From the NCBI GenBank assembly GCA_947631865.1, contig CANRNF010000029.1, positions 1-33,956 on the forward strand: 33,956 nucleotides of DNA, given 5' to 3'. Every line of letters starts with the position of its first letter. The stretch's first letter is position 1. The DNA is from an uncultured Oscillospiraceae bacterium. GTDB taxonomy: Bacteria; Bacillota; Clostridia; Oscillospirales; Oscillospiraceae. A program made the translations under genes and the position numbers. The notes under the pieces were generated by a model. That model made no database searches. It saw nothing but the letters and a program-made list of their open reading frames with translations, and had not been told where the DNA came from. This document shows, piece after piece, positions 1-33,956 of the stretch.

Positions 1-34
1 CTTGTTTGCATTGTTTAATTTACAAGGTACACGC

Positions 35-61
35 GCGCCCGCGGGGCCTCCCGCGAGGCGC
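35..61 (+). terminator. Terminator-like GC hairpin upstream of the germination operon
   Basis: An 11-bp stem is seen: GCGCCCGCGGG at 35-45 pairs with CCCGCG-A-GGCGC at 50-61, with one bulged A and a GCCT loop. A short T run (TTTGCTAATAT) follows. It probably ends transcription of a gene to the left of the window, insulating the spore operon that follows. The T tract is weak, so it could also be an unrelated hairpin. Confidence 0.45.
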
Positions 62-126
62 TTTGCTAATATACCATTCCAAAATGCCGTTGTCAACACT
101 TTTTTGCGGCTTTTTTGAAAAATTTT

Positions 127-156
127 TCATGAAATCTTTTCCAGTTGTCCATACTA
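127..156 (+). promoter_or_regulatory. Candidate forespore (sigma-G/F type) promoter of the ger operon
   Basis: CATACTA at 150-156 fits the sigma-G -10 consensus CATHHTA exactly. TCATG at 127-131 fits GHATR at 4 of 5 positions, with an 18-base spacer. Forespore expression by sigma-G is the known regulation of gerA-type operons in Bacillus. The predicted start of transcription falls at about 162-164, on top of the best in-frame ATG, so either the mRNA is nearly leaderless or translation starts further in. Confidence 0.4.
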
Positions 157-161
157 ACTGT

Positions 162-1673
162 ATGTTGAAGAAAAACGACAAAAATCCACAAGATGTAGAC
201 GCCCATCCCTTGCCTGACCTCATCTATGATATGGCTATAAGCCCGGAGAACACGGCAGCGCTCTATGCTGATTGTGAGGACTTTGAGAGCCGGTGTGTCT
301 TTGCTGGGGGAACGTCTGTCCGCGTGTTCGCTTGCTGGCTGGACGGGGTGGTGTCCGGGGCGGACACGGCAGAACAGGTCCTGAAGCCTCTCACCGACCC
401 GGGGCGGTTCGGGCAGGTGAAAACGGAGGCGGACGTGATCGATCTGCTGGCCGGGGGCGGGGTGTACGGTCCCTCCATGAAGCGCGAGGCCACCATGGAC
501 GATTTGGCAGACGCGCTGAGCTACGGCCACTGCGCCCTGGTGTTCCAGGGGCAGGCCTATGTGTTCCAGGTCAAGTCCGGCCAGCACCGGTCCGTCCAGG
601 AACCCACGGTGGAGAAATCCATCAAGGGGGGCAAGGACGCCTTCGTGGAGGTGCTGCGGGTGAACACGGGTCTGGTCCGGTCCCGGCTGCACACCCCGGC
701 GCTGAAGCTCCGTCAGACCACCCTGGGCCGGAAGAGCCGATCCCTGGCCGCGGTGATGTGGCTGGAGGGGGTGGCGGCGCCGGACCTGCCTCGTCGGTTT
801 CTGGACCGGCTGGAGACCCTGGACACGGATGGGGTCATATTGCCGGACGCTCTGGAGAGCGCGGTGGTGGACGACCCGCTCTCCCCCTTTCCCCAGCTCA
901 TCCACACGGAGCGGCCGGACAAGTTCGCTCAGCTGCTCCTCCAGGGGCGGGTGGGCCTTATCGTGGAGGGCATCCCCGTGGGGTTCGCGGCCCCGGCCTT
1001 CTTCGGGGAGTTCCTCAAGACCACCGAGGACGCCGCCCAGCACTTCTGGGCCGCGTCCTTTATCCGCCTGCTGCGGTGGGTGAGCGTGGTGCTGACGCTG
1101 CTTCTTCCCGCCTTTTACGTGGCGGTGGCCACCTACCACCCGGAGATGCTGCCCACCACGCTGCTTTTGTCCGTTATCAAATCCAAGCAGTCGGTGCCCT
1201 TCTCCACGGCGGCGGAGATCATGGGGCTGCTCCTATGCTTCGAGCTGCTGCAGGAGGCGGGGCTTCGCCTGCCCAACCCTGTGGGCCAGACCGTGAGCAT
1301 CATCGGGGCGCTCATCGTGGGCCAGTCGGCGGTGGAGGCCAAGGTGGTGAGCCCCATCGCGGTGATCGTGGTCGCCCTGGCGGGCATCGCAGGGTACACC
1401 ATGCCCAGCCAGGATATGGGCACGGCCTTGCGCATCTTCCGGTTCCTCCTGGTGGCGGCGGCCGCCCTCGCGGGCATGTTTGGCATCATCATGGGCTGCG
1501 CCATGCTCATATGGCACCTCTGCTCCCTGGAGAGCTTTGGCCGCGCCTACATGACGCCCCTGGCCGGGGGCCGGGGCGGGGACACCGGCGGTACCTTCGT
1601 GCGGCGGCCGCCCTGGCGGCATCTGTTCCGGGACCCCATCATCAACGGCGGCGATCTGCGGAGGCGGAAATGA
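162..1673 (+). CDS. Spore germination receptor A subunit (GerA/GerKA family)
   Basis: About 503 residues from the chosen ATG. An A subunit of a germinant receptor sits in the spore inner membrane and, with its B and C partners, senses nutrients to trigger germination. The N-terminal soluble half carries family wording (IVEGIPVGFAAPAFFGEF, SPFPQLIHTERPDK). Several membrane helices follow (for example VSVVLTLLLPAFYVAVATY), with the conserved LGLRLPNPVGQ-like segment written here as AGLRLPNPVGQTVSIIGAL and the terminal SFGRAYMTPLAG. The start is uncertain: ATGs at 129, 162 and 231 are in frame and none has a Shine-Dalgarno. I chose 162 for length. The stop overlaps the next start by 4 bases (ATGA). 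Confidence 0.9.
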   Translation: MLKKNDKNPQDVDAHPLPDLIYDMAISPENTAALYADCEDFESRCVFAGGTSVRVFACWLDGVVSGADTAEQVLKPLTDPGRFGQVKTEADVIDLLAGGGVYGPSMKREATMDDLADALSYGHCALVFQGQAYVFQVKSGQHRSVQEPTVEKSIKGGKDAFVEVLRVNTGLVRSRLHTPALKLRQTTLGRKSRSLAAVMWLEGVAAPDLPRRFLDRLETLDTDGVILPDALESAVVDDPLSPFPQLIHTERPDKFAQLLLQGRVGLIVEGIPVGFAAPAFFGEFLKTTEDAAQHFWAASFIRLLRWVSVVLTLLLPAFYVAVATYHPEMLPTTLLLSVIKSKQSVPFSTAAEIMGLLLCFELLQEAGLRLPNPVGQTVSIIGALIVGQSAVEAKVVSPIAVIVVALAGIAGYTMPSQDMGTALRIFRFLLVAAAALAGMFGIIMGCAMLIWHLCSLESFGRAYMTPLAGGRGGDTGGTFVRRPPWRHLFRDPIINGGDLRRRK

Positions 1674-2776
1674 AGCGTTTCGCTATAATTATATATGTAT
1701 GTCTCCTGCTGGCGGTGCAGGTGGGCTGCGGGGCCCTTTCCGGGGACAGGAAGGACGTGGAGCGGCTGCTCCTTATCCAGACCATGGGTCTGGACAGCGC
1801 GGACGGGCGGCTGGAGATGAGCGTGTCCTCGGGGATGGGGCCGGAGGAGACCCCGGCGCTGGTCATGTCCACCCAGGCCGACGGCATCGAGGACGCCATC
1901 GCCCGGCTGCAGAACTTTTCCCCGGAAAACCAGCTCTTTTACGCCCATGTGCAGTACCTGCTCCTGGGCGAGGACGCGGCCCGGGACATGCTGGACGGGG
2001 TCATCCAGTGGGTGGACCGGAGCCCCACCCTGCGCATGGACACCGACATGCTGGTGGTGAAGGGCCTGGCGAAGGACGCGGTGGTGGGCGCCTCTCAGGA
2101 GGCCACGGACGTGACCCAGCGGCTGGCCTCCCTGGACCGGCAGGCCCGGGCCAACGGCTGGACCATGCACACCCTTCGGGAGGTGGCCGCCGCCACCGCC
2201 GGGGGCGATGGGGCCCTGTGCCTCGCGGTCCAGACCGCCCCCACCAAGGGTACTATCTTCACCGGATCCCAGCAGGCCGACGCGGTGGTCCCGGCGGGCT
2301 ACGCGGTGCTGGGCGAAAACGGCTTGGTGGGATTTCTGGGCCCGGAGGCCTCCGTGGGCGCGGAGATACTCACCGGCGACCCGGCGGGCTTTCTCCTCAC
2401 CGTGTCCGGGGACACCCTGGAGGTCGTGAGCGGAAAGGCGGAGATAGCGGGCGAGTTCGACAGCTCCGGCGCGCCCGCGGGTATCCGCGTCCGCTGCGAT
2501 ATCGACGCCGGCGTGCTGGAGAAAGGCGAGGACGGGGACATGTCCCCGGAGGCGCTGGAAGCGGCCCTTTCCGACACGATCAAGCGGTGGGTGACCGCCG
2601 CCCTGGAAGCGGCCCGGGAGACCGGCTGTGATTTTCTTGGCCTGCGGGGCGCGGTGCTGGACACCGCCGCCCGCCGGGACGCCTACGGGGACCGGTGGCG
2701 GGAACTGTTCCCGGCCCTGCCCGTGACGGTGGAGATCGATGGCCGGGTGGACCGCAGTTACGATCTGGGGGAATGA
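1670..2776 (+). CDS. Spore germination receptor C subunit (GerC lipoprotein)
   Basis: 368 residues. The protein starts with a hydrophobic signal (FAIIIYVCLLLAVQVGC) ending in Cys20, the probable lipidated residue, although the lipobox (QVGC) is not a perfect match. The mature part shows GerC features: an early RLLLIQTMGLD segment, LQNFSPENQLFYAHVQYLLLGE, and a C-terminal domain with the pattern of tandem helices plus FLGLRGAVLD. GerC is the lipoprotein subunit of the receptor, on the outer face of the spore inner membrane. It overlaps the A gene by 4 bases and ends one base before the B gene, so the three are translationally coupled. The order here is A-C-B. Confidence 0.88.
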   Translation: MKRFAIIIYVCLLLAVQVGCGALSGDRKDVERLLLIQTMGLDSADGRLEMSVSSGMGPEETPALVMSTQADGIEDAIARLQNFSPENQLFYAHVQYLLLGEDAARDMLDGVIQWVDRSPTLRMDTDMLVVKGLAKDAVVGASQEATDVTQRLASLDRQARANGWTMHTLREVAAATAGGDGALCLAVQTAPTKGTIFTGSQQADAVVPAGYAVLGENGLVGFLGPEASVGAEILTGDPAGFLLTVSGDTLEVVSGKAEIAGEFDSSGAPAGIRVRCDIDAGVLEKGEDGDMSPEALEAALSDTIKRWVTAALEAARETGCDFLGLRGAVLDTAARRDAYGDRWRELFPALPVTVEIDGRVDRSYDLGE

Positions 2777-2777
2777 T

Positions 2778-3911
2778 ATGGACAGCGAGCTCATCACAAG
2801 AAAACAATTCTCTGCGGCCATGGTGGTCTCCCTGCTGAGCCCGCTGCTGCGGCTGATGCCCCAGACGGCGGTGGGTTTCGCCGGGAACGGCGCCTGGCTG
2901 TCCTTCCTGCCGGCCACGGTCCCTCTGGCCCTGCTGGGGGCCATCCTCGCCTCCTTCCGGCGGCGCATGCGCCCCGGGGAGGGCATGGGCGGCCTGCTCC
3001 TGCGCTGGCTGGGCCCGGTGTTCGGGCGGCTGGCGCTGCTCCTCTTCGCCGGGTGGTTCCTCTTTTACGGCGGGTTCATCCTCCGCAGCGGGGCGGAGCG
3101 GCTGGTGTCCACCATCTATCCCAGCAGCGGCCAGGGCATGTTCGCGGCGGTGACCATCGTCCTGGCCTTGGCGGTGGCCCTGGGAGATCTTCGGGCCGCC
3201 GCCCGCTCAGCGGTGATATTCCGGGGCGTGCTGGTGGGGGCGCTGGTTCTGGTCATCGTTCTGTCCGTCCCCAATATGGACCCGGGGCGGCTTCTGCCCG
3301 TGAGCGCCAAGGACGCCGCGTCCATCGCCCTGGGCGGGCTGCCACTGGCCTCGGTGGGGGCGGTGGCGGCCGGGTTCTCCTTCCTTTACGGCTATGCGGA
3401 CCTTCCCAAGAGCGGCCGGTGGACAGCCCGGCCCCTGGGGCTGCTGCTGGTGCTGGGCGGGCTCATATGCGCGTCCGTGCTGGCGGTGTTCGGCCCGGAG
3501 CTCACCGCGACGCTTTCCTATCCCTTTTTCGTCATGATCCGCTCCATCTCTCTGGGGGACATGGTGCCCCGGATCGAGGCGGTGGTCATCGCCGCCTGGG
3601 TGGGGACGGACTTCATGCTGTGCGTGGGGCTTTTACGCTGCGCCCACGAGGCGCTGCGGCCCGTTTTCGGCTATCCCAAGCCCGACGGCCGGCCCATGCT
3701 GGACCTGGGTGCGGGGCGGTATCTGCTGTGGCTGGAGGGGGCGGCCGTGTTTGCAGTAAGCTTCTTTTTCGACATGCCCCCCTGGCTTCTGCGCCAATGG
3801 TCGGACCAGTATATCCCTTTTGCCAGCGACTGCGTGCTCTACGGCGGGTTTCTCCTGCTGTGGCTGGTGACGCTGCCGAAAAGGAAAAAAGAAACGAGCA
3901 GAGGCGCATGA
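2778..3911 (+). CDS. Spore germination receptor B subunit (GerB, spore permease family)
   Basis: 377 residues, almost entirely hydrophobic with about ten predicted membrane helices, as in the APC-superfamily spore permease family. The opening ITRKQFSAAMVVSLLS resembles the usual GerB start (I-x-x-x-Q). GerB subunits are thought to bind the germinant and sit with GerA and GerC in the spore inner membrane. A purine stretch GGGGGA lies 5 bases before the ATG at 2778, one base after the GerC stop. The 3' end of the gene holds a hairpin that acts in the opposite direction as terminator of the HEPN gene. Confidence 0.88.
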   Translation: MDSELITRKQFSAAMVVSLLSPLLRLMPQTAVGFAGNGAWLSFLPATVPLALLGAILASFRRRMRPGEGMGGLLLRWLGPVFGRLALLLFAGWFLFYGGFILRSGAERLVSTIYPSSGQGMFAAVTIVLALAVALGDLRAAARSAVIFRGVLVGALVLVIVLSVPNMDPGRLLPVSAKDAASIALGGLPLASVGAVAAGFSFLYGYADLPKSGRWTARPLGLLLVLGGLICASVLAVFGPELTATLSYPFFVMIRSISLGDMVPRIEAVVIAAWVGTDFMLCVGLLRCAHEALRPVFGYPKPDGRPMLDLGAGRYLLWLEGAAVFAVSFFFDMPPWLLRQWSDQYIPFASDCVLYGGFLLLWLVTLPKRKKETSRGA

Positions 3912-3920
3912 CCTCTGCTC
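3878..3920 (-). terminator. Terminator of the MNT-HEPN operon, inside the gerB 3' end
   Basis: Perfect 9-bp stem: GAGCAGAGG at 3896-3904 and CCTCTGCTC at 3912-3920, with a 7-base loop. Read on the minus strand the stem is followed by GTTTCTTTTTTCC, a good U tract. The U tract and half of the stem lie within the last codons of the convergent germination gene. Confidence 0.7.
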
Positions 3921-3936
3921 TGCGGCTATACTTACT

Positions 3937-4326
3937 TTACTCTTGGACGATGCTTTTTGCCCATTCCAGGATCGCTCCTGCATGTTGCAAAGCCCCCTGC
4001 GCGTGGCGCGGTTCCAAATGCAACTCGCTGGGGTACCGCACCACAACGCCATAGGGTGTCAGCGAATCTGCGTAGTCATAGTAGCTTTCATCTACATCCA
4101 TGTTGTCCTTCAGCCGGTCCAGCAAAAAAGAAATATCATGCTTTTTTGGGACCTTCCGTCCATCATTCTGCCACAGGATGAGCGCCTTGACGGCTTTTTC
4201 CGCCGCTTGCTGGCAATGATAGCAGATAATCTCCAGCGGTCGGGGATGATACGTCGCATACAGGTGCTCCGCGACATTATAGTCCACCTCGGCCATTTGC
4301 AGCCACCGGACGGCCTCATGCGCCAT
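3937..4326 (-). CDS. HEPN domain protein
   Basis: 129 residues, all helical in character. It matches the PF05168-type HEPN pattern: an N-terminal WLQMAEVDYNVAEHLY helix, EIICYHCQQAAEKAVKALIL at 32-51, a K-K-H-D-I turn, and RYPSEL near residue 97. HEPN proteins encoded with minimal nucleotidyltransferases are often RNase toxins of toxin-antitoxin pairs. However, the RX4-6H catalytic motif of toxic HEPN/HepT proteins is not obvious here, so RNase activity is not shown by the sequence. The start overlaps the end of the upstream nucleotidyltransferase gene by 11 bases. Codons are visibly more AT-rich than in the neighbours, which suggests acquisition (inference). Confidence 0.85.
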   Translation of the reverse strand: MAHEAVRWLQMAEVDYNVAEHLYATYHPRPLEIICYHCQQAAEKAVKALILWQNDGRKVPKKHDISFLLDRLKDNMDVDESYYDYADSLTPYGVVVRYPSELHLEPRHAQGALQHAGAILEWAKSIVQE

Positions 4327-4633
4327 ACAGCAGCACCCCCTTGCGATATACCTCCCGCTCTACTGACGACGGGATGTTCTTTCGCGCCTCGAAGGCAGCG
4401 GTCGTTCCGACCAAAATATCCACAGGGCGTTTTTTGCTTTTGCGGACGGCTTTATATGCCCTTGCCGTCAGCTCCGCCAGATCCTGTCCGTCATCCGGTA
4501 CGACGACGTAAAAATCCAGGTCGCTCTCCGGCGTGTCGGTGCCGCTGGCAAAGGAGCCAAACAGATACACCCGTTCCGGCGACAGATGCTCCACCAGCCG
4601 GCTTTTCAGCTCTTCGATCTCCTGCACGGGCAT
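4316..4633 (-). CDS. Minimal nucleotidyltransferase (MNT) partner of the HEPN protein
   Basis: 105 residues with the DNA polymerase beta-like nucleotidyltransferase signature: GSFASG at 26-31, the metal-binding pair D38-L-D40, and a third acidic site at D72 (VDIL). In characterised MNT-HEPN pairs the MNT protein neutralises the HEPN partner, in some cases by adding AMP to a tyrosine. That role is inferred here from pairing alone. The gene is first in a two-gene operon with its own sigma-A-like promoter. The ATG has AAGGGGA about 12 bases upstream. Confidence 0.87.
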   Translation of the reverse strand: MPVQEIEELKSRLVEHLSPERVYLFGSFASGTDTPESDLDFYVVVPDDGQDLAELTARAYKAVRKSKKRPVDILVGTTAAFEARKNIPSSVEREVYRKGVLLYGA

Positions 4634-4673
4634 GTCGCCAGTCCCCTTTCTGCGGATATTCCTGTCTGTATAG

Positions 4674-4702
4674 ATTATAACAATAAGCTGCCGTTTTTAC
4701 AA
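4674..4702 (-). promoter_or_regulatory. Sigma-A-type promoter of the MNT-HEPN pair
   Basis: On the minus strand TTGTAA (4702-4697) and TATAAT (4679-4674) are separated by exactly 17 bases, about 40 bases before the MNT start. No terminator is visible after mfd, so read-through from mfd could also supply transcripts. Confidence 0.65.
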
Positions 4703-4721
4703 TGATTTTACCAATGACCCA

Positions 4722-7700
4722 TCAAAGTTCTTTCGATGCCGTCTCAGCATAATCCGCGATGAACGCCCGTGCCTCTTCCAAAATGCGCCGGCGGGAGGCT
4801 AGGCGCAGCATCACGGCGGGTTTTCCGCCGGCGTCCACCTTCACCCGGCCCTTCCACGCCGGCCTGGCGTACAGGGCGCTGATGCGGGCGAAATCGAAAT
4901 TGGCGAAGGTGAACTTCACCGCGCCGCCCTTCTGAGAGATGTCGGTGATGCCCTGGGCAGAGGCCTCGCCCCGGAGGAGGGCCACCTGGATGAGGGCGTT
5001 GACGCTGGGGGGCGGGTCGCCGAAGCGGTCGCACAGTTCGTCGGTGATGTCGTCCGCCTCCGCTTCCGTGCGGATGAGGGCCACCCGGCGGTAGATGTCC
5101 ATCCGCTGGGCGGAGCTGCGCACATAGCTCTCCGGGATATTGGCGTTCACCGAGAGGTCGGCGGAGCACTCCGCCCGCACGGGCAGGGGCTCGCCCTTCT
5201 CCTCCAGGACCGCCTCCTCCAGGAGCTTCAAATACATATCGTAGCCCACGTCGATCATGTGGCCGGACTGTTCCGCGCCCAGAAGATTGCCCGCGCCCCG
5301 GATCTCCAGGTCCCGCATGGCGATGCGGAAGCCGGAGTTGAACTCGGCGAACTCCCGGATGGCCTCCAGGCGCTTTTCCGCCACTTCCGTCAGGACCTTG
5401 TCCTTCCGGTAAGTGAGATAGGCGCTGGCCCGGCGGGCGCTGCGGCCCACCCGGCCCCGGATCTGGTGGAGCTGGGCCAGGCCCATTTTGTCCGCGTCCT
5501 CGATGATGAGGGTGTTCACGTTGGGGATATCGATGCCCGTCTCGATGATGGTGGTGCACACCAGCACCTGGGTCTGGCCCTGGGTCACCTTTTCCATCAC
5601 GGCGGACAGCTCGTTCTCGCTCATGCGCCCGTGGCCTACGTCCACCGCCACGTCCGGCAGCAGCTCCATGATCTTGGCCGCGGTGCGCTCGATGTTCTCG
5701 ATGCGGTTGTGCAGGTAATACACCTGCCCGCCCCGGGCCACCTCCCGTCGGATGGCGTCCGCCACCACGCCCCAGTCGTGCTCCATGACGTAGGTCTGCA
5801 CCGGCAGCCGGTCCCTCGGCGGTTCTTCCAGTGTGGACATATCCCGGATGCCGGACAGGGCCATGTTGAGGGTCCGGGGGATGGGCGTGGCGGACAGCGT
5901 GAGCACGTCCACCTGCTTGGTGAGCTCTTTTATATGCTCCTTATGGCCCACGCCGAAGCGCTGCTCCTCGTCCACCACCAGAAGCCCCAAACGCTTGAAC
6001 GACACGTCCTTCTGCAGCAGCTTGTGGGTGCCTATGACGATGTCGCAGGAGCCGTCAGCCAGGGCCGCCAGGGTCTTTCTGGCCTGGGCGGGGGTGCTGA
6101 ACCGGGACAGCATGGCGATGTTCACCGGGAAGCCGAAAAACCGGCTCACGGCGGTCTGATAATGCTGCTGGGCCAGGACCGTTGTGGGCACCAATATGGC
6201 CGCCTGCATCCCGTCCAGCACGCACTTCATCACCGCCCGCAGGGCCACCTCCGTCTTGCCGTAGCCCACATCGCCGCACAGGAGTCTGTCCATGGGCGAC
6301 GGACGCTCCATATCCTTTTTGATCTCGTCGATGCACCGGAGCTGGTCCTCCGTCTCGGTGTACTCGAAGGCCTCCTCGAACTCCCGCTGCCAGGTGGAGT
6401 CGGGGGCGAAGGCGTGGCCGGGGCTCTTCTGCCGGGCGGCATAGAGGTTTATGAGTTCGCCGGCCATCTGCTTGGCGGCGGCCTTGGCCCGGCTGCGGGC
6501 CCGGGTCCAGTCGGCGCCGCCCAGCTTGGACAGCTTCACGGGGGCGTCCTCCCCCGCGCCGATGTATTTGGTCACCAGGTCCAGCTGGGTGGCGGGCACA
6601 TAGAGGCTGTCCGTCCCGGCGTAGCAGATCTTGATATAGTCCTTCTCCACACCGTCCACGGGCATTTTGAAGATGCCCGCGAAGCGGCCGATGCCGTGGG
6701 TCTCGTGGACCACCAGGTCCCCCACGGCCAGGTCCTCGTAGGACCCCAGTCTTGCCCCGGCGGGCAGGGCGCGCTTGCGCCTGGCGGGGCGCAGGCCGCT
6801 CTTCACGATCTGGGTGTCCGCCAGCACGGCCAGCTTGATCTGGGGGTACTCCAGCCCCGCGGAGAGGCTGCCCACCGCCAGGGCGCAGGTGCCGGGCTCC
6901 GGGAGTTTTTCGAGGACGGTATCCATATAGACCCGCTCCACGCCCTTCTCCCGCAGGATGTCCGCCAGGGCCTTGGCCCGGCGCTCGTCTCCGGCCAGGA
7001 CCACGCACCGGTAGCCCTCTCCCAGCCAGTGGCGCACATCCTCCGCGGCCTGCTGGCCGCTGCCGGCGTAGGAGGGCAGCTGCTTGGCGGTGAGGCCCAT
7101 ATTGGTCTTCACCGGCAGGGGATACCGGCCCACGGTGAAGGCGTCCGCCATCACCACCGGCCAGTCGGCCAGCCGTTCCGACGCCTCCTCCCAGGTGGCA
7201 TAGAACTGGGCGTACCGGCCCAGGAGGGTGCCCCCTTCTATGAGAAGGCGCACATCCTCGGCGGCCTGCTTAAGGAAATCCCGGGCCCGCTGGGCGCACT
7301 TGCCGGGCTGGTCCAGCACCACCAGCGCGTCCGGGGCGAAATAGTCCAGGGCCGTGGCGGCTTTGGGGTAGATAAGGCCCATATACCGGTCCGCGGCGGT
7401 GAATTCCGCCCGGTTTTCCAGGGCCTCCATATCCGCAGCCAGGTTCTTGCGCAGCTTTTCCACGTCGAACTTCGTGGCGTTGCGGTTCAGTTTTCCGTAT
7501 AGCTCATGAAGAGCATTTATGAGCCCCTCCCGGCCCCCCTCGGCCAGGGAGGGAAGGGTCTCCGCCGCCGGCAGCACCCGCAGGGAACGGAGCTTACCCG
7601 TGCGGCGCTGGCTGCCCGGGTCGAAGGCGTGGAGGGCGTCTATCTCGTCCCCCCAGAACTCCAGCCGGGCGGGGGCGTCAGCTGCGGCGCTCCACAGGTC

Positions 7701-8201
7701 CAGGATGCCGCCTCTGCGGGCGAACTGGCCGGGACCCTCTACCTGGTCGGCGGAGCGGTATCCGGCCCGCAGGAGCCTGTCTATGAGCTCCTCGGGGGGT
7801 ATCTCCTGGCCCTTCTTCAGGGTGAACGCCGCCCGCTCCAGAGCCGCGGGGGGCATGGCGCGCATCAAAAGGGCCCCCGCGGTCACCACCGCGGGGGGCG
7901 GGTCGTCCGCCCGGAGGCTGTCCAGGGCCCGGAGCCTTTTCTGCTCCGTCTGACGGGACACGCTCTCGGAGGAATAGAAGGTATAGTCCCGGCCCGTGAC
8001 CGTGACCACCTCCCGGCCCAGGAAGGACCGCAGGTCCGCGGCCATAGCCTCCGCGGAGGCGTCGTCCGGCGTCACCACGCAAAGGGGCCGGCCGCATTTT
8101 TCCCCCAAGGCCGCCGCCAGGTGGGCCCGGTGGATGGGCGCCAGGCCGGAGACCAGGGCAGGCAGACTGCCCCCTTCCACCAGATCGGGGAGGGGGGTCA
8201 T
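4722..8201 (-). CDS. mfd: Transcription-repair coupling factor Mfd
   Basis: 1159 residues from the chosen start, the usual size. Mfd displaces RNA polymerase stalled at DNA lesions and recruits UvrA. An N-terminal UvrB-like region is followed by the RNA polymerase-interacting CarD-like domain (GDLVVHETHGIGRF). Next comes a superfamily 2 helicase/translocase with Walker A (GDVGYGKTE), DEEQRFGV and SATPIPRTLNMAL, then the TRCF C-terminal domain (MRDLEIRGAGNLLG). The start is ambiguous: ATG at 8201 gives the family-like N-terminus MTPLPDLVEGG, while ATG at 8261 has a GGGG upstream and adds 20 residues. The gene is divergent from dnaA and on the leading strand if the origin is at 9.8 kb. Confidence 0.96.
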   Translation of the reverse strand: MTPLPDLVEGGSLPALVSGLAPIHRAHLAAALGEKCGRPLCVVTPDDASAEAMAADLRSFLGREVVTVTGRDYTFYSSESVSRQTEQKRLRALDSLRADDPPPAVVTAGALLMRAMPPAALERAAFTLKKGQEIPPEELIDRLLRAGYRSADQVEGPGQFARRGGILDLWSAAADAPARLEFWGDEIDALHAFDPGSQRRTGKLRSLRVLPAAETLPSLAEGGREGLINALHELYGKLNRNATKFDVEKLRKNLAADMEALENRAEFTAADRYMGLIYPKAATALDYFAPDALVVLDQPGKCAQRARDFLKQAAEDVRLLIEGGTLLGRYAQFYATWEEASERLADWPVVMADAFTVGRYPLPVKTNMGLTAKQLPSYAGSGQQAAEDVRHWLGEGYRCVVLAGDERRAKALADILREKGVERVYMDTVLEKLPEPGTCALAVGSLSAGLEYPQIKLAVLADTQIVKSGLRPARRKRALPAGARLGSYEDLAVGDLVVHETHGIGRFAGIFKMPVDGVEKDYIKICYAGTDSLYVPATQLDLVTKYIGAGEDAPVKLSKLGGADWTRARSRAKAAAKQMAGELINLYAARQKSPGHAFAPDSTWQREFEEAFEYTETEDQLRCIDEIKKDMERPSPMDRLLCGDVGYGKTEVALRAVMKCVLDGMQAAILVPTTVLAQQHYQTAVSRFFGFPVNIAMLSRFSTPAQARKTLAALADGSCDIVIGTHKLLQKDVSFKRLGLLVVDEEQRFGVGHKEHIKELTKQVDVLTLSATPIPRTLNMALSGIRDMSTLEEPPRDRLPVQTYVMEHDWGVVADAIRREVARGGQVYYLHNRIENIERTAAKIMELLPDVAVDVGHGRMSENELSAVMEKVTQGQTQVLVCTTIIETGIDIPNVNTLIIEDADKMGLAQLHQIRGRVGRSARRASAYLTYRKDKVLTEVAEKRLEAIREFAEFNSGFRIAMRDLEIRGAGNLLGAEQSGHMIDVGYDMYLKLLEEAVLEEKGEPLPVRAECSADLSVNANIPESYVRSSAQRMDIYRRVALIRTEAEADDITDELCDRFGDPPPSVNALIQVALLRGEASAQGITDISQKGGAVKFTFANFDFARISALYARPAWKGRVKVDAGGKPAVMLRLASRRRILEEARAFIADYAETASKEL

Positions 8202-8333
8202 ATTATTGTTTTCCAGGATCGCCAGGGTCAGAGCATTCACAGTAAATACCTCGATGCCCATTTTACCCCGCCGGGCCGCCGCTTTCAACCCCTTTCGGTC
8301 AAAAAATGGGACCGGTTTTGTGGTATTTTCCAG

Positions 8334-8362
8334 TTGTATCCTGTTTAGAATAATGTTATAAT
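8334..8362 (+). promoter_or_regulatory. dnaA promoter
   Basis: TTGTAT at 8334-8339 and a consensus TATAAT at 8357-8362 are 17 bases apart, about 60 bases ahead of the dnaA start. No consensus DnaA box was found in the gap between mfd and dnaA, so autoregulation by DnaA through a close-by box is not evident on this side. Confidence 0.75.
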
Positions 8363-8423
8363 AAGCTGATACATATTTATTATTATTAAAACTGACCTTT
8401 CACCAAGTAAAGGGGGCGGGGAT

Positions 8424-9740
8424 ATGAACTCCATGAACTCCATCCAGGACATCTGGCAGAGCGTCATCGACAAGCTCTCCGAGCAGCTCACACCCATCGC
8501 CATTAACACCTGGTTCTCCGACTGCCAGCCGGTGGCACTGGAGGACAGGCGTATCGTACTGCAGACCACCAGCGACTTCAAGCGCAGCATCATCCTCCAG
8601 CGGTTCGGGGACACCATCCGGAAAACACTGTCGGATATCTTTTCCTGCCCCTTCGATATCCTCATCCTGACCCCGGATGAGATGGAGGACTACCAGAAGC
8701 CGGAGGCGGACGACGACCTTCCCGAGGCGGCGGCCTTCACCTTTGACCGGTTCATCGTTGGTCAGTCCAACAAGTTCGCCTACGCCGCCGCTATCGCCGT
8801 GGCGGAGACCCCGGGGAAGAAGTACAACCCCCTCTTCATCTACGGCAACTCCGGCCTGGGCAAGACCCATCTGCTGCTGGCCATCGCCCACGCGGTCCGG
8901 GAGAAGACCCCCAGCGTGAAGATCAGCTACGTAAAGGGCGAGGAGTTCACCAACCAGCTGGTATCCCACCTGCAGCGAAAGACACCGGAGGAATTCCGCA
9001 ATAAGTATCGGAACGTGGACCTCTTCCTGGTGGACGATATCCAGTTCATCGCCGGCAAAGAGCGGATCCAGGAGGAGTTTTTCCACACCTTCAACGACAT
9101 CTACGAGGCCGGCCACCAGATCGTCATCACCTCCGATAGACCCCCCAAGGAGATGGCCAACCTCCAGGACCGGCTCCGCACCCGCTTTGAGGGCGGCCTG
9201 ATGGCGGACGTTCAACCGCCAGACCTGGAGACTCGCATGGCCATCATCCGCAGCAAGAGCATGGGCCTTGGCCTTGTCCTCTCCGACGACATCGTGGAGT
9301 ACATAGCCGAGTCCATCACATCCAACATCCGCCAGATCGAGGGCGTGGTCCATCGGCTCACCGCCTACCGGGACATGCTGGACGATACCATCAACATCAA
9401 CAGCGTGAAGCGGGCTATCAAGGACGTGATACAGCTGGGCGTATACGTACCCACCCCAGAGGCCATCATCGCCGAGACCAGCCGCTATTACGGTATCGAC
9501 GAGGACGCCCTCCAGGGCCGCCGCCGCAGCAAGAATACCGCCGTAGCCCGGCACATCTCCATGTACCTCATCCGCAGTCTCACCAGCATGAGTCTGGAGA
9601 ACATCGGCCAGCTTTTTGAGAAGAACCACTCCACTGTTCTATACTCCATCCGGAAGGTGGAGGACCTCATAAAGACCGACCCGGAGACCGCCGCCGCCAT
9701 ACGGGACATCACCTCCAACCTGAACGCCCGCGGGCAGTAG
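8424..9740 (+). CDS. dnaA: Chromosomal replication initiator DnaA
   Basis: 438 residues. DnaA-ATP binds DnaA boxes and opens the origin. Domain I is at about 1-80 (SIQDIWQSVIDKLSEQLTPIAINTWF). A short linker leads to the AAA+ domain with Walker A GNSGLGKTH (141-149), Walker B LVDD (202-205) and the RLRTRFEGGL segment (250-259). The DNA-binding domain IV holds the DnaA signature region RHISMYLIRSLTSMSLENIG (376-395) with NHSTVLYS (401-408). A purine-rich AGGGGGCGGGG lies just before the ATG. A second in-frame ATG three codons in is possible. Domain II is short. Confidence 0.98.
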   Translation: MNSMNSIQDIWQSVIDKLSEQLTPIAINTWFSDCQPVALEDRRIVLQTTSDFKRSIILQRFGDTIRKTLSDIFSCPFDILILTPDEMEDYQKPEADDDLPEAAAFTFDRFIVGQSNKFAYAAAIAVAETPGKKYNPLFIYGNSGLGKTHLLLAIAHAVREKTPSVKISYVKGEEFTNQLVSHLQRKTPEEFRNKYRNVDLFLVDDIQFIAGKERIQEEFFHTFNDIYEAGHQIVITSDRPPKEMANLQDRLRTRFEGGLMADVQPPDLETRMAIIRSKSMGLGLVLSDDIVEYIAESITSNIRQIEGVVHRLTAYRDMLDDTININSVKRAIKDVIQLGVYVPTPEAIIAETSRYYGIDEDALQGRRRSKNTAVARHISMYLIRSLTSMSLENIGQLFEKNHSTVLYSIRKVEDLIKTDPETAAAIRDITSNLNARGQ

Positions 9741-9972
9741 GACCGCTTTTTAACAAAGTTTTGCGCCTGACGATTTGAAAACGGTCAAAAAAATCTCCGC
9801 CTCTTCCTCTTTGACAGAATGGTGCAAAACCATCCCTTTTATCCACAGACTTTCCCACATCTCTTTTGTCCGGTCCAACGGCATTCTTCCCGGTTTCTGA
9901 CATTTTCCCCTGTCTCTACTACGACTACTAAAAATATATCCTACCTTGCTATCTATGATGGAGGACGAAGAT
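9741..9972. other. oriC: oriC-like dnaA-dnaN intergenic region
   Basis: The 232-base gap holds one exact DnaA box, TTATCCACA, at 9839-9847, and a weaker TTTCCCACA at 9851-9859. At 9916-9930 CTACTACGACTACTA reads as five DnaA-trio triplets (TAG-type on the other strand) and runs straight into AAAATATAT (9931-9939), an unwinding-prone tract. This matches the Bacillus subtilis arrangement of DnaA-trios next to the unwinding element, although the exact DnaA box is about 70 bases away instead of adjoining. Transcribed genes point away from this gap on both sides. I did not compute GC skew. Confidence 0.75.
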
Positions 9973-11088
9973 ATGAAATTTTCCTGTGACAGATCCATGC
10001 TTCAGGCGGCCGTGGCGACCGCCAGCCGCTGCGCCGCGGCGAAGAGCCCTATCCCCGCTTTGGAAGGCTTGCTCATCCAGGCAGGCAGCGACGTGCGCGT
10101 GACGGGCTATGACCTGAAAAAGGGCATTTATACCAGTATCCCCGCAGACGTGACGGAGCCAGGCTCCATCGTGCTCAGCGCCCGGTTTTTGAGCGATATC
10201 GTCCGCAGTCTGCCTGCCGGAGAGGTCACCATCTACACGGAGAACGGCCTCAACACCCGCATCCAGTGCGGCGACGCGGACTTCACCACCGTGGCCTCTG
10301 ACAGCGCCGACTATCCGGAGCTTCCTTCCGTTGACAAAGAGAGGGCCATCTCCGTGCCACAGGGCATCCTGAGCCGGATGATCCGTCAGACGGTGTTCGC
10401 CGTCAGCGACAACGAGAGCCGCCCGGTCTACACCGGCGAGCTCTTTGAGGTCAAGGGCGACGAGCTCACCCTGGTGGCGGTGGATGGCTACCGCCTGGCC
10501 CTGCGGCGGGAGAAGGTGGACGCCAAGGACGTGGAGGACTGCTCTTTTATCGTTCCCGGCGCCACCCTCAGCGACCTGGAAAAGCTCTGCGGCGACACCG
10601 ATGAGAAGGTATCTATCACCGTAGGCGCCAAGCACATCTCCTTCGTAGCCGGCGATACGGTGCTGGTTTCCCGGCGGCTGGAGGGAGAGTTCCTCAACTA
10701 CTCCCGCTCCATCCCCTCGGAGTTCGCCGTCGAAGTAGAGGCGGACAAGGAGGAACTGGTCCAGGCGGTGAGCCGGGTGTCCATCATCGTGGACGAGCGG
10801 ACGAAGAACCCCCTGCGGCTGAAGCTGGAGGACGGCCTTCTCACTATCTGGTGCAACACCGGCGTGAGTCAGGGCAAGGATCAGTGCGCCGTGAAGGGCG
10901 GCAAGGACGCCTCCCTGGAGATAGGCTTCAATAACCGCTATCTGCTGGACGCCCTGAAGGCCGCCCCGGCGGAAAAGCTGGACCTGTGCTTCAATAACGC
11001 CTCTTCCCCCTGCGTGGTACTGCCCGCGGATGGGTCCGACGGGTTCTCCTATATGATCCTGCCCGTGCGCCTGAAGGCCGGCGCATGA
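9973..11088 (+). CDS. dnaN: DNA polymerase III beta subunit (sliding clamp)
   Basis: 371 residues, the usual clamp length. The protein forms the ring that tethers replicative polymerase to DNA. Family features include MKFSCDRSMLQAAVATASRC at the start, SRPVYTGELFEVKGDELTLVAVDGYRLA in the middle domain, and the C-terminal MILPVRL. The start at 9973 is chosen over the upstream in-frame ATGs because GGAGG at 9960-9964 is spaced 8 bases from it and MKF is the family start. The stop overlaps the recF start (ATGA). Confidence 0.98.
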   Translation: MKFSCDRSMLQAAVATASRCAAAKSPIPALEGLLIQAGSDVRVTGYDLKKGIYTSIPADVTEPGSIVLSARFLSDIVRSLPAGEVTIYTENGLNTRIQCGDADFTTVASDSADYPELPSVDKERAISVPQGILSRMIRQTVFAVSDNESRPVYTGELFEVKGDELTLVAVDGYRLALRREKVDAKDVEDCSFIVPGATLSDLEKLCGDTDEKVSITVGAKHISFVAGDTVLVSRRLEGEFLNYSRSIPSEFAVEVEADKEELVQAVSRVSIIVDERTKNPLRLKLEDGLLTIWCNTGVSQGKDQCAVKGGKDASLEIGFNNRYLLDALKAAPAEKLDLCFNNASSPCVVLPADGSDGFSYMILPVRLKAGA

Positions 11089-12181
11089 GAGTAGAGCGCA
11101 TAGCCCTGTCGGGCTTTCGCAATTATGACGAGGAGACAGTCGCCTTCGAGCCGGACGTGAACGTGATCTGCGGCCCCAACGCCCAGGGAAAGACGAACCT
11201 GCTGGAAGCGGTGTATCTTCTCACCGGCGCCCACAGCTTCCGCACCCGGTTCGACAAGGAACTCATCGGTTTCGACTGCAACTGGGGCAGTATCCTGGCG
11301 GACGTGGAGTCAGGGGGCCGGAGCCAGACCATCAAGCTGCTCTTTCAAAAGGGCCAGCGCCGGCAGGTGACGGTGAACACCGTGAAAAAGCCTTCCTCCG
11401 CTCTCGCGGGGCTGATGACGGCGGTACTGTTCTCCCCGGACGATCTGTACCTCATCAAGGAGGGAGCGGCGGCCAGGCGGCGGCTCATGGACAACGCCAT
11501 CTGCCAGCTCCGGCCAGGCTACGCCCAGCTGCTGGCGGATTACAACAAGCTCTACGAGAATAAGACGCGGATATTGAAGGACTGGCGGGAAAAGCCCAGC
11601 CTCCTCACGGCCCTGGATGAGTTCTCCGACGGCCTTGCCAGGTGCTCCGCCCGGATGATACGCTACCGGGCCTCATTCGTGGAGCGGCTGGCCGGGGCGG
11701 CCGCTCCCATCCACCGGGACTTCTCCGGCGGGCGGGAGGACTTGGGCCTCTCCTATAAGACCGTGAGCACCGTGACGGACCCCCGGGCCCCGGCGGAAGA
11801 GATATACGCCCAGGTGTGCGAGCACCAGGAGTTCCACCGCCAGGCGGAGCTGGACGCGGGCCAGTGTCTCACAGGCATCCACAAAGACGACCTGGAGATA
11901 TCCATCAACGGCGCCGCCGCCCGCTCCTTTGCCTCCCAGGGCCAGGCCCGGACCGCGGCCCTCAGCATTAAACTGGCGGAGCGGGAGATATTCAAGGCGG
12001 AGACCGGGGAGTATCCGGTGCTGCTTTTGGATGACGTTTTGTCGGAGCTGGACAGCACCCGCCAGGAGTTCGTCCTGAACCGCATCGGCGGGGGTCAGAC
12101 CCTCATCACCTGCTGTGAGGACGAGGACATCTCCCGGCGCACCGGCGGCAAGGTGTTCACCGTGAAAGAGGGCCGTATCCG

Positions 12182-12185
<4 letters not shown>
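11085..12185 (+). CDS. recF: DNA replication and repair protein RecF
   Basis: 366 residues of an SMC-like ATPase that helps load RecA at single-strand gaps. Walker A is GPNAQGKTN at 30-38. The ABC signature region is SFASQGQARTAALS and Walker B is VLLLDDVLSELD with a D-loop. It overlaps dnaN and remB by 4 bases each, so translation through dnaN-recF-remB is likely coupled. Confidence 0.97.
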
Positions 12186-14369
<2,184 letters not shown>

Positions 14370-14383
14370 GGAGGTGACGGGAA

Positions 14384-16887
<2,504 letters not shown>

Positions 16888-16891
<4 letters not shown>

Positions 16892-17322
16892 AGGACGTGA
16901 CCATCTACACCGACGGGGCCTGCTCGGGAAACCCGGGCCCCGGCGGCTGGGCCGCCGTGCTGCGCTACGGCGCGGCGGAAAAGGAACTGGCCGGCGGCGA
17001 AAAGGAGACCACCAACAACCGCATGGAGCTCACCGCCGTGATCCGGGCTCTGGAGGCCTTGAAGGAGCCCTGCGCCGTCACGGTGTACACCGACAGCCAG
17101 TATATTTCCCGGGCAATGACCGAGGGGTGGCTCGCCAAATGGAAAGCCGCCGGCTTTACCAAAAAAGGCGGGCTCAAAAATGCAGAGCTGTGGCGGGCCC
17201 TGGACGCTCTGCTGCAAAAGCATGAGGTCGCTTTCCATTGGGTGAAAGGCCACGCGGACGACGAGACGAACAACCGCTGCGACGCCCTGGCGGTGGCCCA
17301 GCGGGATAGATACGCCCAATGA
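16888..17322 (+). CDS. rnhA: Ribonuclease HI
   Basis: 144 residues, the bacterial RNase HI length. It cleaves the RNA strand of RNA-DNA hybrids. The catalytic set is complete: D9 ([15 protein letters not shown]), E47 (NNRMEL), D69 (YTDSQY), H122 (KGHADD) and D132. The basic-protrusion region ([23 protein letters not shown]) is present. Starts and stops overlap the neighbours by 4 bases, so it is coupled to gyrA and the exonuclease gene. Confidence 0.96.
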
Positions 17323-17885
17323 GCCCCGCCCTGAAGCCGCCTCCCGCCCGGCCATACAAGGGCCAGAGCCTGTGGGCGGCCCTGGCCGACTACACCGCAG
17401 TGGATATCGAGACCACGGGCCTGAGCCCCCGGTACAGCGCCATCATCGAGCTGGGCGCGGTCCGGTTCCGGGGCGGCGAGCCCGTAGAGGAGCTGAGCCT
17501 GCTGGTAAACCCCGGATACGACCTGCCGCCGGAGATCACGGCCCTCACCGGCATCACCGACGACATGCTCTGGACAGCCCCGCCCATCGGCGACGTACTG
17601 CCCTACTTCCGGGACTTTCTGGGGGATGGGGTGCTTCTGGGCCACAACGTCCATTTCGACGTGAACTTTATCTACGACAAGTCCCTGATGCTGGGGCTGG
17701 AGCCCCTGTCCAACGACTTCGTGGATACCCTGCGCCTTTCCCGGAAACTGTTCCCCCAGTATAAGCACCACACCCTGGCGGACCTGATGGAGCGGTTCGG
17801 TCTGGAGCGGGACACGGCCCACCGGGCCCTGGCGGACTGCTACAGCGCCGCCGCCTGCTACGAGTACATGAGACCAATGCTGTAA
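17319..17885 (+). CDS. DnaQ-family 3'-5' exonuclease (PolC exonuclease-like)
   Basis: 188 residues with a complete DEDDh active site: D29 and E31 (VDIETTG), D114 (HNVHFDVNF), and H168 and D173 (AHRALADC). It is closest in style to the exonuclease domain of PolC and the DNA polymerase III epsilon subunit, but stands alone. A role in proofreading or in trimming ends is inferred from family. It is last in the gyrase operon and is followed by a terminator. Confidence 0.88.
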
Positions 17886-17888
17886 GAG

Positions 17889-17920
17889 ATACCCCCGGCT
17901 GCCGCCGGGGGTATGTTTTG
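17889..17920 (+). terminator. Terminator of the gyrase operon
   Basis: Eleven-base perfect stem: ATACCCCCGGC at 17889-17899 pairs with GCCGGGGGTAT at 17904-17914, loop TGCC, then GTTTTG. It begins 3 bases after the exonuclease stop. Confidence 0.8.
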
Positions 17921-17938
17921 CCAATCGGTGACATGCTC

Positions 17939-17968
17939 TTGACTTTTGTGCGTCCAAATTGTTAAACT
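17939..17968 (+). promoter_or_regulatory. Possible promoter of the alpha/beta hydrolase gene
   Basis: TTGACT at 17939-17944 is a good -35 box. TAAACT at 17963-17968 is a moderate -10 box at 18-base spacing. It lies between the gyrase operon terminator and the hydrolase start. Confidence 0.45.
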
Positions 17969-17995
17969 GGGGTATCAAGCAAAAGGGGCCGGATC

Positions 17996-18988
17996 ATGAA
18001 GACAAAAAGGAAAACGAAGATCGCGCTCATCGTGTTGGCTGTACTCGTTGTGCTCCTCCTGGGGGCGCTGGCGTTCGCGGGCAACTTCCTGTTCCAGTTC
18101 GCCCTGGACCCGGAGGCCTCCTTCACCATGGAGGACATGTTCGCCCGGGGGAACGTGGAGGGCATCGGCGACGGGCCGGTCCTGGAGGCCACGGCGGAGC
18201 GGACCGCCTGGCAGGACTATACATACGACGCTTACAACTGGTACGATAATAATGGCGAGACCGTAACGCTCTCCCGGCCCGACGGGGTCCGGGCGGGGAT
18301 GCTGTTTTCCCAGGAGGGGCATAAGTACGCCCTCCTCTTCCACGGCTACACCGGCCGGGCCTCGGACATGGCGGCCTGGGCAAAGAAATTCTGGGACATG
18401 GGCTTTTCCGTGCTGACGCCGGACGCCCTGGCCCACGGGAACAGCGACGGCCGGTACATCGGCATGGGCTGGCTGGACCGGCCCGACGCCCTGGGGTGGA
18501 TAGACTATATCGTCCAAATGGACCCCGAGGCGCAGATTCTGCTCCACGGGGTATCCATGGGCGGCGCGGAGGTCATGATGGCCGCCGGGGAAGCCCTGCC
18601 GGAGAACGTGAAGTGCATCATAGAGGACTGCGGCTACTCCTCCGTGTGGGACGAGTTCCGCCTGCAGTTGAAAAACGTCTTCCACATGCCCGCCTTCCCC
18701 CTGCTCCACACGGCGTCGCTGTTCAGCAAGCTCCGGGCGGGGTACTCCTTCGGGGAGGCGTCCGCAGTGGAGCAGCTGAAAAAGGCCTCGGTGCCCATGC
18801 TGTTCATCCACGGGGAGGAGGACACCTTCGTGCCCTTTGAGATGCTGGACAAGGTCTATGAGGCCTGCGCCAGTCCCGAAAAGGAAAAGCTGGCGGTGCC
18901 CATGGCCGGCCACGGCGCCGCAGCCAGCACGGACCCCACCCTCTACTGGGACACGGTGACAGAGTTTGTGGGGAAATACATAGGTTGA
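17996..18988 (+). CDS. Membrane-anchored alpha/beta hydrolase
   Basis: 330 residues. An N-terminal basic stretch and one helix (residues 8-29) anchor it in the membrane or form an uncleaved signal. The rest is an alpha/beta hydrolase with the oxyanion turn HG at 116-117, nucleophile S187 (GVSMGG), D276 (HGEEDTFVP) and H306 (GHG). Related Clostridia proteins are annotated as serine aminopeptidase/BAAT-like hydrolases with unknown substrates. The gene stands alone between two terminators. A purine-rich AAAAGGGG lies before the ATG. Confidence 0.87.
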   Translation: MKTKRKTKIALIVLAVLVVLLLGALAFAGNFLFQFALDPEASFTMEDMFARGNVEGIGDGPVLEATAERTAWQDYTYDAYNWYDNNGETVTLSRPDGVRAGMLFSQEGHKYALLFHGYTGRASDMAAWAKKFWDMGFSVLTPDALAHGNSDGRYIGMGWLDRPDALGWIDYIVQMDPEAQILLHGVSMGGAEVMMAAGEALPENVKCIIEDCGYSSVWDEFRLQLKNVFHMPAFPLLHTASLFSKLRAGYSFGEASAVEQLKKASVPMLFIHGEEDTFVPFEMLDKVYEACASPEKEKLAVPMAGHGAAASTDPTLYWDTVTEFVGKYIG

Positions 18989-18996
18989 AAATAAAG

Positions 18997-19024
18997 GGGC
19001 GCGTTTTGCAACGCGCCCTTTCTA
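18997..19024 (+). terminator. Terminator after the alpha/beta hydrolase
   Basis: Nine-base stem GGGCGCGTT (18997-19005) with AACGCGCCC (19010-19018), loop TTGC, followed by TTTCTATAT. Confidence 0.8.
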
Positions 19025-19058
19025 TATGGAAGGTTTTTATTTGGTCATCGTACCAACC

Positions 19059-19089
19059 AAAAGGCCCCCTCGTCTGAGGGGGCCCTTTT
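19059..19089 (-). terminator. Terminator of the MBL-ROK operon
   Basis: Stem GGCCCCCTC (19063-19071) with GAGGGGGCC (19076-19084), loop of four bases. Read on the minus strand it ends in TTTTGG. It starts only a few bases after the ROK kinase stop. It also has TTTT on the plus side, so it may work in both directions. Confidence 0.7.
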
Positions 19090-19092
19090 GTG

Positions 19093-19974
19093 TCAGCTAT
19101 CCATAGCGTATAGCGCCGAGCCGATCATGCCCGCGTCGCTGCCCAGGGCGGCCAGGCCGATCTTGATGTCGAGGCAGGTGTGGAAGGCGTACTTCATGAA
19201 GGCGTTCTGGACCTTCAGGCGGAAGAATTCCCCCGCCTGGGCCACGCCGCCGCCCAGGACCACGGCCTCCGGGTCCAGCATGTTCGCCGCGGAGGCGATG
19301 GCCCAGCCCAGGATGTCGCAGGCCTTGTCCACCACGGCCTCCAGACGGCTGTCCCCCGCCGCGGCCGCGTCCATGACCTGCTTGCAGGACATGCCCGTGA
19401 CGCCGGCCTGGGCCGCCAGCCGGACGATGCCCGTGGCGGAGCAGTATGTCTCCACGCACCCTATATGGCCGCAGCCGCAGCGGGCGGCGGTGTCCGTGGG
19501 GTCCCAGCACATGTGGCCCAGCTCCCCGGCGGTGCCCCGGGCGCCCACCCGGAGCTTCCCATCCAGCACCACCCCGGCGCCCACGCCGGTGCCGAGAGCC
19601 ACGAACAGCACGCTCTCGTAGCCCTTGCCGCCGCCCAGGCGCTGCTCGCCAAAGGCCGCGGCGTTGGCGTCGTTGAGGATCTTGCAGGGGATGCCGGTGA
19701 GGGCCGTGAACTCGTCCGCCGGGCGGCACACGCCCCAGCCCAGGTTCACGCACCGGTTCACCGTCCCGTCGGGCTGTACCGCCCCGGGCACGGCCAGGGC
19801 CGCCCCGTCCGCGGGGCCGCGCAGAGACGCGGCGATGTCGGGGATGATCTGCCGGCCCCCGTCCGCCGTGACCGTGGGCACGCTCCACTTGTCCAGGAGC
19901 TTGCCGTCCTCGAACAGGCCCACCTTCACGGTGGTCCCGCCGATGTCGATACCATAATAGCGTTTATTTTCCAT
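19093..19974 (-). CDS. ROK family sugar kinase (glucokinase-like)
   Basis: 293 residues. ROK kinases phosphorylate glucose or other hexoses with ATP. The phosphate-binding start GIDIGGTTVKVG is at 8-19. The catalytic aspartate is D102 (NDANAAAFGE). ALGTGVGAG is at 127-134. The ROK zinc site is complete, with H154 in GELGH and C166, C168 and C173 in CGCGHIGC, followed by E175. No helix-turn-helix is present, so it is an enzyme and not a ROK repressor. The exact sugar cannot be read from sequence. The start overlaps the MBL gene by 11 bases. Confidence 0.92.
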   Translation of the reverse strand: MENKRYYGIDIGGTTVKVGLFEDGKLLDKWSVPTVTADGGRQIIPDIAASLRGPADGAALAVPGAVQPDGTVNRCVNLGWGVCRPADEFTALTGIPCKILNDANAAAFGEQRLGGGKGYESVLFVALGTGVGAGVVLDGKLRVGARGTAGELGHMCWDPTDTAARCGCGHIGCVETYCSATGIVRLAAQAGVTGMSCKQVMDAAAAGDSRLEAVVDKACDILGWAIASAANMLDPEAVVLGGGVAQAGEFFRLKVQNAFMKYAFHTCLDIKIGLAALGSDAGMIGSALYAMDS

Positions 19975-20575
19975 AGGTCAGCACCGCCGTCTGCGCGGGG
20001 GTATCCGCGCGAAGTTCCAATGTGTCGCCCTCGTAGGTCTGCACGTCGCCGCACAGCCTGGTGAAGCCATCCAGAGTGCCTATCACGTCGAAGCCCATCT
20101 TCCCCAGCTGGTAGTGCATGGGGATCACCACCCGGGCGCCGACAGCGTCCGCCACCTTCTTCGCCGTGGCCGCGTCGATGGTGTAGTACCCGCCCACCGG
20201 GATCAGCAGGGCGTCCGCCCCCTTCACCGCCTCCAGGGCGGGGCCGGTGAGCTCATGGCCCAGGTCCCCCAGGTGGACCAGGCGCATGCCCTCCCCGTGG
20301 AGGATGTGGATGGCGTTGGGGCCCCGGAGGGCGCCTTTTTTGTCGTCGTGGAAGGAGGCGATCGTCTCCACCCGCAGGGGACAGTCCCGCCCGGAAAGCT
20401 TTACCAGGCCCCGGGCGTTGTGGTCGCCATGCTCGTGGGAGCAGAAGACCGCGTCGGCGGTGAGCCGCAGAGGCCCGCAGCCAGGCACTTTTCCGTCCTC
20501 GTAGGGGTCGAAGACCACCGTATAGCTCTCCGTGGTCACCTCAAAACAGCTGTGGCCATGCCATTGGATGCGCAT
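19964..20575 (-). CDS. MBL-fold metal-dependent hydrolase (UPF0173/UlaG-like)
   Basis: 203 residues. It is a short metallo-beta-lactamase-fold protein with WHGHSC at 5-10, the metal motif HEHGDH at 47-52, GDLGH further on and MHY near residue 150. Such proteins (UPF0173, YtkL type) are predicted hydrolases with few known substrates. AACAGGAGGTG lies at good spacing before the ATG. It is the first gene of an operon with the ROK kinase, which may place it in sugar-phosphate metabolism (inference). Confidence 0.88.
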   Translation of the reverse strand: MRIQWHGHSCFEVTTESYTVVFDPYEDGKVPGCGPLRLTADAVFCSHEHGDHNARGLVKLSGRDCPLRVETIASFHDDKKGALRGPNAIHILHGEGMRLVHLGDLGHELTGPALEAVKGADALLIPVGGYYTIDAATAKKVADAVGARVVIPMHYQLGKMGFDVIGTLDGFTRLCGDVQTYEGDTLELRADTPAQTAVLTYGK

Positions 20576-20604
20576 ATCCGCACCTCCTGTTGGAAGATAT
20601 GACC

Positions 20605-20633
20605 AGTATATCAGTAAACCGTCCGTTTGTCAC
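20605..20633 (-). promoter_or_regulatory. Promoter of the MBL-ROK operon
   Basis: On the minus strand GTGACA (20633-20628) and TATACT (20610-20605) are separated by 17 bases. It lies about 30 bases ahead of the MBL start. The left arm of an inverted repeat begins 2 bases upstream of the -35 box. Confidence 0.65.
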
Positions 20634-20635
20634 CT

Positions 20636-20675
20636 AAAATGTACAGAACATCCCGCCGGAAAAGCTGTACATTTT
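20636..20675. repeat. Perfect 11-bp inverted repeat between divergent promoters (candidate operator)
   Basis: AAAATGTACAG at 20636-20646 is repeated in inverse as CTGTACATTTT at 20665-20675, with an 18-base spacer. Each arm contains the palindrome TGTACA. The right TGTACA coincides with the -35 box of the rightward promoter; the left arm abuts the leftward -35 box. A regulator binding both arms could control both transcripts. No regulator gene is adjacent. Confidence 0.7.
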
Positions 20676-20694
20676 GTGGATTCTATGGTATAAT
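20666..20694 (+). promoter_or_regulatory. Promoter of the ADH-like/radical SAM operon
   Basis: TGTACA at 20666-20671 (4 of 6 to consensus) and perfect TATAAT at 20689-20694, spacer 17. The -35 box is embedded in the right arm of the inverted repeat. Confidence 0.6.
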
Positions 20695-20737
20695 GAGTAG
20701 AAATTGAAAATTTTTCCAATTTTTTGGAGGTGAGTCC

Positions 20738-21955
20738 ATGGGCATGGGGACCACGGTCCGGGTCCGGGCGGCGCAGATGTTCATCCGGCTGGGCCGTCAT
20801 ATGCGCCGGGCGGGTGCGCAGCACCTGGAGACCGGCCAGGGGGCGGTGTTCGCTCTGGGCCAGCTCATGCGGGACCGGCGGCTGAAGTCGCCGCTGGTGG
20901 TGATCGGCGCGGGCGAGGCGGCGGCCCGGTATAAGCTGCTGAACGCCCTGTCCGAAGAGGATATCACCTACACAGTCTATGACAAAGTCCCGGACGTGCC
21001 TACCGCGGCGGACGCGGAGGCCATGGCCACGGCTTATCAAAGCGCCGGCTGCGACAGCCTCATCGCCCTGGGCGACGGGCCGCTGCTGGACGCAGTAAAA
21101 GCGGCGGCCGCCGGCTGCGGCAAGCGGGGCCGGCCCGTCAAGGCCCTGGCCCACGGCCGGGTGTCCGGCCGGCGGATCCCTCCTGTCATCGCGGCGCCCA
21201 CATCGTCGGGCTCCGGCGCGGAGAGCCTGGACCTGGCCGCCGTGGCGGACGGGAAGGGCGGATATCTCTTCCTGGAGGGCGGGGCGCTGATGCCCGATGT
21301 GGCCCTGCTGGACCCGGAGCTGATGGCCGACGCCCCCCGGGAGAAGCTGGCTGCGGCCGGGATGAACGGCCTTTGCTGGGCCGTGGAGGCCTATCTGGCC
21401 ACGTCCAGGGGAGACAGCCGGACCCGCGGCCTGGCTGTCGAGGCGGCGGAGCTGTTTTTCGCCAGCCTGGAGAGCTGCTGGAACAGCGGCGGCACCCTCC
21501 GGGAGCGGGGGGATATCCTGTCCGCGTCCCGGCTGGCGGGCCGGGCTGCCAACGCCGCCGGCGCCGGTTACGCCCGGGCCCTCATCCGGGCGGCGCAAAG
21601 CGTGTGCGGCCTTCCCTTCGCGGACCTGTGCGGCGTGATACTGCCCGCTGTTTTGGAAAAATATGGTATATCTGCCCGGGATGACCTGGCGGAGCTGGCA
21701 GTAATGGCGGACGCGGTGGAAGAGGGCAGCCGGGAGGACCGGGCCGCGGCGCTGATCGACCGCATCCGGGCCCTGGCCTTCCGTATGGGCCTTCCCGAGG
21801 AGCTGGAGGGCGTCTCGGCGGAGCAGGCGGCCCGGATCGCGGGCCTGGCCGCGGCCATGGCCAATCCCCGGTATATCAGCCCGGTGGTTTGGACGGCGGA
21901 GGAGTGCCACGATCTGATATTGTCCGTGTGCGCCAAGCCGGAGAGCGGAGCGTGA
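20738..21955 (+). CDS. Degenerate iron-containing alcohol dehydrogenase-like protein
   Basis: 405 residues with the fold of group III (iron-dependent) alcohol dehydrogenases: a cofactor loop at 112-121 (GDGPLLDAVK, normally GGGSxxDxAK), the APTSSGSGAE motif at 153-162 (normally PTTAGTGSE) and DPELM at 192-196. Aligned without gaps to FucO, all four metal ligands are changed: Asp196 to N210, His200 to W214, His263 to R280 and His277 to F294. The active-site His267 is R284. It is therefore unlikely to be a metal-dependent dehydrogenase. GGAGGTGAG lies before the ATG at 20738; an in-frame ATG two codons in is possible. The radical SAM gene starts 6 bases after it. Confidence 0.8.
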   Translation: MGMGTTVRVRAAQMFIRLGRHMRRAGAQHLETGQGAVFALGQLMRDRRLKSPLVVIGAGEAAARYKLLNALSEEDITYTVYDKVPDVPTAADAEAMATAYQSAGCDSLIALGDGPLLDAVKAAAAGCGKRGRPVKALAHGRVSGRRIPPVIAAPTSSGSGAESLDLAAVADGKGGYLFLEGGALMPDVALLDPELMADAPREKLAAAGMNGLCWAVEAYLATSRGDSRTRGLAVEAAELFFASLESCWNSGGTLRERGDILSASRLAGRAANAAGAGYARALIRAAQSVCGLPFADLCGVILPAVLEKYGISARDDLAELAVMADAVEEGSREDRAAALIDRIRALAFRMGLPEELEGVSAEQAARIAGLAAAMANPRYISPVVWTAEECHDLILSVCAKPESGA

Positions 21956-21961
21956 TCTGCC

Positions 21962-22831
21962 ATGCATTTTGTGCGTGCAAAAGGCATTTTGTCCGCCCAA
22001 AACGGGATGAATGTCTATCGTGGATGCACCCATGGATGCATTTACTGCGACAGCCGTTCCGACTGCTATCAGATGGACCACGCCTTTGAGGACGTGGAGG
22101 TAAAGGAAAACGCCGCAGAACTTCTGGAATCGGCTTTACGGCGTAAGCGCAGCCGGTGCATTATCGGCACAGGCGCCATGTGCGACCCGTATATGCACTG
22201 CGAAAGCGAGCTTTGTCTTACCCGCCGGTGTCTGGAGGTCATCGACCGATACGGTTTCGGCGCGGCGGTGCAGACAAAATCCGACAGGGTCCTGCGGGAC
22301 ATGGACCTGTTTCGGAGCATCCATGAAAAAGCCAAATGCGTGGTGCAGATGACCCTGACCACCTTTGACGAAGACCTGTGCCGGGTGATAGAGCCCAACG
22401 TATGCACCACCCGCCGGCGGTACGAGGTCCTGAAAGCGTTCCAGCGGGAGGGCGTCCCAACTGTGGTGTGGCTGACACCGCTGCTGCCTGGCATCAATGA
22501 CACAGAGGAAAATGTCCGGGGTATCCTGGACTATTGTTTCGATGCGGGCGTGAAGGGCGTGCTGACCTTCGGCCAGGGAGGTATGACCCTACGGTCCGGG
22601 GACCGGGAATACTTCTACGCCGCCCTGGACCGGTATTTCCCTGGTCTGAAAGCAAAATATATGGAAAAATATGGATATTCCTATGAGATACCCTCGCCCA
22701 ACGGCCCGGGGCTGATGAGACTGATCCGGGACGGCTGCCGGGCCCATGGCGTGATGTACGAGCCTGAGGAGATATTTGCGTATCTGCGGGAATTCCCATC
22801 AAAATACGAACAATTGAAAATGAGCATATAA
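21962..22831 (+). CDS. SPL-like radical SAM protein (Rv2578c/COG1533 type)
   Basis: 289 residues. The 4Fe-4S cluster motif CTHGCIYC at 22-29 has the CxxxCxxC spacing of radical SAM enzymes. VYRGCTHGCIYCDSRSDCY is typical of the group related to spore photoproduct lyase. WLTPLLPGINDTEENV and the C-terminal GVMYEPEEIFAYL fit that family. The substrate is unknown and no photoproduct-lyase activity should be assumed. It is 6 bases after the ADH-like gene and probably co-transcribed. Its codons are a little more AT-rich than those of its neighbours. Confidence 0.85.
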   Translation: MHFVRAKGILSAQNGMNVYRGCTHGCIYCDSRSDCYQMDHAFEDVEVKENAAELLESALRRKRSRCIIGTGAMCDPYMHCESELCLTRRCLEVIDRYGFGAAVQTKSDRVLRDMDLFRSIHEKAKCVVQMTLTTFDEDLCRVIEPNVCTTRRRYEVLKAFQREGVPTVVWLTPLLPGINDTEENVRGILDYCFDAGVKGVLTFGQGGMTLRSGDREYFYAALDRYFPGLKAKYMEKYGYSYEIPSPNGPGLMRLIRDGCRAHGVMYEPEEIFAYLREFPSKYEQLKMSI

Positions 22832-22832
22832 A

Positions 22833-22858
22833 AAGGGCGCGTCGCACGACGCGCCCTT
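22833..22858 (-). terminator. Terminator between the radical SAM and serS genes
   Basis: AAGGGCGCGTC / GACGCGCCCTT stem (22833-22843 and 22848-22858), loop GCAC. On the minus strand it runs into TTTTTATAT, making it a strong terminator for serS. On the plus strand the tail is weaker (TTGCTTACGTTTATTT), but it probably serves the convergent radical SAM operon as well. Confidence 0.8.
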
Positions 22859-22870
22859 GCTTACGTTTAT

Positions 22871-24175
22871 TTACTTCTTGGGAATAAGGATCTCCTTGCC
22901 CCCCATATAGGGCTGCAGGGCCTTGGGGATGGTGACGGAGCCGTCGGCCTGCAGATGGTTTTCCAGCAGGGCGATGAGCATCCGCGGGGGGGCCACCACG
23001 GTGTTGTTGAGGGTGTGGGCCAGGTAGAGTTTGCCATCCTCGCCCCGGACCCGGATCCGCAGGCGCCGGGCCTGAGCGTCCCCCAGGTTGGAGCAGGAGC
23101 AGACCTCGAAGTACTTCTGCTGCCGGGGGCTCCAGGCCTCGATGTCGCAGCTCTTCACCTTCAGGTCCGCGAGATCCCCGGAACAGCACTCCAGCTGCCG
23201 CACGGGGATGTCCAGGGAGCGGAACAGCTCCACCGAGTAGCGCCACATCTTCTCGTACCAGGCCATGCTGTCCTCGGGCTTGCAGACCACCACCATCTCC
23301 TGCTTCTCGAACTGGTGGATGCGGTACACGCCCCGTTCCTCAATGCCGTGGGCGCCCTTCTCCTTCCGGAAGCAGGGGGAATAGCTGGTGTAGGTGATGG
23401 GCAGCTGCTTCTCATCCAGGATCTGGTCGATGAAGGAGCCGATCATGGAGTGCTCGCTGGTGCCGATGAGGTACAGGTCCTCCCCCTCGATCTTGTACAT
23501 CATGGCGTCCATCTCGGCAAAGCTCATGACGCCAGTGACCACGGCGGAACGGATCATGAAGGGGGGGATGTGGTAGACGAAGCCCTTGTCGATCATGAAG
23601 TCCCGGGCGTATGCCAGCACGGCGGAGTGGAGCCGGGCGATGTCGCCCTTGAGATAATAGAAGCCGTTGCCAGCCACCCGGCGGGCGGCGTCCAGGTCCA
23701 GACCGTCGAAGCTCTCCATGATCTGGGCGTGGTAGGGGACCTCAAAGTCCGGTACCACGGGCTCTCCGAACCGGGCCACCTCCACGTTGCAGCTGTCGTC
23801 AGGGCCGATGGGGACGGAAGGGTCGATGATGTTGGGGATGACCATCATCTTCTCGGTGAGGGCCTTCTCCAGCTCCGGCTCCTGCTTCTCCAGCTCGGCG
23901 AGGCGGGCCGCCTGGGCCGCCACCTGGGCCTTCACGGCCTCGGCCTCCTCCTTCTTGGATGGGTCCTTCTTGGCCTGGCCCATGAGCACGCCGATCTGCT
24001 TGGAGAGGGCGTTCCGGTTGGCCCGCAGGCCGTCCGCCTCGGTCTTGGCGGCCCGCAGTTTCACATCCAGGTCCAGAATCTCGTCCACCAGGGGCAGTTT
24101 CTGGTCCTGGAACTTCTTTTTGATGTTTTCCCTTACGATGTCGGGGTTCTCCCGCACGAATTTGATGTCCAGCAT
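22871..24175 (-). CDS. serS: Serine-tRNA ligase
   Basis: 434 residues. It charges tRNA-Ser with serine. The N-terminal coiled-coil arm (about 30-105) is followed by the class II core with GTSEHSMIG, motif 2 (SPCFRKEKGAHGIEERGVYR, then HQFEKQEM) and motif 3 (NNTVVAPPRMLIALLEN). The TSEHSM and EERGVYRIHQFEKQEMVVV wording is a variant shared by many Clostridia and some archaea. It starts 16 bases after parB with GGAGAGAG upstream, so it belongs to the parA-parB transcript, an arrangement also known in other Clostridia. Confidence 0.97.
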   Translation of the reverse strand: MLDIKFVRENPDIVRENIKKKFQDQKLPLVDEILDLDVKLRAAKTEADGLRANRNALSKQIGVLMGQAKKDPSKKEEAEAVKAQVAAQAARLAELEKQEPELEKALTEKMMVIPNIIDPSVPIGPDDSCNVEVARFGEPVVPDFEVPYHAQIMESFDGLDLDAARRVAGNGFYYLKGDIARLHSAVLAYARDFMIDKGFVYHIPPFMIRSAVVTGVMSFAEMDAMMYKIEGEDLYLIGTSEHSMIGSFIDQILDEKQLPITYTSYSPCFRKEKGAHGIEERGVYRIHQFEKQEMVVVCKPEDSMAWYEKMWRYSVELFRSLDIPVRQLECCSGDLADLKVKSCDIEAWSPRQQKYFEVCSCSNLGDAQARRLRIRVRGEDGKLYLAHTLNNTVVAPPRMLIALLENHLQADGSVTIPKALQPYMGGKEILIPKK

Positions 24176-24191
24176 GATCTCTCTCCGTCTT

Positions 24192-25040
24192 TTATTTTTT
24201 TAGAGTGAACAGCGCCTGCAAAAGGGCCTCCCGGTCGTCGGCGCCGTAGTATTCCAGTTCGATGCGGCCCTTCTTCCGGCCGTCCACGATATGTACCTTC
24301 CGGCCCAGGGCCTGGCCCAGCTCCGCGCCCACGATGGCGGCGTAATCCACGCCGGTGTGGGCCTTTTTCGCCTTGGGCGCTCGCATGAGGGACGCGGCCA
24401 GCGCCTCCGTCTGCCGGACGGACAGGCCCTTTTCCACCACCTGCCGGGCCGCCTCCAGCTGCAGGGCCTCCGGCTCCACGGGCAGCAGCGCCCGGGCGTG
24501 GCCGGTGGTGAGCTCCCCCTTTTCCAGCATCTCGGCGAGGGGCTGGGACAGGGATAAAAGCCGCAGGGCGTTGGCTACGGCGGGGCGGCTCTTGCCCACG
24601 CTCTGGCTCACCGCCTCCTGGGTCAGGCCGTAGTCCTCCATGAGGGCCTTGTAGCCCCGGGCCTCCTCCATAGGGTTCAGGTCCTCCCGCTGGAGATTCT
24701 CCACCAGCGCCAGCTCCTGGGCCTTCCGGTCGTCGGCCTCCACGATGCGCACGGGGATCTCCTTCAATCCCGCCAGACGGGCGGCCCGCCAGCGGCGCTC
24801 CCCGGCGATGATCTGGTAGTACCCGTTGTCCAGCCGCCGCACGGTGATAGGCTGTAAAAGTCCGTGCTGGGCGATGGAATCGGCCAATTCCTGCAGCGCC
24901 GGCTCGTCAAAATTGGTCCGCGGCTGACCGGAACGGGGCTCCACCTTGGCGATGGGCAGCTTTTCCGGCGCCAGTGGCTGCTCGCTGCCGAACAGGGCCC
25001 CCAGGCCCGAGCCCAGCGCCTTTTCCTTCTTTGATGCCAT
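24192..25040 (-). CDS. parB: Chromosome partitioning protein ParB
   Basis: 282 residues. ParB is a CTP-dependent DNA clamp that loads at parS and spreads. The N-terminal region LGSGLGALFG (9-18) is the typical ParA-contacting start. The CTP site carries ENLQREDLNPMEEARGY and GERRWRAARLAG. A helix-turn-helix follows (LTQEAVSQSVGKSRPAVANALRLL), then a C-terminal dimerisation domain. The start is supported by GGGAGGA. It is 15 bases after parA. Confidence 0.97.
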   Translation of the reverse strand: MASKKEKALGSGLGALFGSEQPLAPEKLPIAKVEPRSGQPRTNFDEPALQELADSIAQHGLLQPITVRRLDNGYYQIIAGERRWRAARLAGLKEIPVRIVEADDRKAQELALVENLQREDLNPMEEARGYKALMEDYGLTQEAVSQSVGKSRPAVANALRLLSLSQPLAEMLEKGELTTGHARALLPVEPEALQLEAARQVVEKGLSVRQTEALAASLMRAPKAKKAHTGVDYAAIVGAELGQALGRKVHIVDGRKKGRIELEYYGADDREALLQALFTLKK

Positions 25041-25055
25041 ATGGTCCTCCCTCGC

Positions 25056-25823
25056 TCAGATGTCTATGGTGTGGTTGTGGCGGAAAAACTCGATAGCCAG
25101 CAGGTCGTAGGCCTCCGCGCCCCGGGACAGGCGGCTGTAGGCGCTCACCGGCTTGCCGTGGCTGGGTGCCTCCGCGATGCGCACGTTCCTGGGTATCACG
25201 GTCTTGTAGAGGGCCTTGCCGAAGTACTGCTTGATCTCACTGGCTACCTGTCCGGCAAAGGAAAGCCGCCGGTCGTACATGGTGAGGACGATGCCCTCGA
25301 TCTGCAGGGATGGGTTGATGCTGTTTTTGGTGAGTCTCATGGAGGTCATCAGATCCGCCAGTCCCTCCATGGCGTAGAATTCGCACTGCATGGGCACCAG
25401 CACGGTGTCCGCCGCCGCCAGGGCGTTCAGGGTCAGCAGGCCCAGGGAGGGCGGGCAGTCGATGAATATGTAGTCGTAGTCTCCCCGCAGGGGCTCCAGG
25501 GCCTTTCGCAGCACTTTTTCCCGTTCCGGCGCGTCTACCAGCTCCACCGCCGCCCCGGACAGCTCCAGGTTGGCGGGCAGCACATCGCCGTATTTTGTGG
25601 AGACGATGGCTGTTTTCGGGTCCGTGCCCCGGATGAGCACGTCATAGAGGGTCACATCCGCGTGCTTGTCCACGCCCATGCCCGTGGTGGCGTTGCCCTG
25701 TGGGTCTGCGTCCACCAGCAGTATCTTCCGCCGCTTGTCCTTCACGGCGGCGCACAGGTTCACACAGGTCGTGGTCTTGCCCACGCCGCCTTTTTGGTTG
25801 GCAAAGCATACGATGCGCGCCAT
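25056..25823 (-). CDS. parA: Chromosome partitioning ATPase ParA (Soj)
   Basis: 255 residues. The deviant Walker A is KGGVGKTT at about 11-18 (NQKGGVGKTTTCVNL). VDADPQGNAT and the Walker B region YDYIFIDCPPSLG are intact. In Firmicutes Soj/ParA acts with ParB at the origin and can also regulate DnaA. AAAGGAGG lies upstream of the ATG. It is the first gene of parA-parB-serS, from a clear promoter. Confidence 0.97.
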   Translation of the reverse strand: MARIVCFANQKGGVGKTTTCVNLCAAVKDKRRKILLVDADPQGNATTGMGVDKHADVTLYDVLIRGTDPKTAIVSTKYGDVLPANLELSGAAVELVDAPEREKVLRKALEPLRGDYDYIFIDCPPSLGLLTLNALAAADTVLVPMQCEFYAMEGLADLMTSMRLTKNSINPSLQIEGIVLTMYDRRLSFAGQVASEIKQYFGKALYKTVIPRNVRIAEAPSHGKPVSAYSRLSRGAEAYDLLAIEFFRHNHTIDI

Positions 25824-25853
25824 GGGAGAGCCTCCTTTTCTTGATGCCTCCCT

Positions 25854-25881
25854 ATTATAGCAGATGTATTTGAAATTTCAA
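25854..25881 (-). promoter_or_regulatory. Promoter of parA-parB-serS
   Basis: On the minus strand TTGAAA (25881-25876) and TATAAT (25859-25854), spacer 16. The parS site at 25882-25897 touches the -35 box, so ParB bound there should influence this promoter. Confidence 0.75.
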
Positions 25882-25897
25882 TGTTTCACGTGAAACG
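25882..25897. other. parS: parS site 1
   Basis: TGTTTCACGTGAAACG matches the bacterial parS consensus TGTTTCACGTGAAACA at 15 of 16 positions, with a perfect 14-base palindromic core. It is adjacent to the parA promoter. Confidence 0.93.
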
Positions 25898-25920
25898 TCC
25901 CGCCGCATTTTTCGACAAAA

Positions 25921-25936
25921 CGTTTCACGTGAAACA
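25921..25936. other. parS: parS site 2
   Basis: CGTTTCACGTGAAACA matches the consensus at 15 of 16 positions, with the same 14-base core as site 1. The two centres are 39 bases apart. The site ends one base before the gpr stop codon. Confidence 0.93.
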
Positions 25937-26752
25937 TTACCCCACGAACATATCAATGTCTGATACCGTCAGACCCTTATGAAAACTCATATTCAGCGCA
26001 TAAGCGATCAATTTGCCCGCGTCCTTCACGTATTTGTCGATATCCCGGGGGGTGACGATAAGGCCGCCGCCGGCGTCCACCACCGTGGGCACGCCCACCG
26101 CCAGCACAGGCACGCCCAGATTTTGAGGCGACAGCTCCGCCCGGTCGTTGCCCACGCCGGAGCCGGGGATGATGCCCGTGTCCGTGAGCTGGACGGTCCG
26201 GCACAGCCGGTCTGATGACCGGGCCGCCAAAGCGTCGATGACCACGATGGCGGCAGGGCGGATGGCCCCGGCGATGGCGTGGATCAGCTGGGAGCTCTCG
26301 ATGCCCGTAGTGCCCAGCACGCCGGTCTGGCACACGCTCACAGGGCGAAACATGACGAAGTCCTCCGGCATCTGCTGCTTCAGATGCCGGGTGGCCAGCG
26401 TCACCGCCGCTGTCTCCGGACCCACCGCATCCGGCGTGATGGAAGGATTTCCCAATCCCGCCACCAATATGCTGTCCTCCGGTCCCAGGGGGAGCAGCTG
26501 GCCTACGCACTCCGCCAAAAGCTCCACGGCCCGGGGGAAGGAGTCCTCCTCCCGGCGGAAAAAGCTGTCCAGGTCCACGGTGAGATAGCGCCCAATTGGT
26601 TTACATAATGCATGAGCACCCTGATCGTCCAGCACCTCCACGTCGGTGACGGCGAAACCGTCCCTGTCATATTGCCGGCTGCGGACGCCGTTGAGCTCCC
26701 CGCCGTTTTGGGGCAGCTCCTCGGTGGCCAGGTCGGTGCGGCAGCCCACCAT
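25937..26752 (-). CDS. gpr: Germination protease Gpr
   Basis: 271 residues. Gpr degrades the small acid-soluble proteins that coat spore DNA when the spore germinates. Family wording includes RTDLATEE near the start (the propeptide cleavage region), VAGLGNPSITPDAVGP, SSQLIHAIAGAIRPAAIVVIDALAARS, TGIIPGSGVGNDR and VPTVVDAGG. The start at 26752 is preferred over the ATG two codons upstream, because AGGAGG is 7 bases from it but only 1 base from the other. No terminator is seen before parA. Confidence 0.95.
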   Translation of the reverse strand: MVGCRTDLATEELPQNGGELNGVRSRQYDRDGFAVTDVEVLDDQGAHALCKPIGRYLTVDLDSFFRREEDSFPRAVELLAECVGQLLPLGPEDSILVAGLGNPSITPDAVGPETAAVTLATRHLKQQMPEDFVMFRPVSVCQTGVLGTTGIESSQLIHAIAGAIRPAAIVVIDALAARSSDRLCRTVQLTDTGIIPGSGVGNDRAELSPQNLGVPVLAVGVPTVVDAGGGLIVTPRDIDKYVKDAGKLIAYALNMSFHKGLTVSDIDMFVG

Positions 26753-26789
26753 ATCCATCCCTCCTGAGCGATTTTGAGCGATTCATTTA

Positions 26790-26799
26790 TATTGTAGCC
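26790..26799 (-). promoter_or_regulatory. Possible forespore sigma-F -10 box of gpr
   Basis: On the minus strand GGCTACAATA fits the Bacillus sigma-F -10 consensus GGNNANAHTR fully. The -35 region is poor: GTATT sits 13 bases upstream instead of about 15-16. In Bacillus gpr is transcribed by sigma-F and sigma-G, so the box is plausible but unproven. Confidence 0.35.
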
Positions 26800-26817
26800 A
26801 GAAAATGAAAAAAATAC

Positions 26818-26846
26818 TTGCAATTCTTGAAAACACTTGGTATAAT
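26818..26846 (+). promoter_or_regulatory. Promoter of rpsT
   Basis: TTGCAA at 26818-26823 and TATAAT at 26841-26846 with a 17-base spacer, 50 bases ahead of the rpsT start. Confidence 0.8.
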
Positions 26847-26895
26847 CTCCATCTGCGGACATCATGTTCAGACTTTTACAGGGAGGTGCGAGGGG

Positions 26896-27159
26896 ATGCC
26901 GAACATCAAGTCATCGGCCAAGCGTGATCAGCTCCAGAAGGCTGCCTATGCGAAGAACAAGGCCGCGAAGAGCGAGCTGAAGACCGAGCTGAAGAAGTTC
27001 GAAGCGGCTGTTGCGGCCGGCGACAGCGCCAAGGCTGCCGAGACCTATAAGGTCGCCGTGAAGTCCGTCGACAAGGCCGCTGCCAAGGGCCTGATCCACA
27101 AGAACAACGCGGCCCACAAGAAATCCGCTATGGCGAAGAAGCTCAACGCCGCGCAGTAA
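26896..27159 (+). CDS. rpsT: 30S ribosomal protein S20
   Basis: 87 residues. The start MPNIKSSAKRDQ and the Lys/Ala-rich helical body with IHKNNAAHKKSAMAKKLN are standard for S20. GGGAGGTG is 9 bases upstream of the ATG. It is a single gene with its own promoter and terminator, divergent from gpr. Confidence 0.98.
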   Translation: MPNIKSSAKRDQLQKAAYAKNKAAKSELKTELKKFEAAVAAGDSAKAAETYKVAVKSVDKAAAKGLIHKNNAAHKKSAMAKKLNAAQ

Positions 27160-27174
27160 TGATCGAATGAAACG

Positions 27175-27202
27175 CCGCCCGGACATGTCCCGGGCGGTTT
27201 TT
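27175..27202 (+). terminator. Terminator of rpsT
   Basis: Stem CCGCCCGG (27175-27182) with CCGGGCGG (27190-27197), loop ACATGTC, then TTTTT. Confidence 0.9.
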
Positions 27203-27237
27203 CGTATCCTTTGGGGAAACAGGGCCGGCGTTTTTCG

Positions 27238-27266
27238 TTGACGGTCCCGTTTCAGGGTGATAAAAT
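27238..27266 (+). promoter_or_regulatory. Promoter of the VanY-RyR gene cluster
   Basis: TTGACG at 27238-27243 and TAAAAT at 27261-27266 with a 17-base spacer, 35 bases before the carboxypeptidase start. No other clear promoter or terminator lies between here and 31669. Confidence 0.75.
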
Positions 27267-27301
27267 AAAATTGCAAAGAAGAGTGGAAGGATGGCAGCGG
27301 C

Positions 27302-28210
27302 ATGAGCGCACCACAGTCAACGAGAGGGTCCCAGACCCGTCCCCGGTCCCAGCAGGGCAGAGCTCCAGCCAGGACAGCCCAGGGGAACCGGCCCCGCACG
27401 GCGCCGAAAAAACGGCGGCGCCGGAACGGCGCCGGACGCCGGGCGTTTTATCTTCTGATCGTTTTACTGGGCGTCGCGGGGGTGATGTACATGGCCCTGC
27501 GGCTGTTCGCCGGGCCCGGCGGTGAGAAGGCCGCGGCGGCCTCCGCTCCGATGCCCTCCCGTCTGCCGGTGACGGCCCAGCCCGCCGCCACGCCGCTGCC
27601 CACGCCCACGCCCCCCAATGTGGACGTGAACAGCTGGGAGCTGCGGCTCATCCGCTATGAAAAGCCCCTGGGGGCGGACTTCGTGCCCGAGTCCCTCACG
27701 GAGATCGAGAACGGCCAGCAGGTGGACAGCCGGATCGCCCAGCCCCTGAAGGACCTGTTCGGCGCGGCCCGGGCCGCGGGCTATGACGTGTATTTCTGCT
27801 CCGGCTACCGGGACTACAACACCCAGCACATCATCTATTTCGACAACCATGTGGATGTGTATATGGCCCAGGGCATGAGCGAGGAGGAGGCCAACGCCAA
27901 GGCCCGCCTGGCGGTGAACTACCCCGGCTCCAGCGAGCACCAGTCCGGCCTGTGTGCCGACATCCTGGAGAGCCCGAATCAGGACATGGAGCCCTATATC
28001 GGCGGCAGCGGCCTGATGCTCTGGCTGGAGGAGCACTGCGCCAAGTACGGCTTCGTGATCCGCTATCCGGCGGACAAGACGGAGATCACCGGCGTGGAAT
28101 ACGAGCCCTGGCACCTGCGCTATGTGGGCGAGACCGCCGCCAAGTACATGATGGAGCACGGCCTGTGCCTGGAGGAGTTCCTGGCCATGTACGGCGTCAC
28201 TTACAGCTGA
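27302..28210 (+). CDS. VanY-type D-alanyl-D-alanine carboxypeptidase
   Basis: 302 residues. A basic, Arg/Gln-rich cytoplasmic tail (1-47) leads to one membrane helix (48-69), a Pro/Thr-rich linker (82-106), then an extracellular VanY/DacY-type Zn peptidase. The zinc set is H213 and D220 (SEHQSGLCAD) and H271 (EPWHLRYVG), with catalytic E268. It trims the terminal D-Ala of peptidoglycan stem peptides. A GGAAGG sits 11 bases upstream. A four-codon ATG frame at 27291-27305 overlaps the start. The RyR gene begins 10 bases after its stop. Confidence 0.92.
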   Translation: MSAPQSTRGSQTRPRSQQGRAPARTAQGNRPRTAPKKRRRRNGAGRRAFYLLIVLLGVAGVMYMALRLFAGPGGEKAAAASAPMPSRLPVTAQPAATPLPTPTPPNVDVNSWELRLIRYEKPLGADFVPESLTEIENGQQVDSRIAQPLKDLFGAARAAGYDVYFCSGYRDYNTQHIIYFDNHVDVYMAQGMSEEEANAKARLAVNYPGSSEHQSGLCADILESPNQDMEPYIGGSGLMLWLEEHCAKYGFVIRYPADKTEITGVEYEPWHLRYVGETAAKYMMEHGLCLEEFLAMYGVTYS

Positions 28211-28220
28211 TACATAATGT

Positions 28221-28544
28221 ATGTTCTCGAGAAAAAAGAAAGCAGGTGTCGTTTTGGATTACGTACCGCATCCCGTCGATCTGAGCGGCGTGGAGCTGAG
28301 CGGGCAGCTCGCCCGGGACATCGAGCGGATCGCCGAGAACATCCATGAGACCTGGGCCCTGCAGCGGGTCCGGGCCGGCTGGGTATACGGCGAGAAGAAC
28401 GATTCGGAAAAGAAGACCCACAGCGGCCTGGTGGAATATGACCGGCTGCCGGAATCGGAAAAGGACGTGGACCGTGCCACGGTGACACAGACGATAAAGA
28501 TGCTCCTGTGGCTGGGCTACAGGATAGAGCCGCGGGAGGATTGA
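28221..28544 (+). CDS. Small RyR-domain protein
   Basis: 107 residues that consist almost wholly of one RyR domain (PF02026 type): DYVPHPVDLSGVELS, then IAENIHETWALQRVRAGWVYG at 37-57, KTHSGLVEYDRLPESEKDVD at 65-84, and a closing helix ending in LGYRIEP. In animals RyR repeats are part of ryanodine receptors. In bacteria they occur in small proteins and as parts of sensor proteins, with ligand unknown. The ATG at 28221 has no Shine-Dalgarno; a TTG at 28254 with AGGTG five bases upstream would give a shorter protein that keeps the full domain. It is two bases upstream of the SLOG-like gene. Confidence 0.88.
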   Translation: MFSRKKKAGVVLDYVPHPVDLSGVELSGQLARDIERIAENIHETWALQRVRAGWVYGEKNDSEKKTHSGLVEYDRLPESEKDVDRATVTQTIKMLLWLGYRIEPRED

Positions 28545-28545
28545 C

Positions 28546-30201
28546 ATGGCGTTTCAATTGGCGGTAGGCGGGCGCCTGCCGGAAGCCGGCCCGGTCCTGG
28601 ACGCGGTCCGCGGGCGGCTGGGGGACATCCTGGCTTGGCTGGACCCGGCGTCCGGCGGGCCGGGCGTGCAGTTTTTGATGAGCCCCGCCTATACGGACGA
28701 GCGGTGGGCGTCCCTGCCCGGTGTAGACCGGGAGGACGTCTTTTGCTTCTGCAAGCGGGACGACCCGGACTGGTCTGCCCGCTGCGGGAAGACCCTTTGG
28801 GAGGACGCGCCCCTGCGGGGCGTGCTGGGCGAGGCCATGTGCGACCGGGCGGACCTGGTGCTGGCGGTGTGGGACGAGGACGTGACGGAGATCTCCGGCG
28901 CCACCTGGGAGCTGATACAGCTGGCCCACAAGGAGAGAACGCCCTGCCTTTGGCTGTCCACCCGGACGGGCGCGGCCTATTGGTCCAAAGAGTCCTATTA
29001 TGAACCCCTTTCCGACGAGGGGCTGAAAAAGCTCTGCATGGCCCACAAGGCCCAGGCCCCGGAGCCCGCCCTGGCAGAGGGGCGGCGTGACCCTCTCCTG
29101 GCCCTGGGGGCCAGGCTGCGCCGGCGGTTCCTGCGCAAGTACGACGCCCTCAAACCGGAGACTGCCCCGGAGGAGGACCACATTTTGCAGGACGGCTTCT
29201 CTCTGGAAGAGGAGCGGGCCGGGGCCGAGGGCGTGCGCCGCGGCATCCTGGCGCGGTACAGCCGCTTCGACTCTGCCGCCATATCCCTGAACGGGGAGTA
29301 TCAGGCTGTGCTGTACTGGCGGGCCATCCTGCCCTTCGCGGCCTCCGTGTTTCTGGCGGTGGGCTTTTACGCCGAGACCCTTCTCAGCGTGACGGGCATG
29401 GGGTCGACGCCCCGGGCCGTCCTGGCGGGCACCGGCTTTCTCATCCACGGGCTTTTGAATCTGTACGTCTATTTCCTGTCCCGTAACGGGAGCATACAGC
29501 GCAAGCACCAGGCGTTCCTGCAAAACCGTTACATAGCTGAAGTCCTGCGGGTGCTGGTTCATCTGGTCCCCTACGGGGTCTATGCCGACCTGCGGGACGT
29601 GTGCGGCGGCAGCGAGGCGCTCCGGGCCGGCCTGCAGGAGATGACGCTGGCGGACGAGCCCGACGTCCAGCGGCTGGACGGCCGCACCGCCCATATGGCG
29701 CTTGTCCATATCCACGAGATGCTGGCGGACCAGATCGCCTACCACAAGGCCGCGGCGGCCCGCCTGCGGCGGGTCCTGGACCGGCTGGATAAGCTGTACC
29801 AGCTGATCTTCAAACTGGGCTTCGCCCTGGTGATCCTGCGGGCATTTTTGCAGTTTTATGTCTGTGTCTTTCCCATCACCGGCAAGATCAACGGGGTAGA
29901 GCTGAACAGCTTCATCCGCAGCGCGGCCAACATGATCGCGCTGATGGTGCCGGCCTGGGCGGCCTATTTCTCCTCCAAGATATCCCTTTGCAATTTCCGT
30001 TTCGACTATGATAGCCATGTGCGCACGGAGGACAGTCTGGGCGACCTGCTGGCCCAGGTGGACACGCTCCTGGCCATGGGAGACGCCGTGCCGGTAGACG
30101 TGCTGAACAACCTGTCGGAGGAACTGGTGCGAAGCATGATCGTGGAGGACGCCCTGGCCTGGGAACGGAAATACCAGAACGCCACCGTGACGCAGCTCTG
30201 A
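28546..30201 (+). CDS. SLOG-like domain fused to a four-helix membrane region
   Basis: 551 residues. The N-terminal ~150 residues look like a SLOG-type (Rossmannoid nucleotide-sensing) domain: RADLVLAVWDEDVTEISGAT at 101-120, then WELIQLAHKERTPCLWLS, which is the strand-turn-helix-strand seen where such proteins read as AVWDGxxAxGxGGTAE. Four membrane helices follow at about 256-280, 290-312, 417-442 and 455-477. The loop between helices 2 and 3 has KHQAFLQNRYIAEVLRVL, a pattern that recurs in SLOG-linked membrane effectors. The C-terminal tail is cytoplasmic-like. GGGAGGA is at good spacing. Function is not known; ligand-controlled membrane action is inference. Confidence 0.75.
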   Translation: MAFQLAVGGRLPEAGPVLDAVRGRLGDILAWLDPASGGPGVQFLMSPAYTDERWASLPGVDREDVFCFCKRDDPDWSARCGKTLWEDAPLRGVLGEAMCDRADLVLAVWDEDVTEISGATWELIQLAHKERTPCLWLSTRTGAAYWSKESYYEPLSDEGLKKLCMAHKAQAPEPALAEGRRDPLLALGARLRRRFLRKYDALKPETAPEEDHILQDGFSLEEERAGAEGVRRGILARYSRFDSAAISLNGEYQAVLYWRAILPFAASVFLAVGFYAETLLSVTGMGSTPRAVLAGTGFLIHGLLNLYVYFLSRNGSIQRKHQAFLQNRYIAEVLRVLVHLVPYGVYADLRDVCGGSEALRAGLQEMTLADEPDVQRLDGRTAHMALVHIHEMLADQIAYHKAAAARLRRVLDRLDKLYQLIFKLGFALVILRAFLQFYVCVFPITGKINGVELNSFIRSAANMIALMVPAWAAYFSSKISLCNFRFDYDSHVRTEDSLGDLLAQVDTLLAMGDAVPVDVLNNLSEELVRSMIVEDALAWERKYQNATVTQL

Positions 30202-30226
30202 CAGTTCGGAGAGAGGAGGCGAGGGG

Positions 30227-31669
30227 ATGCGGAAGGCCCTTGCGAAGATAGGTAAATACTGTCTGTTCCTGATCCCCGGCGCCTTGGGCTTCATCGGACT
30301 GCATGTGCTGGCTCAGCCTCCGGAGCTTCTGGGAGACGCCCTCTATCACAGCTTGAACATGTATCTGCTGGACTACGGCGGAGACGCGCCCAACGCGCTG
30401 GTGGAGATCGCCCGCTGGACAGCGCCCCTCTGTACGGCCAGCGGCGTGGTCCTGGCCGTCGTGGCGGCCCGGGACTGGCTGTTGAATTACGCCCGTTATC
30501 GCAGAGGACGGGCCGTAGCCGTTTACGGCCCGGCGGAGGAAAAGGCGGACATGCTCGCCCAGCTGGGCCGGGAGGGCGTGGACGGCAAGGAGCGCTTCAT
30601 CCGGGCCAACCGGTATATCCTCCTGCAGGAGGAGAGCCAGGTGTTCGCTTTCTATAACCGCTACCGGCGGGATTTCGGCGGGGCGGACGTATACGTCAAA
30701 TGCAGCGCCATCCCGGCCCAGGCGGCCTCCGCGCCCCATCTGCACCTGTTCTGCCCGGAGGAGACGGCGGCCCGGACGTTCTGGAAGCGGCGGGACCTGT
30801 ACGCCCTGTCCCGGACCCGGGAGCACCATATGCAGATCGTGCTGCTGGGCTTCGGCAAGCTGGGGGAGGAGGTCCTGACCTACGCCCTTCAGGGCAACGT
30901 CTTTGCCCCGGACCAGCGCATCGAGTACCATATCTTCGGGGACGGCGCCCGGTTCCGGGCCATCCACACCCAGCTGGAGGAGATATCCGACCCGGTGGTG
31001 TTCCACGGCGAGCCCTGGTACGAGCGGCTGACGCTGCTGGAACAGGCGGATCTGGTGCTGGTGCTGACCCAAGAGGGCCAGCTGGAGCTGCTGCGGGACC
31101 TGCTGCTGGCCACGTCGCGGCCTCAGATCGACGTGTTCGCGGCGGACGGAGAGACCCCCGGCCTCCTGGACGGCCGGGAGCGGCTGACGCTCTACGCCTG
31201 GAAGGAGGAGGGCCACCGGCTGGAGAACATTTTCGGCGACGCCCTTCTGGCCCGGGCCAAGCAGATCAATATGCGCTACGAGACCGAGTACAACGGCGTT
31301 CCGGACAACGAGAAAAACCGGGAGGAGGCCTGGCAGCGGCTGGATACCTTCACCCGCTATTCCAATATCAGCGCGGCGGATTACCACGACGTGCGCCTGG
31401 CTATGCTGGCCGCCATAGGCGTCCGGCCGGACCCGGAAACGTTGCCGCCGGAAGTGCTGGAGCTGCTGGCGGAGCTGGAGCATATCCGCTGGAGCCGGTA
31501 TCACCGGCTGTATAACTGGCGCTGGGGCGTGCCGGAGAACGGCGCCGCCAAGGACCGGGCCCGCCGCATCCACGCGGACCTGGTTCCTTACAGGGAACTG
31601 CCGCCGTCGGAAAAGGAGAAGAACCGCGAGACCGTCAAAATGATGCTGAGCCTGGACTGGCAGGCATGA
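30227..31669 (+). CDS. Membrane protein with Rossmann (TrkA-N-like) region and C-terminal RyR domain
   Basis: 480 residues. Two membrane helices are seen at about 10-30 and 62-85. A first alpha/beta region covers about 94-190. A second is a classical dinucleotide-binding fold, with IVLLGFGKLGEEVLTYAL at 204-221 (GxGxxG), DQRIEYHIFGDG and ADLVLVLTQEGQLELL, resembling TrkA-N/RCK domains. The linker has ARAKQINMRYE and YSNISAADYHDVRLAMLAAIG, and an RyR domain covers 413-475 (AELEHIRWSRYHRLYNWRWG, ADLVPYRELPPSEKEKNRET). No pore or selectivity filter is visible. AGGAGG lies upstream. Terminator follows directly. Confidence 0.78.
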   Translation: MRKALAKIGKYCLFLIPGALGFIGLHVLAQPPELLGDALYHSLNMYLLDYGGDAPNALVEIARWTAPLCTASGVVLAVVAARDWLLNYARYRRGRAVAVYGPAEEKADMLAQLGREGVDGKERFIRANRYILLQEESQVFAFYNRYRRDFGGADVYVKCSAIPAQAASAPHLHLFCPEETAARTFWKRRDLYALSRTREHHMQIVLLGFGKLGEEVLTYALQGNVFAPDQRIEYHIFGDGARFRAIHTQLEEISDPVVFHGEPWYERLTLLEQADLVLVLTQEGQLELLRDLLLATSRPQIDVFAADGETPGLLDGRERLTLYAWKEEGHRLENIFGDALLARAKQINMRYETEYNGVPDNEKNREEAWQRLDTFTRYSNISAADYHDVRLAMLAAIGVRPDPETLPPEVLELLAELEHIRWSRYHRLYNWRWGVPENGAAKDRARRIHADLVPYRELPPSEKEKNRETVKMMLSLDWQA

Positions 31670-31671
31670 CA

Positions 31672-31714
31672 AAAGACCGGGGCCGAACATTCGTTCGGCG
31701 CCGGCCTTTCTTTG
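31672..31714 (+). terminator. Bidirectional terminator between the RyR cluster and ruvX
   Basis: Stem GCCGAAC (31682-31688) with GTTCGGC (31693-31699), extended by CCGG/CCGG across a small G/G mismatch, then CTTTCTTTGTCT on the plus strand. Read on the minus strand it ends CTTTTGTC. Confidence 0.75.
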
Positions 31715-31738
31715 TCTGTGGGGAAGGGGAAGCGGCTG

Positions 31739-32146
31739 TCACCGCAGGGAACCTAAATATCCCTCCAGGATGAGGGCCGCGGCCACGGCGTCCACGGTGG
31801 CCTTGTGCTTTTTCTCCCTCTTGCCGTTCTCCCGGAGGATGCGGTGGGCATCCACGGTGGTGCGCCGCTCGTCCCACAGGACCACGGTCATGCCCCGCTC
31901 CTCCAAAAGGGCCTTCAGGGCCCGGCTCTTCTCTGCCCGGGGGCCCTCGGTGCCGTCCATATTCCGGGGAAGGCCCAGCACCAGGGTGCCCACGTCCCGG
32001 GCTTTCGCCTCGGAAACGATGGTATCCGCCAAGACGGCGGGGTCCCACTGGGTGATGACGAAGGTCTCCCCGGCCAGCATCCCCAGCATATCGGACACGG
32101 CGATGCCCGTGCGGGCGTCGCCGTAGTCTATGGCCATCACTCTCAT
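31739..32146 (-). CDS. ruvX: RuvX/YqgF family Holliday junction resolvase-like protein
   Basis: 135 residues with the RNase H-like fold: IDYGDARTGIAVSD at 6-19 (D7 first metal ligand), LGLPRNMDGTEG, WDERRTTVDAHRIL and VDAVAAALILEGYL. The family takes part in 16S rRNA 5'-end processing and is related to RuvC. The start overlaps folT by 4 bases (ATGA), so it is read with the folate transporter component. Confidence 0.95.
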   Translation of the reverse strand: MRVMAIDYGDARTGIAVSDMLGMLAGETFVITQWDPAVLADTIVSEAKARDVGTLVLGLPRNMDGTEGPRAEKSRALKALLEERGMTVVLWDERRTTVDAHRILRENGKREKKHKATVDAVAAALILEGYLGSLR

Positions 32147-32661
32147 GAAGCGTCCTTTCTCAGCACCTTCAGCATGGGCGGCAGGATGAGGGTATAAAGG
32201 GCCGCCTTGATGACATCCGCCACGTACCGCCAGACGATGTAGGGCGAGTAGGTGACGAAGGAGTATTTATACACCAGGCAGTCCACGTACATCACCCCGG
32301 TGGTGACGGTGGTGTCTGCCAGCAGCGCCAGCAGGATCACTACCGCCAGCTTTTTCCGGTCGATGTCACCCCGGGCGCGCTTGGCGTACAAACCGACGAT
32401 AAGGCCCAGTATGCCCACGGGCAGCATCCACAGCGGCGTGGTGGCGGAGACCCCGTAGGGCCCCAGAAGCTGGCCCAGAAAACCGGCCAGCAGGCCCACG
32501 ACGACCCCGTCCGCCGGCCCGAACAGCAGCGCCGCCAGCAATACGGGCAGCCCGTCGATGGACAGCTTGATGGGCCCCAGGCTCAGCCCCAGAAGGCTGG
32601 ACAGCACGACGTACAGCGCCGCGCACAGGCCGTCGGTCACAAGACGCTTGGTGTTTTTCAT
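32143..32661 (-). CDS. folT: ECF transporter S component, probable folate-specific FolT
   Basis: 172 residues of mostly hydrophobic sequence with about five or six membrane helices, as in ECF S components: TDGLCAALYVVLSSLLGLSL, IKLSIDGLPVLLAALLFGPA, and VVGLLAGFLGQLLGPYG. The S component binds the vitamin and works with a shared energising module encoded elsewhere. The folate assignment rests mainly on the THF riboswitch in its leader. The start at 32661 is chosen because GGAGGG is 8 bases upstream; an ATG 28 codons further out would lie in the riboswitch. Confidence 0.85.
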   Translation of the reverse strand: MKNTKRLVTDGLCAALYVVLSSLLGLSLGPIKLSIDGLPVLLAALLFGPADGVVVGLLAGFLGQLLGPYGVSATTPLWMLPVGILGLIVGLYAKRARGDIDRKKLAVVILLALLADTTVTTGVMYVDCLVYKYSFVTYSPYIVWRYVADVIKAALYTLILPPMLKVLRKDAS

Positions 32662-32673
32662 ATTCGATTCCCT

Positions 32674-32769
32674 CCAGCGGATGCGGGGCGGCCACCGCCG
32701 GCGCGCGCCGTTCGTCCGGAGGGCAACTTCCCATCCCCCCGGCACTTCACGCGGCCGTCCCTACTCTGA
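32674..32769 (-). promoter_or_regulatory. THF (tetrahydrofolate) riboswitch
   Basis: On the minus strand the conserved blocks of the THF-I riboswitch appear in order: GAGTAG (32766-32761), CGCGTGAAGTG (32753-32743), GGGATGGGAAGTTGC (32737-32723), CGAACGGCG (32714-32706) and GCATCCGCTGG (32684-32674). TCAG at 32769-32766 can close P1 with CTGG at 32677-32674. The last pair runs into the GGAGGG ribosome binding site of folT, so control of translation is likely. Confidence 0.85.
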
Positions 32770-32778
32770 TATGCCCCG

Positions 32779-32807
32779 ATGATACCACGCATGAGCCGCA
32801 AAAGCAA
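32779..32807 (-). promoter_or_regulatory. Promoter of the folT-ruvX operon
   Basis: On the minus strand TTGCTT (32807-32802) and TATCAT (32784-32779), spacer 17. Transcription should begin at about 32772, just before the riboswitch. Confidence 0.65.
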
Positions 32808-32878
32808 CGGCTTTGGCGCCCGGCCGGACAAGTTTTGCCCGGAGGCAGAACGTGTGGGGCGGAAAAATGAAAAAATGG

Positions 32879-32907
32879 TTGCAATTATTTGGATAATATG
32901 ATAGGAT
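32879..32907 (+). promoter_or_regulatory. Candidate promoter of rpmG-secE-nusG
   Basis: TTGCAA at 32879-32884 and TAGGAT at 32902-32907 with a 17-base spacer. The -10 box is imperfect. With the riboswitch and folT promoter, this accounts for most of the 325-base gap between folT and rpmG. Confidence 0.5.
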
Positions 32908-32986
32908 AACTTTTACCTGCCGTCCGGACGGGCTGACCCGTTATGGCCGGAATAGGGAGGCAATATTACAAGGAGGTGCCGAAAAA

Positions 32987-33148
32987 ATGGCAGCAGACGC
33001 AAGGATCAAGGTCGTACTGCGCTGCAGCGAGTGCAAACAGAGGAACTACAATACCTTCAAGAACAAGAAGAACTCCACGGAGAAGCTTGAGCTGAAGAAG
33101 TATTGCCCCTTCTGCCGGAAGCACACACTGCATCAGGAAACGAAGTAA
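32987..33148 (+). CDS. rpmG: 50S ribosomal protein L33
   Basis: 53 residues, translated by eye: [16 protein letters not shown] then a basic body and [15 protein letters not shown]. Cys13 and 16 and Cys40 and 43 form a zinc ribbon, so this is the zinc-containing (C+) form. AAGGAGGTG is 9 bases before the ATG. It leads the rpmG-secE-nusG operon, the usual order before rplK-rplA. Confidence 0.97.
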
Positions 33149-33161
33149 GGAGGCAGAGCAA

Positions 33162-33434
33162 ATGGCAGAAGAGAAGAAAGCCGTCGCTCCCTCCAAGGAG
33201 ACGAAGGTCGCGGTCAAAAAGACTACCGACAAGCCCAAGCGCATGCAGCGGATCAAGAAGTGGTTCCGGGACATGAAGAGCGAGCTGAAGAAGGTGGTCT
33301 GGCCCACCCCCAAGCAGACCATGAAGAACACGGCGGTCGCGGTCGTGATGATCGTTGTGTGCGCCGTGGTGCTCTGGGGCTTTGACAGCGCCGCGCAGGC
33401 GACGGTCAAGGCGCTGATCAACATTTTCGCGTAA
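33162..33434 (+). CDS. secE: Preprotein translocase subunit SecE
   Basis: 90 residues. A charged N-terminal extension (1-28) precedes the conserved amphipathic helix (WFRDMKSELKKVVWPTPKQT) and one membrane helix (TAVAVVMIVVCAVVLWGF). SecE clamps the SecY channel. AAGGAGG, overlapping the rpmG stop, is 8 bases upstream of the ATG. Confidence 0.97.
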   Translation: MAEEKKAVAPSKETKVAVKKTTDKPKRMQRIKKWFRDMKSELKKVVWPTPKQTMKNTAVAVVMIVVCAVVLWGFDSAAQATVKALINIFA

Positions 33435-33438
33435 GAAG

Positions 33439-33956
33439 ATGGCAGACAGCGCGAAGTGGTACGTCGTTCACACGTACTCCGGATATGAGAACACGGTGTC
33501 CGCCTCCATTCTGAAGGCGGCGGAGAACCGACACATGGAGGACCTGATCCTGGAGGTCAAGATCCCCATGGAGACGGTCACCGAGCACACCGACAACGGC
33601 GACAAGACCTACGAGCGCAAGACGTTCCCCGGCTACGTCCTGGTGAAGATGATCCTCACGGACGAGAGCTGGCATCTTGTGCGCAACGCCAGAGGCTCCA
33701 CCGGCTTTGTGTCCATGGACGGCAAGCCTGTGCCCCTGACGGAGCGGGAGGTCCTGGACCTGGGCATGGAGCGCCACGAGGTCGTGGTGGGCTTCGGCCT
33801 GGGCGACAGCGTCAAGGTCACCGACGGCCCCCTGGAGGGCTTCATCGGCGTCGTGGACGAGCTGGAGCCGGACAAAGATCGGGTCCGCGTCATCGTGTCC
33901 ATGTTCGGGCGTGAGACGCCGGTGGATCTGGAGCTTGACCAGATCGAGCCGGTGAA
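33439..33956 (+). CDS. nusG: Transcription termination/antitermination protein NusG (3' end cut)
   Basis: 172 codons are visible and the frame is open at the window end, so the gene is only just truncated. The NGN domain (WYVVHTYSGYENTV, FPGYVLVKM) is followed by the KOW motif (GDSVKVTDGPLEGFIGVVDEL). NusG binds RNA polymerase and promotes elongation or pausing. It starts 4 bases after secE, whose last codons lack a strong Shine-Dalgarno (only AAGAAG precedes the ATG), so translational coupling is probable. Confidence 0.96.
   Translation, partial: MADSAKWYVVHTYSGYENTVSASILKAAENRHMEDLILEVKIPMETVTEHTDNGDKTYERKTFPGYVLVKMILTDESWHLVRNARGSTGFVSMDGKPVPLTEREVLDLGMERHEVVVGFGLGDSVKVTDGPLEGFIGVVDELEPDKDRVRVIVSMFGRETPVDLELDQIEPV

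Follow-up and report, generated by a model that had tools for sequence, protein, structure and literature searches.

A candidate effector module with RyR and SLOG-like domains, linked to TIR genes in relatives, in the genome of an uncultured Oscillospiraceae bacterium

The window analysed here, a stretch of 33,956 nucleotides from an uncultured Oscillospiraceae bacterium, carries three consecutive forward-strand genes, which encode a lone RyR-domain protein of 107 aa (RyR1; 28221..28544), a 551 aa protein with a probable SLOG domain and a membrane region (SLOG-TM; 28546..30201), and a 480 aa protein of predicted pore/RCK/RyR architecture (TMR; 30227..31669). RyR is the domain through which animal calcium channels bind adenine compounds. 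In relatives of this gut bacterium, a TIR gene is frequently found next to the gene of the channel-like protein, which points to an immune or stress circuit of bacteria with channel opening in response to a small signal derived from NAD. We regard it as moderately probable that the module represents the effector half of such a Thoeris-like circuit, with a RyR-gated channel as the effector, and that it has been orphaned from its TIR gene at the window locus.

The common strand of the three genes and the gaps of 1 base (RyR1/SLOG-TM) and 25 bases (SLOG-TM/TMR) given in a preliminary description of this DNA are confirmed by the ORF coordinates. Comparison with a sister genome, which has the same locus and 96% identity in SLOG-TM, results in dN/dS values of 0.06-0.17 for the trio (0.08 for the neighbouring VanY gene), indicative of purifying selection over a period that also covers the time preceding the deletion of the TIR gene discussed below; the genes are therefore real and not chance frames. 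The left flank is a gene of VanY-type D-Ala-D-Ala carboxypeptidase (27302..28210, forward strand; PF02557, 1.2e-32) and the right one is ruvX (31739..32146, reverse strand; PF03652, 7.6e-35). The alignments of these two genes stop 58-83 bases apart in five of 11 genus pieces, which represents an apparent empty site, and the distribution of SLOG-TM is patchy (3/35 genus genomes); the reading for mobile-element ends covered the junctions. A defence island at the window was rejected: the defence neighbours regarded initially as possible support were not recognised among the 20 window proteins scanned, which belong to housekeeping genes near dnaA and include GerA-type, mfd-type, dnaA, dnaN, recF-type, gyrB, gyrA, gpr, ruvX and ECF transporter products, with four proteins lacking a match at 1e-5. 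PADLOC contains no family for the trio and no TMR model, and the NCBIfam search with the trio gave a chance-level match only (0.16, YidC).

The AlphaFold2 model of TMR (pLDDT 94.7) comprises a TM1 helix (residues 2-28), a short pore-helix-like helix (35-46), a TM2 helix (57-92), two RCK-like Rossmann units (about 97-200 and 201-330), a helical linker and a RyR domain (about 408-480), and thus has the fold of two TM helices, pore helix and RCK known from MthK and GsuK. The description of this product as a two-helix membrane protein with a GxGxxG motif (G208-F-G210-K-L-G213) and its own RyR domain (PF02026 at residues 410-476; 3.8e-7, 30.7 bits vs. a cut-off of 27.4) is borne out. A plain Foldseek search placed dehydrogenases at the top (E 4e-4 to 1e-2), and VIA-align re-ranking placed RCK rings at the top among the matches listed; GsuK entries with bound NAD and with bound ADP are among the structural neighbours. 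The structure alignment of TMR (A5) covered 58 of 80 relative loci and the window. A K+ selectivity filter of the TVGYG type is missing from TMR, residues 46-56 being YLLDYGGDAPN and variable across the family, so that TMR may instead be a non-channel membrane anchor. In its RyR pocket, H419, W422 and H449 are kept, but the position corresponding by spacing to D117 of RyDEP is occupied by N466 (codon 31622..31624, forward strand), which leaves the RyDEP-type residue set incomplete. This position is D in 78, N in six and a gap in one of the 85 aligned family rows; N is found at all five SLOG-TM loci vs. one of the 79 other TMR loci, a pattern that concerns few lineages and includes the uncertain alignment of L017 and L018.

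The identification of the first gene product as a lone RyR domain holds (PF02026, 3.6e-31, 107.7 bits vs. a cut-off of 27.4), the closest PDB entry being the RyR chimera 6uhi (9.9e-58). Its putative ligand residues H42, W45, H67 and D84 (forward-strand codons at 28344, 28353, 28419 and 28470) preserve the spacing of RyDEP (25 and 17 residues), and by this spacing RyR1 has the full RyDEP-type set of a catalytic H and D dyad with W and H for the ligand. PMC13232231 reports that the Thoeris signals 2'/3'cADPR are bound by RyR proteins of phages and cleaved by RyDEP. RyR1 might clear the TIR signal, either as a glycosidase of the RyDEP kind or as a sponge, with TMR and SLOG-TM as the sole effectors, a role compatible with the effector-half reading and one that we consider conceivable, if rather doubtful. 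The preserved spacing is consistent with it, as is the N at the D position of TMR at SLOG-TM loci. In contrast, of eight further phage homologues assayed, six bound and none is reported as cleaving in the available text (PMC13232231), and the same residues are conserved in the animal ryanodine receptor Repeat12 (R12), for which the available texts report binding and not cleavage (PMC12627627, PMC13232231). Furthermore, a lone RyR1 adjoining TMR was found in genomes G000 and G033 only.

In the case of SLOG-TM (forward strand), a probable SLOG domain lies at about residues 1-175 and a membrane region at about 250-480. The hhalign match to SLOG-motif domains of relatives has a probability of 93.5 and an E-value of 2.3e-7 over just 55 columns (residues 86-141), BLASTP matches the relative at L017 with 2.7e-5, the Pfam scan gave no match, be it to SLOG or to SLATT, and the PDB profile search with the SLOG-TM alignment gave chance-level results only (best 0.26). 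Judging from sequence, this protein is probably a divergent SLOG domain joined to a membrane region. The four membrane helices once ascribed to it are not borne out, as hydropathy reveals two strong hydrophobic segments (254-272 and 424-442) and the AlphaFold2 model is poor (pLDDT 45). The relative at L018 matches DUF4231 (1.1e-4) and SLATT_1 (0.0084), each below cut-off, so the SLATT-like feature is limited to this relative.

The link to TIR genes emerges from the comparison of TMR-family loci. A TIR, TIR-like or DUF4062 gene lies within 4 kb of TMR at 53/85 loci, a set made of 79 loci (the 80 chosen among 149 relatives, minus L111, the same place as L014) together with L013, L014, L016, L017, L018 and the window, leaving out L015 as the same place as L112 and retaining the near-copies L080/L095 and L110/L112. 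The near edge of 43 of the 58 such genes is at most 400 bases from TMR (ORF near edge to TMR ORF) vs. 3.2 expected. None was found at 4-10 kb (634 kb of flank) with a TIR profile whose seed genes lie at most 5 kb from TMR and which is hence biased against other TIR types far off; as an independent yardstick, 36 genomes contain 32 Pfam TIR_2 matches, which for the sum of their listed sizes means about 0.04 per 100 kb. In the genus member G006, TIR and TMR stand alone, 16 bases apart. In a phylum sample of 398 genomes, 10 carry RyR genes, and in eight of these the RyR genes lie within 1.6 kb of a TIR or DUF4062 gene; 11/20 RyR loci of a second phylum sample have such a gene within 4 kb, each gap being measured from the longest ORF that covers the RyR match (in the GC-rich L222, L228, L231, L232 and L235 maybe a shadow frame). 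RyR and SLOG also interchange on a single AAA chassis (40-42% identity). The TIR-TMR link looks to have been re-formed or lost repeatedly, because the TIR label requires 22 changes on the TMR tree, 16 of them forced by starred branches (shuffled labels average 25.0); this is a quick tree of 81 rows (L014 and L183 added; L111, L017, L018, L114, L087 and L113 omitted), and its change count is inflated by contig-cut loci (e.g., L046, L048, L090) labelled as lacking TIR.

A conserved three-gene linkage, named initially as potential support for a system, was rejected: the complete set was found in G000 and G033 only, and SLOG-TM adjoins TMR also in G007, G156 and G270. The refuting outcome named initially, homologues that occur singly, applies in part to the trio, since 32/85 TMR loci have no linked TIR or DUF4062 gene in the available sequence (contig ends truncate some of these loci, and others are clearly solo genes, many amid ordinary chromosomal genes), while the TMR-TIR link is strong. 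These loci are consistent with a role of TMR in the ion homeostasis of gut Clostridia, as a channel that ordinary adenine nucleotides or NAD(H) gate through RCK and RyR, with TIRs acting on the NAD level and no role in immunity. The NAD- and ADP-bound GsuK neighbours point the same way, and so do the rejection of a plasmid origin (TMR has no match in plasmids) and the lack of a confirmed viral relative of SLOG-TM or TMR among viral contigs scanned with both alignments. We find this explanation unlikely in view of the patchy presence of SLOG-TM, the empty site in 5/11 pieces and the shifting partners of TMR, namely, TIR, DUF4062 and STAND. The lack of plasmid and confirmed viral TMR relatives is unlike many mobile defence genes.

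No TIR gene is present at the window locus. At the sister locus, a gene encoding a SARM1-like TIR-TM-PDZ protein lies between the VanY and RyR genes (L013, 2469-4271), so the earlier statement that no signal-making gene is nearby stands for the window and fails for the sister, where the TIR gene is inside the operon. The sister protein matches TIR_2 (1.3e-14) and PDZ_6 (2e-6; 27.9 bits, cut-off 27), and its best PDB match is the SARM1 TIR (4.9e-23), with the glutamate of DWVHKE, which we take to be the catalytic one, aligned with that of DWVRYE. Both this protein and the TIR protein of G006 weakly match several PADLOC TIR models, including ThsB (1.6e-6 and 1.7e-7). Judging from its PDZ end, the sister protein would be triggered from the envelope rather than by phage. 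In the window, a deletion scar (28211..28229) marks the place of the missing gene, and its 12-base filler (28217-28228) contains the RyR1 start codon (ATG) and repeats neighbouring sequence in reverse complement. A dying remnant could present this picture of an absent TIR gene and a filler junction; we judge decay quite improbable given the three intact ORFs, their dN/dS vs. the sister (pre-deletion time included) and the presence of two TIR genes at another place in this genome. That the gene is missing through an error of metagenome assembly, in a draft genome of 150 contigs and 87% completeness, is most improbable, since the only two Pfam TIR_2 matches in this genome are both on contig C51 and differ in type from the sister TIR, and the reverse-complement filler resembles a biological deletion. 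As a caution, a partner gene absent from exactly the genome under study can mislead.

Of what was initially proposed, the best-supported reading remains that a membrane effector responds to a signal derived from nucleotides; the RyR and membrane parts hold, and the SLOG part is probable. In the intact form retained by the sister, infection or envelope damage would trigger the membrane-anchored SARM1-like TIR enzyme, which would convert NAD+ to an ADP-ribose-type signal. This ligand would be bound by the RyR domain of TMR, presumably an oligomer, and probably by SLOG of SLOG-TM too; TMR, a 2TM-RCK channel by fold, would then open and SLOG-TM would form or gate a second membrane lesion. The predicted toxicity would follow from ion gradient collapse leading to growth arrest, possibly as phage defence. 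RyR1 may serve as a second RyR subunit that tunes TMR or, as an off switch, sequester or cleave the signal. In the window strain, the circuit may rely on one of the two TIR genes of contig C51, or be idle.

The action of cADPR on ryanodine receptors, and its site, have been under dispute for a long time. Only tentatively do we suggest that prokaryotes have an equivalent of the animal cADPR-ryanodine-receptor axis, in which a SARM1-like TIR product, a cyclic ADP-ribose isomer, would open a RyR-bearing pore/RCK channel. If so, RyR domains would be ancient TIR-signal receptors on channel, AAA, HD-like and RelA/SpoT chassis, with the animal R12 repeats as descendants. Should TIR products open TMR, ligand-gated ion channels would be a new class of TIR effectors, phage RyR proteins would be host-receptor mimics and the animal channel would gain an immune ancestry. 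PMC13232231 calls for studies of the ryanodine-receptor region, and a small soluble RyR domain with a compact channel-like protein, TIR-linked in relatives, offers a simple system for measuring binding and gating.

The module resembles Thoeris, composed of the TIR protein ThsB and ThsA, in that in relatives a TIR gene stands beside an effector with a potential cADPR-type-binding domain, and in SLOG, a probable domain in the module. Thoeris effectors are of SIR2-SLOG, Macro and caspase types, whereas the putative effectors described here combine SLOG with a membrane region in one protein and have the pore/RCK/RyR architecture in the other. The TIR gene typical of a Thoeris operon is absent from the window locus and present in L013 and G006, and the ThsA models of PADLOC did not match the window proteins, TMR of L183 and L016, or SLOG-TM of L126 and L017. 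SARM1, the nearest PDB relative of the sister-locus TIR, has ARM and SAM as its own extra domains, whereas in the sister protein the TIR has a TM helix and a PDZ end as its fusion partners. With the RCK-gated channels and transporters GsuK, MthK, CASTOR and TrkA, the TMR model shares the succession of helix, short helix, helix and RCK-like Rossmann units, but it has no TVGYG filter and bears an added C-terminal RyR domain. Animal R12, which binds adenine nucleotides (PMC12627627, available text), shares the RyR fold and the position of the adenine-stacking Trp; it occurs as a tandem repeat within a polypeptide of some 5000 residues, unlike the single repeats on two separate proteins found here. 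The HxxW...H...D ligand residues of RyR1 are those of RyDEP, which PMC13232231 presents as an enzyme of viral counter-defence whose homologues include sponges, whereas here one RyR domain stands alone and another is carried by a channel-like protein in a host operon. Finally, TIR-SLATT conflict systems similarly pair a TIR with a neighbouring 2TM protein, a predicted effector for which a response to ADPr derivatives is assumed; the terms RyR and TrkA are absent from the available text on those systems (PMC9503650), whereas in the loci described here it is the RyR protein that stays constant.

The module proposed in the preliminary description consists of three consecutive open reading frames separated by 1 and 25 bases, and its gene positions were recovered as claimed: RyR1 (28221-28544 (+), 107 aa), SLOG-TM (28546-30201 (+), 551 aa) and TMR (30227-31669 (+), 480 aa), the last predicted to contain two membrane helices and RCK-like Rossmann units. 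The assignment of RyR1 as a lone RyR domain is borne out by matches to PF02026 (3.6e-31) and to a RyR chimera in PDB (9.9e-58), and that of a second RyR domain at the C-terminus of TMR by PF02026 (3.8e-7). The SLOG assignment of the second protein stood in part: residues 86-141 match a profile of SLOG-motif domains with 93.5% probability, while the Pfam search of this protein returned no family. Judged from these comparisons, SLOG-TM likely carries a SLOG domain. In the membrane region of a relative (locus L018), SLATT_1 and DUF4231 matches were obtained, both below the threshold.

The reading that we favour, with moderate confidence, is that a TIR enzyme would produce an ADP-ribose-type signal, which would be bound by the RyR and SLOG domains, upon which TMR and SLOG-TM would breach the membrane; such a circuit would serve abortive defence or act as an envelope alarm, and the TIR protein would have its PDZ end outside. 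A recent report describes binding of 2'cADPR and 3'cADPR by phage proteins with a RyR domain, including six out of eight additional homologues; one phage protein, RyDEP, is reported to cleave these compounds via H75 and D117, with W78 contacting the adenine and H100 the phosphates (Lopez Rivera et al. 2026, PMC13232231). In the animal R12 domain, AMP-PCP or ADP is reported to be bound at the corresponding tryptophan (PMC12627627). The window's RyR1 carries H42, W45, H67 and D84 at a spacing identical to that of the RyDEP residues; the TMR equivalents are H419, W422, H449 and N466. That RyR1 removes the signal is a less likely alternative, compatible with the membrane-breach reading; the RyDEP-like residue spacing speaks for it, and the additional homologues, of which none was reported to cleave, speak against it. 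Among 85 aligned TMR rows the position of N466 is occupied by D in 78 and by N in 6, with one gap; N is found at 5/5 SLOG-TM loci versus 1/79 others, a contrast that comes from few lineages, with the alignment of L017 and L018 uncertain. In that same uncertain alignment the TMRs of these two loci additionally lack H449. RyR-like reading frames occur in 42 phage records; among the matches listed (20 of the 42), one is annotated 'Anti-CRISPR protein' (BK061591.1) and three 'Ca2+ release channel domain'. These phage proteins may counteract TIR signalling, either as sponges or as enzymes.

Scanning genome contigs with TMR gave 149 relatives, labelled mostly as gut Clostridia (Lachnospiraceae, Oscillospiraceae and others) and one as Atopobiaceae, of which 80 were kept. 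A TIR, TIR-like or DUF4062 gene is present at 53 of the 85 TMR loci. The near edge lies at most 400 bases from TMR in 43 of the 58 linked genes (3.2 expected) and at 0.4-4 kb in the other 15, with none at 4-10 kb despite 634 kb of viewable flank. The 43 close genes are codirectional downstream (23), codirectional upstream (6), divergent (8) or convergent (6) relative to TMR, and the aligned glutamate is retained in 43 of 50 TIR domains. No linked TIR-type gene was found at 32 loci, including the window; some are cut by contig ends and others plainly solo. That the module serves plain ion homeostasis would suit the loci without a linked TIR gene and sits poorly with the patchy presence of SLOG-TM and the changing TIR-type partners, and we regard it as rather unlikely. 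On a quick TMR tree, with contig-cut loci counted among the 'none' labels, the TIR label requires 22 changes (16 forced by starred branches), hardly below the 25.0 of shuffled labels; TIR genes therefore seem, from this distribution, to have been gained or lost beside TMR repeatedly.

In a phylum sample the RyR domain was found in 10/398 genomes. In eight of them a RyR gene has a TIR or DUF4062 gene no more than 1.6 kb away, the exceptions being the window and G201. The carriers of the domain vary: lone RyR, TMR, AAA-RyR, HD-like with RyR, and RelA/SpoT with SLOG and RyR. In a second sample, chosen around the Atopobiaceae-labelled genome, RyR occurs in 17/346 genomes; among 20 fetched loci, TIR/DUF4062 lies within 400 bases in 7, within 4 kb in another 4 and at ~6 kb in one, and none was found in 8, several of them truncated. 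One AAA chassis (40-42% identity) ends in RyR in G183 (L016:5312-7504) and carries SLOG in G167, G248 and G367 (L122:9631-12504, L123:6658-9459, L125:9420-12206); this swap argues that both domains have one function, that of reading a signal. The 864 aa protein of L132:9814-12408, 1.6 kb from a TIR gene, matches RelA/SpoT (9.1e-16), RyR (3.9e-10) and, below the cut-off, LSDAT_prok/SLOG (1.1e-4), and is possibly an alarmone-type synthetase controlled by two signal readers. Proteins that we read as HD-like have a C-terminal RyR region (L130:8019-9755, L131:8866-10602, L067:7872-9863, L096:7627-9615); the first two genes overlap a TIR gene, that of L130 being TIR-LRR, by 4 bases, like translationally coupled pairs. 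A SLOG-TM gene from another family of the phylum (L126:8360-12461) overlaps a TIR + WD40-propeller gene, with no RyR found in the stretch listed.

The sister genome G033, whose SLOG-TM is 96% identical, carries an additional, fourth gene at this site, located between VanY and RyR1. Its 600 aa product has an N-terminal TIR_2 domain (1.3e-14), a hydrophobic segment at residues ~151-173 by reading of the sequence and, towards the C-terminus, a match to PDZ_6; the best PDB match of the TIR domain is SARM1 (4.9e-23), with the DWVHKE glutamate aligned. The window lacks this gene: there the shared GATACATA is followed by a 12-base filler (28217-28228) and the shared RyR1 start. The filler includes ATGTAT, the reverse complement of a neighbouring ATACAT, and resembles templated end joining. 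The loss would fit the window copy being a remnant, which we consider improbable; dN/dS is 0.06-0.17 for the three remaining genes and 0.08 for VanY, indicating purifying selection over an interval that includes pre-deletion time. An assembly error mimicking the deletion at this junction is very unlikely. Pfam TIR_2 detected two other TIR genes of another type in the window genome, similar and in tandem on contig C51 (L184:4149-6920 and 6944-10069), which might supply the signal in trans. In G006, a third member of the genus, the form comprises two genes, TIR (63% identical) lying 16 bases before TMR (58%), and neither RyR1 nor SLOG-TM was found.

The window, which also contains dnaA, dnaN, a recF-type gene, gyrB and gyrA, belongs to a 3.0-Mb draft genome, and the module occupies the interval between the convergent VanY gene and ruvX. 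In 11 genus pieces fetched for comparison (L190-L200), the VanY and ruvX alignments are 58-83 bases apart in five, ruvX is not in view in three, and 0.7-1.7 kb of other DNA separates them in three (L191:3235-3945, L192:1640-3125, L199:2728-4430), so the gap may be a small integration hotspot in the genus. Because the two genes adjoin in those five pieces and SLOG-TM is present in only 3/35 genus genomes, the module looks like a patchily distributed insertion at a variable site.

Among the papers covered by a keyword search of a limited literature collection, none was recognised as a description of a TIR-RyR channel operon or of bacterial RyR effectors. The individual parts are already known, namely TIR signals, SLOG sensors, SLATT effectors, RCK rings and RyR domains.
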